Source: Qipengyuania proteolytica (GTDB lineage: Bacteria; Pseudomonadota; Alphaproteobacteria; Sphingomonadales; Sphingomonadaceae). Taken from it: DNA of 64,000 bases. The stretch is taken from the NCBI RefSeq assembly GCF_019711565.1, contig NZ_JAIGNN010000002.1, forward strand, positions 310,001 to 374,000, given 5' to 3'. This document shows, piece after piece, positions 1 through 64,000 of the stretch; the stretch's first letter is position 1; each line of letters opens with the position of its first letter. The notes beneath the pieces are model-generated. The model saw only the letters and a list, made by a program, of their open reading frames with translations, made no database searches and had not been told where the DNA came from. The translations under genes and the position numbers were made by a program.

Positions 1-572
1 CCTTCCTCAAATCGCTGCGCGCGCCCGGCGACCTCGGCACGCCGATCGGCCCGCACTGGCTGCTCTCCGCCATGCGCGACCTGACCGCGCTGGGCGGCGT
101 TACCGTGCTGACGCTGGTATCGATCCTCGCCGTCGCCTTCCTGCTGACGCGCGGACGGGTGAAACAGGCCCTCTACACCGCGCTCGCCACGGGTGGCGGG
201 GCAGCCTTCGGGACCGCCCTCAAGAGCCTGTTCGCCCGCGCGCGGCCCGAGGTCGTGCCGCATCTGGTAGAGGTCAATTCGCTCAGCTTTCCCAGCGGCC
301 ATTCGATGAACAGCGCGATCGTCTACCTGACGCTCGCGGTGATGATCTCGCGCAGCTTCGAGGAGCGCAAGCCGCGCATCTTCGTCATCGGTGTCGCGGC
401 GCTGCTGGTCGTGACGATCGGCTTCACCCGCCTGTACCTCGGCGTGCATTATCCCACCGACGTGCTCGGCGGCTGGACCGTGGGCGCCGCCTGGGCGCTG
501 GCCATGGGCCTGATCGCCACGCGCTTGCAGGCGCAACGCAAGATCGAGCAGCCGGGCGAGGACCCGGCCTGA
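1..572 (+). CDS. PAP2-family phosphatase, 5' end outside the window
   Basis: The open frame runs in from the window edge (codons begin at base 3), so the N-terminus is missing. An internal ATG at 72 is unlikely to be the start because the frame stays open upstream. The three phosphatidic-acid-phosphatase type 2 signatures are present in order: a KX6RP motif (K-S-L-F-A-R-A-R-P), the PSGH motif with its catalytic-region histidine, and an RX5H motif (R-L-Y-L-G-V-H). Several hydrophobic stretches between the motifs fit an integral inner-membrane enzyme whose active site faces the periplasm. Members remove phosphate from lipid phosphates such as undecaprenyl pyrophosphate or phosphatidate; the substrate here cannot be read from sequence. 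The gene converges on korB with only six bases between the two stop codons. Confidence 0.9.
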   Translation, partial: FLKSLRAPGDLGTPIGPHWLLSAMRDLTALGGVTVLTLVSILAVAFLLTRGRVKQALYTALATGGGAAFGTALKSLFARARPEVVPHLVEVNSLSFPSGHSMNSAIVYLTLAVMISRSFEERKPRIFVIGVAALLVVTIGFTRLYLGVHYPTDVLGGWTVGAAWALAMGLIATRLQAQRKIEQPGEDPA

Positions 573-587
573 TCACTCTCAGGCCGG
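564..587. terminator. Hairpin containing both convergent stop codons
   Basis: A 9-base-pair perfect inverted repeat (CCGGCCTGA / TCAGGCCGG) with a 6-base loop spans the ends of the PAP2 and korB genes. The TGA of the plus-strand gene lies in the left arm and the TCA (TGA) of korB in the right arm. There is no run of T after it on either strand, so a role as bidirectional terminator is an inference. Confidence 0.4.
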
Positions 588-1613
588 ATGCCCCTCGTCG
601 TCGTTGACGGTCCAGCTCTGGCCCTTGCCGAGCAGGGCGGCGAGGTTGGGTTCCTTGCCTTCGCTGAGGCGCGCCTTTTCTTCCGCCACTTCGCCCTCGA
701 AGCTCGGGCGCGGGTCGTCGTAGAGGACGCCCAGCGCCTTGGGGAATTCGGGGAACGGGATTTCGACCAGCATATGCGCGATCGAGCGGTTCTTGACGTT
801 GTGGACGATCACGCCCGCCGACTGCCAGTCCCCATCGACGACATCGACGATCGCCAGCTGCAGCGTGTCGCGGTCGAGCGTGATGCCCTTGGTGCCGTTC
901 GCGAACAGCATCGGCTCGCCGTCTTCCAGCCATAGCTGGTGGTCCTCGGCGCCCTTCGGCGCGGCGAAGCCGTCGAACACGTCCTTGTTGTAGACGATGC
1001 AGTTCTGGTAGATTTCGACGAAAGCCGCGCCCTGGTGGCGATAGGCGGCTTCGAGCACTTCCGGCAGCTTCTTCGACACGTCGAACCCGCGCGCCACGAA
1101 GCGCGCGCCCGCACCGATGGCAAAGGCACAGGCCTTGGCCGGGCGGTCGTAACTGCCCGCAGGCGTCGTCGGCGAACGCGTGCCGAGACGGCTGGTGGGC
1201 GAGGCCTGGCCCTTGGTGAGGCCGTAGATTTCATTGTTGAACAGCAGGATCTGGCAGTTCAGGTTCCGCCGCAGGATATGCATCGTGTGGTTGCCGCCGA
1301 TGCTCATCCCGTCGCCGTCGCCGGTTACGATCCACACGTCGAGGTCCGGATTGGCGAGCTTCACGCCGGTCGCAATGGCGGGCGCACGGCCGTGGATTGT
1401 GTGGAAGCCGTAGCTCTCGACGTAATAGGGAAAGCGGCTCGAACAGCCGATCCCGCTGACGAACACCGTGTTCGCCGGGTCCGCGCCGAGCTTGGGCAGC
1501 GTACGCTGCACGGCTTTGAGGATCGCATAGTCCCCGCAACCGGGGCACCAGCGGACCTCTTGGTCGGTTTCCCAGTCCTTGAGCGTCGTTTCGATCTTAG
1601 CGGGTGCGTTCAT
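579..1613 (-). CDS. korB: 2-oxoacid:ferredoxin oxidoreductase, beta subunit
   Basis: The protein has 344 residues, normal for the thiamine-diphosphate-binding beta subunit of the 2-oxoglutarate:ferredoxin oxidoreductase family, which oxidatively decarboxylates a 2-oxoacid to its CoA thioester and passes electrons to ferredoxin. Visible signatures are WCPGCG at residues 22-27, GIGCSS at 54-59, the ThDP/Mg motif GDGDG at 98-102 with the following asparagines near 126, and GLTKGQ near 131-136. Its ATG shares one base with the stop of korA (TGATG), so the two subunits are translationally coupled. Substrate preference for 2-oxoglutarate is the usual assignment for this two-subunit alphaproteobacterial type but is not proven by the sequence. 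Confidence 0.93.
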   Translation of the reverse strand: MNAPAKIETTLKDWETDQEVRWCPGCGDYAILKAVQRTLPKLGADPANTVFVSGIGCSSRFPYYVESYGFHTIHGRAPAIATGVKLANPDLDVWIVTGDGDGMSIGGNHTMHILRRNLNCQILLFNNEIYGLTKGQASPTSRLGTRSPTTPAGSYDRPAKACAFAIGAGARFVARGFDVSKKLPEVLEAAYRHQGAAFVEIYQNCIVYNKDVFDGFAAPKGAEDHQLWLEDGEPMLFANGTKGITLDRDTLQLAIVDVVDGDWQSAGVIVHNVKNRSIAHMLVEIPFPEFPKALGVLYDDPRPSFEGEVAEEKARLSEGKEPNLAALLGKGQSWTVNDDEGHPA

Positions 1614-3553
1614 CAGTCGTTCTCCGCAATCGGGCTGGGCAGTTGTTCGTCGTTGACCGCCACCTGGCCGCCCTCATTGCCGGCCACGCCGTCGAAATAC
1701 TTCGCGATGGCCGCTTCGAGTTCCGCGATCTGGAACGGCTGGCCGCTGGTCTTGGTCAGCGGGGTCGCGTCGATCAAATACTGGTCGCGCAGGAGCGTCT
1801 TGAGCTGGCCCGTGTTCATCTCTGGCACGAGCACGTTGTCGTAGCTCTTGAGCAGCTCTTCGAGGTTCGCGGGCAGCGGCCAGATGTGGCGCAGGTGGAT
1901 GTGGCTGACGTCGAGCCCCTTGCGGCGCGAGCGGTTCACCGCCTGGTGGATCGGGCCATAGGTCGAGCCCCAGCCGACCACCGCGAGCTTGCCGCCCTTG
2001 GTGCCGACGCTGACTTGCTGGTCGCGCACGCGGATGCCCTCGATCTTGTCCTTGCGGGCATCGGTCATCGCCTGGTGGTTGCGGGGCGAATAGTCGATAT
2101 GGCCGGTGTCGACCGCCTTCTCGATCCCGCCGATGCGATGCATCAGGCCGGGCGTGCCGGGCTTGATCCACGGCCGCGCGCCCTTTTCGTCGCGCTTGTA
2201 GGGGAGCAGCTGGCCGTCGGGCCCGTTGGCCTCGGTGAGGAATTCCGCCGGGAAACGCTCGAACGCCTCGGGATCGGGCACCTTCCACGGTTCGGCGGCA
2301 TTGGCGATATAGCCGTCGGTCAGCAGCATGACGGGCGTCATGTACTGCACCGCGATGCGGCAGGCCTCGATCGCGCATTCGAAGGCATCTGCCGGGCTGC
2401 GCGCAGCGATCACAGGCATGGGCGCGTCGCCGTTGCGGCCATAGACGGCCTGGTAGAGGTCGCTCTGCTCGGTCTTGGTCGGCAGGCCGGTCGAGGGGCC
2501 ACCGCGCTGCGAATTCACGATCACCAACGGCAGTTCGGTCATGATGCCGAGACCGATGGCTTCGGTCTTCAGCGCGATGCCCGGGCCGGATGAGGAGGTG
2601 ACGCCGAGCGAACCCGCATAGCTCGCCCCGATGGCGGCGCAGATCGCGGCGATCTCGTCTTCCGCCTGGAAGGTGGTGACGTTGAACTCCTTCATCCGCA
2701 CGAGGTGGTGCAGGATCGCCGAAGCCGGCGTGATCGGATAGCCGCCGAAGAACATCGGCAGGCGCAGCAGGCGCGCGCCCGCGACGAGGCCGAGCGCGAT
2801 GCCCTCCGCCCCCGTCAGCGTGCGGTAGAGGCCCGGCGCGGTCGGCACGGGATCGACATGGACTTGCCGCAGCGGCCCGGCGAGTTCCGCCGTCTCGCCA
2901 TAGGCATGGCCCGCATCGAGCGCGGCGATGTTGGCCTCGGCGATCTCGGGCTTGGTCTTGAACTTGGCCTTCAGCCAGTCGTGGATCGGCTTGCGGTCGC
3001 GGTCGAACATCCACAGCGCGAGGCCGAGCGTCCACATGTTCTTGGAGCGCAGCGCGTCCTTGTTGCCGAGGCCGAAGGGCTTCACCGCCTCGATCGTGCG
3101 CGCCGAGATATCGAGCCTGAGCACGTCGTACTTGGCGAGCGTGTCGTCTTCGAGCGGGTTGACCTCGTATTTCGCCTTGTCGAGGTTGCGCTTGCCGAAC
3201 TCGCCTTCGTCGACGATTACCAGCCCGCCGGGCTTGAGCGCCGGCAGGTTGGTCTTCAGCGCCGCCGGGTTCATCGCCACCAGCACGTCAGGCGCGTCAC
3301 CGGCGGTCGAAATCTCGCGGCTGCCGAAATTGATCTGGAAGGCCGAGACGCCGAACAGCGTGCCCTGCGGCGCGCGGATCTCGGCGGGGAAGTCGGGGAA
3401 GGTGGCAAGGTCGTTGCCGGCCAGCGCGGTCGACAGGGTGAACTGCCCCCCGGTCAGCTGCATCCCGTCGCCGGAGTCTCCGGCGAAGCGCACGACCACG
3501 GCTTCGGGGGCTGCGGAATTGCCGTCTTTCGGCGTGGTGGCGGCTGTTGCCAT
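1613..3553 (-). CDS. korA: 2-oxoacid:ferredoxin oxidoreductase, fused gamma-alpha subunit
   Basis: The 646-residue protein begins at the ATG at 3553; a longer open frame upstream (117 residues) has no family-like sequence and runs into the divergent esterase gene. Residues about 15-210 form the gamma domain, opening with the G-D-S-G-D-G-M-Q motif and containing V-A-M-N-P-A-A-L. The alpha (pyrimidine-binding) domain follows, with G-G-Y-P-I-T-P and Q-A-E-D-E-I-A. Fused gamma-alpha subunits paired with a separate beta subunit are typical of aerobic-type KorAB enzymes. It is the first gene of a two-gene operon with korB and is divergent from the esterase gene at 3738, leaving about 185 bases for both promoters. 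Confidence 0.93.
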   Translation of the reverse strand: MATAATTPKDGNSAAPEAVVVRFAGDSGDGMQLTGGQFTLSTALAGNDLATFPDFPAEIRAPQGTLFGVSAFQINFGSREISTAGDAPDVLVAMNPAALKTNLPALKPGGLVIVDEGEFGKRNLDKAKYEVNPLEDDTLAKYDVLRLDISARTIEAVKPFGLGNKDALRSKNMWTLGLALWMFDRDRKPIHDWLKAKFKTKPEIAEANIAALDAGHAYGETAELAGPLRQVHVDPVPTAPGLYRTLTGAEGIALGLVAGARLLRLPMFFGGYPITPASAILHHLVRMKEFNVTTFQAEDEIAAICAAIGASYAGSLGVTSSSGPGIALKTEAIGLGIMTELPLVIVNSQRGGPSTGLPTKTEQSDLYQAVYGRNGDAPMPVIAARSPADAFECAIEACRIAVQYMTPVMLLTDGYIANAAEPWKVPDPEAFERFPAEFLTEANGPDGQLLPYKRDEKGARPWIKPGTPGLMHRIGGIEKAVDTGHIDYSPRNHQAMTDARKDKIEGIRVRDQQVSVGTKGGKLAVVGWGSTYGPIHQAVNRSRRKGLDVSHIHLRHIWPLPANLEELLKSYDNVLVPEMNTGQLKTLLRDQYLIDATPLTKTSGQPFQIAELEAAIAKYFDGVAGNEGGQVAVNDEQLPSPIAEND

Positions 3554-3737
3554 CCGTCTATCCTTGTCTGGCGCCGCTCTCTTGAGGCACCTCTCTGATC
3601 GGGAGGCCGCACGTAGGAGCCACCCCATCCTCTCGCAATCAAGATTCTCTGCTAGCGCCAAAATCGACGGTGGAAAAGCGCCACCAATGGCGTAAGTCCC
3701 GAAATGCAGCGCAAGAGACCGAATGGAGAGAGAGACC

Positions 3738-4688
3738 ATGGCCGATACCGAACATTTTGTGCGCGAAGACGTCCGCGGCTTCCTCGACATGCTCGAGCAG
3801 ATGGGCGGCAAGGGCGTGGAGGAAGTCGGCGCGATCGAGGGGCGCCAGCAGATGAAGGCGCTGGGCATGGTGGCGGAGAGCGAGCCGCGCAAGCTGGCCG
3901 TCATCCGCGACCTGACCTGCCCCGGGCCTGCGGGCGAAATCCCGCTGCGGTTTTACGACACGAAGGAAACGCGCGAACCGGGCCCCTGCGTCATCTTCAT
4001 CCACGGCGGCGGCTTCGTGATCGGCGACCTCGACGTCTATCACGCACTGTGCAGCGAGATTTCGCACCATCTGGACCTGCCGGTGGTCTCGGTCGATTAT
4101 CGCCTCGCGCCCGAGCACACCTTCCCTGCCGCGCCCGACGATTGCGAGGCGGCAGCGCGCTGGGTCGCCAGCTCTCCCGCCGCCTTGGGCCGCGAGATCA
4201 CCGGCCTCGTCATCACCGGCGACAGCGCAGGGGGCAACCTCACCATCGTCACCACCAACCAGCTGGTCAACGAGCACGCCGATGTACCCGTGATCGTGCA
4301 GGCGCCGATCTACCCGGTGGCGAGTGACGTGTCCCAGCACCACAGCCTCGCCGCCTTTGCCGAGGGCTTCCTGCTCACCGCCGCAGCGATGGGCTGGTTC
4401 ACCGAGCAGTATGGCGGCGATGCCAACGACCCGCGCCACACGCCCATGGTGGGAGATTGCGCCAATACACCGCCGACCGTGGTCTGCACCGCTGGACTCG
4501 ACCCGCTCCGCGATTCAGGCCGTGAATACGCGTCACATTTGATTCAACAGGGGACCGAAGTGGTCTATCTGGAATTCCCCGGCATCATCCACGGCTTCAC
4601 CACCTTGCGCAAAGCCATCCCGAGCGGGCAGCGCGACCTCGAAGCCTTCCTCGATGCGGTCAAACTGATGGTGGAGCGATATTCGTGA
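3738..4688 (+). CDS. Alpha/beta hydrolase, hormone-sensitive-lipase-type esterase
   Basis: The 316-residue protein carries the HSL-family oxyanion-hole motif HGGGF at residues 89-93 and the nucleophile elbow GDSAGG at 161-166 (Ser163). Asp in C-T-A-G-L-D-P-L and His in I-I-H-G-F-T complete the expected triad. An in-frame ATG lies 15 bases upstream at 3723, but a GGAGAG ribosome site sits correctly for the ATG at 3738 and overlaps the upstream one, so the later start is preferred. No signal peptide is visible, so it is probably cytoplasmic. Its stop overlaps the GTG of rppH by four bases (GTGA). The natural ester substrate is unknown. Confidence 0.9.
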   Translation: MADTEHFVREDVRGFLDMLEQMGGKGVEEVGAIEGRQQMKALGMVAESEPRKLAVIRDLTCPGPAGEIPLRFYDTKETREPGPCVIFIHGGGFVIGDLDVYHALCSEISHHLDLPVVSVDYRLAPEHTFPAAPDDCEAAARWVASSPAALGREITGLVITGDSAGGNLTIVTTNQLVNEHADVPVIVQAPIYPVASDVSQHHSLAAFAEGFLLTAAAMGWFTEQYGGDANDPRHTPMVGDCANTPPTVVCTAGLDPLRDSGREYASHLIQQGTEVVYLEFPGIIHGFTTLRKAIPSGQRDLEAFLDAVKLMVERYS

Positions 4689-5161
4689 GTGACCCCCTCG
4701 CCTACCGGCCCTGCGTCGGCGTGATGCTGGTCAACGAAGACGGCAAGGTCTTCGTCGGTCGGCGGATCGACAACAAGGAAGGCGACTGGTGGCAGATGCC
4801 GCAGGGCGGCGTCGACGAGGGTGAGGACCTGAAGGATGCGGCCTATCGCGAACTGGCCGAGGAAACCGGCGCGAAGCCCGAACACGTCACCATTCTCAAG
4901 GCGATGGACGAGCCGGTGCGCTACGACCTGCCCGAAGAGCTGATGGGCAGGCTGTGGGGCGGCAAGTATCGCGGGCAGGAGCAGGTCTGGTACCTCGCCC
5001 GCTTCACCGGCAGCGACGCGGATATCGACCTGGAGGCGCACGACCCGCCCGAATTCTGCGACTGGAAATGGGCCGACCCGGAGGACCTTCCCGAGCTGAT
5101 CGTGCCGTTCAAGAAACGCGTCTACCGCGCGGTGGTCGAGGCGTTCCGGGAGCTGGTCTGA
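4685..5161 (+). CDS. rppH: RNA 5'-pyrophosphohydrolase, Nudix family
   Basis: The 158-residue protein is of RppH size and holds a complete Nudix box at residues 41-63 (G-X5-E-X7-R-E-L-X-E-E-X-G), preceded by the RppH-typical W-W-Q-M-P-Q-G-G. RppH removes pyrophosphate from the 5' triphosphate end of mRNA and so starts RNase E-dependent decay. Translation begins at a GTG that overlaps the esterase stop, indicating coupling. An activity on dinucleoside polyphosphates is also known for the family. Confidence 0.92.
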   Translation: MSDPLAYRPCVGVMLVNEDGKVFVGRRIDNKEGDWWQMPQGGVDEGEDLKDAAYRELAEETGAKPEHVTILKAMDEPVRYDLPEELMGRLWGGKYRGQEQVWYLARFTGSDADIDLEAHDPPEFCDWKWADPEDLPELIVPFKKRVYRAVVEAFRELV

Positions 5162-5164
5162 AAT

Positions 5165-5671
5165 TCAGTTCGACTGCGGCTGTTGCTCGGTCGCGATAGT
5201 CGCCTCGGCAGTCATCACGCGCGGCGCGGGGCCGGTGGCGATCGCGGCGGCCAGCTTCTGCGTTTCGGGGCAGGTCTTGCCGCAGACCGATTCCAGTCGC
5301 GCGAGGTTGGCGCGGGCCTTTTCCAGCGCGCCCTTCTCGAGCAGCGCCTCTCCCTCGCCCGCGATCGCGGCATAGTTGCGCGGGTCGCGGGTGAGCACTT
5401 CGCGGTAATAGCTGATCGCCTTGCCTTGAAGCTGGTCCTTGCGGGCCGCCTCGGCAAGGCGCAGGTAGAGTGGTGTGTAGCCCGGATCGACCGTCAGCGC
5501 GGCTTCATAGGCGTCGATCGCCGCCTGCACGTCGCCGCCCTTGAGCGCGGACTGACCCTCGGCAATGAGCATCGCGGCGCGCGGATCGGGTTCGCGCTCG
5601 GCGCTCCAGCCGACGCTGGCCGTCATGGCGAGAGCCAGCGAAAGGGCAGCGGCAGCGGGGGCAAAGCGCAT
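5165..5671 (-). CDS. Exported tetratricopeptide-repeat protein
   Basis: A 168-residue protein with an N-terminal signal peptide (hydrophobic residues about 5-20, likely cut after W-S-A) and two to three TPR helices pairs between residues about 30 and 140. A C-G-K-T-C pair of cysteines lies near the C-terminus and could form a disulfide in the periplasm. The ATG at 5671 is preceded by GGAG at good spacing; an upstream frame extension of 26 residues lacks this and would destroy the signal peptide. It sits 61 bases downstream of the methyltransferase gene. Its partner protein is unknown. Confidence 0.75.
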   Translation of the reverse strand: MRFAPAAAALSLALAMTASVGWSAEREPDPRAAMLIAEGQSALKGGDVQAAIDAYEAALTVDPGYTPLYLRLAEAARKDQLQGKAISYYREVLTRDPRNYAAIAGEGEALLEKGALEKARANLARLESVCGKTCPETQKLAAAIATGPAPRVMTAEATIATEQQPQSN

Positions 5672-5732
5672 TATCGTCTCCAGCGGGGATGTCCGTCGTG
5701 TGGCAGGCGTATCGGCCATGGAGCGCGTGGTA

Positions 5733-6911
5733 TCACGCCCTTCCTGCACAAGCGATGAAAAAGCCGTCCGTTCCGTCGTGCGCGGGGGTCAGGCGCATGC
5801 CCTGTCCGCGCGCCCGGCCGAGCGGGAGGTCGATCGGCTGCGCCGCGAAATCGGCGTGGCGCGCGAGGAAGGCCTCGAACTGGCCAGCACCTTCCTCGTC
5901 GAGGAGGGAGCATGTAACGTAGACGATCCTGCCTCCGGGCCGAACAAGTTCGGATGCGATATCAAGCAATTCCGACTGGATATTCACCAGGCGCGTCAAC
6001 TCGCCCTCGTCCAGCCGCCAGCGCGCTTCGGGATTGCGTCGCCAGGTGCCAGTACCCGAACACGGCGCGTCGATCAGGACAGCGTCGGCCTGGCCCGCGA
6101 ACTGCGCCAGAGCCTCGCGCTCCTGCTTCGGGTTGAGCAGCAGCGTCTCGATATTCGTCGCGCCTGCCCGGGCGGCACGCGGCGCAAGGCGCGAGAGGCG
6201 GTTGCGGTCGGTGTCCGAGGCGACGACCCGCCCCAGATTGTCCATCGCCGCCGCCAGCGCGAGCGTCTTGCCGCCTGCCCCGGCGCACAGGTCGACCACG
6301 GTCTCGCCCGGCTGCGCGCCGACTGCGAGGCACGCCAGCTGCGAGCCTGTGTCCTGCACCTCGATCAGCCCGTCGCGAAAGGCGGGCCATTGCTCGACGG
6401 GCGTGCCTGCATCCAGCCGCATTCCGTGCGGCGCGGCGGTGGCCTCGGCCGCGACCGGAAGCGTCAGCGTCGCGCGTTCAGCCTTCAGCGTATTGACCCG
6501 TACATCGAGCGGCGCGCGGTCCAGCAGGGCCGCCGCCTCATCCCCTGCAATGGCGGAAGCCGCCAGCCGCTGCTCCAGCCACTCGGGCGCAGTCCCGCCC
6601 TTCGCGGCCTGTTCGCCCTCACCCATCGGCTGCGGCCCGTAGTTCGACCCGTCGAACAGCGGCGCGATGGCGGGATCAACTTCGGCGAGACGCAACAGCG
6701 CCGCCCTGCCCGTCTCCGGCACCGGCCCGCAGGCACGGATGGCGGCAAACACCAGCTCGCGGATTGCGCGGCGGTCTTTCGAGCCGGCAAAGCGGTTGCT
6801 GCGAAACCACTCGGCGAGGATGCGGTCGGCAGGCGCGCCCTTGCTGCGCGCCGCGGCGATCACGGCATCGAGCAATTCGATCGCGGTCTGGACCCGCGCG
6901 GCGGGGGTCAT
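5733..6911 (-). CDS. RsmB/NOP2-family rRNA (cytosine-C5) methyltransferase
   Basis: The 392-residue protein has an N-terminal RsmB-like helical region (about 1-140) followed by a SAM-dependent methyltransferase domain. The SAM loop D-L-C-A-G-A-G-G-K-T, the motif IV cysteine in D-A-P-C-S-G-T-G and the motif VI cysteine in V-T-C-S-L-L are all present; these two cysteines act in the 5-methylcytosine mechanism of the family. The closest known role is methylation of 16S rRNA, but the exact target base is not readable. It follows guaB by 15 bases on the same strand and probably shares its transcript. Confidence 0.88.
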   Translation of the reverse strand: MTPAARVQTAIELLDAVIAAARSKGAPADRILAEWFRSNRFAGSKDRRAIRELVFAAIRACGPVPETGRAALLRLAEVDPAIAPLFDGSNYGPQPMGEGEQAAKGGTAPEWLEQRLAASAIAGDEAAALLDRAPLDVRVNTLKAERATLTLPVAAEATAAPHGMRLDAGTPVEQWPAFRDGLIEVQDTGSQLACLAVGAQPGETVVDLCAGAGGKTLALAAAMDNLGRVVASDTDRNRLSRLAPRAARAGATNIETLLLNPKQEREALAQFAGQADAVLIDAPCSGTGTWRRNPEARWRLDEGELTRLVNIQSELLDIASELVRPGGRIVYVTCSLLDEEGAGQFEAFLARHADFAAQPIDLPLGRARGQGMRLTPAHDGTDGFFIACAGRA

Positions 6912-6926
6912 CCTGTCACCTTGGGC

Positions 6927-8447
<1,521 letters not shown>

Positions 8448-8470
8448 CTAGTGGCGAGCCGAACGAGCCG

Positions 8471-8704
8471 CTACCTCAGCTTCCCGCCCGATCCGGTCCA
8501 CTTCGCAAGGATTTCCGCGGTCGGCTGTTCACTGCTGCCCAGCGGGCGGGGATAGTGGTGGACCGACACGACCGTCGCGTAGTTCTCCGCCCCGTCGCGC
8601 ATTACCATGATCCGGTCGGCCGGCGATGGCATGGTCAGGAACTCGAACTCGCCCCAGTCTTCCGATGCGCTACCGCGTAGGACGATGACCCGGCTTGCGA
8701 TCAT
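8471..8704 (-). CDS. Small hypothetical protein coupled to a dehydrogenase operon
   Basis: A 77-residue soluble protein of unknown function. It appears beta-strand-rich at the N-terminus with a central H-H-Y-P-R-P segment, and has no membrane helix or cysteine. The case for a real gene is positional: its ATG overlaps the stop of the preceding 75-residue gene by four bases (ATGA), just as that gene overlaps the dehydrogenase gene. No domain was recognised. Confidence 0.6.
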   Translation of the reverse strand: MIASRVIVLRGSASEDWGEFEFLTMPSPADRIMVMRDGAENYATVVSVHHYPRPLGSSEQPTAEILAKWTGSGGKLR

Positions 8705-8928
8705 TTGTGGTCCTCCCAGTTCTGCACCTGTCCGCCTTCATTAGCTCCCTCACCGAGCCGCACCATCCACGTAGCAAGGAAGTAGAGCCCAAGCGTAAAA
8801 CCGATCACGAGGATGACCCGGTCAACATCCGGGATTGCTCCTTTCAGGTTTTCAGCCATGAAGCCAGCGTAGGCAATCCCGCCGAAAAAGAACACAGCTG
8901 CAAGAATGCGACGCAGCCCGTTCATCAT
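8701..8928 (-). CDS. Small two-helix membrane protein
   Basis: A 75-residue protein with two hydrophobic segments at about residues 7-25 and 37-55 and a charged C-terminal tail. The start is a double ATG (8928 and 8925); the first overlaps the stop of the 3-hydroxybutyrate dehydrogenase gene by four bases. It overlaps the following 77-residue gene in the same way. Function unknown; the tight coupling suggests co-expression with the dehydrogenase. Confidence 0.65.
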   Translation of the reverse strand: MMNGLRRILAAVFFFGGIAYAGFMAENLKGAIPDVDRVILVIGFTLGLYFLATWMVRLGEGANEGGQVQNWEDHK

Positions 8929-9680
8929 TCCGCCGTCCAGCCGCCGTCGATGCTCCAGTTGGCGCCGTTCACGTTTTGCGCCTCGTCGCGGCAGAGGAAG
9001 GCGGCGATCGCGCCCACTTCCTCGGGCTGGACGAACTTCTTGGTGGCCTGCTTGACCAGCAGCACGTCGTTGATGACCTCGTCGCGGGTCAGGCCGCGCG
9101 CTTTCATCGTGTCGGGGATCTGACCTTCGATCAAGGGGGTCCAGACATAGCCCGGACTGATGCAGTTCGCCGTGATGCCATGCTCGGCGAGTTCGAGCGC
9201 GATGGTCTTGGTGAAACCCGCGATCCCGTGCTTGCTGGCGTTGTATGCGCTCTTGAACGGGCTCGCGACCTTGGAGTGCGCGCTGGCGGTGTTGATGATC
9301 CGCCCCCAGCCCTTCGCCTTCATGCCCGGCACGGCGAGGCGCGTGGTGTGGAACGCCGCCGTCAGGTTCAGCGCGATGATGAGGTTCCACTTGTCGACCG
9401 GGAAATCCTCGACCGGGGAGACATGCTGGACGCCCGCATTGTTGACGAGGATGTCGATCTCGCCAGCGTCCGCCATCATCGCCTCGACCTGTGCCACGTC
9501 GGTCAGGTCCGCGCCCGAATGGGTCGCACCCAGCTCTTCGCACAGTTTCGCGATCTCGCCCTCGTCGCCGAAACCGTTGAGCGTGACCTGCGCCCCCTCC
9601 GCCGCCAGCTCGCGGGCAATGGCAAGGCCGATGCCGCTGGTCGAGCCGGTGACGAGTGCGCGTTTTCCTTCGAGAAACAT
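8925..9680 (-). CDS. 3-hydroxybutyrate dehydrogenase, SDR family
   Basis: The 251-residue protein has the short-chain dehydrogenase signatures T-G-S-T-S-G-I-G (cofactor), N-N-A-G, and Y-N-A-S-K (catalytic Tyr and Lys). The C-terminal stretch V-K-Q-A-T-K-K-F-V and the G-W-T-A end match D-3-hydroxybutyrate dehydrogenases, which interconvert 3-hydroxybutyrate and acetoacetate with NAD. The ATG at 9680 follows a GGAGG site; a start nine codons earlier is less likely. The role fits the phaC/phaZ pair at 59-62 kb, since 3-hydroxybutyrate is the product of PHB breakdown. It heads a three-gene operon. Other SDR specificities cannot be excluded. Confidence 0.8.
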   Translation of the reverse strand: MFLEGKRALVTGSTSGIGLAIARELAAEGAQVTLNGFGDEGEIAKLCEELGATHSGADLTDVAQVEAMMADAGEIDILVNNAGVQHVSPVEDFPVDKWNLIIALNLTAAFHTTRLAVPGMKAKGWGRIINTASAHSKVASPFKSAYNASKHGIAGFTKTIALELAEHGITANCISPGYVWTPLIEGQIPDTMKARGLTRDEVINDVLLVKQATKKFVQPEEVGAIAAFLCRDEAQNVNGANWSIDGGWTAE

Positions 9681-9755
9681 TTGGACCTCCGGGCGTTGTC
9701 TGGGCATGCGTTGGCCCGAACACGGGCGTTACACAAGACAAGATAGGGGAAGGCA

Positions 9756-10610
9756 ATGCGGCTCAATCCATTCGACACCAGCAGGATCGACGTCGGCACC
9801 ACCGGCGGCGGGGGCGGCATGGGCAAGGCCGGCGGGGTCGGTTGCGGCACGATTATCATCGCCGCGCTCGGCTATTTCGTGTTCGGCCTCGATCCGATGC
9901 AGACCGCCGCCACCGTCGAAGGCATGCAACAGGGGCAGGTCCAGTCCGCGCCGCAGAACGAGGACGAGCAGGCGATCTGCTCTTCCAACGATTATGCGCG
10001 CGAGACGTGCAACGCCCTGACCTCGCTCAACGCCACTTGGGAGCGCGCCTTCCAGGAACAGGGTTATGGCGACCAGTTCCGCCAGCCCGGTCTCAGGTTC
10101 GCGACCGCGCAGCGCTTCCAGACCGGGTGCGGCACCGGCTCGGTCGGTATGGGGCCGTTCTACTGCCCGGCGGACCAGCGCATCTACATCGACGTGAATT
10201 TCTACGACCAGCTGGCGCAGATGTCCGGCAATCGCGGCGATTTCGCGCGCTATTACGTGGTGGCCCATGAATACGGCCATCATGTGCAGACGATCACGGG
10301 CATTTCGGACCAGATCCGCAGCGCCCAGCAGCAAAACCCGCGGCAGGCGAACCAGCTGCAGGTGCTGATGGAATTGCAGGCGGACTGCTATGCCGGCGTC
10401 TGGGCGGGCAAGAACCGCAACCTGATCGAGCCCGGCGATATCGAGGAAGGCATGCAGGCGGCAGCAGCCATCGGCGACGACCGGCTGACCGGCGGGCGCG
10501 TGTCGAGCGAGAACTTCACCCACGGCACCAGCCAGCAGCGCAGCGATGCGCTGCGCCTGGGGCTGCGCGGCGACGATCGCGCCTGCGACAACATCACCAA
10601 CATCCGCTAG
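9756..10610 (+). CDS. Neutral zinc metallopeptidase, YpfJ-like
   Basis: The 284-residue protein matches the putative neutral zinc metallopeptidase family. It opens with a Gly-rich linker (residues 16-29), has one membrane segment at about 28-45, and contains the zinc motif H-E-Y-G-H at 171-175 followed by the family block with E-L-Q-A-D-C-Y-A-G-V-W. The orientation implies a membrane-anchored domain facing the periplasm. Four cysteines outside the zinc motif could form disulfides. It is divergent from the dehydrogenase operon and ends at a strong hairpin. Substrate unknown. Confidence 0.88.
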   Translation: MRLNPFDTSRIDVGTTGGGGGMGKAGGVGCGTIIIAALGYFVFGLDPMQTAATVEGMQQGQVQSAPQNEDEQAICSSNDYARETCNALTSLNATWERAFQEQGYGDQFRQPGLRFATAQRFQTGCGTGSVGMGPFYCPADQRIYIDVNFYDQLAQMSGNRGDFARYYVVAHEYGHHVQTITGISDQIRSAQQQNPRQANQLQVLMELQADCYAGVWAGKNRNLIEPGDIEEGMQAAAAIGDDRLTGGRVSSENFTHGTSQQRSDALRLGLRGDDRACDNITNIR

Positions 10611-10621
10611 CCCACAAGCAA

Positions 10622-10655
10622 GAGGGCGGCCGCCGGAACTCCGGCCGCCGCCCTC
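10622..10655. terminator. Bidirectional hairpin terminator
   Basis: A 15-base stem (one mismatch) rich in GC with an AACT loop lies between two convergent genes. It is followed by GTTTG on the plus strand and by a C/T-rich stretch on the minus strand. Position between convergent stops at 10610 and 10674 supports use in both directions. Confidence 0.7.
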
Positions 10656-10673
10656 GTTTGCGCGCGGAGACTG

Positions 10674-12386
10674 TCAGCGCGGCTGCTTGCGGATTTCCTC
10701 GTCGATCGCCCGCAGCGCCTCGGCGCGCTCGCTGGCACTCAGGTTCCGGTCGGTCTCGATCGCCTTGCGGGCCAGCTTGAGCGACTTCATCGCCATGCGG
10801 TCGGCATTGGCCTCGCACACGAACATGGTGGTTCGGCCCTTGGCATCGACTTGTGTGGCGACGACGTTCTCCTTGTCGCGGCACTGCATCACGACTCGCG
10901 GCGCGTGGGCCATGGCTTCGGCGCGGGCTTCGCGAGCGTAGACCAGGGCTTCGGCACGAGCTTCCCGGGCGTCGGCCAGGGCTTCGGCGCGGGCTTCCTC
11001 GGCTTCGGCGCGCGCTTCGACCATCGCCATGCGGATTTCGCGGCGCACCTCGCCATTCTCGGCGAAATTGGCGCGCAACTCGGCCATGGATGCCTTGAGT
11101 TCGGCGCGGAGTTCTTCGCGTTCTTCTTCGGTCAGTTCGACTTCCTTGCCGTTGCGTCGCACGATGGTGCGTTCGCGCACGACACGCCCGTCTTCCAGTT
11201 CCCGTTCAAGCTCGCGCTCGGCACGGGCAATCTCGCGATCTGCCTCCGCCAATTCGCGGTCGAGGTCGGCCATCTGGCTGTCCCAGTCGGCCTCGGGCGC
11301 GTCGGGAGCTGCGGGCGGCTCCGGAACGTCTGGCGCGAGCGGCGAGACAGGAGCCACCGGCGCGACCGGGGGAACCGGCGGGGCCGCAGTGGCACTCGCG
11401 TAACAGATCGAAGCGGTCATCGGCAGCGCGAACAAAGCTGCGGCCAGGCCCGAACGCGCAACCATGCGGCGGCGCGGGGTAACGTCTTCCATGGACAAAT
11501 TCCTCAAGCGATGGATGATGGATTTGTCCCCCAAAACCGGGCAGGCCATCGGTGCCGCCAGCGCAGGGCGCATGGTGGCCTGAGGACGGCGTGCAAAATC
11601 GGCGATCACGCCGGCATAGGCGGCGCGCTCCTCGCGCGGGCGGCTGGCGACGACGCGCGCGTCGCAGGCGGCCTCCTGGTCGCGGCGCAGCGCGGTCCAG
11701 CCCATGTACCCCAGCGGGTTGAACCAGTGCGCGGCGAACAGCGGCTGCACGAGGATGTTCGCGAGCAGATCGTGCCCGCGGTGGTGCGCCAGTTCGTGCG
11801 CGATGGCGAGATCGCGCGCGGTGCGGTCGCGCCGGGTCATGAAGCCGACCGGCAGCGCCACGACCTTGTCGAGCACACCGAAGGCCATCGGGCCCGAAAT
11901 CGCAGGCGTCTCGACGAGCCTGATCGCGCCGACATCCCCCACCGGCACCGCATCGTCGAGCAGTTCGCGGCGCAACTGGCCATAAAGCCAGAAGCGGCGC
12001 ACCAGGAACACGATGGCGCCCGCCAGCCACAGCAGGACCAGCGGCGTGACGAAGTCGGTCGGCTCGGGCAGCGTCGCCGGAGCGTAGGTCTGCGCGACGC
12101 TGGCGGGCGTGAAATAGGTGAAATCCTGGGCCGCGATAGTCGTCGTCGTCGTTTCCGCAACGGGCGCGACGATCTCGGCCCCCTCGGGCGCCATCCAGGC
12201 CGGCAGCGTCATCGGCGGGATCAGCAGACGAAACGCGGGCAAGGCCCACAACGCATACGCCGTGCCGGCGCCGAGATAGCGCGCCACCGGTCGGCGCACC
12301 AGCAGGACGAAACCGATTATCGCCCCCGTCCACAGCAGCGTATCGAGCAGGAACCAGTCCCAATATTCTCGCAAAAGCTCGGTCAT
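10674..12386 (-). CDS. BlaR1-like M56 membrane metallopeptidase
   Basis: The 570-residue protein has four predicted membrane segments (about 13-31, 40-58, 113-131 and 320-340) and the M56 zinc motif H-E-L-A-H at 197-201. In BlaR1/MecR1 systems such a protein senses a cell-wall signal and leads to cleavage of the BlaI repressor. Unlike BlaR1, there is no penicillin-binding sensor domain: the C-terminus is a Pro-rich linker followed by a long charged coiled-coil region with an 11-residue repeat near residues 464-496. The ATG at 12386 overlaps the stop of the upstream blaI-like gene by four bases. What it senses is unknown. Confidence 0.85.
   Translation of the reverse strand: MTELLREYWDWFLLDTLLWTGAIIGFVLLVRRPVARYLGAGTAYALWALPAFRLLIPPMTLPAWMAPEGAEIVAPVAETTTTTIAAQDFTYFTPASVAQTYAPATLPEPTDFVTPLVLLWLAGAIVFLVRRFWLYGQLRRELLDDAVPVGDVGAIRLVETPAISGPMAFGVLDKVVALPVGFMTRRDRTARDLAIAHELAHHRGHDLLANILVQPLFAAHWFNPLGYMGWTALRRDQEAACDARVVASRPREERAAYAGVIADFARRPQATMRPALAAPMACPVLGDKSIIHRLRNLSMEDVTPRRRMVARSGLAAALFALPMTASICYASATAAPPVPPVAPVAPVSPLAPDVPEPPAAPDAPEADWDSQMADLDRELAEADREIARAERELERELEDGRVVRERTIVRRNGKEVELTEEEREELRAELKASMAELRANFAENGEVRREIRMAMVEARAEAEEARAEALADAREARAEALVYAREARAEAMAHAPRVVMQCRDKENVVATQVDAKGRTTMFVCEANADRMAMKSLKLARKAIETDRNLSASERAEALRAIDEEIRKQPR
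10899..10997 (-). repeat. Three 33-bp tandem repeats inside the M56 gene
   Basis: Three imperfect 33-base units (10899-10931, 10932-10964, 10965-10997) encode an 11-residue repeat of the form E-A-R-A-E-A-L-x-x-A-R in the charged C-terminal region of the M56 protein. A fourth partial E-A-R-A-E-A copy lies just upstream in the protein. The unit length fits a hendecad coiled coil and could vary in number between strains. Confidence 0.8.
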
Positions 12387-12772
12387 CTGCGCATCTCCCT
12401 CAAGAGCGCTTCGATCTCGTCGAGGTCCTTGTCGGTCAGTGCCTCGTTTTCCGCCAGATGGGCGAAGAGCGGTGCGGCACGGCCACCGAAGAGACGATCG
12501 ACGAGGCGGCGCGATTCGCCCCCGACATAGTCGGCGCGCTCGATCAGCGGGCGGTAGAGGAACTTGCGCCCCACCGGCTCCGTCCCGAGCGCTTCCTTCG
12601 CCACGAGGCGGCTGAGCAAGGTCTTGACCGTGGGCATGGTCCAGTCGCGCTCGGCGCAGACCTTTTCGCATACCTCTGCCGCGGTCATCGGGCTGCGTTC
12701 CCACAGCACCTCCATCACCGCGTGTTCGGCTTCGCTGATCCGGTCACCGGGCGCATCCTTGCGCTTCGCCAT
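12383..12772 (-). CDS. BlaI/MecI/CopY-family transcriptional repressor
   Basis: A 129-residue winged-helix repressor. Residues about 12-75 give the family DNA-binding domain (A-E-H-A-V-M-E-V-L-W, then T-A-A-E-V and T-V-K-T-L-L-S-R-L), with the dimerisation helices after it. In the family, the repressor binds short dyads at its own promoter and is released when its M56 partner is activated. It is the first gene of a two-gene operon with that partner, and two candidate operators lie just upstream at 12803-12835. Confidence 0.92.
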   Translation of the reverse strand: MAKRKDAPGDRISEAEHAVMEVLWERSPMTAAEVCEKVCAERDWTMPTVKTLLSRLVAKEALGTEPVGRKFLYRPLIERADYVGGESRRLVDRLFGGRAAPLFAHLAENEALTDKDLDEIEALLREMRR

Positions 12773-12802
12773 CGTGGTACTCCCTACGGCATAATTCTTC
12801 GA

Positions 12803-12835
12803 TTACGCCTGTAGCCATATCGATTACGAATGTAA
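12803..12835. promoter_or_regulatory. Tandem BlaI-type operators
   Basis: Two copies of TTACGNNTGTA lie at 12803-12813 and 12824-12834. The second extends to a perfect TTAC-N4-GTAA dyad (12824-12835) and the first to TTAC-N4-GTAG. Their centres are 21 bases apart, two helical turns, on one DNA face. The TGTA half matches the BlaI/CopY consensus. The site lies between the divergent repressor and cyclophilin genes, so both could be controlled. Confidence 0.6.
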
Positions 12836-12904
12836 ACCTGTCGCAGGGATGAATGGAAGCAAATGGCTCTTGTCCTTCGACCAACGACATATCACTCTGG
12901 ACCA

Positions 12905-13549
12905 ATGACCACATTCACGCGCCTGCTGGCTCCCCTCGCCCTCCTCGCTTCGCCGCTCGCCGCGCAGGAGGAGGCACCGCCGGCCGAGTCTCCGCCGCAG
13001 ACCGAACTCGTGGTGCTGGAGACGAGCGCGGGCGACATCACCGTCGCGCTCGAGACCGAACGCGCGCCGATCACGGCGGCCAATTTCCTGCGCTATGTCG
13101 ACGAGGACCGTTTCGACGGCACCGTATTCTACCGCGCGATGACGCTCGACTGGGGCGAGCAGCCCAACGGCCTCATCCAGGGCGGCACGCAATGGGACCC
13201 CGACCGCGTGCTGCCGGGCATTCCGCACGAGCCGACCACCGTCACCGGGCTCAGCCACACCAGGGGCGCAATCTCGATGGCGATGGGCGAGCCGGGCAGT
13301 GCGAACGGCGATTTCTCGATCTTCCTGCAGGACGCGACCGGGATGGACGCCGACCCGTCTTCGGAAGACCCCGTGTGGCGCAATGGTTACGCCGTGTTCG
13401 GCTATGTCGTCGACGGGATGGACGTCGTGCAGGCGATCCACGCGATGCCGACCGATCCCGGCAAGGGCGAAGGCTGGATGAAGGGGCAGATGCTGGCCGA
13501 ACCAGTGGTGATCGTCGACGCGCGCCGGGCGGAGAATCCGGCGGACTAG
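12905..13549 (+). CDS. Periplasmic peptidyl-prolyl isomerase, cyclophilin type
   Basis: From the ATG at 12905 the protein has 214 residues: a signal peptide (likely cut after L-A-A-Q), a Pro/Glu-rich linker and a cyclophilin domain. Cyclophilin landmarks include T-V-F-Y-R-A-M near the active site, I-Q-G-G and G-A-I-S-M-A. A frame extension of 14 residues upstream is possible but would precede the signal peptide. The enzyme catalyses cis-trans isomerisation of proline bonds during folding of exported proteins. It is divergent from the BlaI-like gene, and its stop overlaps that of the convergent lipoprotein gene in a CTAG. Confidence 0.88.
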   Translation: MTTFTRLLAPLALLASPLAAQEEAPPAESPPQTELVVLETSAGDITVALETERAPITAANFLRYVDEDRFDGTVFYRAMTLDWGEQPNGLIQGGTQWDPDRVLPGIPHEPTTVTGLSHTRGAISMAMGEPGSANGDFSIFLQDATGMDADPSSEDPVWRNGYAVFGYVVDGMDVVQAIHAMPTDPGKGEGWMKGQMLAEPVVIVDARRAENPAD

Positions 13550-14433
13550 CACTCCTCGGCGGTATTCTCCGGCACCGGCCCCGGCGGCACGCGCGCAGGG
13601 TGTTGCCAGAACGGATCGCCCTTCAACCGGTGCTTGTCGCCATAGGCCTCTGCCAGCGCCGCGTAGAGTTGCGGATCGTATGCCGCGAGGTCCTGGTGGT
13701 CGAGGATGCGGCGCCCGTCGAAGGCCTGCAGGCGGTTCGAATCGAACCAGAATTGCGTCCCCTCGGCCCAGTATTCCTGGATGGTCGTGGTGGTGTATTC
13801 GTTCAGCCAGAGATCGGACGCAAGCGCATTGGCATAGGCCGCCTCGACCTTGCGATAGAGCGCCGGATCGACCGCCTGGATGGCGAAGAGCACGTTATGC
13901 GCCATCTCGTGGACGAAGATCGTCTCGCCGTAATAGCGGCTGACCGGCAGGCCGAGCACGTCCTCTTCCGAGCCGACGGTCCGCTCCCCCCCGATCGCGC
14001 GGGCGCGGTTGTCCCAGTACTGCCGGTCCGAGAGCCGCCCGATGCGGCTGTCATAGAGCTTGCGCTCGCACCGCGTCAGGCGCGGATCGTCGAAAGCGGG
14101 TTTCTTCCAGTCGGCATTCTCGGGCAGGTCGAGCAGCGCCTCGTCCACCGCCATGATCGCGACGCGGTAGTCGTTCGCCGCGAGCCACTTCGCGAGTTCC
14201 GGGCGATGCGCGAACATCGCCCGCGTCATGTCCCGCGCGGCGAACAGCGCCTCGTCGCGGACCTTGGGGGAGGAGAGTATCGGAATGCCGCGCGCGGTGA
14301 CCTGCTTGGTGTAGAAAGGTGCCGCGCGCAGTTCACGAGCGGGCGCCGAAGGCACGGTGGCACAGCCGCACAGGACGGCCGCGAGAGACAAGGCGAGCCC
14401 CTTGTGCAGCCTAATCGCGCGGCTGTTTCGCAA
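13546..14433 (-). CDS. Lipoprotein with HEMAH zinc-protease-like motif
   Basis: The mature part shows a lipobox (A-V-L-C-G-C) after a hydrophobic segment, then an H-E-M-A-H motif of the HExxH gluzincin type, followed about 40-50 residues later by E-Y-W-A-E-G that could supply the third ligand. No named family was recognised with certainty. The start is unclear: no ATG or GTG lies between the lipobox region and the stop of the upstream M20 gene. TTG at 14433 gives 295 residues; an ATT at 14415, overlapping the M20 stop, would give the neatest signal peptide; an ATG at 14523 would add 30 unlikely residues. None has a clear ribosome site. Confidence 0.65.
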   Translation of the reverse strand: MRNSRAIRLHKGLALSLAAVLCGCATVPSAPARELRAAPFYTKQVTARGIPILSSPKVRDEALFAARDMTRAMFAHRPELAKWLAANDYRVAIMAVDEALLDLPENADWKKPAFDDPRLTRCERKLYDSRIGRLSDRQYWDNRARAIGGERTVGSEEDVLGLPVSRYYGETIFVHEMAHNVLFAIQAVDPALYRKVEAAYANALASDLWLNEYTTTTIQEYWAEGTQFWFDSNRLQAFDGRRILDHQDLAAYDPQLYAALAEAYGDKHRLKGDPFWQHPARVPPGPVPENTAEEC

Positions 14434-15718
14434 GTCGGCCAACGAGGATCGCGGCGCGTTTGGCCTGCCGCGCAATGGTCGGCAGGTCGATGTATTCGCC
14501 TTCTGCGTGGCTGCCGCCGCCACCCGGGCCCATTCCGGCCAATCCGTCTAGGTAGGGCGCCACGAAGCTGATATCTGCGGCACCCCGGCGCGAAGCCGGA
14601 AAAGGGACCTGCTCATCGAGACCGAGATCGCCATTGATGCGATTGAGCTGGGCGAGCAGGTCGCGATTTCCGTCGGTCGGTGCCATCGGCGGATAACCCG
14701 CAACGAACTCGAATTCGGCGCTCGTCCCCGGGAGATGGTCTGCGACGATTTCGCGCATCTTGGCGACTATGCGGGTGTCCTGCTCGGGTGTCAGAGTGCG
14801 CAAGTCCCCACGCGCGACCGCGACGGACGGAATGATATTGGTCTTTCCTTCGGTGCTGGCCGACAGGCCGTTCTCGCCAAGTTGCGCTGGCGTACCGCCG
14901 GCCACCAGGCCAACGTTGAAAGTTGCATTCTCCTCCGGAAGCTCCTGGCGGAAGCGATCGAGGATCCGGGCCATTTCGTAGATCGCTCCATAGCCGACGC
15001 CCTCGGCGAAAATGCCCGAACTATGCCCGCTTGCGGCACGCGTCGTCAGCGTCCAGTCCGACGAGGACCTGCGTGCGATCACGCCCGCATCCTTGCCGTC
15101 GAGTGTCGACAAGCCTTCGAAGCCGAGCGCGACATCCGCCCACTTGCCTGCCTCGATCAGGTCGCGCCGCGCCTCTTCGAGCGGTTCGCCCGCGTCTTCC
15201 TCGTCACCGGTCAGCGCCACGACGATATTCGCCCCCTCGAGCGTTCCGGCTGATTTCATTGCGCGCAGGGCCGAAAGGATCACGACGACCCCGCCCTTGT
15301 CGTCGAGAATGCCTGGGCCGACAGCCTTGTCGCCGTCGCGCACGAAACCGGTGAATGGCGAATTGGGTTCGAACACCGTGTCGAGGTGGCCGATCATCAG
15401 AATGCGCTTGTTCCCGGGATCGCCTATATGCCGCGCGAACAAGTGCCCGGCACGACCGGCAGCCGACTGGTCGATCCACTGGACCGTAAAGCCAAGCTCT
15501 TCGAAAGCCGGCATCAGCAAGTCCGCGACGGCCTTCACGCCTGCGTGGTTGTGCGTGCCCGAATTGATCAGCGTGATCTGCTCGAGCAGCGCGACATCGT
15601 CGTCGAAGCCGGCATCCACCGACTGGACGACCGCTTCCTCAGGCGGGGTGAGTTGAGCGGCTGCGGGGGTCGCCATTGCCGCGATCGCGGCGCCGAGCGT
15701 CCAGGCCCGCAGGCGCAT
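14411..15718 (-). CDS. Exported M20-family metallopeptidase
   Basis: The 435-residue protein has a signal peptide (cut likely after A-A-A-Q) and the M20/M25/M40 dinuclear zinc site: H111 and D113 in G-H-L-D-T, an Asp at 139-140 in G-I-L-D-D-K-G-G, E173/E174 in G-D-E-E, and a C-terminal His in G-S-H-A-E-G. It resembles glutamate carboxypeptidases such as carboxypeptidase G2. Its ATG shares one base with the sdhA stop (TGATG), so it is co-translated with succinate dehydrogenase genes and occupies the place where sdhB would be expected. The substrate is not known. Confidence 0.88.
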   Translation of the reverse strand: MRLRAWTLGAAIAAMATPAAAQLTPPEEAVVQSVDAGFDDDVALLEQITLINSGTHNHAGVKAVADLLMPAFEELGFTVQWIDQSAAGRAGHLFARHIGDPGNKRILMIGHLDTVFEPNSPFTGFVRDGDKAVGPGILDDKGGVVVILSALRAMKSAGTLEGANIVVALTGDEEDAGEPLEEARRDLIEAGKWADVALGFEGLSTLDGKDAGVIARRSSSDWTLTTRAASGHSSGIFAEGVGYGAIYEMARILDRFRQELPEENATFNVGLVAGGTPAQLGENGLSASTEGKTNIIPSVAVARGDLRTLTPEQDTRIVAKMREIVADHLPGTSAEFEFVAGYPPMAPTDGNRDLLAQLNRINGDLGLDEQVPFPASRRGAADISFVAPYLDGLAGMGPGGGGSHAEGEYIDLPTIARQAKRAAILVGRLAKQPRD

Positions 15719-17559
15719 CAGTAAACCCGCTTCTTCGGCTTGATGTACTCGACGTCGTCGGTGAGCGTGTATTCGTGCACCGGGCGGTAGTCGATGCGGA
15801 CGCCGCCGCCGTTGCCGCCCCAGCCGTCGAACCAGGCGATGGTGTGCTTCATCCATTCGGCATCGTTGCGGTCGGGGAAGTCCTCGTGCGCGTGGGCGCC
15901 GCGGCTTTCCTTGCGGTTTTCGGCCGATGCCATGGTGACGTTGGCCTGCGCCATCAGGTTGTCGAGCTCGAGCGTCTCGATGAGGTCGCTGTTCCAGATC
16001 AGCGAACGGTCGAAGACCTTCACGTCCTCCATCCGCTTGTTGATCTGCTTCAGGTTCTCGACGCCTTCGGCCATCAGCTTGCTGTCGCGGAACACGGCGG
16101 CATGGCGGGTCATGGTCTTCTGCATGTCCGCGCGCAGCGCCGCGGTGGGCGTGCCGCCGTCGGCATGGCGGAAATGGTCGAGCCGCGTCAGCGCCAGTTC
16201 GGCGCTGTCGGCAGGCAGCTCGTCATGGCTGGTGCCGGGCTTGATCAGGTCACGCAAGCGGTGGCCGGTCGCGCGGCCGAACACCACGAGGTCGATCAGC
16301 GAGTTCGACCCGAGGCGGTTCGCCCCATGGACCGAGACGCAGGCCGCCTCGCCCACGGCGAACAGGCCGGGGACGATCTTTTCCGGGTCCTTGGGATCGC
16401 CCGCCATCACCTCGCCGTGGAAGTTACAGGGGATGCCGCCCATGTTGTAATGGACCGTCGGCGTCACCGGCAGCGGTTGCCGCGTCAGGTCGACACCGGC
16501 GAAGATCTTGCCGCTTTCGGTAATGCCCGGCAGGCGGGCCGCCAGCACCTTGGGATCGATGTGATCGAGGTGCAGGTAGATGTGGTCCTTTTCCGGGCCC
16601 ACGCCGCGGCCTTCGCGCATTTCCAGCGCCATCGAGCGCGATACGACGTCGCGCGAGGCGAGGTCCTTGGCCGACGGGGCATAGCGTTCCATGAACCGCT
16701 CGCCTTCGGAGTTGGTGAGATACCCGCCCTCGCCGCGTGCACCTTCGGTGATGAGCACGCCTGCGCCGTAGATGCCGGTCGGGTGGAACTGGACGAATTC
16801 CATGTCCTGCAGCGGCAGGCCGGCGCGCAGCACCATGCCGCCGCCGTCGCCGGTGCAGGTGTGCGCGCTGGTCGCGGTGAAGTAGCAGCGGCCATAGCCG
16901 CCGGTCGCCAGCACGACCGCCTTGGCGCGGAAGCGGTGGATCGTCCCGTCGTCGAGACACATGGCGATCACGCCGACGCAGACCTTGCCGTCCGCGGTGT
17001 CCTTCATGATCAGGTCGAGCGCGAAATATTCGATGAAGAAGTCCGCATCGTACTTCAGGCTCTGCTGGTAGAGCGCGTGGAGCATGGCGTGGCCGGTACG
17101 GTCGGCTGCGGCGCAGGTGCGCTGCACCGGCGGCCCCTCGCCCATGTTCTGCATGTGGCCGCCGAAGGGGCGCTGGTAGATCGTCCCGTCGTCATTGCGG
17201 CTGAAGGGCACGCCTGCATGCTCGAGCTCGTAGACCGCCTGCGGCGCTTCGCGGACCATGTATTCGATCGCGTCCTGGTCGCCAAGCCAGTCGGAACCCT
17301 TCACGGTATCGTACATGTGCCACGACCAGTGGTCGGGCGAATTGTTGCCGAGGCTGGCGGCGATGCCGCCCTGCGCCGCGACGGTGTGCGAGCGGGTCGG
17401 GAAGACCTTGGAGATGTTCGCGGTCTTCAGGCCCGCTTCGGCGGCGCCCATGGTGGCGCGCAGGCCGCTGCCGCCGGCACCCACGACGACGACGTCATAG
17501 GTATGGTCGGTGATCGGGTATTCGCGGCCGTTGATGCTGAAAGTTTCGGTGCGGGCCAT
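15718..17559 (-). CDS. sdhA: Succinate dehydrogenase flavoprotein subunit
   Basis: The 613-residue length is normal. The FAD motif G-A-G-G-S-G is at residues 27-32, the histidine that carries covalent FAD is H58 in T-R-S-H-T-V, and the catalytic block with [12 protein letters not shown] and H-Y-N-M-G-G is intact. The enzyme oxidises succinate to fumarate in complex II on the inner membrane. It overlaps sdhD by one base (TGATG). The iron-sulfur subunit gene sdhB is not adjacent and was not found in the window. Confidence 0.97.
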
Positions 17560-17945
17560 CAGGCGGCTCCTCCGAGGGCGAGGCGGGCGATGGACACGAT
17601 GCCGAAAGCCGCGCCGCCGATGGTTGCAAGGTTGAGAAGGGCAAGCACGCCGAACTTGCTGCCGGCGTCATGGACGTAATCCTCGATCAGCACTTGCAGG
17701 CCGAGGCGCGCGTGCCAGAAGACGGAGATCACCAGCAGCGCCAGCGCGGTTGCGGGCAGCGTCTGCGAGGCCCAGCCCGTGACGGTCTCGAACGAATAGT
17801 TCGGCAGCATCGCAAGGCTGATCACGAGGAAGAGCATCAGCACGAGATTGCCGATGGCGGTGAAGCGCTGCACCAGCCAATGGTGCGCGCCTTCATGCGC
17901 CGAGCCGAGCCCGCGCACGCGTCCGATGGAGGTTCCGTTACCCAT
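17559..17945 (-). CDS. sdhD: Succinate dehydrogenase membrane anchor subunit
   Basis: A 128-residue protein with three hydrophobic helices and the SdhD-type H-A-R-L-G-L-Q segment that precedes the quinone/heme region. It anchors SdhA/SdhB to the inner membrane and shapes the ubiquinone site with SdhC. It lies 12 bases after sdhC and overlaps sdhA by one base. Confidence 0.92.
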
Positions 17946-17957
17946 GGGTGTGTGTCC

Positions 17958-18338
17958 TCAGCGAAGCAGGATGAAGGCCCAGAGGCCGATGGTGAGAAGG
18001 ATGGCGATGATCGGAGCCATGATCGACCAGGTCTTGTTCGTGTCGAGTTCGTAACCCGCACCGATATCGAGGACGAAGTGGCGCAGGCCGCTCATCATGT
18101 GGGTGAAGAATGCCCAGCTGAGGCCGATCAGCACGATCAGGCCGAAGGGTGTCTCGAAGAAATCGGCGAAGGTCGCGTAGGCGACCGGTCCCGACGCCAT
18201 CGCCCCCAGCCACCACAGCAGCACGCCGAGCCCGACGAGCGCCAGCCCGTCGCCGGTAATGCGGTGCAGGATGGAGACCGCCATGTGCGGACCCCATTTC
18301 CAGATTTGCAGATGCGGTGCGATCGGCCGGTTTGCCAT
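17958..18338 (-). CDS. sdhC: Succinate dehydrogenase cytochrome b556 subunit
   Basis: The 126-residue protein has three membrane helices, the signature H-R-I-T-G near residues 25-29 and S-G-L-R-H-F with the heme ligand at H87. It starts the sdhCDA operon, divergent from an SDR gene at 18447; the 108 bases between them must hold both promoters. Confidence 0.95.
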   Translation of the reverse strand: MANRPIAPHLQIWKWGPHMAVSILHRITGDGLALVGLGVLLWWLGAMASGPVAYATFADFFETPFGLIVLIGLSWAFFTHMMSGLRHFVLDIGAGYELDTNKTWSIMAPIIAILLTIGLWAFILLR

Positions 18339-18446
18339 GAATCTCGTCCGTTACGGTGATTTGTTGCGCCCCACTTAGCGAAGTGGGCGCGCCGTGCAAG
18401 GCGGGCAGGCTCGACAAGTGCTGCAAATTTCCGAATAGCGCGTTGC

Positions 18447-19157
18447 ATGACATGCATTCTTCTCACCGGCTCTTCGCGCGGCATCGGCGCGGCAGCCAGG
18501 AACGCTCTCGAGGCGCGCGGCGCCAAAGTGATCGGCCAGGCGACCAGCAGCACCTCGGTCGATACCGTCCCGGCCGACTTTTCGGACCCCGGCGCACCGC
18601 ATGAATTGTGGGAAGCCGCCCTCGCCCGCGCTGGCGGCGCCATCGATGTGCTGGTCAACAATGCGGGCATGTTCGTGCCCAACCCGATCGACGCCTCGGA
18701 CATCGAATGGCTCGACGGATGGGAGGACACGATGCGCATCAACTTGACCGCTTCGGCCCAGTTGAGCCGGTTTGCCGTCCGCCATTGGCTGGAGCGCGGC
18801 GTGCCAGGGCGCATCGTCCATGTCGCCAGCCGCGCCGGCCACCGCGGCGATTCGCCCGCGCACTGGCACTATGCGGCGAGCAAGGGCGGGATGCTGGCGA
18901 TGCACAAGACCATCGCACGGCAGTATGCGGCTGAGGGCATTCTCAGCTTCGCGATCACGCCCGGTTTCACAGATACGGCGATGGCGGGCGATTACCTCGA
19001 AAGCCGCGGCGGCGCGGGGCTGCTGGCAGACATTCCGCTGGGCCGCGTGGCCGAGCCCGAGGAGATCGGGAAGCTTATCGAATTCTGCGCGCTCGACGCG
19101 CCCGCCAGCCTGACCGGCGCCACCCTCGATGCGAACGGAGCAAGCTATGTTCGCTAA
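18447..19157 (+). CDS. Short-chain dehydrogenase/reductase
   Basis: A 236-residue SDR with cofactor motif T-G-S-S-R-G-I-G at the N-terminus, N-N-A-G in the middle and the catalytic Y-A-A-S-K. The substrate cannot be read from sequence. Its last 11 bases overlap the start of the metallo-beta-lactamase gene, so it leads a four-gene operon (SDR, lactamase, prmA, TIGR02117 protein). Confidence 0.88.
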   Translation: MTCILLTGSSRGIGAAARNALEARGAKVIGQATSSTSVDTVPADFSDPGAPHELWEAALARAGGAIDVLVNNAGMFVPNPIDASDIEWLDGWEDTMRINLTASAQLSRFAVRHWLERGVPGRIVHVASRAGHRGDSPAHWHYAASKGGMLAMHKTIARQYAAEGILSFAITPGFTDTAMAGDYLESRGGAGLLADIPLGRVAEPEEIGKLIEFCALDAPASLTGATLDANGASYVR

Positions 19158-20055
19158 GGCTACACCTGTTGCGCTAGCCACACTCCTCGCAGCCTGCGCT
19201 CCGCCGATCCAGACGCCCGATCCGCTGCCCGAGCCGGAGCAGGTGACGATGGCGCAATGGGCATCGGGCTGCGAGCCGTGGGACGAGTGGGACAAGCCCG
19301 CCCCGCCCTTCCGCATCCATGGCAACACCTATTACGTCGGCACCTGCGGGATCGCTGCAATCCTCGTCGCCGGACCGCAGGGGCACATCCTCATCGACAG
19401 CGGCACCGAAGCGGGCGCCGAGGTGGTACTCGCCAATATCGGCAAGCTCGGGTTCCGCCCCAACGAGATCGCGACGATCCTGCACAGTCACGAACATTTC
19501 GACCACGTCGGCGGCTTTGCGAAGCTCAAGGCGGCGACCGGCGCCCACATCGCCGCCTCGGCCGCCGCTGCCGCGGTGCTCCGCAGCGGCGAGGTCGGGC
19601 CCGACGATCCGCAGGCCGGGACGCTCGATGCGATGGCGCCCGTGGCGGTCGACGTGATCGTTGCCGACGGCGATGTCGTGCGCACGGAGACGGCAAATCT
19701 CGTCGCTACCGCAACCCCGGGACATACGGCTGGTGCCCTGAGCTGGCAGTGGCAGGACTGCGACGGCAGGGCCGGCTGCAAGACGATCGTCTATGCCGAC
19801 AGCCTTTCGCCCGTGAGCAGCGACGCTTACCGCTTTTCTGACCATCCCGCCTATCTTGCCGCTTACCGGCACAGCGTTGCCCGGGTGCGTGCCCTGCAAT
19901 GCGACATATTGCTCACGCCGCATCCGTCCGCCAGCAAGATGCTCGAGCGCGCAGCTGCCGGCAGCCTCGTCGGGGGCATGTCTTGCGCGGAATATGCCGA
20001 CGCTCTCGAAGCGCGTCTTAAAGAGCGCCTCGCCAAGGAGGCCGCCGGTGGCTGA
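19147..20055 (+). CDS. Subclass B3 metallo-beta-lactamase, lipoprotein form
   Basis: From the ATG at 19147, with GGAG upstream, the protein has 302 residues. The signal ends in a lipobox L-A-A-C (C17), so the mature enzyme is probably a lipid-anchored periplasmic protein. Zinc ligands of the H-x-H-x-D-H type are H115, H117, D119 and H120; H193 lies in T-P-G-H-T-A-G and H259 in L-L-T-P-H-P, the last being a hallmark of subclass B3 (L1-like). P-P-F-R-I-H-G-N-T-Y-Y also fits B3 enzymes. Hydrolysis of beta-lactams is predicted but environmental B3 homologues can have weak activity. It overlaps prmA by 8 bases. Confidence 0.88.
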   Translation: MFAKATPVALATLLAACAPPIQTPDPLPEPEQVTMAQWASGCEPWDEWDKPAPPFRIHGNTYYVGTCGIAAILVAGPQGHILIDSGTEAGAEVVLANIGKLGFRPNEIATILHSHEHFDHVGGFAKLKAATGAHIAASAAAAAVLRSGEVGPDDPQAGTLDAMAPVAVDVIVADGDVVRTETANLVATATPGHTAGALSWQWQDCDGRAGCKTIVYADSLSPVSSDAYRFSDHPAYLAAYRHSVARVRALQCDILLTPHPSASKMLERAAAGSLVGGMSCAEYADALEARLKERLAKEAAGG

Positions 20056-20953
20056 CAGCTGGAAGATCCTCGCCGAATGCTCGAAGGACGAAGCGCGCGA
20101 TGCCCTCGTCGCCTATGAAGAGGATCTCGACTGGCCGCCCGAATGGGTGGTGACCGCGATGGAAGTCGCCGACCATTTACCGGAAGACTGGACCTTCGAA
20201 GTCTATCTCGACCGCAAGCCGAAACCCGCCGATGTACAGCGCGTCGCGGCGCTGTTTCCCGGCAAGGCTCCGGAACTGGTGGTGGAAAAGCTACCCAAGA
20301 CCGACTGGGTGGTCGAAAGCCAGAAGGGGGTCGAGCCGATCCGCGCAGGGCGGTTCCATGTGCGCACGCCCGAACACGAACCCGACCCCGACCTGGTCGA
20401 CTTCGTCATCCCGGCCAGCCAGGCCTTCGGTACCGGCCAGCACGCGACCACGGCCGGGTGCCTCGCGATGCTCGACCTGATGAAGCGCCAGGGCGTGACG
20501 GCGCGCAACATCGCCGATATCGGCACCGGCACGGGGCTGCTGGCCTTCGCCGCGCTCAACCTGTGGCCGGGCGCGACCGCGACTGCCTCGGATATCGACC
20601 CGGTCTGTGCGAGTGTGGTCGAGGATAATTGCGCGCTGAACGCAGTGCCGCAGGGCGCGGGTCCGGGCGAACTTACCATGGTGATCGCCGACGGCATGGC
20701 CGACCCGCTGCTCGAGGCGCGGGGTCCCTACGACCTGTTCATCGCCAACATCCTCGCCGGACCGCTGGTCGAGCTGGCGGGGCCTTTCGCAGCCGCCATC
20801 CCGGCAGGGGGGAATCTCCTGCTTGCCGGGCTGCTCGAAACGCAGGAACCGCAGGTTCGCCGCGCCTATCGCGCGCTCGGCTTCCGTCTTGCCCGACGGC
20901 TGGTGAACGGCGACTGGTCCATCCTCTGGCTGCGCAAGAGCCGCATTCGGTGA
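20048..20953 (+). CDS. prmA: Ribosomal protein L11 methyltransferase
   Basis: The start is a GTG at 20048 inside the end of the lactamase gene, with an AAGGAGG site six bases before it; this gives 301 residues, normal for PrmA. The C-terminal SAM domain shows F-G-T-G-Q-H-A-T-T, I-G-T-G-T-G and the N-I-L-A-G-P-L motif typical of L11 methyltransferases. It trimethylates residues of ribosomal protein L11. It overlaps the next gene by four bases (GTGA). Confidence 0.93.
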   Translation: MADSWKILAECSKDEARDALVAYEEDLDWPPEWVVTAMEVADHLPEDWTFEVYLDRKPKPADVQRVAALFPGKAPELVVEKLPKTDWVVESQKGVEPIRAGRFHVRTPEHEPDPDLVDFVIPASQAFGTGQHATTAGCLAMLDLMKRQGVTARNIADIGTGTGLLAFAALNLWPGATATASDIDPVCASVVEDNCALNAVPQGAGPGELTMVIADGMADPLLEARGPYDLFIANILAGPLVELAGPFAAAIPAGGNLLLAGLLETQEPQVRRAYRALGFRLARRLVNGDWSILWLRKSRIR

Positions 20954-21624
20954 GACGCGTTCTGCGCGGGCTCGGCCGGCTAGGCGCCGCGCTGGCCACC
21001 CTGGCCATCCTGTTCCTGCTCGGCGCTTGGGTCGGCAGTTCCATCCCCCGCAATGGCGAGTGGGAGGAGCCCGCAGAGGGCGTCGAAATCTTGATCGAAA
21101 CCAACGGTATCCACACCGGGATCGTTATGCCGCTGGTGACGCCGATCAAGGATTGGCGAGCCGACTTCCCAGCGTCCGATCTCGGAGATCCGGCCCGCCC
21201 CTATACCCACGTTTCGGTGAGTTGGGGGGAGCGTCAGGTTTTTCTCGACACGCCGACCTGGTGGGACTTGCGGCCAGCCACGGCGCTCAACGCTGCCACC
21301 GGTGGAGACGGCTTGCTCCATGCCGCGCATTACGTCCGCCCCGCGCCCGGCGAAACGGTTCGCGTGCTGCGGGTCACGCCCGAGCAGTACGCCCTGCTGG
21401 TCGCCCGGATCGAGCGGCAGGTCCGCCCGCCCGAGGCGCGCAAGCGCTATCCGGGGTATGGCAGCTATGACGTTTTCTACGACGCGCCGGGCACCTACCA
21501 CCTGGGCAACAGCTGCAACCAGTGGACAAGCGACACGCTCGCCGCAGCGGGGATCCGCACCGGCTGGTGGACGCCGCTTCCGGGCGGGGTGATGAAATGG
21601 GTCCCCCCGCCCGCCTCCGAATGA
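20950..21624 (+). CDS. TIGR02117/DUF2459-family protein
   Basis: Translation starts at a GTG overlapping the prmA stop and gives 224 residues. One N-terminal membrane segment (about residues 10-30) is followed by the domain with E-T-N-G-I-H-T-G and C-N-Q-W-T-S characteristic of the TIGR02117 family, which contains conserved His and Cys residues suggestive of a papain-like or NlpC-like fold. Function is not established. In some alphaproteobacteria such genes lie near PHA genes, but here it is in the prmA operon. It ends directly against the stop of the convergent oxidase gene. Confidence 0.8.
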   Translation: MRRVLRGLGRLGAALATLAILFLLGAWVGSSIPRNGEWEEPAEGVEILIETNGIHTGIVMPLVTPIKDWRADFPASDLGDPARPYTHVSVSWGERQVFLDTPTWWDLRPATALNAATGGDGLLHAAHYVRPAPGETVRVLRVTPEQYALLVARIERQVRPPEARKRYPGYGSYDVFYDAPGTYHLGNSCNQWTSDTLAAAGIRTGWWTPLPGGVMKWVPPPASE

Positions 21625-23091
21625 TCAGGCGAGGTTCGCGTCGGCGGCGGGTTCGCCCGGCAGCGGCTTGCCGGTTTGCAGGAACGCGCGCACCCGTTCG
21701 CTGAACATCAGGCGGCCTTGCGGGTAATGCCTGCGATGGATCGCCATCAGCCGGTCGAGGTGCTGCTCGCCGAGCGAATCCCGCATTTCGGGCATCAGCG
21801 CGCTCTTGCCGAAATGCGGGCGCGTGTCGGGTTCGTACTGCATCACCAGCCGCTGCAACCGTTCCAGCCAGGCATAGTCGCGCGGGTCGGCGAAGAGATC
21901 GATCGCCGCCATCGGCTGCGTGTGGTTCGCCGCGAAGACGAGGTCTGAGGTCCCCGGCAGTTCGCGCACGCTGATCACGCCCTTGAGGAAGAACCCCAGG
22001 TCGCGCAGTCCGTCGGCCTCGCGGATGATGAATTTGACGATGGCGGGTGCCTTCTCGAGCGGCACGAAAAAGGCGAGATTGTAGCCCGTATAGGTGGTCG
22101 AGAAGCAACCGCGCAGGATATCGGGGGCGCGGTCCTTGGCTTGCCCCTTCTTCGGATCGTAAAGGTAGTCGAGATCTTCGGGATCGGTGATTATCCGGTC
22201 GACCTGCGTGACGTTCAGCTTGTGGATGAACCGCTGCAGCGGGCGGCGCCACTTCGGCACCCAGCGGTCGAGCCACTGGTACTTGCCGATCACCCACCGC
22301 GCGACCGGCGCGAAGAACCCGCCGCCCGACCTCTCCTTCTTCGTTTTCACCGCCGGGTCGAATGGCGACAGCGCATGGAGCATCATCACCGGATCGTCGA
22401 GATCGGTGTAGGGCAGGATGCACCAATTCGACGCGATCGCCCCTTTCTGCAGCGCCCGCAGGTTCGACAGGCGATTGACATGGCTGGTCGAAATGAAAGC
22501 CTCGGTCGGCACGGTCTCGAGCGAGAGTTCGACGATCGGGGCGATGGTGCCGAAGGACAGCGCGACATAGGGGAATTCCGGGTCGCCGCGGCTCAGCGTG
22601 TGGCGCTGGCCGCTGTCGTCGAGGAACGTTACGGACGTCACGGCATCGGCCATAACCGCCCGGTCGCCGAAGCCATGCGTGCCCGTTGCCAGCGCGCCCA
22701 CCACCGTCTGCTGCATGTAATTGCCGGAATTGATGAGCCGTCGCTTGTGCCCGAGCAGGAAGAGCTTGAGCTGCTCGACCGAGACCGAAGCCCCTACGGT
22801 CGCGATGCCGGTGGCAGGGTCGTAATCCAGCCGGTCCAGTCCGCCTTCGCGCATCATCATCGCGTTCACGCCCGGCACGATCTGGACGCCGTTGTAGGAG
22901 TGCGACTTGCCGACGCAGCTGTACCGGCCCATGGCCATGTCGGCGCACAGTTTCGCCTCGTCGCGTGGAATGCGCGCTTCCGCCTCGCCGCGAAACACAT
23001 GGATCCAGGTGGCGATACGCCGCAGGCCCTCCCGGCCTTCCTGATCCTCGAGCCTGCGCTGCACGCGCCCGCGCTTCCATTCCTGGATCAT
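21625..23091 (-). CDS. FAD-binding oxidoreductase, aldonolactone-oxidase-like
   Basis: The 488-residue protein has an N-terminal PCMH-type FAD domain (residues about 40-215; motifs Y-S-C-V-G-K-S-H-S-Y and A-T-G-T-H-G-F-G) and a C-terminal region with R-P-H-F-G-K as in D-arabinono-1,4-lactone oxidases. The histidine in S-H-S-Y or the T-H-G site could bind FAD. Substrate is unknown. No signal peptide is seen. It is divergent from an SDR gene at 23248 and convergent with the TIGR02117 gene, with the two stops forming TGATCA. Confidence 0.82.
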   Translation of the reverse strand: MIQEWKRGRVQRRLEDQEGREGLRRIATWIHVFRGEAEARIPRDEAKLCADMAMGRYSCVGKSHSYNGVQIVPGVNAMMMREGGLDRLDYDPATGIATVGASVSVEQLKLFLLGHKRRLINSGNYMQQTVVGALATGTHGFGDRAVMADAVTSVTFLDDSGQRHTLSRGDPEFPYVALSFGTIAPIVELSLETVPTEAFISTSHVNRLSNLRALQKGAIASNWCILPYTDLDDPVMMLHALSPFDPAVKTKKERSGGGFFAPVARWVIGKYQWLDRWVPKWRRPLQRFIHKLNVTQVDRIITDPEDLDYLYDPKKGQAKDRAPDILRGCFSTTYTGYNLAFFVPLEKAPAIVKFIIREADGLRDLGFFLKGVISVRELPGTSDLVFAANHTQPMAAIDLFADPRDYAWLERLQRLVMQYEPDTRPHFGKSALMPEMRDSLGEQHLDRLMAIHRRHYPQGRLMFSERVRAFLQTGKPLPGEPAADANLA

Positions 23092-23247
23092 GTCATCCCC
23101 CGCCTGATGCCCGTTATGTTACATTTAACAGAGGCTTCCCGGGCGAGCGAGGACAGAAACGACATCGCGCAAGCCCCATTCATGCGGAACCAAGCGTGGG
23201 TGTGGCCGCTTGGTCTGCGACAGACACGGCAGGACAGGCAGGAACCC

Positions 23248-23919
23248 ATGGCAAGGACACTTATCATCACCGGCGCATCGAGCGGCATCGGTGCCGCAAC
23301 AGCCAAGGCCGCTGCCGAGGCGGGCTGGAACGTCGCCCTGTGCGCCCGGTCGGCGGACAAGCTGGAGGCGCTGGCCGCCGAGATCGGCGATCGCGCGCTA
23401 GCCATCGCCTGCGACGTGACCCATCGCGAGCAGATCGCCGATGCCATCAAGCGCACGGTCTCGGCCTTCGGATCGCTCGACGCGGTCTTCGCCAATGCCG
23501 GGACGGGTGTCGCCAAGCCGGGTGTCGAGCAGGGCGATCCGCAGGAATGGCACGACATGATCCACGTTAATGTGCTCGCCGTGCTCTACGCAGCCCATGC
23601 CGCCATCCCGCATCTCAGGAAGTCCAAGGGGCAGTTCGTGATCACCGGCTCCAAGGCCGGGCGCGACCATCTCAAGGGCTCGGTCTATGGTGCCACCAAG
23701 TGGTTCGTGCAGGGTTTCGCCGGCAATCTGGCCGAGGAAATGCGCGAATGGGGCGGCCGTTGCACCGTGATCACGCCGGGCATGGTCGACACCCCGTTCT
23801 TCGACGAGCCCAAGCCGGGCAAGATCCAGCCAGAAGACGTCGCCAATGCGGTCGTCTACGCTCTGCAGCAACCCGCGACGGCGGCGGTGCGCGAAATCCA
23901 TATCATGCCGAACGACTGA
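23248..23919 (+). CDS. Short-chain dehydrogenase/reductase
   Basis: A 223-residue SDR with T-G-A-S-S-G-I-G and the catalytic Y-G-A-T-K. The usual N-N-A-G is A-N-A-G here. The ATG at 23248 has an AGGAA site. A much longer open frame upstream overlaps the divergent oxidase gene and is a shadow. Substrate unknown. It ends directly against the convergent CinA-like gene. Confidence 0.87.
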   Translation: MARTLIITGASSGIGAATAKAAAEAGWNVALCARSADKLEALAAEIGDRALAIACDVTHREQIADAIKRTVSAFGSLDAVFANAGTGVAKPGVEQGDPQEWHDMIHVNVLAVLYAAHAAIPHLRKSKGQFVITGSKAGRDHLKGSVYGATKWFVQGFAGNLAEEMREWGGRCTVITPGMVDTPFFDEPKPGKIQPEDVANAVVYALQQPATAAVREIHIMPND

Positions 23920-24414
23920 TCAGGCAGAGAGCGCGTCCTGGAGGGCCGCCAGCGCCGCACGCGTGAAGGCCTCCATATTGGCGATGCGGTCGTCGCTGCC
24001 GGTTTCGGTCACCTGGATCTGTTCGAAGCCGTCCGGGCCGACGATGGCGGCCACGCTGCGCCCCGCCGTCGCCCCGCTCGGGTGGCTCGACCCGCCGACC
24101 GAGCCGCTTTCGGCGATGCCCCATTCGGCCCCGAAATTGTCGCGGATCGCGCGCGCTTGAAGAAGCGCATAGTCCTCGCTCGCGCCGCGCATCCCGGCAT
24201 AGGCCTCGCGCGGGAGGGCGAAGAGCACGTTGCGGGCGCGGAAGGAATAGACCACCCCGCCCCCGACGAAGAAGTCGAGCGCGCCCGGAACGGTGAGGAG
24301 GGAAGCCGCGATCAGGCCGCCGGTCGCCCCATCTGCGACGGCGATTTTCTGGCGCCGCTCGCGCAGGAGCGTGGCGATGCGCAGGGCCTGCGGGTGGAGT
24401 TCGGCAAGCATCAC
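23920..24414 (-). CDS. CinA C-terminal domain protein
   Basis: A 164-residue stand-alone CinA C-terminal domain, the fold of nicotinamide-nucleotide amidohydrolase (PncC). The family block is recognisable (T-G-G-L-I-A-A-S-L, then G-A-L-D-F-F-V-G-G-G-V-V-Y-S), but the usual E-S-C-T-G-G reads D-G-A-T-G-G, so conserved polar residues before the Gly pair are changed and activity is uncertain. Its stop abuts that of the convergent SDR gene. Confidence 0.78.
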   Translation of the reverse strand: MMLAELHPQALRIATLLRERRQKIAVADGATGGLIAASLLTVPGALDFFVGGGVVYSFRARNVLFALPREAYAGMRGASEDYALLQARAIRDNFGAEWGIAESGSVGGSSHPSGATAGRSVAAIVGPDGFEQIQVTETGSDDRIANMEAFTRAALAALQDALSA

Positions 24415-24484
24415 CGCGCGCTATCGGACGCTGCGAGAATATGGGCGCGCGCCGCCTCGATCTGTGCTAGTCGCACGCTCCTAC

Positions 24485-25018
24485 CTACCGCTTCAGACCA
24501 CGCACGGTCAGGCCGATGCCGAAGAACATTTCAGCCACCGCAACTTGCAGGGCAACCGTCCCCTGCAGGGGAAGAACGGGGTAGATCCCTGCCAGACCAA
24601 GCAGTGTGACGATGGCTGCCAGCATCCAGAAGAGCTTGTCGCCATAGGCGGTCCGGAACGCGAAATAATGCGTGCCGACCATGATCGCGGCAAGCGGCAT
24701 CACAAGCTGCGGGGCGTAATCGAGAAACAGCCAGGCCGCGAACAGGCCGGCGATCATGGCAATCGTCGATTCAAGGATCAGCGGACCGAAGGGATTGTCC
24801 TTCGCCTCGCCGGCGCGACGCAGGATCGCACGGTTGGCCAGCAGCGCGAGCGGGTAGATGAACATCCCGCCGACGAAGAGGACGACGAAGCCTGTCGCCA
24901 CCCCGCTGCGACTCTCTGCGAAGGCCGCTGCGAGCCACACCAGGCCCGAAACGATCACACCGGGTCCGCCATCGGTATAGGCGCGGCGCAAGTCCGCCTG
25001 AGCATCGGCAATGTGCAT
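24485..25018 (-). CDS. Multi-pass membrane protein of unknown function
   Basis: The 177-residue protein has five to six hydrophobic segments covering most of its length and a short hydrophilic N-terminus. An AGGGGAGA site precedes the ATG. It resembles small uncharacterised membrane proteins of the DUF7010 kind, but this is a weak recollection. It follows ligA by 23 bases on the same strand and may be co-transcribed with it. Confidence 0.7.
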   Translation of the reverse strand: MHIADAQADLRRAYTDGGPGVIVSGLVWLAAAFAESRSGVATGFVVLFVGGMFIYPLALLANRAILRRAGEAKDNPFGPLILESTIAMIAGLFAAWLFLDYAPQLVMPLAAIMVGTHYFAFRTAYGDKLFWMLAAIVTLLGLAGIYPVLPLQGTVALQVAVAEMFFGIGLTVRGLKR

Positions 25019-25041
25019 GTACGATCTCCCCTGTGATCGGC

Positions 25042-27689
<2,648 letters not shown>

Positions 27690-28214
27690 TCAGGTCAGCA
27701 CGATCCCCAGGTCCTCGGGCTTGATCCGCCACTCGCCGCGTTCGAACCGCAGGCGATGATAGCTCCAGCCGTGTTGGCCATTGGCGTAATAGCCGCCCCA
27801 GCCCACGCAGTTGGCCGGCGTTTCGCAGCTGAACTCGTTCACGTCGAAGATCGCAGCCGGAACGCCCGTGTCGGCAGCCACGACATCGATACCCTGCTGC
27901 TGGCAGCGGGTGAAAGGCGACAGGCCGGGAAAGCGTTTCAGGAGCGCCAGTTCCACCTCCGGTTCGAGCGGCAGCCGCTCGGTAACACCGCTCGCGACGC
28001 CGGGCCGCTCCTGCGAGGCACAGACCACCTCGTAAGGCCGGTCTTTCCACGCGAAATACTTGGCCAGCCGGTATTCGAGCAGCGCGAGGCGCGGCGTGTT
28101 TATGTCCTCGTAAAAGCCGATCTCGAACGCCTCCTGCGCCGGCGCGTAGCGCGGCAGATAAGGCGCGCAGGCCGTCGATAGAACCGCGATGGAAGTGAGG
28201 AGAATTCGGCGCAT
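27690..28214 (-). CDS. Hypothetical lipoprotein
   Basis: The 174-residue protein begins with a short signal ending in S-T-A-C, so it is probably a lipoprotein. The mature part has several cysteines (V-C-A-S, T-R-C-Q, S-C-E-T, N-C-V-G) and aromatic-rich C-terminal segments ending in E-W-R-I-K, a layout seen in small periplasmic domains. No family recognised. Confidence 0.65.
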   Translation of the reverse strand: MRRILLTSIAVLSTACAPYLPRYAPAQEAFEIGFYEDINTPRLALLEYRLAKYFAWKDRPYEVVCASQERPGVASGVTERLPLEPEVELALLKRFPGLSPFTRCQQQGIDVVAADTGVPAAIFDVNEFSCETPANCVGWGGYYANGQHGWSYHRLRFERGEWRIKPEDLGIVLT

Positions 28215-28235
28215 GCGACCTCCGATTACTTGGAG

Positions 28236-28337
28236 ATGAAATGCGCGGCGACGGGTTCGGTGCCGGATGACGACGCGTTCAAGTTCAGCGTGTGGGGACT
28301 GCTGGTGCTGATCTATCTCGGGCAGCGGGAGAGTTAA
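28236..28337 (+). pseudogene. Partial copy of the DUF2165 gene 3' end
   Basis: Bases 28272-28330 repeat 27621-27679 of the DUF2165 gene almost exactly; the first 47 bases are identical and two differ near the end. The copy reads D-A-F-K-F-S-V-W-G-L-L and then ends E-S-stop instead of E-A-A-stop. It sits in a 33-codon open frame starting at the ATG 28236, whose first 12 codons are unrelated. GGAG is directly against the ATG, too close for good initiation, so this is most likely a duplication remnant, although a one-helix peptide is possible. Confidence 0.6.
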
Positions 28338-28345
28338 TGTTCGGC

Positions 28346-28858
28346 CTAGACGACCCAGCGGGTCGTGGTCTCAACAACCACCCAATCGGCACCTCTTTGT
28401 TCAACGAAATGTCGATAGCCGCCACCGAAATCATCGATATCTATGACACAGGATGAGGTAGTGGGGCACTTGATTGCGACAACCGCAAGACTGCTCGCCT
28501 CTTCACTATCAGGTCCGAAATAGTGATAGAGCGCCGTGAACATGCCGAAATCTCCCTCTTCGACCACGCGTCGACAGGATTTGTACGGAACGGGACGGAT
28601 GACAGTGTCCGACAGATGCATTGCCAGCCGCTCGATATCGAATTGGCTTTCACCACCGAGGCAGAGGGTAATCGCTTCTGCAGGCTCATCCGATCTCCGA
28701 TAGAGATCATCCTTCATGAACCACTCGAATTCCCTCTTGAGCGCCGCAGCAAGAGCTCCTTCGGTATCGGGGTGTCCGATCGGGCGGGCCGATACTGCTG
28801 TCAGAGCCAGAAGAGCAGAAAGAAAAGCCATCAGTCCCGCGGCTTCGGCCCAGCGCAT
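28346..28858 (-). CDS. Hypothetical exported protein downstream of recN
   Basis: A 170-residue protein with an N-terminal signal peptide or membrane helix (residues about 8-26) and a mature domain with three to four cysteines and a Y-R-H-F-V C-terminal block. Its ATG shares one base with the recN stop (TGATG), so it is coupled to recN. Base composition is less GC-rich than its neighbours. No domain recognised. Confidence 0.62.
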   Translation of the reverse strand: MRWAEAAGLMAFLSALLALTAVSARPIGHPDTEGALAAALKREFEWFMKDDLYRRSDEPAEAITLCLGGESQFDIERLAMHLSDTVIRPVPYKSCRRVVEEGDFGMFTALYHYFGPDSEEASSLAVVAIKCPTTSSCVIDIDDFGGGYRHFVEQRGADWVVVETTTRWVV

Positions 28859-30522
28859 CAAACCCCCTCCAGCAGCCGGTCCGCCTGCGCGCGCGCTTCG
28901 GGCGTCACTTCCGCGCCGCTGAGCATGCGGGCGATCTCTTCCTGCCGCCCGGCCTCGTCGAGCAGGGCCACGCTGGTGCGGGTCACCGTGCCGTCAGAGC
29001 TCTTGGCGATCATGTAATGCGTGCGGCCGCGCGCCGCGACCTGGGGCGAGTGCGTGACGGCGAGCAATTGCCCGTCCGCCGCCAGCCGCGCGAGCCGTTC
29101 GCCGATGGCGCTTGCCACCGCGCCGCCGACGCCGCGGTCGATTTCGTCGAAGATGATCGTCGCCGCCCCGCCCTTTTCCGCCAGCGCGACCTTCAAGGCG
29201 AGGATGAAGCGCGACAGCTCGCCCCCGCTGGCGATCTTGGCGAGCGGGGCGAAATCGGCGCCGGGATTGGTCGAGATGAGGAACTCGACCGTGTCCATGC
29301 CCTGCGCGCCCCAGCGTTCCTCCGGCAGTTCGGTTACGGCGGTGCGGAATTTCGCCGCATCGAGCTTCAGCGGGGCGAGTTCGGCAGCCACCGCCTCGTC
29401 GAGCCGCATTGCGCCGGCCACGCGTGTCGCGTGCAGCGCCTCGGCCTCGGCGCGGTAGCGCTGGCCGGCATCCTTCGCCGCTGCCTCCAGCGCGTCGAGC
29501 TGCGCCTCCCCGCCCTCGATCGAGTCGAGCGCGGCGCGGAATTCGCGCATCTTGCCGGGCAGCTCGTCGACCTCGCAGCGGTGCTTGCGGGCGAGCGCGC
29601 GCAGGTCGAACAACCGCGTTTCCGCTGCCTCGAGCGCCTGCGGATCGTGCACCAGCGCCTCGGCTGCGGCCTGCAGCTTGTCCTCCGCCTCGCCCGCCTC
29701 GATCACCGCGCGATCAAGCGCGGCCAGCGCATCGGCGAGCAGCGGATGCTCGGGTGCGATCCGGTCGAGCCGGCGCGCGGCCACGCGCAGCGCGGCGAGC
29801 GGCGAATCCGAGCCTTCCCAGATGTGCCGCAGTTCCTCGAGATCGCCCGAAAGCTTCTCCCCCTTCTGCATGTCCGCGCGCGTTTCGGCGAGGCGCGCCT
29901 CCTCGCCCGCCTGCGGTTCGAGCGCGGTCAGCTCGGTCAGATGCGCGAGCAACAGGTCCTGGTCGGCCCTGGCATTCTCGACCGCTTCGCGCGCTTCGGC
30001 CAACGCGTCCTCGGCGGCGCGCCACTTCGCCCACGCCGCGGCAACCCGTTCGGTCTCTCCGCCAGCGAACCGGTCGAGCAGCGCCCGGTGGCCGCGCGGG
30101 TTCACCAACCCGCGATCGTCGTGCTGGCCGTGCAGTTCGACAAGGTAGGTCGCGAGCTCGCGCAGCAAGCCGACGCTGACCGACTGGTCGTTGACGAAGG
30201 CCTTGCTCTTGCCGTCCGCCTTGAGCTGGCGACGCAGGATCAGCGGCTCGCCTTCGTCGATCTCGGTATCGGCATCCTCGAGCAGTTCGGCGATCCCGGC
30301 GGGCAGCACGGCGAATTCGAAGCTGGCGGTCACGCTCGCCTTCTCCTCGCCCGCGCGGACGAGGCCGCTATCGGCGCGATTGCCTAGCACGAGGCCCAGC
30401 GAATCCAGCAGGATCGACTTGCCCGCCCCCGTCTCGCCCGTGAGCACGCCGAGACCGCGCCCGAAATCGAGATCGAGCGCTTCGATCAGCACGATATTGC
30501 GGATGGCGAGCCGGGTCAGCAT
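28858..30522 (-). CDS. recN: DNA repair ATPase RecN
   Basis: The 554-residue protein is an SMC-like ATPase: Walker A G-E-T-G-A-G-K-S at residues 29-36, a central coiled-coil region rich in Glu/Ala, and C-terminal signature A-S-G-G-E-L-S-R-F with Walker B I-I-F-D-E-I-D. RecN acts at double-strand breaks. The start is GTG-ATG at 30525/30522; the ATG is used here. The bamD ... recN ... ligA order is a common alphaproteobacterial arrangement. Confidence 0.96.
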   Translation of the reverse strand: MLTRLAIRNIVLIEALDLDFGRGLGVLTGETGAGKSILLDSLGLVLGNRADSGLVRAGEEKASVTASFEFAVLPAGIAELLEDADTEIDEGEPLILRRQLKADGKSKAFVNDQSVSVGLLRELATYLVELHGQHDDRGLVNPRGHRALLDRFAGGETERVAAAWAKWRAAEDALAEAREAVENARADQDLLLAHLTELTALEPQAGEEARLAETRADMQKGEKLSGDLEELRHIWEGSDSPLAALRVAARRLDRIAPEHPLLADALAALDRAVIEAGEAEDKLQAAAEALVHDPQALEAAETRLFDLRALARKHRCEVDELPGKMREFRAALDSIEGGEAQLDALEAAAKDAGQRYRAEAEALHATRVAGAMRLDEAVAAELAPLKLDAAKFRTAVTELPEERWGAQGMDTVEFLISTNPGADFAPLAKIASGGELSRFILALKVALAEKGGAATIIFDEIDRGVGGAVASAIGERLARLAADGQLLAVTHSPQVAARGRTHYMIAKSSDGTVTRTSVALLDEAGRQEEIARMLSGAEVTPEARAQADRLLEGV

Positions 30523-30585
30523 CACCGGCTTCTCTAGCGCAGCATACGGGCCGCGTCACCGCCTTCCGCGCGGCTTACGTGTGGA

Positions 30586-32628
30586 TCATTTACCCGCGAG
30601 ATGCGGAGCGGCGTGAGGGCGGCTATGCGTCCAGCGCCAGGCCTGCGCGGGATCGCCTTGCGCCTCGCCCAGCGGCCATTCGACCAGCGCCAGGTCGTCT
30701 ATCTCGACAACGCGGTCGCCCGCCTGGGCCCTGTCGTCGAAATCGACGCGCAGGATGAGCCGGAAAGCCCGCGCCTTGCCTGGCACTTCTGGCGGGCGGC
30801 TGAAGTCGAAGCTCAGGTCCTGGGCCCCGGCGGCGAAGTGCTTGTTGGCGATCGTCTCGCCGCGCACCGATGGGCTGGCCTCGTCGTCCTCCTGCGGTCG
30901 CTCCTTGACGATCAGTTCGACCGTCGCGCTTCGCGGCAGGGTGATACGTGCCTGCAGGGTGAAGTCGGTCGCTTCCACGTCGCGGATGTAGGAGCGCGAA
31001 TAGAGATAGGCCGCCTTGCTGCCGCTTTCGGGAAGCAGCGCCATGTAGCCCCCTCCGTCCGCACTCTCGCGGAAGTCGAGCCCGGCGTTGAGCGTCATCC
31101 AGAAGCGGTCGGCTGCCTCGCCGACGCGGGTGTTCTCGAAGTCCCCGCGCGGGATGAGGTTGCGGCCATACTGGCTGGTCGCAGACGGACAGGCAGGCGC
31201 GAGGCTCGTGAGGGTGAACGCCTCGGGCGTGCGGCACGCGGGGCTGCGTACACCGGGTTGCTCGCGCCATACCGCCATGTGCCCGCCGCTGCGGGCGAGC
31301 ACCGTGCCCATCTCGCTCGACAGCCAACTCACCCGGCGCAGCACCGCCTCGCGCATGGTGCCGACCGCCGGTACGGGGCGATAGTCGAGCATCTGGATCG
31401 GGATGACCTCGGCGCGCAGGAACTTGCCGTTCTCCAGCCAGACCTTGAGCGTGTAGGTGACATGGGTGTGGGGGTGCTCCTGGTCGAACAGGAAGTTGCC
31501 GAGCGAATGCGCGATCAGCCCGCCGCGATAGATCTCGAGCCCGTGGGTGACGTGCGGATGATGGCCGATGACCAGCGGCGCCCCCTTCTCGATCGCGGCG
31601 CGATAGCGCGGGATCGACATTTCGGACGGGCGGTCGGCATATTCCATGTTGCCGTGGAAATGCATGATCGGGATGTAGCCTGCGCGCCGTTCGCGCGTCG
31701 TCACCCGTTCGACATCGCTGCGCTTGCCCCAGGCCGCGCCGGACTTGGTTTCGGTGGCCGTCTGGTTCGGCGTCCAGGTGCCGCGCCAGCCGACGAAGCC
31801 GAAGATGCCGAGCTTCTGGCCGCTGACCGTGAAGCGGGCAGCCCGCTCGGCCTCCGCCACATCCATGCCCGCGCCCGCGCGCTTGACCCCCGCCGCATCG
31901 AGCGCGTCAAGCGTCGTGCGCATCCCCGCATCGCGATAGTCGGCAGTATGGTTGTTGCCGAGCGAGACGTGGTCGATCCCGGCCCGCGCCAGCGCCATCG
32001 GCAATTCGGGCGGGGAGAAGAACAGGTATTTCTTCGGCGCCGGCGGTCCTGGCTGCTCTGCCGCGACCACCGATTCGAGGTTGATCGAGGCGAGATCGCT
32101 GGTCTCGAGATAGGGCTTGATCGCGGTGAAGAGCCGGTCGAGATCGCGATCCAGCGTCACGCGGTCGAGCACCGCCTGCTCGCCGCGCGGAGCCTCGAAG
32201 AAGCGGCGCCCCGCCATGCTGTCGCCGCCGAAGAACAGTTCGATCCGGCCCTTCCTGCGCGCCACCAGTTCGATCGCGGGGAAGACGAGGCAGTCGCACG
32301 CTTCGTCACGCACCTCGCCATTGCCGAAGGTCTGGACCATGGCGAAAATGCCCGGACCGGCGATATCGACGCGGTAGTAGGGCGAAATCGGGAAAGTTCC
32401 GCCGAAGTGACCGTCTGCGCGAAGCTCGACGGGCTGGCCGTTGATGGAGACCGTGACGGCCTCGAAATCGACCTTGTCGCGGCGCCCGTCCAGCAGCCCC
32501 GCGATGGCGATCTCCCCCGGCCCGACCTGCGCGCCGCCGACCAGCATATCTTCCGGATGCGCGGCTAGGCTCGCGGCAACGCACAGCGCCGCGCCCGCAA
32601 TCAGGCTCTTGAGGGTCCATCCCGGCAT
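30586..32628 (-). CDS. CapA-family protein with an added C-terminal domain
   Basis: The 680-residue protein has a signal peptide and, at residues about 130-400, a CapA/PgsA metallophosphatase-like domain: F-G-G-D-S-M-A-G-R, G-N-N-H-T-A-D, H-F-H-G-N-M-E-Y and G-H-H-P-H-V followed by H-S-L-G-N-F-L-F-D. An N-terminal beta-rich region precedes it, and the last ~180 residues look like a carbohydrate-binding or jelly-roll domain (R-G-D-F-E-N, then strand-rich sequence). CapA proteins act in poly-gamma-glutamate or capsule metabolism; that function is not established here. It lies between bamD and recN. Confidence 0.82.
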   Translation of the reverse strand: MPGWTLKSLIAGAALCVAASLAAHPEDMLVGGAQVGPGEIAIAGLLDGRRDKVDFEAVTVSINGQPVELRADGHFGGTFPISPYYRVDIAGPGIFAMVQTFGNGEVRDEACDCLVFPAIELVARRKGRIELFFGGDSMAGRRFFEAPRGEQAVLDRVTLDRDLDRLFTAIKPYLETSDLASINLESVVAAEQPGPPAPKKYLFFSPPELPMALARAGIDHVSLGNNHTADYRDAGMRTTLDALDAAGVKRAGAGMDVAEAERAARFTVSGQKLGIFGFVGWRGTWTPNQTATETKSGAAWGKRSDVERVTTRERRAGYIPIMHFHGNMEYADRPSEMSIPRYRAAIEKGAPLVIGHHPHVTHGLEIYRGGLIAHSLGNFLFDQEHPHTHVTYTLKVWLENGKFLRAEVIPIQMLDYRPVPAVGTMREAVLRRVSWLSSEMGTVLARSGGHMAVWREQPGVRSPACRTPEAFTLTSLAPACPSATSQYGRNLIPRGDFENTRVGEAADRFWMTLNAGLDFRESADGGGYMALLPESGSKAAYLYSRSYIRDVEATDFTLQARITLPRSATVELIVKERPQEDDEASPSVRGETIANKHFAAGAQDLSFDFSRPPEVPGKARAFRLILRVDFDDRAQAGDRVVEIDDLALVEWPLGEAQGDPAQAWRWTHSRPHAAPHLAGK

Positions 32629-32686
32629 TGACCCGCATCTAGCGGACCGCCGGAAAAATAGCGTTAACTCGCGGTTTGCCGGAGAC

Positions 32687-33496
32687 TCAGCTCGCGGTCA
32701 CGGCCGGCGCATGCTTCTGCATGAGGTCGAAGGCCTTCTCGTACCACTCGTTGCCGGGATAGTTGGCACCGAGCACGGCGGCGTATTTCTTCGCCTCGCC
32801 CGGAAGGCCGAGCGCGAGGCTGGTTTCGGTCAGGCGATAGAGCGCTTCGGGCGTGTGGCTGGTGGTCTGGAAGTTGTCGACCACGTTCTGGAACCGGATC
32901 TGCGCCGCGATCCAGTTGCCCGACCGTTCGTAGAAACGGCCGATTTCCATTTCCTTGCCCGCGAGGTGATCCTGCACGAGATCGATCTTGAGGCGGGCGT
33001 CTGCGGCATATTGAGTGGTCGGGAAGCGGCGGTTCACTTCCTGCAGCGCGGTCAGCGCCTGTTCGGTAATCTTCTGGTCGCGCTGCACATCGCTGATCTG
33101 CTCGTAATAGCTGAGCGCGATCAGGTAGTAGGCATAGGGCGCGTCCTTGTTGCCCGGGTGGATCGACAGGAATCGCTGGGCGGACTGGATCGCCGGATTG
33201 TATTCCTGCGCGATGTAATAGCTGAACGCGCTCATCAGCTGTGCGCGCCGCGCCCAGGGCGAATAGGGATGCTGGCGCTCGACCTCGTCGAACAGGGCGG
33301 CGGCGAATTTCGCATTGCCGTTGTCGAGGCGGCGCTTGGCTTCGCGGTAGAGCGTCTCCACGTCCCGCGCCACGTAAGCGGTGTTCTTGAGATCGTTGGC
33401 GTCGCCCTTGCCCGCACAACCGGCGGTCAGGACACTGGCACCGGCAACGAGGGCGGCGAGGAAGAGCTTGCTCTGGGAATGCGAACGCGTGGTCAT
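32687..33496 (-). CDS. bamD: Outer membrane assembly lipoprotein BamD
   Basis: From the ATG at 33496 the protein has 269 residues: a lipoprotein signal with lipobox L-T-A-G-C and five TPR-like repeats across residues 40-260, opening with Y-R-E-A-K-R-R-L. BamD is the essential partner of BamA in inserting beta-barrel proteins into the outer membrane. A 33-residue upstream extension of the frame is not credible as it precedes the signal peptide. Confidence 0.94.
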   Translation of the reverse strand: MTTRSHSQSKLFLAALVAGASVLTAGCAGKGDANDLKNTAYVARDVETLYREAKRRLDNGNAKFAAALFDEVERQHPYSPWARRAQLMSAFSYYIAQEYNPAIQSAQRFLSIHPGNKDAPYAYYLIALSYYEQISDVQRDQKITEQALTALQEVNRRFPTTQYAADARLKIDLVQDHLAGKEMEIGRFYERSGNWIAAQIRFQNVVDNFQTTSHTPEALYRLTETSLALGLPGEAKKYAAVLGANYPGNEWYEKAFDLMQKHAPAVTAS

Positions 33497-33658
33497 GGGG
33501 CGAGCGTATAGCCAGCACCCTGCTGAACGCCAAGTGAAGTTCGCCTGCCTGTCCCCTGCCTGCGAAAGTTTCGGTTGGTTAACCATGTTACGCAAGCGCG
33601 AGCTAAGGTTGAGAATCTATCACCGGTCCTGCAATCCATGTGACGGGGCTACGAAACG

Positions 33659-33838
33659 ATGACATTCCTTCACGCACTAGGCCGGGACGAACGCGGGGCG
33701 ACCGCGATCGAATACGGGCTGATCGTGGCCCTGATCGCCGTTGCGGCGATCGTGTCGCTGCAGGCGCTCGGCAACGAGTTGTCGACCACCATGAACAAGG
33801 TCGGCACCACGATGAGCGCGGGCAACGCCGCCGCCTGA
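33659..33838 (+). CDS. Flp/Fap-type IVb pilin
   Basis: A 59-residue protein with the class IVb prepilin pattern: short basic leader ending near R-G-A-T-A-I-E-Y-G, in which Gly precedes the cleavage site and Glu is at position 5 of the mature pilin, followed by a ~20-residue hydrophobic helix. Such pilins polymerise into Flp fibres for adhesion. No tad/cpa assembly genes are in the window, so it is an orphan here. It is divergent from bamD and ends in the 12-base palindrome at 33833-33844. Confidence 0.85.
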   Translation: MTFLHALGRDERGATAIEYGLIVALIAVAAIVSLQALGNELSTTMNKVGTTMSAGNAAA

Positions 33839-33859
33839 TCAGGCCAATCGGTCGCGCAT

Positions 33860-34855
33860 TCAGCCCGGCGCCGGCCAGTCCGGCTCGGGCTTGCCGCGCG
33901 TCTTCCACAGAGAATAGCCGATTCCCGCCGCGATCAGCGCCGCGGTGACGCCCAGGCTGATCGAGGCCGGGATCTTGCCCCCGTCCAACAGGAAATCGCT
34001 GACGAAGATCTTCGACCCGATGAACACCAGCACCGCGGCCAGCGCGTACTTCAGATAGTGGAAGCGGTGCACCATGGCGGCGAGCGCGAAATAGAGCGCC
34101 CGCAGGCCGAGGATCGCAAAGATGTTGCTGGTGTAGACAATGAAGGTGTCGGTCGTGATCGCGAAGATCGCCGGCACGCTGTCGAGCGCGAAGACAAGGT
34201 CGGCGAGGTTGATCACGACCAGCGCCAGGAACAGCGGCGTCGCAGCGCGCACCAGCTTGCCTGTCTTCTCGTCCTTCACCTTCACGAAGAAATGCTGGTC
34301 GTGGAGTTCGGGCGTCACGCGCATGTGGCGGCTGATCCACTTCACCACCGGGTTGTTGCCGACGTCCATCGGCTCGTCGCCGGCGAAGAACATCTTGATG
34401 CCGGTCGCAATCAGGAAGGCCGCGAAGAAATAGAGCACCCAGTAGGCTTCCGCCAGCAGCGCCGCCCCGCCCGCGATCATCAGGCCGCGCAGCACGATCA
34501 CCGCCATGATGCCCCACAGCAGCGCGCGGTACTGGTATTTTGCCGGGACTGCGAAATAGGTGAAGATGAGGCTGATCACGAAGACGTTGTCGATCGACAG
34601 CGCCTTCTCGATGAAGAAGCCGGTGAAGTACTCCATGCCCGCAGTCTCGCCGCGTTCGAACCACACCCACGCGCCAAACAGCATGGCCACGCCGATGTAG
34701 AAGGCGGACAGCTTCAGGCTCTCGGCGATGCCGAGTTCCTTGTCCTCCTTGTGCAGCACGCCGAGGTCGAAGGCGGTCAGCATTGCCACGATGGCAAGGA
34801 AGGCGCCCCAGAACCAGACGGGGGTGCCGAGCCAGTCGGTGAAGAGGAAATCCAT
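33860..34855 (-). CDS. TerC-family integral membrane protein
   Basis: A 331-residue TerC/Alx-type protein with about seven to nine membrane helices. Family marks include T-A-F-D-L-G-V-L near the N-terminus, the F-I-E-K-A-L-S-I-D-N-V-F block and N-L-A-D-L-V-F-A-L-D-S-V-P. Members are linked to tellurite resistance, manganese efflux and pH response. Its ATG shares one base with the nhaA stop, so it is coupled to a Na+/H+ antiporter, consistent with ion or pH homeostasis. Confidence 0.92.
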   Translation of the reverse strand: MDFLFTDWLGTPVWFWGAFLAIVAMLTAFDLGVLHKEDKELGIAESLKLSAFYIGVAMLFGAWVWFERGETAGMEYFTGFFIEKALSIDNVFVISLIFTYFAVPAKYQYRALLWGIMAVIVLRGLMIAGGAALLAEAYWVLYFFAAFLIATGIKMFFAGDEPMDVGNNPVVKWISRHMRVTPELHDQHFFVKVKDEKTGKLVRAATPLFLALVVINLADLVFALDSVPAIFAITTDTFIVYTSNIFAILGLRALYFALAAMVHRFHYLKYALAAVLVFIGSKIFVSDFLLDGGKIPASISLGVTAALIAAGIGYSLWKTRGKPEPDWPAPG

Positions 34856-36045
34856 CAGGACATACTTTCGTCGGCGGCTTCACGCGGAAGCACGCGGTTG
34901 AGAAGGAAATAACCGGCGAGCGCGGCGATGGTGGATCCGGTCAGGACACCGATCTTCACCGCGTCGATCTGTTCCGGTGCGGCGAAGGCCAGATTGCCGA
35001 TGAACAGGCTCATGGTGAACCCGATCGCGGCCAGCAGGCTCATCCCATGCACCTGGCGCCAACTGACCTCTTCGGGCAGGCTGGCGATCCGCAGCTTCAC
35101 GGCCGCCCAGGCAAACCCGAAGATGCCGAGCTGCTTGCCCACTAGCAAGCCGAGCGCAATGCCGAGCGGCAGCGGCTCGAGAAGCGCTGCAGGCGAGAGG
35201 CCGAACAGCGTCACCCCTGCATTGGCGAAACCGAAAATCGGGATCACGAGGAAGGCGACCCACGGATGTAGCGCGTGCTCCATGGTCTCGAGCGGGCCGT
35301 GGTCGCTGTCAGGGTCGAGCGGGACGGTCATCGCGGCGGCGACCCCGGCCAATGTCGCGTGGACGCCTGACTTCAGCACGAAGGCCCACATCAGGATCGC
35401 CAGCAGGACGTAGGGGATGGTCGATTGCACCCGCGCGCGGCCCACCGCCAGCATGACCACGAAAACGATGGCGGCTGCGCCCAGCATGCCGGTGTCGAGC
35501 TCGCCCGAATAGAACAGCGCGATGATGGCGATGGCCCCGATATCGTCGATCACCGCGATCGCCAGCAGCAGCGCCTTGAGCGCCACCGGCACACGGTCGC
35601 CGAGCAGCGAGAGGATGCCGAGCGCGAAGGCGATGTCGGTCGCGGCCGGGATCGCCCAGCCATCGACCGTATCTGGCGAGCCCGCGTTGAGACTGAGGAA
35701 GATCAGCGCCGGGATTGCCATGCCCCCGATCGCGGCGACCACCGGGAGCGAGGCCTTGTCCCAGCTCGACAGCTGGCCTTCGAAGATCTCGCGCTTCACC
35801 TCGAGCCCGACGAGGAAGAAGAACACCGCCATCAAACCGTCGTTGATCCACAGCAGCAGCGGCTTGTCGATCACGAAGCTGCCGATGCCGACCACGACCC
35901 CCGTGTCGAGGAGGTCCTGGTAGGCACCGACAAGCGGCGAATTGGCCACCGCCAGCGCGAGGAGGGCGGCGAAGATGAGGACGATACCGCCGGCGGATTC
36001 CTTTTGCAGGAAATCACGCATCATGGGTGCGATGGCTTTGACCAT
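34855..36045 (-). CDS. nhaA: Na+/H+ antiporter NhaA
   Basis: The start is the ATG at 36045 with an AGGGAGA site; this gives 396 residues and about twelve membrane helices. The antiporter block P-A-A-T-D-I-A-F-A-L-G and the paired aspartates in A-V-I-D-D-I-G-A are intact, so it should exchange Na+ for protons at alkaline pH. A frame extension of 147 codons upstream is not family-like and crosses the small YdcH-like gene. It forms a two-gene operon with terC. Confidence 0.95.
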   Translation of the reverse strand: MVKAIAPMMRDFLQKESAGGIVLIFAALLALAVANSPLVGAYQDLLDTGVVVGIGSFVIDKPLLLWINDGLMAVFFFLVGLEVKREIFEGQLSSWDKASLPVVAAIGGMAIPALIFLSLNAGSPDTVDGWAIPAATDIAFALGILSLLGDRVPVALKALLLAIAVIDDIGAIAIIALFYSGELDTGMLGAAAIVFVVMLAVGRARVQSTIPYVLLAILMWAFVLKSGVHATLAGVAAAMTVPLDPDSDHGPLETMEHALHPWVAFLVIPIFGFANAGVTLFGLSPAALLEPLPLGIALGLLVGKQLGIFGFAWAAVKLRIASLPEEVSWRQVHGMSLLAAIGFTMSLFIGNLAFAAPEQIDAVKIGVLTGSTIAALAGYFLLNRVLPREAADESMS

Positions 36046-36149
36046 GGATATGGTCTCCCTGTGTCTTGTCTGGTGTCTGGAAAAATTGAGCCGCGGCAGA
36101 ACCGCCATGGGAAAGCGGCCCGCCGCGGCAGCGGTCGGGGCAGACGCCG

Positions 36150-36323
36150 TCAGGCCGTCAGCCCGCGTCCCGCAAGTCGGTTCAGCGCGTGCTTGGCGCG
36201 CTGCCGCAGCATTTCGAGCCGCGCGAATTCCTGCCAGTCGGGGCGCCGTTTGCGCAATTCGATGCGCAGGCGCTCGTCGATCCGCTGGTGGATCTGGGTC
36301 AGTCGAAACATTCGGGCCGTCAT
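36150..36323 (-). CDS. YdcH/DUF465-family small protein
   Basis: A 57-residue basic helical protein of the YdcH/DUF465 kind: heptad-like pattern R-I-D-E-R-L-R-I-E-L-R-K-R followed by L-E-M-L-R-Q-R-A-K. GGAG six to seven bases before the ATG at 36323 decides the start; a longer frame to 36422 has a non-conserved N-terminus. Function unknown. Confidence 0.7.
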   Translation of the reverse strand: MTARMFRLTQIHQRIDERLRIELRKRRPDWQEFARLEMLRQRAKHALNRLAGRGLTA

Positions 36324-36540
36324 CAGAGTCTCCGTATCGAGGCTTGAATCGATCGGACAGCCGACGCGGCCGAAGGGCTGGTATGGGAGGGGGGAAAGGG
36401 GCCCGCCAGCGCGCATCGGCATGTCCGATGCGGTCCGACATCACGCGCGCTCCGAAGAACACGCGCCAGAGGGGCCCGGTCCGCACTGACTAAATACGAG
36501 CGAAACGATCCGGTTCCAAGCCCCGGCGAATAAATTTTCG

Positions 36541-37683
36541 TCAGGCGATCGCCGCGGGCGCGTCCCACAGGAGGTGACGCGTTTCCAGCGGGACGAGATT
36601 GGCGCCCCGGATGATCTCGCCCTTGGTGCGGTAACCGAGCAGTTGATCGGCGTCGGTGTCGGGATTGTTGGTGAGCACGCGGATTTCCTCGGAGGTGAAG
36701 TCGCTGAGGCCGCGAGCCCGCTCGACGCCGTGCTTGTCATAGATATGCAGCACGTCGCCGCGCGTGAAATCGCCGTCCATCGAGACGATGTCCGCGCGCG
36801 TGATCGGCACCTTCGTCTCCGGCAGGCAGGACAATGCCCGGTCAGATACTACGAGGCTGCCCGCCATCTGCAGCCGGTTGGCGATCCAGCTGTCCCAGCC
36901 GGACAAGGGGTTCGGATTGGCGTGGACCTTGGTGGATCGGCGCTCGCCAGAAAGCACGGTCGAAAGCGGCCGGTCGACCTCCCCTTGCGCGATCCAGGTC
37001 GTGCAGCCCGCCTCCTGTGCCATGTTGGCGGCCTGCAGCTTGGTCGCCATGCCGCCCGTGCCGAGCGTGCTCTTGCCCTGCGTTGCCGCCATGTATTCCG
37101 ACACGTCGGTAACCTCGGGCACGAACTGCGCTTCGGAATCGTCGGGGTTGCGATCGTAGAGGCCATCGACACCGGTGAGGATGATCAGGTCCTTGGCACC
37201 GACCATCTGCGCGACCTTCGCCGCCAGCCGGTCGTTGTCGCCGACGCGGATTTCCTCGGTGGTGATGGAATCGTTCTCGTTGATGATCGGCACCACGCCC
37301 GCCTCGAGCAGGCGGTGGACCGTGTTGCGGGTGTTGAGGAAGCGGCGGTGGTCCTCGAAGTCGCCCAGCGTCAGCAGGACCTGCGCGATCTCGATCCCGA
37401 ACTCGTGCCCGACCTGTTTGTAGGCATTGAGCAACAGCGGCATGCCGCACGCAGCGGCGGCCTGCTTGTCGGAAACTCCCGCGGTCTCGGGCGTTTCTCC
37501 AACGATACGCAGGCCCAGTGCCACGGAGCCGGAAGAACACAGGATCACTTCGTACCCCTGCGAGCGCAGGCGCGTGACATCTTCCATCAGGCGTTGCAGG
37601 AACCCGAAACGGGGCGTTAGAAGGTCCTGGTTGGCGAGGAGCGCCGACCCGATCTTGATAACAATGTTTCTTTTTTCGGCCAT
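36541..37683 (-). CDS. proB: Glutamate 5-kinase
   Basis: From the ATG at 37683 the protein has 380 residues: an amino-acid-kinase domain (I-K-I-G-S-A-L-L near residue 10, I-I-N-E-N-D-S and G-T-G-G-M-A-T-K) and a C-terminal PUA domain from about residue 280. It phosphorylates glutamate in the first step of proline synthesis. Upstream frame to 37749 lies in AT-rich spacer and is not conserved. No strong ribosome site is visible. It is divergent from proC. Confidence 0.93.
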   Translation of the reverse strand: MAEKRNIVIKIGSALLANQDLLTPRFGFLQRLMEDVTRLRSQGYEVILCSSGSVALGLRIVGETPETAGVSDKQAAAACGMPLLLNAYKQVGHEFGIEIAQVLLTLGDFEDHRRFLNTRNTVHRLLEAGVVPIINENDSITTEEIRVGDNDRLAAKVAQMVGAKDLIILTGVDGLYDRNPDDSEAQFVPEVTDVSEYMAATQGKSTLGTGGMATKLQAANMAQEAGCTTWIAQGEVDRPLSTVLSGERRSTKVHANPNPLSGWDSWIANRLQMAGSLVVSDRALSCLPETKVPITRADIVSMDGDFTRGDVLHIYDKHGVERARGLSDFTSEEIRVLTNNPDTDADQLLGYRTKGEIIRGANLVPLETRHLLWDAPAAIA

Positions 37684-37878
37684 AATGAACAATCCGTGCG
37701 TCTTGAAATTTCTCACACCCAACCTAGGTATTGATGGTGCACCGCACAACCGAGAATTCTAATAATTTTTTACTGTTATTACTTGGAAATTACCGAATAT
37801 TAATTCCACAATAGGCGAAGTGGATTTTCGATTGATAAAAACGCCTGAAAGTCGAGCTGCAATTAAAAGAGGTACGAT
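37684..37878. other. AT-rich divergent spacer between proB and proC
   Basis: About 195 bases that are strikingly AT-rich compared with the rest of the window, particularly 37755-37870. It must contain both proB and proC promoters. A TTAAT/TATTAAT-like element near 37797 and A/T runs fit promoter DNA, but no defined operator or terminator was recognised. Confidence 0.55.
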
Positions 37879-38667
37879 ATTTCCTATTCGAAAGTCATAA
37901 TGATAGGTTGCGGCAAGATGGGAGGCGCCCTATTGTCGCACTGGATGCGCGGGGACGAAGAGTTCACCATCGTGGATCCGGCGCTGGACGCCGCGCCCGA
38001 TGGCGCGCGATTGGTTCGCGACCGTTCCACAGTCGCCGACGAGCGCTTCGATGTCGTGATCGTCGCCATCAAGCCGCAGATGATCGACGACATCCTGCCC
38101 GACTACGCACCGATGCTGGCCGAGGGCGGATACGTCCTGTCGATCGCCGCCGGATGCTCGCTGGCGCGCCTGTCGCGGCTGACCGGTGGCGCACCCGTGG
38201 TGCGCGTCATGCCGAACCTCCCCGCCGCCGTCGGGAAGGGTGTCAGCGGGATTTGCGCCGACGATGCCGCGCAAGGCGCACCGCTTGCCCACGCGCGCGC
38301 GATGATGGAACGCACCGGCACCGCCGTCGTCGTCGACAGCGAGGACAAGATCGACCGCGTCACCGCCGTCGCGGGTTCCGGCCCCGGCTACGTTTTCGAG
38401 ATCGCCCGCGCCTATGTCGAGGCGGCCATGGCCATGGGCTTCGACCGCGAGGAAGCCCGCGCGCTTGTTCTGGGCACCATGGAAGGCGCGATCGCGATGG
38501 CGCTGGAGCCCGATGCGCCCGGCCTCGAAGACCTCCGCAACTCGGTGACCAGCAAGGGCGGCACCACCGCCGCCGGCCTCGCCGCGCTCAATGGCGACGA
38601 CACCATTTCCACCCGGCTTCGCGAAACGCTCGAAGCCGCGTATAACCGGGCGGTCGAGCTGCGCTGA
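37879..38667 (+). CDS. proC: Pyrroline-5-carboxylate reductase, probable ATT start
   Basis: The family Rossmann motif G-C-G-K-M-G-G is right at the N-terminus, and the C-terminal block V-T-S-K-G-G-T-T-A-A-G is intact. The first ATG (37900) would remove most of the first beta strand. The frame is open seven codons further up to an ATT at 37879 that has AAGAGG six bases before it and restores S-K-V-I-M-I-G-C-G. The frame closes with TAA at 37864-37866 and contains no ATG, GTG or TTG in between. The ATT start gives 262 residues; the ATG gives 255. The enzyme makes proline from pyrroline-5-carboxylate. proA follows after 33 bases. Confidence 0.9.
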   Translation: MSYSKVIMIGCGKMGGALLSHWMRGDEEFTIVDPALDAAPDGARLVRDRSTVADERFDVVIVAIKPQMIDDILPDYAPMLAEGGYVLSIAAGCSLARLSRLTGGAPVVRVMPNLPAAVGKGVSGICADDAAQGAPLAHARAMMERTGTAVVVDSEDKIDRVTAVAGSGPGYVFEIARAYVEAAMAMGFDREEARALVLGTMEGAIAMALEPDAPGLEDLRNSVTSKGGTTAAGLAALNGDDTISTRLRETLEAAYNRAVELR

Positions 38668-38700
38668 GCGCGCCTCCCGCCCCTACCACAAGGTACCACC

Positions 38701-39966
38701 ATGACCGACCAGACACTCGACCCGCAGATCCACGTCCACGAACTCGGCAGCCGTGCGCGCGAAGCCGCCCGCGGCCTCGCCGTCGCCAGCACCGAGGCGA
38801 AGAACGCAGCGCTGCACGAAGCGGCCAAGGCCCTGCGCGCCCGCATGGCCGAGCTGATCGCAGCGAACGACGAAGACGTAGCCGGCGTGGCGGACAGCAA
38901 GCCCGAGAGCTTCATCGACCGCCTGCGCCTCAATGAAGAACGCATCGAAGGCATGGCCTCGGCACTCGAAGAAATCGCCGCCCTGCCCGACCCCGTCGGC
39001 CGCGTGCTCGCGACTTTCGAACGGCCCAACGGCCTCACCATCGAACGCGTCGCGGTACCCATCGGGGTGATCGGCATGATCTATGAATCGCGCCCCAACG
39101 TCGGGGCGGACGCCAGCGCGCTGTGCCTCAAGAGCGGCAATGCCGTGATCCTGCGCGGCGGTTCGGAAAGCCGCCACTCGACCCGCGTGATCGTCGAATG
39201 CATGCAGGCCGGGCTCAAGGCTGCGGGGCTTCCGGGCAACGCAGTCCAGACGATCCAGACCCCCGACCGCGCCGCCGTGGCCGCGCTGCTCGAGGCAGTC
39301 GAGCATGTCGACTTGGTGATCCCGCGCGGGGGACGCGGCCTCGTCGAGCTGGTGCGCGACCGGGCCAAGGTCCCCACCCTCCTCCACCTCGACGGCAATT
39401 GCCACAGCTACGTCCACGAAGCCGCCGATCTCGACAAGGCGGCCGCCGTGATCCGCAACGCCAAGCTTCGCCGCACCGGCGTATGCGGGGCGACCGAGAG
39501 CATCGTGGTGGACCGCGCGGTGGCGGAAGACTTCGTGCCGCGCCTCGCTGCGATCATGGGCGAAGACTGCGAATTGCGCGGTGACGAAACCGCCGTTGCG
39601 CTCGACGGCCGCATAAAGCCCGCCACGGACGAGGACTGGGGCACCGAATATCTCGATCCCATCGCCAGCGTGAAAGTGGTCGATGGCCTCGACCAGGCGA
39701 TCGAGTGGGTCTCGACCTACAGTTCGCACCACACTGATGCGATCATGACCGAAGACGACGACGCCGCCCGCCGCTTCATGACCAGCATCGACAGCGCCAT
39801 CGTCATGCGCAATGCCTCTACCCAGTTCGCCGACGGCGGCGAGTTCGGCATGGGCGCGGAAATCGGCATCGCCACGGGCAAGATGCACGCGCGCGGACCC
39901 GTAGGCCTCGAACAGCTGTGCAGCTTCAAGTACCTGGTGCACGGCGACGGGCAGGAACGCCCCTGA
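38701..39966 (+). CDS. proA: Glutamate-5-semialdehyde dehydrogenase
   Basis: The 421-residue protein matches gamma-glutamyl phosphate reductase, with the catalytic cysteine in [10 protein letters not shown] and conserved N-C-H-S-Y and [13 protein letters not shown] blocks. It reduces glutamyl phosphate to the semialdehyde, the second step of proline synthesis. It follows proC on the same strand, so proC-proA form an operon opposite proB. Confidence 0.96.
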
Positions 39967-39984
39967 TCGCCAAGCGACGGGCCG

Positions 39985-39999
39985 TTAACCGTAATGTAA
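39985..39999. promoter_or_regulatory. CtrA-like half-matched site
   Basis: TTAA-N7-GTAA matches seven of eight bases of the alphaproteobacterial CtrA consensus TTAA-N7-TTAA. It lies 49 bases before the chemoreceptor gene at 40048. One match of this length can occur by chance. Confidence 0.25.
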
Positions 40000-40011
40000 A
40001 ATCCATGAACT

Positions 40012-40045
40012 AAATCCCATCCCGAGACAATCCGGGAGGGGATTT
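40012..40045 (+). promoter_or_regulatory. Hairpin that buries a ribosome-binding site
   Basis: A 13-base-pair stem with one mismatch (AAATCCCATCCCG / CGGGAGGGGATTT) and an 8-base loop. The right arm contains the whole Shine-Dalgarno GGGAGGGG (40034-40041) of the GTG start at 40048. It could block translation of the chemoreceptor until melted or bound, or act as the proA terminator since the stem ends in TTTT. Confidence 0.6.
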
Positions 40046-40047
40046 TC

Positions 40048-41391
40048 GTGACAACAGAGCCTGTCGCACCGAACAACAGGATCGACGTCGAAGAACGGAA
40101 GAGATATTTCGTCATCGGCGCAGACGAACAGCAGCTTCTCGCGCAGATCTGGAGCGAGATCGAACCGCGCATGGACTGGGTCGTCCAGCCGATGCGCGAC
40201 CGGTTGGAAACCCAGGTTGCGGATGGCGAATTGCCCCGCGATTTCGACGTCGACGGCACGATCGAGGCGATGCGCAAGAGCATGACCACGCATTACGGCA
40301 GGCCAATCGACGAATACTGGATGAAGGCTGCAGCCGGCGTCGGCAACTGGATTACCGCCAACAAGACCGATCCCTACCGCGTCATTGCCCTGATGCACTT
40401 GTCCTTCAGCCGCGTGCAGGTGTTCGCTTGCGAGAATGCCCGCGATCCAGACGACATGGCCCGGCGCCTGAAAGTGCTCGGCGCGATCAACCACATGGGC
40501 GCGGAACTGGCCGTGGCGCGGGTCAACCGCATCGCGCGGTACAAGGAAGCGGATCGCCGCGCCGAAATCGCGGAGCGGTTCCGCACCACGATTGCCGAAC
40601 TGGTCGCCGCGACGACCAGGCGCAGCGACGCCATGACCAAGCTGGCCGGCCGGGCCAGGGAATCGACGCGCGCGCTGGTGGTCGATGCCGCCGACATTGC
40701 TTCGGCTGCGGAGCAGTCGGCCCAGGTCATGGGCAATGCCGCGCAGGAATCCGCCATGCTGGTCGAAAGCATCCAGGAAACGCGCAGGTCGGTCGGCGAC
40801 ATCAGCCGGGTCAGCACCGATGCCGCGCGCGAAGCCGACGCGGCCGGCGCGGTCATCTCTGCACTCAGCCAGCACACGAGCGAGATCCAGAGCGTCGTCG
40901 CGATGATCCGCAACGTCGCGGATCTCACGCGGATGCTGGCGCTCAATGCGACTATCGAGGCAGCCCACGCCGGCGAGGCCGGCAGGGGATTTGCGGTGGT
41001 CGCGGAGGAAGTGAAGTCGCTCGCCCGGCAGACCGAGGTGGCGACAGACGAGATCGTGCGCCAGGTGGCGGGCATCCAGTCTTCCGGCGGGCAGACCGTC
41101 CAGGCGAACCTCGCCATCGCGCAAAGCATCGGTCAGGTCTCGCAGACCACGGCCTCTTTCCAGAACACCATGGAAGCCCAATCCAGCCAGGTGACGACGA
41201 TTGCCAGCATGATCGACGAGACCGCAATGACTGCCCGCGCCATGGCCGATACGATCGCTTCCATCCGCACCGCAGCCGAGGCCGTCGACGCGCAGGCCGA
41301 TCAGGTTGAGGATGCCTTTGGCGATGTCAGTCGAAAACTTGGCGATCTGGAGGGCGCCGTCGGCGAATTCCTGCGCGATATCGCCGCCTGA
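40048..41391 (+). CDS. Globin-coupled soluble chemoreceptor
   Basis: The 447-residue protein has no membrane segment. Residues about 18-165 match globin-coupled sensor domains (opening R-Y-F-V-I-G-A-D-E, proximal-histidine region [11 protein letters not shown] with H82), and residues about 190-440 form a methyl-accepting signalling domain with hairpin tip near 291-320 ([14 protein letters not shown]). The tip starts A-D-L-T-R in place of the usual A-D-Q-T-N. It would sense oxygen or another gas through heme and signal to CheA. The GTG start is inside a potential regulatory hairpin. No che genes are nearby. Confidence 0.8.
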
Positions 41392-41539
41392 CCTTTTCCG
41401 GTGTCGGGTCATCGGCGCCGGAAGAGTATCGGGGACGATGCGCGGCCGACTATTTAGTATAGGTTCGCCGCGCGGGCGGGTTTTGCTGTTGCAGGCAGGC
41501 GCAGACGGATGCTTTATTCGCCGGTGCTGGAGAAAGCCC

Positions 41540-41836
41540 ATGAGCGAGAATGAAACCACAGAAACCGGCGCGGCAGGCAGCGATCGCCGCGCCTTCCTGG
41601 CAGCCTGCGGCAAGTATTCGCTGACCGTGCCGCCTGCCATGACCGTCCTCCTGTCGACTTCGCTGTCAGCGCAGTCGATCGCTGAATCGGGCGGGGGCGG
41701 CGGCAGGCCGGAAGGGCCGCGCGGCAACAATGGTGTCGGCAACGGTATCGATCCGCAGCCGCCCGGCAACCCGCCGGTGAACGATGGTCCGGGCACAGGC
41801 CCTGGCAATCCGGGCAACCGCCGCGGGCGGCCATAG
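41540..41836 (+). CDS. Small twin-arginine-type Gly/Pro/Asn-rich protein
   Basis: A 98-residue protein with a good GGAG site. Residues 15-16 are a twin-arginine pair (D-R-R-A-F-L), followed by C-G-K-Y-S-L-T-V-P-P-A and a hydrophobic stretch ending S-L-S-A-Q-S. The remaining ~50 residues are almost only Gly, Pro, Asn, Arg and Asp. It lies 40 bases before a PqqD-HPr-kinase-like fusion and is the most likely substrate of that cassette. It could be a ribosomal peptide precursor or an exported structural protein. Not a named family to my knowledge. Confidence 0.72.
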   Translation: MSENETTETGAAGSDRRAFLAACGKYSLTVPPAMTVLLSTSLSAQSIAESGGGGGRPEGPRGNNGVGNGIDPQPPGNPPVNDGPGTGPGNPGNRRGRP

Positions 41837-41876
41837 GACGCGCCGGGCGATGGAGTTCGTCCGCGCCGGACAGTGA

Positions 41877-43016
41877 ATGCACCAGCCGGGCGATCTGCGC
41901 GCCGCCGATCTTGGCACCGCTCCCGCCACGTCGCTCGCGGTCAGGGCATCGGCGAAATCGGCCCTCTTCGCTTTCGACGGAGCGGATTGCGCCTTCTCGG
42001 AACTGAAGCAGGAAGTCTACCGGCTCGAGCCGGCCATCGCGCGCGTACTGGCCTCGCTGCGCGAGCCTCGGCCCTTCGACCGGCTGCGCGAGGAGATGAT
42101 CCCCCAGCTCGCTGGCGCCGAGGCGGATTTCGAACGGCTGATGCTGCAATGGTCGGACGCGGGCCTGATCGAACTGGTGCAGTCGGCGGCATCGGAGGAG
42201 CCGGGTCCGGCTGCCAGCTTGCCACTACCGGGCTGCGCAATCGGGTTGCAGTGTATCGAGCCCGCAGGCGACTGGTTCGATGCCTTTTCGCACCTTCCAT
42301 CGACTGAAGAGCCCCCAGGCCGCATCGTCGCGCAGACGGCGGGTGGCCTTGGTCTGATTGCCGCGAGCGACGGGACTTCGCGCATCGTGCCGCGCGACCT
42401 CTTGCCCGCCGCCTTCCGGTTCGGCGTGATGCAGTTCGTCCTCGACCGGTGTAGCGAAATCGCGCTGCACTGTGCGTGCCTTGTCGCAGGGGGCGAGGCG
42501 ATCCTGCTGCTCGGTCGCCCCGGCGCGGGCAAATCCACGCTGGCGATGTTCGCGGGCGAACAGGGTTTCGCCGTTGCCGGCGACGACGTCGGCCTCATCT
42601 CCCCGCGCGACCGGACGATCATGCCCGTCGCCTTGCCGCTTACGCTCAAAAGCGGGAGCTGGGACAGGCTCGCCGAAACCGCCCGGCGCGGCCCAGATCT
42701 CCGGCCGGTGCCGCGCGAGGATGGGATCGAGGTGCTCTACCGGCCCCTGCCCCAGCCCCCTGCCGAGCGGCCGCTGCGCATTCGCGCGCTCGTCCTGCTC
42801 GACCGCCACGATGGCAAGACGGTGCACCTGGCCGAATGGTCGAAAACCGACTGCCTTCGCCATCTCTGCAGCGAGGCCAAGTCGCGCTCTGGCGCCGCAT
42901 CGCGCGAAGATATCGAAGGGTTCGTGGCGATCGTCGAGCGAGCCGAAATCCTGCGCCTCACCTATGCCGACGCGCGCGACGCGGCGCTCGCGCTGGGGCG
43001 GCGGTTTGCGGGCTGA
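41877..43016 (+). CDS. PqqD-like domain fused to an HPr-kinase-like domain
   Basis: A 379-residue protein. Residues about 15-105 resemble PqqD-type peptide-binding domains (F-D-G-A-D-C-A-F-S-E-L-K-Q-E-V-Y-R-L, then D-R-L-R-E-E-M near 70 and W-S-D-A-G-L-I-E-L). From about 190 comes an HprK-like kinase core with Walker A G-R-P-G-A-G-K-S-T and G-D-D-V-G-L. The family is known from the annotation 'HPr-rel-A system'; there the PqqD part is, as I recall, a separate protein. It may bind a leader and phosphorylate the small protein encoded upstream. It overlaps the next gene by 11 bases. Confidence 0.78.
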   Translation: MHQPGDLRAADLGTAPATSLAVRASAKSALFAFDGADCAFSELKQEVYRLEPAIARVLASLREPRPFDRLREEMIPQLAGAEADFERLMLQWSDAGLIELVQSAASEEPGPAASLPLPGCAIGLQCIEPAGDWFDAFSHLPSTEEPPGRIVAQTAGGLGLIAASDGTSRIVPRDLLPAAFRFGVMQFVLDRCSEIALHCACLVAGGEAILLLGRPGAGKSTLAMFAGEQGFAVAGDDVGLISPRDRTIMPVALPLTLKSGSWDRLAETARRGPDLRPVPREDGIEVLYRPLPQPPAERPLRIRALVLLDRHDGKTVHLAEWSKTDCLRHLCSEAKSRSGAASREDIEGFVAIVERAEILRLTYADARDAALALGRRFAG

Positions 43017-44034
43017 GCAGGCCAGTTTCGCGGCGATCTGCGAGGCCTTGCGCGGTGCCCCGCCCCGAGGCGCGGACTGGGACTCGCTGCTCGCCCTTGC
43101 CAACCGCACGCTCACCACGCCCGCGCTGGCCGCCGCGCTGGCCGGCAGGGGCGACATTCCGCGGGACGTGACCGCCTTCCTCGCCACCATTGCCGAGCGC
43201 GCCCGCCAGCGCCATGCGATGATGCACGGCCAGCTGGGCGTGGCAGTCGCCGCGCTCGCGGCGGCAGGCGTGACGCCGATCCTCATCAAGGGGGCGGCCT
43301 TCATGGCGGATGGCTCGCGCCAGCCGGGCGACCGGATCTGCGCCGACCTGGACCTGATGATCCCGTTCGACGGGGCCGAGGCCGCCGTGGCCGCGCTGGA
43401 GGGTCTCGGCTACGCGCGCAGGCCATCGGCTGCTCCGCCCGATGTCGGCCTCAACCTCGCGCGGGGGAGCGATGCCGGCGGGCTCGACCTTCACTTCTGC
43501 CTTCCCTCGCTCCACCGCTACTGCGGCTACGACGACCTCGCGCCCCGCTGCCGCGCGATCGCGGTCGGCGAGGCGCAGGCGCTGCTGCCGTCACATTCGG
43601 TGCAAGCGGCCTTGCTCGTCGCCCATGACGAGATTCAGGAGCGCGGCTACTGGCGTGGTTCGATCGACCTGCGCCACCTGCACGACATCGCGGCCTCGGT
43701 CGCGGTGCATGGTCCACTCGACGCAGAGGCCATGCAGGCGCTGTTCCCCGATAGACAGGGCCGCCGGATCCTTGCGTCCTGCCTTCTCACGCTCGAAACG
43801 GTCTTCGCCATCGCGCTGCCGAGTGGACTGCAAGCCGCTCCGAGAGCTCGCCTGCAGGCCCGCCGCAAGCTGTGGCAGGTCGGCGCCCCGTGGAGCGCGA
43901 AGCCGCTCACACTCGCCAGCTTGCTGGTCGATTTCCCGCGCACGCCCGCATCGCTGCGCTCACGGGAAACACGCCGCAAGCGCGCGCAATATTATCGCAG
44001 AATGTTCGAGCCGCCCAAACCGACCAAGGTTTAG
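43006..44034 (+). CDS. Nucleotidyltransferase-family protein of the kinase cassette
   Basis: The protein has 342 residues if it starts at the TTG at 43006, inside the end of the kinase-fusion gene; no ATG or GTG exists near the family N-terminus. It matches the NTP_transf_5-type fold: L-I-K-G-A-A-F, R-I-C-A-D-L-D-L-M-I with paired aspartates, and a C-terminal helical region with H-D-E-I-Q-E-R. Such proteins accompany HPr-kinase-like and PqqD-like proteins in peptide-modification loci, where a nucleotidyl or phosphoryl group may be transferred. Strong Arg/Ala bias as in the neighbours. Confidence 0.78.
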   Translation: MRAEQASFAAICEALRGAPPRGADWDSLLALANRTLTTPALAAALAGRGDIPRDVTAFLATIAERARQRHAMMHGQLGVAVAALAAAGVTPILIKGAAFMADGSRQPGDRICADLDLMIPFDGAEAAVAALEGLGYARRPSAAPPDVGLNLARGSDAGGLDLHFCLPSLHRYCGYDDLAPRCRAIAVGEAQALLPSHSVQAALLVAHDEIQERGYWRGSIDLRHLHDIAASVAVHGPLDAEAMQALFPDRQGRRILASCLLTLETVFAIALPSGLQAAPRARLQARRKLWQVGAPWSAKPLTLASLLVDFPRTPASLRSRETRRKRAQYYRRMFEPPKPTKV

Positions 44035-44045
44035 GCAGGCGGTCC

Positions 44046-44933
44046 CTACTGCCGACGGAGCTGATCAAGGAAACGCTCGGTCGCGTGCTCGAGGTCGGTC
44101 ACGATACCATTGAGGTGGACGACCGAATCCTCGATCTCGCGCGACAGCTTGGATGCATCGCCCGCCGCACTGGCCACTTTTTCGCAGCGCTCCAGAACAC
44201 GCGAGATCGCCTGGACGCCCTCCTCGGCTGACTCGCGGATCGCGACCGATTTCGACTGCTGGTCGCGGATTTCGACGCCGATAGCCTCGGCGGAATCGAT
44301 CAGCCGGGTCATGCCTTTCGTGACCTGCCGCAGCGCATCGTCGGTATCGCTTGCACCGCTGCTGATCCCGTCGATCACGCCCGAGGCTTCTCCAGTTACG
44401 CTCTGGACGCGGTTGGCTAGCGATTTCACCTCGGTAGCGACGACCGCGAAGCCGAGACCGGCCTCGCCGGCGCGAGCCGCTTCGATCGAGGCATTGAGCG
44501 CGAGCATCTTGGTCTGGTCGGCGATCCCGCCGATGGTCGAGACGAATTCTTTGACGTTGGCCGTGTAGGTGCCGAGCGAACCGATCACATGTTCACTCTT
44601 GTTGGCGGTCTCGCGTGCCTCCTCGCCGATCCTGGCAAGGAAACCCCATGAGATATCGACCGTGGCGACTGAGTCGTGCAGCGCCCGGGCATCGCTCGCA
44701 ACGCGAACCGATTGGTCGGATGCGCGGTTGGCTTCCTCGACCACTGCCGAGACTTCGCGGCCCGTCATTTCGACGAAGCTCTGCATCAGGTGCGCCGCCT
44801 GCTCCAGCTGGGCAGACGCGCTGGCCACGGCGTGGGCAACGGAGGCGATCGAGGAGCGGAACTCGCTGGCAAGCGCGTCCAGCTGGCCGGCCTCGGGTCC
44901 ACTATTGTCCGAAACTGGCTGAGGTTCTGCCAT
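44046..44933 (-). CDS. Soluble methyl-accepting chemotaxis-type signalling protein
   Basis: A 295-residue cytoplasmic receptor-like protein with no membrane helix and no recognisable sensor domain. The signalling hairpin is clear ([21 protein letters not shown]), flanked by long helices. It is last in a same-strand series FadL, DsrE-like, TusA-like, receptor, with gaps of only 31-35 bases. That suggests it responds to something in that pathway. It is convergent with the nucleotidyltransferase gene at 44034. Confidence 0.82.
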
Positions 44934-44968
44934 CGTTTGCGACCTTTTTCCGGAGTCCGGAGCCGGAA

Positions 44969-45196
44969 TCAGGCCCGGCGCTCGATCACGTAGCGATAGG
45001 CTTCGCCCGCCCTGCCCTGTTCGAGCAGCTCGTTGCCGGTTGCGCGGCAGAAGGCCTGGAAATCCTCGACCGAGCCCGGATCGGTGCAGAGCACCTCGAG
45101 CGTGTCGCCGCCGGCCATGCCGGACAGCGTCTGCTTGGTCTTCAGGATCGGAAGCGGGCAGTTCAGCCCCTTCGCATCGAGCGTCTTGGTCGTCAT
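44969..45196 (-). CDS. TusA-family sulfurtransferase
   Basis: A 75-residue TusA/SirA-like protein with the defining C-P-x-P motif at residues 13-16 (C13 is the persulfide carrier) after D-A-K-G-L-N. Family members pass sulfane sulfur in tRNA thiolation, molybdenum cofactor or sulfur oxidation pathways. Being next to a DsrE-like protein suggests a sulfur relay rather than tRNA modification. Confidence 0.9.
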
Positions 45197-45227
45197 CGCA
45201 GTACCCCCGCACTTTCGTTGTATTATC

Positions 45228-45713
45228 TTAGATATAAAGGTTTACGTCCGAGTTAAGGGCGCCTTCCACATAGGTCGCGGCGCCGGCGAACTCGATCCCG
45301 TCGATCATGTCCGATTTCTTATACTCGAACAGGTCCATGCTCATCTGGCAGGCAATCAGCCGGACGTTCGAAAGCTGCGCGGCTTCGCGCAGTTCGGGGA
45401 TCGAGGCGACGCCCTTCTTCTTGATCAGGTTCTTCATCATCATGGTGGTGAGGCCGGTCATGCCGGGCACCATGCTCGCCATGTTGGGCATCTTCATGTG
45501 GCCGCCCATCATGGGCATTTCCATCGCGCTATTGCCCAGCGTTGTGACGGTGAGGTCGAGATCCTTCTTGAGCAGGCCGATGCCGTAGAAGGTGAAGAAC
45601 ATCGTCACGTCGACATCCATCGACGCCGCCGTGGTCGAGATGATGAACGGCGGATAAGCCCAGTCGAGCGTGCCCTTGGTCACCATCAGGCTCATCGATT
45701 TCGCGTTCGTCAT
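45228..45713 (-). CDS. DsrE/DsrF/DrsH-like protein
   Basis: A 161-residue protein from the ATG at 45713, which has GAGG at good spacing; an earlier ATG at 45728 does not. It matches the DsrE-like family (T-K-G-T-L-D-W-A-Y-P-P-F at the N-terminus and the candidate sulfur-carrying cysteine in L-I-A-C-Q-M-S). The central section is unusually Met-rich (M-E-M-P-M-M-G-G-H-M-K-M). Likely a partner of the TusA-like protein in moving sulfane sulfur. Confidence 0.85.
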   Translation of the reverse strand: MTNAKSMSLMVTKGTLDWAYPPFIISTTAASMDVDVTMFFTFYGIGLLKKDLDLTVTTLGNSAMEMPMMGGHMKMPNMASMVPGMTGLTTMMMKNLIKKKGVASIPELREAAQLSNVRLIACQMSMDLFEYKKSDMIDGIEFAGAATYVEGALNSDVNLYI

Positions 45714-45744
45714 GCTTACCTCGGTCATGATCTGTGTTCTGTCG

Positions 45745-47013
45745 TCAGAATTTGATGCCCAGCGCGGCGCCAAATGCGGTTTCCGCGAGGAAGATGTTCG
45801 CCTCGCCGCCGCCGAAATTGGCGGGGATCGAGTTGGCGCCCTCGACCCAGTTGCCCGGCGCCCGCATGGCGTGCGCGCTGAGCTCGAGCTTGTCGCTCAG
45901 GGCGACCGTGGCACCGAGGGTGAAGTGGTCCTGCACGACGCCGGGCGCGAAGACATTCATGAGCGTCTCGCCGCCGGGGATCGGGTTCTCCGAGCGGCCG
46001 TAGCCTGCGCGCAGGGTGAGCGTGTCGCTCGCCCTCCACACCGCGCCGGTCTTGATCACCGAGATGTCGCGCCAGCCGAAACCGGGTCCATCGACCGCGC
46101 CGAAGGGCACGCCGTCGAAGACGCGGGTGATCGAATTGCCGACGGCCTCGACGCCCGAATATTCGATCCGCTTGAAGTCCGCGCCAAGCGTCAGCCTGTC
46201 GCTCACCTTGACCGAGGCGCCCACGCCCCAGCTTGCGGGTACGTCGAAATCGCCGCCATTCTCGAACAGGCCGGCATATTTGTCGAACTTCTGCGCATCG
46301 ACCTTGGACTGGTAGAAAGCGCCGATCGACACGCGGTCGCCGAAGGTGCCGTAATAGCCGACCTTGAACCCCACGCCGAAGGCCCAGTCGTCGCCGCGAT
46401 CGCTGAAGTTGGCGGGGTCTTGCGAGAAGCCCGCGAAGGGCCCTACGCCATAGGCGCGGAAGGACTGCACGAGGCCGACCGCCGAGACGCCCACGCTGTG
46501 GTTGTCCGCGAATTTCACTGCCACGCTCGGCACGATGAAGCCCTGCTTGAGGTCCACGCCGCCGGCCTGCGGTGCGCCGAAGGGCGCGAGCGGGTTGGTC
46601 TTGTAGACCGTGTTCATGCCCCCGTTCGCATAGAGCGCGATGCCGACCGAGACGCGGTCCGACAGCGGGCGCACATAGGCCACGTCGCCCAGCACGAAGG
46701 GGTTGGCGCCATTGCCGCTGTACTGCCCGTCGAGGCCGAAGGCATTGCTCTCGATCTCGGCCCCGCGGTCGGGGATGAAGACGTCGACGCCGATGTCGAG
46801 CCGGTGCTCGATCGCGGTCGCCGTGGCGGGGTTGGTGGCGATGGCGGCGGCGTCCTGCGGCATGGCGATCGCCACCCCGCCCGCGCCCTTTGCGCCTGCG
46901 CCTACGCCGTGGAGGAAATAGCCGTCGGTGGCCTGCGCCTGGCTCGCCGGAACCAGCAGCGCCGCCGCCACGAGAGCGCGTCGCGTATTCGCGAACGATA
47001 CGATGTTGCGCAC
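45745..47013 (-). CDS. FadL/OmpP1-family outer membrane transporter
   Basis: The 422-residue protein starts with GTG at 47013 after a GGGGGAAG site, has a signal peptide (cut near A-Q-A-T) and the FadL-type N-terminus with G-Y-F-L-H-G-V-G-A and A-T-N-P-A-T-A, then an alternating beta-barrel pattern ending in F. The family moves hydrophobic compounds such as fatty acids across the outer membrane. It heads the operon with DsrE-like and TusA-like genes. Confidence 0.9.
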   Translation of the reverse strand: MRNIVSFANTRRALVAAALLVPASQAQATDGYFLHGVGAGAKGAGGVAIAMPQDAAAIATNPATATAIEHRLDIGVDVFIPDRGAEIESNAFGLDGQYSGNGANPFVLGDVAYVRPLSDRVSVGIALYANGGMNTVYKTNPLAPFGAPQAGGVDLKQGFIVPSVAVKFADNHSVGVSAVGLVQSFRAYGVGPFAGFSQDPANFSDRGDDWAFGVGFKVGYYGTFGDRVSIGAFYQSKVDAQKFDKYAGLFENGGDFDVPASWGVGASVKVSDRLTLGADFKRIEYSGVEAVGNSITRVFDGVPFGAVDGPGFGWRDISVIKTGAVWRASDTLTLRAGYGRSENPIPGGETLMNVFAPGVVQDHFTLGATVALSDKLELSAHAMRAPGNWVEGANSIPANFGGGEANIFLAETAFGAALGIKF

Positions 47014-47209
47014 AAGACTTCCCCCATTGCTTCAGCGCGACACCTAGGCAGCGGGAGTACGGATAGTGTGTAAGGATATGGTTAATTTGGTCACACTTTT
47101 TGGATAAATACGACATGCGTTTCGGTTTGCGTACCCATCTCCATGGGTAGGTCCTCGGTGCTGATCCTTCGCTTCGCTAAGGGCACCTGCGGGCGGGCGG
47201 TCGCCCTTG

Positions 47210-47229
47210 CCGGGCCTCCCCCGGCCCGG
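47210..47229 (+). terminator. GC hairpin followed by T residues
   Basis: A 7-base-pair perfect GC stem with a 6-base loop, followed by TTTC on the plus strand. No plus-strand gene ends directly before it, so its role is unclear. Confidence 0.3.
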
Positions 47230-47274
47230 TTTCAGCACAGACCTCTCGCCTCCCAGAGTACCGAGCCTCATTGC

Positions 47275-47298
47275 GAGGCAAGGCCAAGCGGCCGCCCG
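47275..47298. repeat. Imperfect 24-base direct repeat, left copy
   Basis: Begins GAGGCAAGGCC and ends CGGCCGCCCG. The other copy at 48309-48332 differs at about two positions. The pair brackets the gene at 47410. Confidence 0.5.
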
Positions 47299-47409
47299 CA
47301 GCGGGTGCAGCTTGCTGCACGTCTAGCGAGGACGCGCCCGCGGATGCGGGTGCGAAACACAAGGACTCGATACTTTCCTACTCGCGCCGTTTCTGCTCCA
47401 TCCTGCGCG

Positions 47410-48273
47410 ATGAGCGAGCCCAAGCCCCACGCCACCCTCTCCTCCTTCACCCCCGTCCCGCGCCGGAAAGAGCGGTCCAACGGGTGGAAGCCCGAGGTCC
47501 AGCGCGCCTTTATCGAAGCGTTGGCCGACACCGGCTCGGTCGCCGCCGCCTGCCGCATGGTCCGCCGCAGCACGCATGGCGCCTACCACCTGCGCCGCCA
47601 GCCCGGGGCGGAGGAGTTCGCCGCGGCGTGGCAGGCCGCGCTCGATCTCGGCATGCAGCGGATCGAGGACGTCGCCATGGACCGCGCGCTCAACGGGGTG
47701 GAGCAGCCCGTCTATTCCTACGGCAAGCTCGTCGGCACGCGCATGGTCCATAACGACCGCCTGCTCATGTTCATGCTGCGCAACCGCGCGCCGGAGCGAT
47801 TCGCGGAAGGGCGCAGCGGCCCGCTCGGCGCGATCGGCCAGATGCAGCTCGAGCGGTACAAGAAGCAGTGGCGCAAGGAATGGGAGGCGGAGCGCGCGGC
47901 GAAGGCCACCTCCCCCGCCGTGATCCGCGACCACATCGACAAGAAGATCGAGGCCTTCCGCGCCGCGAGCGCCGCCCGCCTGCGCGCCGAGTGGATGCGG
48001 CTCACCCCCGAAACCCGCCGCGCCTACGCCCGCTACGAGGAGCTACGCGCCCGCGACCTGGGCCGCGCGGTCGAAATCCCCTCCTACCTGCTGGGCGAAA
48101 CCGGCGAGCCCGCGCGCGAGGACTGGTGGGAGGTGCCCGAGACGGTGCAGGCCAAGGACGCAGAGACGCTGGCCAACGGCCCGCTGTCCCTCCCCGCGCC
48201 GGAGGAAGCGGAGGAGGCAAGCGAGCCGGAGGGGCTGCGGATCAGGGGGCTGAAGGATAGCTCTTGGGACTGA
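47410..48273 (+). CDS. Hypothetical DNA-binding-like protein
   Basis: A 287-residue protein with strongly charged composition. Residues about 25-70 could form a helix-turn-helix (A-L-A-D-T-G-S-V-A-A-A-C-R-M-V followed by a Y-H-L-R-R helix), as in phage terminase small subunits and related regulators. The C-terminal half is Glu/Arg-rich helices and ends in a Pro/Glu tail. No clear ribosome site is seen before the ATG at 47410. It is flanked by short direct repeats, so it may be part of a small mobile or recombined unit. Function not assigned. Confidence 0.6.
   Translation: MSEPKPHATLSSFTPVPRRKERSNGWKPEVQRAFIEALADTGSVAAACRMVRRSTHGAYHLRRQPGAEEFAAAWQAALDLGMQRIEDVAMDRALNGVEQPVYSYGKLVGTRMVHNDRLLMFMLRNRAPERFAEGRSGPLGAIGQMQLERYKKQWRKEWEAERAAKATSPAVIRDHIDKKIEAFRAASAARLRAEWMRLTPETRRAYARYEELRARDLGRAVEIPSYLLGETGEPAREDWWEVPETVQAKDAETLANGPLSLPAPEEAEEASEPEGLRIRGLKDSSWD
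48211..48230. repeat. 20-base perfect direct repeat, copy 1
   Basis: GAGGAGGCAAGCGAGCCGGA lies inside the 3' end of the gene at 47410 and recurs exactly at 48342-48361, 131 bases further on. Confidence 0.8.
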
Positions 48274-48308
48274 ACATCCACGGTGCGCGCTGAAACCGAG
48301 GCGAAGCC

Positions 48309-48332
48309 GAGGCAAGGCCGACCGGCCGCCCG
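48309..48332. repeat. Imperfect 24-base direct repeat, right copy
   Basis: Partner of the repeat at 47275-47298; same start and end with about two internal differences. Confidence 0.5.
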
Positions 48333-48341
48333 AGCTTATGC

Positions 48342-48361
48342 GAGGAGGCAAGCGAGCCGGA
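48342..48361. repeat. 20-base perfect direct repeat, copy 2
   Basis: Exact second copy of the sequence at 48211-48230, in the space after the gene at 47410. Confidence 0.8.
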
Positions 48362-48430
48362 TGGCTCGCGCCCGCAGGATCCAAACAAAAAAACGGAACC
48401 TTGGAATGCCAACGCGTGAGGGCGCTGGCG

Positions 48431-49303
48431 CTACGAGTCGAAGCCGTGAAACTCGCGATGCCATGAAAGGAATTGCGGATGCGGCCGGTAGGACTCGATA
48501 TCCGGCGCCTTGAGCTTGCCCGTCGAATTGATGATCGACTCGACACCCTCGCGGTCGTTGACCTTGCGGTGGACGATAATCTCTAGATCATCCCTGAACC
48601 CAATCAACCCACGGTCGAACATCCAATGCGCCGTGCCTGATAGCGCAAGCCCGTTGCGTACGCTGTCAGGGCCGCCATGCTCGACCGGTCGGATATGCGC
48701 AGCCTGCGCTTCCAAGCGTCCGCCGCCATTGACCAGCTTCCAGCCTGTCACCGCGCAGCGGCCGTCATAGGCGTGCATCACGGCGCGGCGGAAAGCGCGA
48801 TCGCGGAACGGCTTGGAGACGAGCGACTGGACGATGGGCCGCTCGATTTCGAACGGGGTCTGATGCTCGCGAACACGGCTGTCCTCGACCACTTCGTCAT
48901 CGCTACGAGGCAGAAAGTCCTCATCCGGCAGGCCGAGCGATATGATGCGGGCGAAGTCTGAAGGCGAAAGCGGGCGGACGGAGTTCTGCGCGTTGGTCAA
49001 ATCGCGCTCGATGAGTTTGCCGTTAATCCTGTGCGGAACGGTTGGCTCAAACGGCAGATAGCTGCCTGCTTCAATCAACGCGCGATAGTGATCCGCTTTG
49101 TCCGGATCCGGGATGATCTCCTCGACCTTCGCCACCGCGAAGAAGCCTTTCGAATTTGGAATCTTTACCGGCTCGCGATAGACAATCCAGTCGCCGACCA
49201 TCTGCTGTGCGCGGCTGAGATAGCTTTTCGGAAACTGGTAATGCACCTCGGGAATGTCGTCGTAGATCGACCCATCCTTGTGCATGAAAACGCCGAAGGT
49301 CAT
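48431..49303 (-). CDS. HNH endonuclease
   Basis: The 290-residue protein starts at the ATG 49303 (a TTG at 49324 is the alternative). An N-terminal region of about 170 residues (M-T-F-G-V-F, Y-Q-F-P, G-D-W-I-V-Y) is followed by an HNH domain: C-A-V-T-G, A-A-H-I-R-P-V, G-G-P-D, N-G-L-A-L and H-W-M-F-D. This two-part layout is common in HNH proteins linked to restriction or defence. Whether it cuts modified or foreign DNA is unknown. It is the last gene of a minus-strand series with the three genes upstream. Confidence 0.85.
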   Translation of the reverse strand: MTFGVFMHKDGSIYDDIPEVHYQFPKSYLSRAQQMVGDWIVYREPVKIPNSKGFFAVAKVEEIIPDPDKADHYRALIEAGSYLPFEPTVPHRINGKLIERDLTNAQNSVRPLSPSDFARIISLGLPDEDFLPRSDDEVVEDSRVREHQTPFEIERPIVQSLVSKPFRDRAFRRAVMHAYDGRCAVTGWKLVNGGGRLEAQAAHIRPVEHGGPDSVRNGLALSGTAHWMFDRGLIGFRDDLEIIVHRKVNDREGVESIINSTGKLKAPDIESYRPHPQFLSWHREFHGFDS

Positions 49304-49331
49304 ACGGAACGAACATCGTTCCAATGCGACT

Positions 49332-49808
49332 TCAAATACATCGCAAATTGGTTCCTGATGTAATGAAAGCGGCGCGGATTTCCTTAATGTCCTCTTCGGT
49401 CAATCCTGAGTGGGCGCCAATCGCCAATGCGTGCGCATCATTTTCAGGGACTTCGCCCATTGCAGGGACCGGATCATCAAAAACGCACATCAATCTGCCG
49501 TTCTCATCTTCGAGCGCTCTTACAACAGAGGCTGAAAATGCTAATCCTCCGGCCCATTTTCTGTTTGGGCGCATCGCGGCAATGGCCTCACAAATGCCTG
49601 CCAACGCTGTGTCAGAAATCTTCCCGTTTCGTATCAACGACACTCCTTTCTGAAGAATGTCGGTGGGGGAAAAAAGCGCTGCCTTGTAACCCTTTCCGTC
49701 GGCACGAAGATGTTGGGGCGACAGAACTGCCCGATATAAACTTTCGTTGTCGTTTACCGGACCGTGGGGGCTACGCGCTACCCCCTCACACGAACACCGC
49801 GCTGTCAT
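49332..49808 (-). CDS. Hypothetical protein of the TIGR04255-linked module
   Basis: A 158-residue protein with an N-terminal L-Y-R-A-V and H-L-R-A-D-G-K pattern, an A-A-L-F-S-P segment, and a cysteine-containing helix A-L-A-G-I-C-E-A-I. The ATG at 49808 lies inside the end of the preceding gene (23-base overlap) with no strong ribosome site. Composition is more AT-rich than the core genes. The family is unknown; the conserved-looking position after the next two genes suggests a functional unit. Confidence 0.6.
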   Translation of the reverse strand: MTARCSCEGVARSPHGPVNDNESLYRAVLSPQHLRADGKGYKAALFSPTDILQKGVSLIRNGKISDTALAGICEAIAAMRPNRKWAGGLAFSASVVRALEDENGRLMCVFDDPVPAMGEVPENDAHALAIGAHSGLTEEDIKEIRAAFITSGTNLRCI

Positions 49809-50385
49809 CGGTAAGGCCCAAAAAGAAGTCGAACAATTCTGAAGGGATGGGACTTATGCTGCCGGTTTTGCCTCGACCTTTGACCTTCAAATCCCCAGCT
49901 TTGCCAAAAAACGAGCACTCGCCACATCCCCGGAAGCCGACATCCAAATAGAAGCCTTGACTATGCCAGAATAACCCGACCTCTCCATCATTTGAGACCA
50001 TGGCCTCTGGCAAATCAATGAACGGTGGGATGTTCTCAACAAATTGAATCGCTTCGTCTATAGCTTGGCGCGATGGTGCTACGTCTTTCTCGCCGCCGTC
50101 CCAACCTGGCTCAAGCATTTCATATTGACGCAATTCGTCAATCAGCAAAGCCCTATCATCGATGTAAAAAGCGGAGTGGCCTTGGCCGCCAACCGTCGAT
50201 CCAAAGTCTTTCGCGAAAGCAGACGCTGGCGCCAAGCCGGCCGCCGCCACAATTGCAGCGCTGAGTGCCGACACAGTGCCAAAAGAACGACCCTGCGATC
50301 TACTGCCTGTGAAACTTCGGCCAGTCACAGAATGATCAACGATCAGAGGTTCGTCGAGATAGAGTTCGGGCGCAGCACTAGCCAC
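49786..50385 (-). CDS. Hypothetical protein with a G-W-D-G motif
   Basis: A 199-residue protein starting at a GTG directly after the stop of the TIGR04255 gene, with AGGGAG seven bases before it. There is a hydrophobic segment around residues 36-55. The main domain contains L-R-Q-Y-E-M-L-E-P-G-W-D-G-G, A-I-D-E-A-I-Q-F-V and W-H-S-Q-G-F-Y-L-D-V, matching a widespread uncharacterised family with L-x-x-G-W-D-G motifs that is often seen with toxin-antitoxin-like or defence genes. Function not assigned. Confidence 0.65.
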   Translation of the reverse strand: MASAAPELYLDEPLIVDHSVTGRSFTGSRSQGRSFGTVSALSAAIVAAAGLAPASAFAKDFGSTVGGQGHSAFYIDDRALLIDELRQYEMLEPGWDGGEKDVAPSRQAIDEAIQFVENIPPFIDLPEAMVSNDGEVGLFWHSQGFYLDVGFRGCGECSFFGKAGDLKVKGRGKTGSISPIPSELFDFFLGLTDDSAVFV

Positions 50386-51195
50386 TTAGCTCTCCCTGTT
50401 CAGCGAAATTCGCTGCTGAAGGTCATCAGTAATTACTAACGAGAGTAGTTCTTTGTTCTTAGAATGCAATAGCTCTAACGTCTGATGGGTGGTGCTTCGA
50501 ACTGCTTCGATTGATCCTTCAACACCGCCGCTGAATTCTGCCCGAAGCGTCGTATCTACTCGTACGATTGGCCGGCCTTCAAGGACTACCGCATCAAGAT
50601 GGATACGCTGCAATATCCGTTGCGGGAGATTACTGCCTTCGCAGCCCGCAAATTCCCCTTGGTGGAAATGCCAAAGTTTACCACTTGGCCGGAACTTATC
50701 AGGAAAAAATCCGGAATTGCGATTAAAAAGCGCTTCTACATCGTATTCACTCTCGTCGCCAGACCAAACAAAAGTATCGATATATTGGAGAGTGACACTC
50801 TGCATTTTGTTGTCTTGATCGAGAACCAACCCCAACAATTTTTCAAGCAAATTCTTCGCTTGCCTTGAAACTACGTTCCACCGAGAATAGCTCAAACAGT
50901 TTACAGAAACAGAATTGCCTTCAATTTTTAGCTGCCAATCGATCGATCCATCGCGCTTGAATGACTGAAAAGCGACTGGCGCGACTGGCGGAGGCGGTGC
51001 GGCTTCCTCTCCAGATTCAGGTAAAAATGAAAACTGAAAGACTTGAGGGCGCATCAATTTAGGAAGATCTAATCTCCACAAATCGTGACGCTCAACAACT
51101 CGGTCGATCTCTGACCCGCTGAAATTTCGCGAGAATGCAAGAACAAACACGACCTCCTCGATCGCATGTCTTTCACCAATTGGACTAAAGGGCAT
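50386..51195 (-). CDS. TIGR04255-like protein
   Basis: A 269-residue protein resembling the sporadically distributed TIGR04255 family: N-terminal P-F-S-P-I-G-E-R-H-A-I-E-E-V-V-F-V-L, an F-Q-F/S-F strand, and a middle with Q-Y-I-D-T-F and a C-terminal helix with H-Q-T-L-E-L-L-H. It is the first gene of a tight three-gene unit. The region is noticeably AT-richer than lepA upstream, which suggests horizontal acquisition. Role unknown. Confidence 0.68.
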   Translation of the reverse strand: MPFSPIGERHAIEEVVFVLAFSRNFSGSEIDRVVERHDLWRLDLPKLMRPQVFQFSFLPESGEEAAPPPPVAPVAFQSFKRDGSIDWQLKIEGNSVSVNCLSYSRWNVVSRQAKNLLEKLLGLVLDQDNKMQSVTLQYIDTFVWSGDESEYDVEALFNRNSGFFPDKFRPSGKLWHFHQGEFAGCEGSNLPQRILQRIHLDAVVLEGRPIVRVDTTLRAEFSGGVEGSIEAVRSTTHQTLELLHSKNKELLSLVITDDLQQRISLNRES

Positions 51196-51300
51196 AGCGC
51201 TCGCCCATAGCTTCTTGTCGCCCCCGTTGACTCGATACGCCGACTATCATGAGGAAACTTCGTAGGAAAGAGCGAGCCTCGATACTCTCGGGGATCATCC

Positions 51301-53118
<1,818 letters not shown>

Positions 53119-53171
53119 TGCGCCGCCCCATTAGCCGCAGCGCAAGGTGCTGTCAGCAGGGAAACGCGGTG

Positions 53172-55370
53172 TCAGGCCGCCTGCTGCCTGGGCGCATTCG
53201 CCGACAGCTTGAACTGCGCGAAGGAGGGGTTCGAATTGAGACCCTGCGCCAACGTATAGCGTCCCGGCGGCAAGGCCTGAAGCGGAACACCCGCTGCCGC
53301 CAGTTCGTAGGGACTCACCCGGTGACGGGTGCACAAGCCCCCTGCCCCGTCGTCGACCAGCTCCTGCTCGAACTCGATGCCTTGCGTATCGTCCATCGTC
53401 CTGCGCACGGCGCCCACGGCCAGCTGGCCCTGTCCGAAGTCGAGCACGAACATCGTACCGACCGGAACATCCTCCAGCCCCTGGATCATCGCCCCGGTCC
53501 GCGAGAGATTGCGCAGGGTCACCTCGTAGTAATGATCTTCGTGGATGAGGCCGATCTTGCGGAACACCGTACGGCGGGTTGCGCGCTGGATCCCATTGTC
53601 GCTCGGCGGGATGATCCATTCGCCGCCGGCGATCTGTTCGAGGACCTCTTCCTGCGTCAGCGCTCCTGAATAGACGAAGCCGCAGACCTGATCGACACCA
53701 AGGCGCTTGAGTTCCTCCATCAGAGCCAGTGCATGGACGCCCGACGCCACTGTCTCCATGCCCATGGCACCTGCCAGGGCCACAACCGCCCGCACCAGTT
53801 CGATGTCGCCCAACTCGTTGCCCATGATCGGCTCGAAGAAGTTTCCACCGATACGCAGGGCATTGAGAGGCGCACGGCGAAGGTAGCTAAGCGAGGAAAG
53901 GCCGGTGCCGAACTGATCGAGCGTGAGGCGTACGCCGAGCTTGAAGAGGCGCGACATGGCATTGTCGACCTTGGAGCCATCCCCGAGCAAAACCGATTCC
54001 GGCAGGCGAAGCTCGAGCCGTGCCGGGTCGAGGCCCGTCTTCTCGAGCACCTTCTCCACGCTGTCTATGAACCCGTTGGACTCGAATTGAACCGGGCTTA
54101 CGTGAAGCGCGACCAACAGCGATTCCGGCCATTGCATGGCATCTTCGCAAGCCTTGCGCAGACCCCACTCGCCAATCGGCACGATCAGCCGGCTGCCCTC
54201 AGCGACCGGCAGGAACGTCTCGGGTTCGACCCGGCCGCGCTCTTCGTCCGCCCAGCAATATTGCGCCTCGAGCGCAACGACGCGGTCGTCAGCAAGCGAA
54301 ACGACCGGTTGGTATTCGAGGGTGAAATGGCCCGCCTCGATCGCTTCGGCGAGATCCTCCTCCATCCGCTTGCGCAGATTCGCTTCGTGTTCGAGATCGC
54401 CCGCATAAAAGCGGAACTGGCCGCGCCCGCCATTCTTCGAAGCATAGAGGGCAAGGTCGGCAGCACGCGTCAGCTCGTCGCGCTCGACTCCGTCGTACGG
54501 TGCGACCGCAATCCCGACCGAACAGCCGATCGAGCACCGCCCTTCTTCGACCGAGTAGGGTTGCGAAAGGATCTGGATGATCCGCTTGGCGATTTCGCCG
54601 AGTTCGCCACGGTCGTCGAGATCGGGGATAAGGACCTGGAACTCGTCACCACCCAAACGGCCGATTTCGCCGCGGCCTGCGACGGCTCCGCGCAGGCGGT
54701 CAGCGACCTGCTGCAACAGCTGGTCCCCGGCGGCATGGCCGAGCGTGTCGTTGACTTGCTTGAACTTGTCGAGGTCGAGCATCATCAGCGCAGCAGCCCG
54801 CTTCGCGCTCTTGAAGGCGTGGAGGGTAGAATCGATCCTCTGCTCCATCCGGTGACGGTTGGCGAGGCCGGTCAGCGAATCGTATTTGGCGAGGCGGTTC
54901 GCCTCTTCCTCGGCACGGAATTCCTCGGTCACGTCGATGGCAGACCCGCGGAAGCCCTGGAATTCTCCAGCCCGATCGTACAGCGGCTTTCCGCTGAGCC
55001 GCAGGACAACAGCGCTTTCTCCGGCGACAGCCTGCACTGCGAGGCCGGCAAAGCTCTTCCGGGTGCCTAGCTTGAGGCCGAGCGAGCGGCCATCGGTTTC
55101 GCCATCTATCGGCGCGAAAGCCTGTTGGATCGGCTGGGCGGCGAGCCGGGCGAAATCGCCCCCCATCGCCTCGACGATCCAGCCACTGAGATAAGCGATG
55201 TTGCCGCTCTTGTCGGTATTCCAGAAGCCGAATGCGCCGGAGGTTTCGATCTCTTCGACGATCTCGACTTTTTCGGACGTTCCGATCCCGTCGGGAGAGG
55301 CTCCGTGCCTCCCCTCGGCGGTCTTCTTCCCTTTGAAGAATTCGGAAAAGGGCATCGCCCCCATTGTCAC
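53172..55370 (-). CDS. PAS-GGDEF-EAL-PilZ protein with degenerate EAL site
   Basis: A 732-residue paralogue of the next gene, with a PAS-like domain (about 35-165), GGDEF (L-G-G-D-E-F intact), EAL-like domain (about 335-600) and PilZ domain (about 605-690; R-R-T-V-F-R-K and N-L-S-R-T-G). The EAL site is eroded: E-A-L reads E-A-Q, N-V-S becomes H-V-S, the I-T-E region L-P-E, D-D-F-G-T-G is D-Q-F-G-T-G and the I-K-I-D motif reads L-R-I-G. It is likely a cyclic-di-GMP binding or regulatory EAL rather than a phosphodiesterase. Start is GTG 55370; an ATG at 55364 is also plausible. Confidence 0.85.
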   Translation of the reverse strand: MTMGAMPFSEFFKGKKTAEGRHGASPDGIGTSEKVEIVEEIETSGAFGFWNTDKSGNIAYLSGWIVEAMGGDFARLAAQPIQQAFAPIDGETDGRSLGLKLGTRKSFAGLAVQAVAGESAVVLRLSGKPLYDRAGEFQGFRGSAIDVTEEFRAEEEANRLAKYDSLTGLANRHRMEQRIDSTLHAFKSAKRAAALMMLDLDKFKQVNDTLGHAAGDQLLQQVADRLRGAVAGRGEIGRLGGDEFQVLIPDLDDRGELGEIAKRIIQILSQPYSVEEGRCSIGCSVGIAVAPYDGVERDELTRAADLALYASKNGGRGQFRFYAGDLEHEANLRKRMEEDLAEAIEAGHFTLEYQPVVSLADDRVVALEAQYCWADEERGRVEPETFLPVAEGSRLIVPIGEWGLRKACEDAMQWPESLLVALHVSPVQFESNGFIDSVEKVLEKTGLDPARLELRLPESVLLGDGSKVDNAMSRLFKLGVRLTLDQFGTGLSSLSYLRRAPLNALRIGGNFFEPIMGNELGDIELVRAVVALAGAMGMETVASGVHALALMEELKRLGVDQVCGFVYSGALTQEEVLEQIAGGEWIIPPSDNGIQRATRRTVFRKIGLIHEDHYYEVTLRNLSRTGAMIQGLEDVPVGTMFVLDFGQGQLAVGAVRRTMDDTQGIEFEQELVDDGAGGLCTRHRVSPYELAAAGVPLQALPPGRYTLAQGLNSNPSFAQFKLSANAPRQQAA

Positions 55371-55417
55371 CCTACCTCACCGGCACGTTTGTTATGAACA
55401 GGGATTAGCCGTGAATG

Positions 55418-55434
55418 GTTAGTTTTTGGCTAAC
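55418..55434. promoter_or_regulatory. 17-base dyad between the two signalling genes
   Basis: GTTAG-N7-CTAAC is a perfect 5+5 inverted repeat upstream of the gene that starts at 55370. It could be an operator, or a diverged CtrA-like site. Confidence 0.3.
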
Positions 55435-55459
55435 GTGGCGCACCGCGCGAGCCGGAAAA

Positions 55460-57679
55460 TCAGCTTCTCGCGCGACGCGACATGCTGGGGTCGACCTGTA
55501 CGAACGACTTCCCCCGCTTGCCTCCCATGAGCTCCATCTTGAGCATTTCGTAGGGATCTTCCGGAAGGCTGGCGAGCGGCTTGCCGGCAGCTTCGATCTG
55601 GTACGGCGACACACGGTGCCGCGTGCACAGGCCGTCCGCGCCATCGCTGATCAACGGGGTTTCGAACTCGACACCCTGCATGTAGCCGTCGCTGCGGCGT
55701 ACGGTCGCCACGGCCAGCTGTCCGCCGCCCAGGTTCAGGACGAACTTCGTACCGACCGGCACGTCAAGCAGGCCTTCGATCATCGCGCCGGTCTTGGAGA
55801 GGTTGCGCAACGTGACATCATAGGCATGATCCTCGTGGATCAGGCTGATCTTGCGATATACCGACTTGCGCTCGGCGCGGTATTTCTCCGGACCGCGCGG
55901 CTCGTACTGCAGATCGCCAATCTCCAGTCTCTCGAGTAGTTCTTCGTGCGGAATGGCCTGCGAGAAGATGTAGCCCTGCACGTGGCTTGCGCCGCGCTCG
56001 GTCACCAGATTCAGTTCGTCCTTCGTCTCCACGCCTTCGGCAACGGTCTCCATGTTGAGGGACTCGGCGAGACTGACGATGGCGCTCATGATGGCCGGAT
56101 TGTTGTTGCCCTTCTCGGTCGCACCGCGCACGAAGCTCTGGTCGATCTTGATCTTGTCGAACGGCGCATACTGGAGATAGCTGAGCGAGCTGTAGCCTGT
56201 ACCGAAGTCGTCCAGCGCAAGCCGTACTCCAATCCGCTTTAGCTCTTCGAATTTCTCCTGGGTGCGCTTGGGATCACCGACAAATACACTTTCGGTGATC
56301 TCCAGTTCGAGCCTGTGCGGTTCGAGACCGCTTTCCATGAGGACGGATTTTACGAGCCCGGGAAAATCGTCGCGCGCGAACTGAATCGCGGAAACATTGA
56401 CGGCGACGCGGAGCTCGACAGGCCAGTTCTTCGCTTGCTGGCAGGTTCGCAGCAGGGCCCATTCGCCGAGCTGCTTGATCATGCCGATATCCTCGGCCAC
56501 CGGAATGAAGATGGCCGGCGAAATAAATCCGCGCTCCGGATGTTCCCACCGCATGAGAGCTTCCAGACACTTCAGCTTGTGGGACTTGGAATCGACGATC
56601 GGCTGATAGAACATTTGCAGCTCGTCGTTCTCGAGCGCGTCACGCAGGTCTTCCTCGACCTGGCGGCGGTGCTTTGCCCCGTCCGTAAAGTCGATGTGGT
56701 AGAAGCGGTACTGCCCCCGGCCACCACCCTTCGCAGCATAGAGCGCAAGGTCGGCAGCCTTCACCAGTTCCTCTGAATCGATACCGTCGTAAGGCGAAAC
56801 GGCAATCCCAACCGAAGTCCCGATTACCGCCCGCGAACCGCTTATCTGATAGGGCTGCGAGATCATCTGGATCAGGCGTTGGCCGAGTTCGCCCAGATCG
56901 CCGCGATCATCCATGTCGGGGATGATGATCTGAAATTCGTCGCCACCGAGACGGCCGATTTCGCCCTTGTCGCCCACAACTTTCTGAATTCGCGCCGCGA
57001 CCTGTCGAAGCAGCTCGTCGCCAGCCGGATGGCCAAGCGTGTCGTTGACCTGCTTGAAGCGGTCGAGATCCAGCATCAGCAGGGCGCAACTGCGCTTGGA
57101 ATTGCGGAAAGCCTTGAGGATCGACGTCAGCCGCTTGGTCATGCGGTGACGGTTCGACAGTCCGGTCAGCGAGTCGTATTGCGAGAGCCGCTCGGCATCC
57201 TTGTCGCTCTGGAACGTAGCTGTAATGTCCTTGGCGCTACCACGATAACCGACGAAGTTCTGGTCCTCGTCGAAGTGCGGCTTGCCGGCGATCTCCCACC
57301 ACTGTTCGGTCTTCCCAAGCGTTACCTTCACGGCCAGCTGGGAAATGGAGTTGCGAGCGCCGAGCAGGAAGGTGAGCGGACGTTCGGTCTGATGGCTGTC
57401 GTTCTCGTCGACCTCTGGCTTGAACAGGACCGTCAGCTGTTCGCCGACGATCTCCCCTGCGGGGCGGCCCAGCTTCTTGGCAGCATTCTCGGACAGGTAG
57501 ATGAGGCGGCCCTGTGCATCGCTGGCCCAGAACCAGCCCAGGCCGGCGTTTTCGAAGCTGTCGAGCAGTTCGATGCGACGTTGGGTATCGGCCTGGTCGA
57601 TCGGCCGCAGCATGCGGGCTTCGGTTTCCTGCTGTTCCTTGATTTTCGCACGCGAAGAACGCGCAAACAAGCCTGCCAT
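55460..57679 (-). CDS. PAS-GGDEF-EAL-PilZ cyclic-di-GMP signalling protein
   Basis: The 739-residue protein has a PAS domain (about 40-165), GGDEF domain (about 170-330, G-R-L-G-G-D-E-F intact, no RxxD inhibitory site at the usual place), EAL domain (about 345-605) and a C-terminal PilZ domain (R-K-S-V-Y-R-K and N-L-S-K-T-G-A-M). The EAL catalytic residues are intact: L-E-A-L-M-R-W, V-N-V-S-A, E-I-T-E, D-D-F-G-T-G, K-I-K-I-D and E-T-V-A-E-G-V-E. It could both make and break cyclic-di-GMP and bind it through PilZ. The paralogue follows after 89 bases. Confidence 0.93.
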   Translation of the reverse strand: MAGLFARSSRAKIKEQQETEARMLRPIDQADTQRRIELLDSFENAGLGWFWASDAQGRLIYLSENAAKKLGRPAGEIVGEQLTVLFKPEVDENDSHQTERPLTFLLGARNSISQLAVKVTLGKTEQWWEIAGKPHFDEDQNFVGYRGSAKDITATFQSDKDAERLSQYDSLTGLSNRHRMTKRLTSILKAFRNSKRSCALLMLDLDRFKQVNDTLGHPAGDELLRQVAARIQKVVGDKGEIGRLGGDEFQIIIPDMDDRGDLGELGQRLIQMISQPYQISGSRAVIGTSVGIAVSPYDGIDSEELVKAADLALYAAKGGGRGQYRFYHIDFTDGAKHRRQVEEDLRDALENDELQMFYQPIVDSKSHKLKCLEALMRWEHPERGFISPAIFIPVAEDIGMIKQLGEWALLRTCQQAKNWPVELRVAVNVSAIQFARDDFPGLVKSVLMESGLEPHRLELEITESVFVGDPKRTQEKFEELKRIGVRLALDDFGTGYSSLSYLQYAPFDKIKIDQSFVRGATEKGNNNPAIMSAIVSLAESLNMETVAEGVETKDELNLVTERGASHVQGYIFSQAIPHEELLERLEIGDLQYEPRGPEKYRAERKSVYRKISLIHEDHAYDVTLRNLSKTGAMIEGLLDVPVGTKFVLNLGGGQLAVATVRRSDGYMQGVEFETPLISDGADGLCTRHRVSPYQIEAAGKPLASLPEDPYEMLKMELMGGKRGKSFVQVDPSMSRRARS

Positions 57680-57870
57680 CTTGGTCCCTCGGTTCGATCG
57701 TTAACCACGCGCATGCCCAGAGCACGCGCATTCAAGGTGAGCTAGCTACCCGCAAATCCTTTCCAAACGCATAACCATGAGGGTCTCGCAATTCCGTGCC
57801 TGCGTCCGGTGCTTGCCAGCCGCGCGCTGCTTGTGCAGGGTGCGCGGAGCTTCCTTGGGAGAGGACCTGG

Positions 57871-59181
57871 ATGCGCCATATCGCAATCGTCGGCTCAGGG
57901 CCGGCAGGGTATTACACCGCCGAAGCCGCCGCCAGGAAATGGGGCGACGACGTGCGGATCGACGTGATCGACCGGCTGCCCGTCCCTTATGGCCTGATCC
58001 GCACCGGCGTGGCCCCCGATCACCAGTCGATCAAGAAAGTTTCGCTCCGCTACGAGAAGACCGCGCTCACCGAGAACGTGCGCTTTGTGGGTAACGTCAA
58101 CGTCGGCTCGGATGTATCCGTGACAGAGTTGCGGGACCTGTACGATGCGATTATCTTCGCCACCGGTGCACCCAACGACCGGCGCCTCGGCCTCGACGGC
58201 GAAGAGCTCGACAATGTGCATGGCAGCGCGGAATTTGTCGGCTGGTACAATGGTCACCCGCAGTTTGCCGCGCTCGACCCCGATTTTTCCGGCCGCCATG
58301 CGGTCGTCGTCGGCATGGGCAACGTGGCGCTCGACGTGGCGCGCATCCTGTCCAAGACCGATGCCGAACTCGATGGCTCCGACATCGTTGCGCACGCGCT
58401 AGATGCGCTGCGAGGCTCGCGGCTGGAAACCATCACGATCGTCGGCCGCCGTGGCCCTCACCAGATCATGATGACGCCCAAGGAACTTGGCGAGCTGATG
58501 CATCTCGAGCGTGCCAGCCCCAAGGTCGATCCCGCCGATTTGCCGCCCGAAGGCGACGATGCGATCCTCGAGCCCGGGCTACGCAAATCGGTCACGCTCT
58601 TGCGCGAATTCGCGGCGATTCCAGAGAGCATCCATGGCGAAACGCCGATCACGATCGAGTTCGATTTCTTCGCCAATCCCACGGCGATGCGCGGCAAGGA
58701 TGGCAAGGTTGCTGCCGTCACGGTCGAGCGGACGACAATAGAAAAAGGGCGCGCCGTCGGCACGGGCGAGACCTATGACTTGCTGGCCGACCTGGTCGTA
58801 ACCTGCATCGGCTATCACTCATCACCTATCGACGGCGTCCCTTTCGACGAGCGCGCCGGTCGCTTTCCGAACGAGGACGGGCGTATCCTGCCGGGCCTCT
58901 ATTGCGTCGGGTGGGCCAAACGCGGTCCGACCGGAACAATCGGCACCAATCGTCCCGACGGTTACGCAGTCATCGATATCGTGAACGACGATATCGGCAT
59001 GGGTGGGCGAAAGCGTGGTCGTGAGGGGTTCGACGAACTCGCGGTCGAACGCGGCATCGATATCGTGACGTTCCGCGATTGGCAAAAGATCGAACAGGCC
59101 GAGGAAGCCGCCGCGCGCGCGGGCGCTCCGCGCGAAAAGTTCGTAGATATAGCAAGCATGATCGCCGCCAAGGGCAAGTAG
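57871..59181 (+). CDS. FprA-like ferredoxin-NADP reductase
   Basis: From the ATG at 57871, with a GAGG site, the protein has 436 residues. It matches the adrenodoxin-reductase/FprA family: G-S-G-P-A-G at the N-terminus (FAD), Y-G-L-I-R-T-G-V-A-P-D-H, V-V-V-G-M-G-N-V-A-L-D-V (NADP) and G-W-A-K-R-G-P-T-G-T-I-G. It exchanges electrons between NADPH and ferredoxin, and so could reoxidise or recharge the ferredoxin used by KorAB. A frame extension of 25 residues upstream is not family-like. Confidence 0.9.
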   Translation: MRHIAIVGSGPAGYYTAEAAARKWGDDVRIDVIDRLPVPYGLIRTGVAPDHQSIKKVSLRYEKTALTENVRFVGNVNVGSDVSVTELRDLYDAIIFATGAPNDRRLGLDGEELDNVHGSAEFVGWYNGHPQFAALDPDFSGRHAVVVGMGNVALDVARILSKTDAELDGSDIVAHALDALRGSRLETITIVGRRGPHQIMMTPKELGELMHLERASPKVDPADLPPEGDDAILEPGLRKSVTLLREFAAIPESIHGETPITIEFDFFANPTAMRGKDGKVAAVTVERTTIEKGRAVGTGETYDLLADLVVTCIGYHSSPIDGVPFDERAGRFPNEDGRILPGLYCVGWAKRGPTGTIGTNRPDGYAVIDIVNDDIGMGGRKRGREGFDELAVERGIDIVTFRDWQKIEQAEEAAARAGAPREKFVDIASMIAAKGK

Positions 59182-59267
59182 GCGAAGCCTTGCATTCGGA
59201 ACGGGCCGACCGCATGAGTTGTTCAAGAGGCCGAAAGCAAACTGAAAATCCGGAGGATTCCCGCCCC

Positions 59268-60956
59268 ATGGCAAAGCTCGAAGACGAAGCCGCCCAGTCA
59301 ACCAGCGCTCTCGGGCCTCTGGTCGGCCTTACCCGGGAAGACATTTTCGGTGCGGTTGCCGTCATGCTACGCGAGACCGCGTCCGATCCGCAGCGCCTGA
59401 TGAAGCACAGCCAGGAAATGGGCCAGGACATGATCAAGATCATGACCGGTCAGAGTGAACTCGTCCCCAACCCCAAGGACAAACGGTTTCAGGACCCTGC
59501 CTGGCAGTACAATCCCTTCATGCGCGCCGGCATGCAATATTACCTTGCGGTGCAGAAGGGGGCCTCGCGCTGGCTGGAGGATTTGGAGCTCGACGAGCTC
59601 GAGAAGGACCGCGCCCGCTTCATCTCGAACATCATCATCGATGGCCTCGCGCCAACCAATACGCTGATCGGCAACCCCAGCGCGCAGAAGATGGCAATCA
59701 CCAGCGGTGGACTGAGCCTGATCAAGGGGTTGAAAAACGCCTATGACGATATGGTCCATAACAAGGGCATGGTCAGCCAGGTCGACAAGAAACCTTTCAA
59801 GCTGGGCGAGAACATCGCGACCTCGAAGGGTTCGGTAGTTCTGCGCACCGAAATGATGGAGCTGATCCAGTACGCCCCGACGACCGACGAGGTTTACGAA
59901 ATCCCCCAGCTGACGATCCCGCCGCAGATCAACAAGATGTACATCAACGACCTCTCGCCGGAAAAGTCGGTCGTGAAGTACCAGCTCGACAACGGCATCC
60001 AGACCTTCGTCATCAGCTGGAAGAACCCCAGCAAGGAACAGGGCCACTGGGACATGGCCGATTACGTGCGCTCCTGCCGCGAGGCGATGGAGGCGGTCAG
60101 CGAGATCACCGGGTCGAAGAAAGTCAACGTGTCGGCCGGCTGTTCGGGCGGGCAGACCGCTTCGATGCTGGCCAGCAAGATGGCGGCCGACAAGGACGAC
60201 CTGCTGGGCGCGCTCACGTTGATGGTCTGCGTTCTGCATCCGAAGCAGAACGACATTGAGGCAGGTTCGCTGGTGAGCGAGAACGGCCTCGCCCTCGCCA
60301 AGCGCCGTGCGGCCAAGAAGGGCATCATCAAGGGTGACGACCTCGCCCGCGGTTTCGCCTGGCTGCGGCCCAACGATCTCATCTGGAACTACGTCATCAA
60401 CAACTACCTGCTCGGCCAGGACCCGCCCGCCTTCGACGTGCTGTTCTGGAATGCCGACGCGACCAATCTGTCGGCTGCGCTGATGGGCGACTTCCTGACC
60501 GTCTTTGAAACGCTCGCCTTCACCAAGAAGGGCGAGGTCGAAATGGTCGACCACAAGATCGATCTGTCCAAGGTCACCAGCGACCTGTTCATCCTCGGCG
60601 GTGTGACCGATCACATTACGCCCTGGAAGGCTACCTACCGTTCGACCCAGCTGTTCGGCTCGAAGGACGTGACCTATGTGCTCAGCCAGTCGGGTCACAT
60701 GCAGGCCATTCTCAACCCGCCCGGCAACCCGAAGGCCAAGTATTTCGTCCAGTCCGACCAGAAGAAGAAGCTGCCCGCTACTGCGGACGAATGGCTCAAG
60801 GGCACCGAGGAAGTGGCCGGAAGCTGGTGGCCGTTCTGGATGGAATGGGTACAGAACCGTGCCGGCGAAAAGAAGCAGGCGCCCGCAAAACTGGGGAACA
60901 AGGACTACCAACCGCTGGACCCGGCCCCCGGTCTCTACGTTATGGAAGCCTGCTGA
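59268..60956 (+). CDS. phaC: Polyhydroxyalkanoate synthase
   Basis: The 562-residue protein starts at the ATG 59268 after GGAGG. It has a PHA synthase alpha/beta hydrolase core with the lipase-like box G-C-S-G-G (Cys292), D448 in V-T-D-H-I-T-P-W and H477 in S-Q-S-G-H. The enzyme polymerises hydroxyacyl-CoA into storage polyester on granules. The pairing with a downstream depolymerase resembles a class II arrangement. Substrate chain length is not readable. Confidence 0.92.
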   Translation: MAKLEDEAAQSTSALGPLVGLTREDIFGAVAVMLRETASDPQRLMKHSQEMGQDMIKIMTGQSELVPNPKDKRFQDPAWQYNPFMRAGMQYYLAVQKGASRWLEDLELDELEKDRARFISNIIIDGLAPTNTLIGNPSAQKMAITSGGLSLIKGLKNAYDDMVHNKGMVSQVDKKPFKLGENIATSKGSVVLRTEMMELIQYAPTTDEVYEIPQLTIPPQINKMYINDLSPEKSVVKYQLDNGIQTFVISWKNPSKEQGHWDMADYVRSCREAMEAVSEITGSKKVNVSAGCSGGQTASMLASKMAADKDDLLGALTLMVCVLHPKQNDIEAGSLVSENGLALAKRRAAKKGIIKGDDLARGFAWLRPNDLIWNYVINNYLLGQDPPAFDVLFWNADATNLSAALMGDFLTVFETLAFTKKGEVEMVDHKIDLSKVTSDLFILGGVTDHITPWKATYRSTQLFGSKDVTYVLSQSGHMQAILNPPGNPKAKYFVQSDQKKKLPATADEWLKGTEEVAGSWWPFWMEWVQNRAGEKKQAPAKLGNKDYQPLDPAPGLYVMEAC

Positions 60957-60976
60957 AGCCACACGAGGACGCCTGC

Positions 60977-61837
60977 GTGACCGCATCGATCGACGAGCCC
61001 ATGACGGCAACCATCCAGATGATGGAAGCGGGGGGGCGCACCCTGCGCGTGGCGCACTGGCGGCTGGACCGCAAGTCGGACCATCCGCCGATCCTCTTTT
61101 TCAACGGCATCGGTGCGAATATCGAGGCGGTCGCTCCGCTTGCGGAAAGCCTGACCGAGCGCGGCTTCGTCATGTTCGACATGCCGGGAACAGGCGAAAG
61201 CCCCGACCCGACCGTCCCCTACAACGCGTTCACGATGAGCTGGACGGCCAACCTGATCCTCGACCAGCTCGGCATTGGTGAAGTCGATGTCATGGGCATC
61301 AGCTGGGGTGGCGCGATGGCGCAGCATTTCGCCATGCAGCACGCCGGCCGCACGCGCCGGCTGGTGCTGGTTGCCACCACCGCAGGCATGTTGATGGTGC
61401 CGGGCAATCCCGCCGCTCTCAGCAAGATGGCCAACCCGCGTCGCTATATCGATCCCGAGTTCATGAACGAGCATTTCATGACGCTCTACGGCGGGATGAC
61501 CAAGCGTCCCGGCAGCAAGAACGATCATATCGGCCGGCTCCGGCCGCCGAGCCCGCGGGGATATTTCTACCAGTTGCTCGCCATGCTCGGGTGGACCAGC
61601 CTGCCCGCCCTGCCTTTCATGGCCAAGGAAACCCTCGTGATGATGGGTGACGAGGACCAGATCGTGCCGCTGATCAACGGCCGCATCCTTGCCTCTGCGA
61701 TACCGAATGCGCGGCTCGAGGTATTCCGTGGCGGGGGCCATCTCTTCCTGCTTACCCATGCGGACGAAAGCATCGCCTGCCTGCGGGAATTCCTCGACGC
61801 CCCGGCAACCGATGCGGAGCGGCGCCGGGCGGCCTGA
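60977..61837 (+). CDS. phaZ: Intracellular PHA depolymerase (PhaZ-like)
   Basis: The start is a GTG at 60977 with GAGG before it; an ATG at 61001 is weaker. The 286-residue alpha/beta hydrolase has G-I-S-W-G-G with nucleophile S109, an Asp in G-D-E-D-Q-I-V-P-L, and a C-terminal G-G-H-L-F-L-L His. N-G-I-G-A-N, the L-Y-G-G-M stretch and L-G-W-T-S match the medium-chain PHA depolymerases of pseudomonads closely. It is 20 bases from phaC, so the pair make and break the same polymer. Confidence 0.85.
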   Translation: MTASIDEPMTATIQMMEAGGRTLRVAHWRLDRKSDHPPILFFNGIGANIEAVAPLAESLTERGFVMFDMPGTGESPDPTVPYNAFTMSWTANLILDQLGIGEVDVMGISWGGAMAQHFAMQHAGRTRRLVLVATTAGMLMVPGNPAALSKMANPRRYIDPEFMNEHFMTLYGGMTKRPGSKNDHIGRLRPPSPRGYFYQLLAMLGWTSLPALPFMAKETLVMMGDEDQIVPLINGRILASAIPNARLEVFRGGGHLFLLTHADESIACLREFLDAPATDAERRRAA

Positions 61838-61877
61838 GGCCGGTTAGGCGAGCCATCGGAAAGGTAGGAGCCACCCG

Positions 61878-63359
61878 ATGGAAATCGCCGACCCCGACCC
61901 GAACGTCCGACCGCCCTTCGAGCGTCCCCATGGCGGCGACGGGGGTGCCTTGGGCCGTACGGGCTTCGCCTGGGCGGTCTTCGAATGGGCGCGAAACCCC
62001 TATTACATCCTGATCGTCATCTACATCTTCGCCCCCTATTTCGCCCGGGACATCATCGGGTCCGACCTCATCGCGAGCGGCGCGCTCGATCATCTCGATC
62101 CGGAAACAGCCCGCGCGACGGCGAATGCGCAAGGTCAGGCGACAATCGCTTCGGTGACGAAATGGGCCGGCGTCATCGCTGCCCTGACCGCCCCCTTCCT
62201 CGGCGCGGCGCTCGATCGCGGCGGTCGCCTGAAACCGCTACTGGCCGTATTCCTGGGCTCGATCACAATTTGCTCTGCCCTGCTGTGGTTCGCCATGCCC
62301 GGTGGCGAGGGTTTGCCGACGGGCGCGATCATGGCGTTGCTGGTTGTCGCCTACGTCAGCTACACCTATTCCGAAGTGACGCACAATTCGATGCTGAGCG
62401 TGGCCGGGACGAAGGACCGGCTGTCGATGATTTCCGGCCTCGGCCTTGGCTTGGGAAATCTTGCCGCGACACTCATCTTCGTTGCCCTGGTCCTGCTGTT
62501 CGTCCTGCCATCGATGATCGGCTGGCCTTTTGCGGAGCCGCAGTTCGGCATCGATATCGACCGCTTCGAACACATGCGGATTGCCGGCCCGATCTGCGCC
62601 GTGTGGCTCGCCTTCTTTTCCGTGTATTTCTTCCGTTACGCCCGCGATCCGGGGACACCGGGTGCGAGCTGGCGGAAAGCGGTTGTTGAAGGCGCCCGCA
62701 GCGTGCTCGCGACGCTGCGCGACGCGCGGCGATACCCCGACCTGATGAAGTTCCTGCTGGCGCGCATGTTCTACGCCGATGGCATGGCCGCCCTCCTCGC
62801 ACTCGGCGCGGTCTATGTCGCGCTGTTCCTCGGTTGGGGTTTCCTCGAAATGCTCTGTTATGCGATCTTCGCGAGCGCCTGGGCGTTCCTCGGCGGGATT
62901 TTCGGCGGCTTGCTCGATAGCCGCGTGGGCGTGAAACGAGCGCTCATCATTGAAATCGTCGTCATGGTGCTGGCGATGGGGGTACAGTGGAGCATCACGC
63001 GCGAAACGCTCTTTTTCGGGCTGATCCCCAACTATCCGGTCTGGGATGGGCTGGTGTTCCGCACTTTGTCCGACATCGTCTATCTCTCGCTGATCAGCGT
63101 CGTCGCGGTCACCGCGACCGCTAGCATCTCTTCGAGCAGGGCCATGCTGGTCACCCTCGCCCCGCCCGGCCGCAGTGGCGAATTCTTCGGCCTGTTCGCC
63201 ATCGCCGGGACGATCACGGTCTGGATGGGCCCCCTGCTGGTCCAGTATTTCACGCTCTGGTTCAACGACCAGCGGATCGGCATGGGCTCCATCACGATCC
63301 TGTTCGCTCTGGGATTCGCCTTTCTCCTCGCCGTGAAGATGCCCGCGCGATCCAGCTAA
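61878..63359 (+). CDS. UMF1-type MFS transporter
   Basis: A 493-residue protein with about twelve membrane helices and the UMF1/Atg22-like pattern (W-A-V-F-E-W-A-R-N-P-Y-Y near the N-terminus, S-E-V-T-H-N-S-M-L, G-R-S-G-E-F-F-G-L near the C-terminus). Substrate unknown, though amino acid or metabolite efflux is the usual guess. It follows phaZ by 40 bases and may be in the PHA operon. Confidence 0.85.
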   Translation: MEIADPDPNVRPPFERPHGGDGGALGRTGFAWAVFEWARNPYYILIVIYIFAPYFARDIIGSDLIASGALDHLDPETARATANAQGQATIASVTKWAGVIAALTAPFLGAALDRGGRLKPLLAVFLGSITICSALLWFAMPGGEGLPTGAIMALLVVAYVSYTYSEVTHNSMLSVAGTKDRLSMISGLGLGLGNLAATLIFVALVLLFVLPSMIGWPFAEPQFGIDIDRFEHMRIAGPICAVWLAFFSVYFFRYARDPGTPGASWRKAVVEGARSVLATLRDARRYPDLMKFLLARMFYADGMAALLALGAVYVALFLGWGFLEMLCYAIFASAWAFLGGIFGGLLDSRVGVKRALIIEIVVMVLAMGVQWSITRETLFFGLIPNYPVWDGLVFRTLSDIVYLSLISVVAVTATASISSSRAMLVTLAPPGRSGEFFGLFAIAGTITVWMGPLLVQYFTLWFNDQRIGMGSITILFALGFAFLLAVKMPARSS

Positions 63360-63421
63360 GGACCGCTGGACTCATCGGTTGCAATGTGAGACCTTCCTCT
63401 CCGGAGAGAGGAGCCCCAGCC

Positions 63422-64000
63422 ATGCCCGCATTCGATCTGATCATTCGCAACGCAACCATCGTCGATGGAACCGGCAATCCGCGCTTCGGCGGCGACATCG
63501 CAATCAGGGACGGATTGATCGCGCAGGTGGGCGAGGTGCGCGGCGATGCTGCGGAAGAGATTGACGCGGGCGGCAATCTCGTGACTCCGGGCTTCGTCGA
63601 CGTGCATACGCATTACGATGGGCAGGCGACCTGGGACCAGGAGATGGCTCCGTCGAGCTGGCATGGTGTGACCACTGTGGTGATGGGCAATTGCGGCGTG
63701 GGCTTCGCACCCGCGCGGCGCGACAAGCACGAATGGCTCATCGGCCTGATGGAAGGGGTCGAGGACATCCCCGGCACGGCCTTGGCCGAAGGCATGAAGT
63801 GGGACTGGGAGACCTTCCCGGAATATCTCGACGCGCTCGAGCGGCTGCCGCGGGCCGTCGATGTCGGCACCCATGTCCCCCACGGCTCCGTGCGCGCCTA
63901 TGTCCTCGGCGATCGCGAGCGTCCGGGCGCGATCCCGACCGAGGACGATATCGAGGCAATGAGCAAGATCGTCGAAGAGGGCGTGCGCGCAGGCGCGCTC
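63422..64000 (+). CDS. D-aminoacylase-like amidohydrolase, 3' end outside the window
   Basis: The first 193 codons of an amidohydrolase-superfamily protein. After M-P-A-F-D-L-I-I-R-N, typical of N-acyl-D-amino-acid deacylases, comes the metal motif H-T-H at residues 62 and 64 (D-V-H-T-H-Y-D-G-Q), then G-N-C-G-V-G-F with the metal-binding cysteine. It starts at 63422 with GAGAGGAG upstream and runs past the window end. These enzymes free D- or modified amino acids from N-acyl groups; the substrate is not certain. Confidence 0.9.
   Translation, partial: MPAFDLIIRNATIVDGTGNPRFGGDIAIRDGLIAQVGEVRGDAAEEIDAGGNLVTPGFVDVHTHYDGQATWDQEMAPSSWHGVTTVVMGNCGVGFAPARRDKHEWLIGLMEGVEDIPGTALAEGMKWDWETFPEYLDALERLPRAVDVGTHVPHGSVRAYVLGDRERPGAIPTEDDIEAMSKIVEEGVRAGAL

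Follow-up and report, generated by a model that had tools for sequence, protein, structure and literature searches.

In a 64,000-nt window of the Qipengyuania proteolytica genome (contig NZ_JAIGNN010000002.1, positions 310,001 to 374,000), the whole stretch of DNA analyzed here, we identified a plus-strand cassette at positions 41540-44034 that probably makes a modified, exported peptide. Its three genes encode a 98-aa twin-arginine (RR) protein, a 379-aa protein in which a PqqD/RRE-like domain is fused to a kinase, and an NTP_transf_5 protein. As judged from these sequences and their relatives, the RR protein would be the precursor, and its first about 48 residues would serve both as Tat signal and as the leader to which the RRE domain in the fusion binds. 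The HprK-like kinase would phosphorylate the invariant Ser50 behind the AxA-like site, perhaps several times, and the NTP_transf_5 protein may add a hexose or a nucleotide to the Ser50 phosphate. The product would be exported by Tat and its leader cut off by housekeeping signal peptidase I. What remains would be a peptide of about 50 residues, rich in Gly, Pro, and Asn, whose second residue is the decorated Ser. Homology and the invariant Ser speak for the putative phosphorylation of this small protein, and a matching enzyme set phosphorylates core Ser3 in the LPPs of Bacillota (PMC13381572).

The first-pass annotation had described three consecutive plus-strand genes, two of them overlapping, and all three ORFs are present at that place and on that strand (Table 1). 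For the NTP_transf gene, TTG 43006 is the most likely start; the protein is then 342 aa long, and the gene shares 11 nt with the fusion, whose stop codon ends at 43016. An identical 11-nt overlap is found in the cassettes of G025, G190, and G246 from the same order, and an overlap of 14-86 nt is possible, by first start codon, in the remaining four order-level cassettes. Neighboring genes at about 30-56 kb were judged by eye from the calls of a simple, imperfect gene caller, which missed the NTP_transf gene itself. In agreement with the annotation, none of these calls was recognized as a gene for a radical-SAM enzyme, cyclase, protease, or exporter, or for a macrolactam synthetase (C), B2 protease, SipW-like SpI peptidase, or MsbA-like transporter. 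The absence of protease and exporter genes may be explained by the Tat-type signal with its AxA-like site. PHROGs and PADLOC gave no useful match.

Table 1. Features of the cassette, with positions in the window.
Feature	Position	Strand	Basis
Small RR protein, candidate substrate/precursor, 98 aa	41540..41836	+	Homologues
RRAFL, Tat-type twin-arginine motif, residues 16-20	41585..41599	+	R, R, F, L in 28/28; RR.FL was one part of the search pattern
Cys23-Gly24-Lys25 of CG[KR][YF] leader motif	41606..41614	+	Cys, Gly in 28/28; partly selected
SIA, AxA-like signal peptidase site, residues 46-48	41675..41683	+	Ala at equivalent positions in 26/28 and 25/28
Ser50, proposed phosphorylation site, +2 of predicted cleavage site	41687..41689	+	Ser in 28/28, fixed spacing
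Gly/Pro/Asn-rich mature tail	41690..41833	+	Compared in 9 order-level proteins
RRE-kinase fusion, 379 aa	41877..43016	+	Domain matches, family alignment
PqqD/RRE-like domain, about residues 20-105	41934..42191	+	Family-level profiles
HprK/PEPCK-type P-loop kinase domain, about residues 170-379	42384..43013	+	Profile and fold matches
His198, P-loop GRPGAGKST (Lys219), Asp236-Asp237 (His-Lys-Asp-Asp set)	42468..42587	+	Alignment
NTP_transf_5 protein, TTG start 43006, 342 aa	43006..44034	+	PF14907, E 4e-24; shared overlap
NTP_transf motif residues KG, DLD, DLH	43288..43494	+	K, G, DxD, DxH invariant in 8/8

Among 396 genomes sampled from the window's order, eight carry a full-length fusion, and in all eight the RR gene lies upstream and the NTP_transf gene downstream. 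Since this arrangement is kept in cassettes whose fusions are only 24-45% identical to that of the window, the three-gene grouping is not due to chance. Strong small-protein matches (E 6e-26 or better) occur in precisely those eight genomes of the sample, and three of them have a further RR copy, either 1.4 Mb off or on another contig, which suggests that there are substrates acting in trans. At the 17 full-length loci inspected, the small gene adjoins the fusion in 15 cases and the NTP_transf gene does so in 16, and the refuting case given in the annotation, homologues that are rarely neighbors, was thus not observed. The RRE-kinase fusion, which had been singled out as unusual, is not unique to the window but typical of an alphaproteobacterial family.

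Related cassettes are patchy across other Alphaproteobacteria, including Sinorhizobium meliloti. An RR gene is linked in S. meliloti Ak57, whose kinase gene is at 9022-10122 of L159, and RR copies lie on 1.6-1.8-Mb plasmids in other S. meliloti strains, including pSymB of strain 1021; the L161 copy belongs to a record of plasmid p_2 (1.65 Mb). Seven plasmid records had at least 78% coverage, three of which were inspected. In the class sample, nine genomes have a small-protein match at E 1e-9 or better, and two of the nine yielded no fusion; the best 4, 5, or 12-13 candidates were scored per genome, depending on the search, and absences are lower bounds. The matches in G147 and G447 span the kinase part only, and a looser fusion in G070 (L046) is excluded from every count. 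A contig profile scan with alignment A4 recovered Q. qiaonensis and 11 distant kinases from Bacillota, Acidobacteria, and Verrucomicrobia; the same type of scan with the window fusion alone gave no match.

Two genomes, G553 and G561, have an RR gene but yielded no fusion in a search run without a positive control, and G797 has a fusion that no RR gene adjoins; both observations count against our explanation. PF14907 is also absent from G553, and in G561 a set of kinase, PqqD, and NTP_transf genes, none of them fused, lies on a different contig. The RR genes of G553 and G561 would fit a reading in which the RR protein is a mere neighbor and the enzymes act on another cellular target, as HPr kinase does. 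We consider this very unlikely, given that the gene order is kept in 8/8 order-level cassettes, that strong small-protein matches among the 396 sampled genomes occur only where there is a fusion, with additional copies in such genomes, and that peptide binding is a property of RREs as a class (PMC13381572). A signaling kinase acting on HPr was likewise ranked low in view of the co-occurrence pattern with the small protein.

The small proteins were gathered by profile, tblastn, and pattern searches with RR.FL or CG[KR][YF], and 28 of them align without gaps over 35 residues; as relatives with paralogues among them, they do not represent 28 independent events. Over 40 residues, their pairwise identity is 0.33 to 0.93 (median 0.60). 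Three of the 28 come from G553, G561, and Bradyrhizobium 195, of which only a plasmid was examined for a fusion; the pSymB copy of S. meliloti 1021 and a variant in G806, which is one residue shorter and still keeps AxAxS, are not among them. The conserved pattern comprises RRxFLxxCG[KR][FY], a PP pair (leader RRxFLxxCG[KR][FY]x4PP, with P15 in 27/28 and P16 in 28/28), an AxA-like site, and a Ser two residues behind it. This Ser is present in all 28 at a constant spacing, 34 residues behind the first Arg. The search patterns partly select for R, F, L, C, and G; the Ser is in none of these patterns, but it is in profiles A5 and A10. All 28 Ser codons are TCN, so the codon class provides no independent support. 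We discarded the idea that the conserved Cys marks a lipoprotein: in many members the residues ahead of it do not match a lipobox, and it does not follow a hydrophobic stretch. Consistent with export through the proposed route, RRxFL and the AxA-like site are conserved, and this genome has a tatC gene and two signal peptidase I genes above cut-off.

What is conserved in the RR proteins is the signal region; the mature tail varies and has low complexity (GPKGNNGxGNGxDPxPPGNP-like in six of nine order-level proteins, and Gly-rich without that pattern in the other three). Together with the closeness of the Ser to the predicted cleavage site (just two residues), this would also suit an export-control function, in which the RRE is a chaperone of the Tat signal and a phosphate beside the cleavage site controls whether or when the protein is exported or cut and is no part of the final product. 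We regard such a function as unlikely because it leaves no role for the NTP_transf gene, which adjoins nearly every inspected full-length fusion, and because the LPP phosphate stays on the released core (PMC13381572).

The prediction that the N-terminus of the fusion is PqqD-like was borne out at the family level, with PF05402 matched in 8 of 13 family N-termini. The window N-terminus alone matched no PqqD model in the library search, which counts against our explanation. In a search of 4,102 background ORFs, the best non-family matches of a nine-sequence Sphingomonadales N-terminus model (window included) were discrete PqqD proteins. Solved RREs were the top three profile matches to the family N-termini (TbiB1, 5e-6; PbaB1, 8e-5; TfuB1, 0.0075), and LppB matched at 0.21. 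A further unfavorable point is that the PDB search with the eight order-level N-termini only was weak, its best match being the ABC-transporter protein 5yjz (0.067), narrowly before the RRE PbaB1 (0.073). TIGR04353 (PqqD_rel_X) did not match the window but matched 3/13 family members (best 4e-4), and when three discrete HPr-rel-A PqqD proteins were compared by profile with the fusion N-termini, the probability was 6.6. Also unfavorable is the poor N-terminus (mean pLDDT 53.6) of an AF2 model built from 12 rows. The leader has [YF]x4PP, in contrast to the [YW]xxP of RRE ligands in PMC13381572, and this difference also speaks against our explanation.

The C-terminal part of the fusion, annotated as an HPr-kinase-like P-loop domain, indeed matches TIGR04352 HprK_rel_A (43.5 bits, E 2.1e-11), far under the 200-bit cut-off of that model; four other family members score 62-110 bits. 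The His-Lys-Asp-Asp set, which is the catalytic set of lasso-peptide kinases according to PMC9266682, is complete in 8/8 order-level fusions, in 12/12 rows aligned with distant kinases, and in 12/13 family rows, the exception being G750, where Glu at 237 counts against our explanation. Foldseek on the AF2 model placed PEPCK chains at the top and HprK further down (1kkl, E 0.009), a model-based result that supports the kinase fold only.

The third protein is of the NTP_transf_5 type, as annotated, and its motif residues are invariant across the order-level cassettes. This invariance would also be expected if the NTP_transf protein put a nucleotide directly on the small protein, with the kinase domain supplying or regulating its substrate, and nucleotidylation by PsmN is left open in PMC9266682. 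The only effect that we found described for a relative is hexose addition on a phosphorylated Ser: in pseudomycoidin, the C-terminal Ser is phosphorylated and receives a hexose, which is attributed to PsmK and PsmN (PMC9266682). We therefore find direct nucleotidylation improbable. An unfavorable point for our explanation is that the homologue LppN had no effect in its test host (PMC13381572).

We tentatively propose, with a little less than even confidence, a class of Tat-exported alphaproteobacterial peptides in which the Tat signal doubles as RRE leader, an RRE-kinase (poly)phosphorylates mature residue 2, an NTP_transf protein caps it with a sugar or nucleotide before export, and housekeeping Tat and signal peptidase I replace a dedicated transporter and protease. 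With housekeeping parts in these roles, one enzyme pair could serve several scattered substrate genes. If true, phosphate-based peptide tailoring would reach beyond the lasso and LPP clusters of Bacillota into Alphaproteobacteria, where Tat would be the export route and the housekeeping signal peptidase the leader protease. S. meliloti, a well-studied lab organism, offers a precise and cheap testing ground, with one kinase and one Ser.

Among the matches listed in the searched literature, which leaves bioRxiv and most subscription journals outside, PMC13381572 alone describes a comparable system; in PMC10040529, protein clusters of PqqD, nucleotidyltransferase, and lasso B2 are named as correlates of halotolerance. 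HPr-rel-A loci (TIGR04352 kinase, TIGR04353 PqqD-like) resemble the cassette in having RR, PqqD-like, HprK-like kinase, and NTP_transf genes in a row, a criterion that is our reading of L041, L047, and L048 and not a curated definition, and of which the cassette has the RR and NTP_transf part. They differ in that PqqD is separate, that the 13 collected RR proteins are 129-171 aa long with a Cys near the mature start, and that the window kinase scores far under the TIGR04352 cut-off. A Ser lies at a similar place in 13/13 of these RR proteins, through which our proposal offers a possible function for HPr-rel-A genes. The tailoring enzymes of the lasso peptides paeninodin and pseudomycoidin (PadeK, ThcoK, PsmK, PsmN) share a homologous kinase domain with His-Lys-Asp-Asp, an RRE, and, for pseudomycoidin, an annotated nucleotidyltransferase partner. 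By contrast, the cassette has no recognized macrolactam cyclase or B2 protease and no lasso core, and its proposed acceptor Ser is at the start of the mature peptide rather than at the C-terminus.

The LPPs of Bacillota (PMC13381572) likewise combine an RRE, an HprK-like kinase, and an NTP transferase with a linear precursor that has a conserved leader and a variable core, and the Ser lies near the leader cleavage site in both (Ser3 in LPPs, predicted +2 in the cassette). However, the RRE is discrete in LPPs and fused to the kinase in the cassette; LPPs have a dedicated signal-peptidase-like protease and MsbA-like transporter, neither of which was seen near the cassette; and the LPP leader is YxxPxVLxHQxIxFETxxS, whereas that of the cassette is twin-arginine with [YF]x4PP. 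The cassette is also alphaproteobacterial, whereas LPPs are called restricted to Bacillota (PMC13381572). The cassette, as we read it, would work like LPPs yet departs from several of the features that define them.

The cassette is real: the gene calls in the window bear out the first-pass annotation of three plus-strand genes, two of them overlapping. Because the overlap is common to relatives, we placed the start of gene 3 at a TTG 11 nt inside gene 2; the same overlap occurs in three other genomes (G025, G190, and G246). Chemoreceptor-like genes, recognized by eye, lie on both sides of the cassette (window 40048-41391 and 44046-45212), the former with a part that by eye resembles a globin-like sensor.

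Genes of the three-gene cassette as called in the window
Feature	Coordinates	Strand	Description
Cassette, three genes	41540-44034	+	Gene calls in the window
Gene 1, small RR (twin-arginine) protein		+	98 aa; twin-arginine motif, AxA-like site, Gly/Pro/Asn-rich tail
Gene 2, fusion		+	379 aa; second half is the kinase match
Gene 3, NTP_transf_5 protein	TTG start 43006	+	PF14907, E 4e-24

The N-terminus of gene 2 had also been described as PqqD-like. This holds at the family level, where 8 of 13 N-termini match Pfam PqqD (best E-value 2.9e-11), but not for the window protein by itself, whose first 112 residues, searched alone, gave no PqqD family match. In a PDB search with a profile of the 13 N-termini, RiPP recognition elements (RREs) of lasso peptides lead (TbiB1, 5e-6; PbaB1, 8e-5; TfuB1, 0.0075), followed by an ABC-transporter protein (0.18) and then LppB (0.21); the eight Sphingomonadales N-termini alone gave weak matches to 5yjz, an ABC-transporter protein (0.067), and PbaB1 (0.073). 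We also searched 4,102 background ORFs with a model of nine Sphingomonadales N-termini, including the window's. Of eight scanned ORFs that it picked up (one of them only weakly), seven passed the Pfam PqqD cut-off and the eighth, at 17.2 bits, fell below it; they include discrete proteins adjoining paeninodin-type kinases. With the window protein left out, a model of eight members from other orders scores it at 6.3e-7. At the family level, these profile matches identify gene 2 as a predicted RRE-kinase fusion.

The kinase half is HprK-like by profile (HprK_rel_A model, 43.5 bits, E 2.1e-11, model cut-off 200) and PEPCK/HprK-like in fold, the latter on a poor structure model. Residues H198, K219, D236, and D237 are present in all eight fusions of the order, and this set is kept in 12/12 alignment rows that include Bacillota kinases adjoining [YW]xxP precursors, as well as in 12 of 13 family rows, the exception being an alphaproteobacterial protein (G750) with Glu at 237.

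Matches of some kind occur in 36 of 147 relatives, the full-length fusion only in the window's genome and G025; across the order, 8 of the 396 sampled genomes have it. In all eight, an RR gene lies directly upstream and an NTP_transf gene directly downstream of the fusion. With the small-protein profile, nine of the 396 genomes gave a match: strong in the eight fusion genomes, weak and covering only part of the profile in G233. Three of the eight (G322, G283, and G387) carry an additional small RR copy, either at a distance of 1.4 Mb or on a separate contig; in G246, two small RR genes lie close together. By eye, lepA lies within about 8 kb of three of the eight cassettes, and 2OG oxygenase-, TPR-, and methyltransferase-like genes stand upstream of the cassette in two genomes (L089 3-3105, L090 94-3298), before a TonB receptor gene.

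Beyond the window's genome, the 385-genome sample of Alphaproteobacteria contains fusions in G784, G797, G624, G526, G819, and G750; in G806, a piece of a fusion lies at the edge of a contig. Small proteins were matched in 11 of these genomes, nine at E 1e-9 or better, and seven of the nine carry a fusion or fragment. No fusion was found in G553 or G561 (0/2, in a search without a positive control) despite their small-protein match, nor was PF14907 found in G553. G561 has an unfused row (L177 134-2304) of a kinase-like ORF, a PqqD protein (PF05402, E 5.8e-13), and an NTP_transf protein, a split version of the same gene set, with the small RR gene on a different contig. Small RR genes far from any fusion (L164 7522-7788, L168 5769-6047) have the same neighboring genes in G553 and G819, some of them phage-like by eye. 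Further fusion loci come from plasmid records of Novosphingobium RL4, Ensifer canadensis, and Sinorhizobium. The annotation of the S. meliloti Ak57 cassette reads serine kinase, nucleotidyltransferase family protein, and hypothetical protein for its three genes. One 3.7-Mb record labelled plasmid pSymB (L159, CP090106.1) resembles the S. meliloti chromosome; murA, hisD, and infA lie on it.

Over 17 inspected fusion loci (8 from the order, 6 from the class, and 3 from plasmid records), the three genes keep together: the small gene adjoins the fusion/NTP_transf pair in 15 and the NTP_transf gene adjoins the fusion in 16. The small gene lies upstream of the fusion in the eight loci of the order, G784, and Novosphingobium. 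In G624, G526, G819, S. meliloti, and Ensifer, it stands on the far side of the NTP_transf gene instead. No small RR gene adjoins the fusion of G797; in G750, an RR gene without the Cys is cut off by the contig end, and no NTP_transf gene was found up to that end.

Twenty-eight small-protein homologs align without gaps over 35 residues. Numbered from the first Arg as 0, R0, R1, F3, L4, C7, G8, P16, and S34 are invariant, P15 is kept in 27, and Ala stands at position 30 in 26 and at position 32 in 25, while positions 29 and 33 vary freely. The two Ala suggest an AxA-like signal peptidase site, followed two residues on by S34, the sole invariant hydroxyl residue. The search expressions selected in part for R, F, L, C, and G; S34 was in none of them, although it is present in the profiles. 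AxAxS is also kept in a variant one residue shorter (G806) and present in the S. meliloti 1021 pSymB copy. The tail after the Ser is GPKGNNGxGNGxDPxPPGNP-like in six of nine proteins of the order and otherwise Gly-rich in three. The window's genome has a tatC gene, along with two genes for signal peptidase I that score over cut-off.

In our reading, the three genes form a peptide-modification system, and the interpretation in the first-pass annotation is supported; leader binding and every later step we infer. The RRE would hold the leader of the RR protein, the fused kinase would phosphorylate its Ser50 (window numbering), the NTP_transf protein would add to the phosphate, and the product would be exported by Tat and trimmed by signal peptidase I. 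Given a Tat signal and an AxA site, a dedicated protease and transporter would be dispensable, which would account for so minimal a cassette.

An open-access literature search found no description of the cassette. Two systems are close precedents for the mechanism. In linear polyphosphorylated peptides (LPPs), the kinase places several phosphates onto core Ser3, and an lppN deletion had no visible effect in the host (PMC13381572). In the lasso peptide pseudomycoidin, phosphorylation is attributed to PsmK, and the attachment of one hexose or two to the phosphorylated Ser to PsmN, with nucleotidylation not excluded (PMC9266682). The cassette works like LPPs but fails as a member: its RRE is fused to the kinase, its leader motif is different, no SpI or MsbA gene was recognized with it, and it comes from Alphaproteobacteria, whereas LPPs are termed Bacillota-restricted (PMC13381572).

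The cassette is also related to the HPr-rel-A gene set, in which an RR protein, PqqD, an HprK_rel_A-type kinase, and NTP_transf stand in a row (L041, L047, and L048). It differs in that PqqD is not separate and the kinase falls far below the model's cut-off (43.5 vs. 200 bits). In a looser relative (L046 6850-8158, G070), an HprK-like protein of 386 aa and an NTP_transf gene accompany an RR protein of 63 aa that contains APAAS and is without the conserved Cys. In G283, the second small RR gene is convergent to an HPr-rel-A-looking kinase and NTP_transf pair (L130 3297-5744), so substrates may be common to both systems. In 13 of 13 HPr-rel-A-like RR proteins (L004, L005, L006, L009, L047, L072, L073, L076, L077, L078, L081, L083, and L085), caught by a regular expression of which the Cys was part, a Ser lies shortly behind AxA and four residues before the Cys, and nine have Thr at AxA+2. 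The Ser behind AxA suggests a logic common to the HPr-rel-A set and the cassette.
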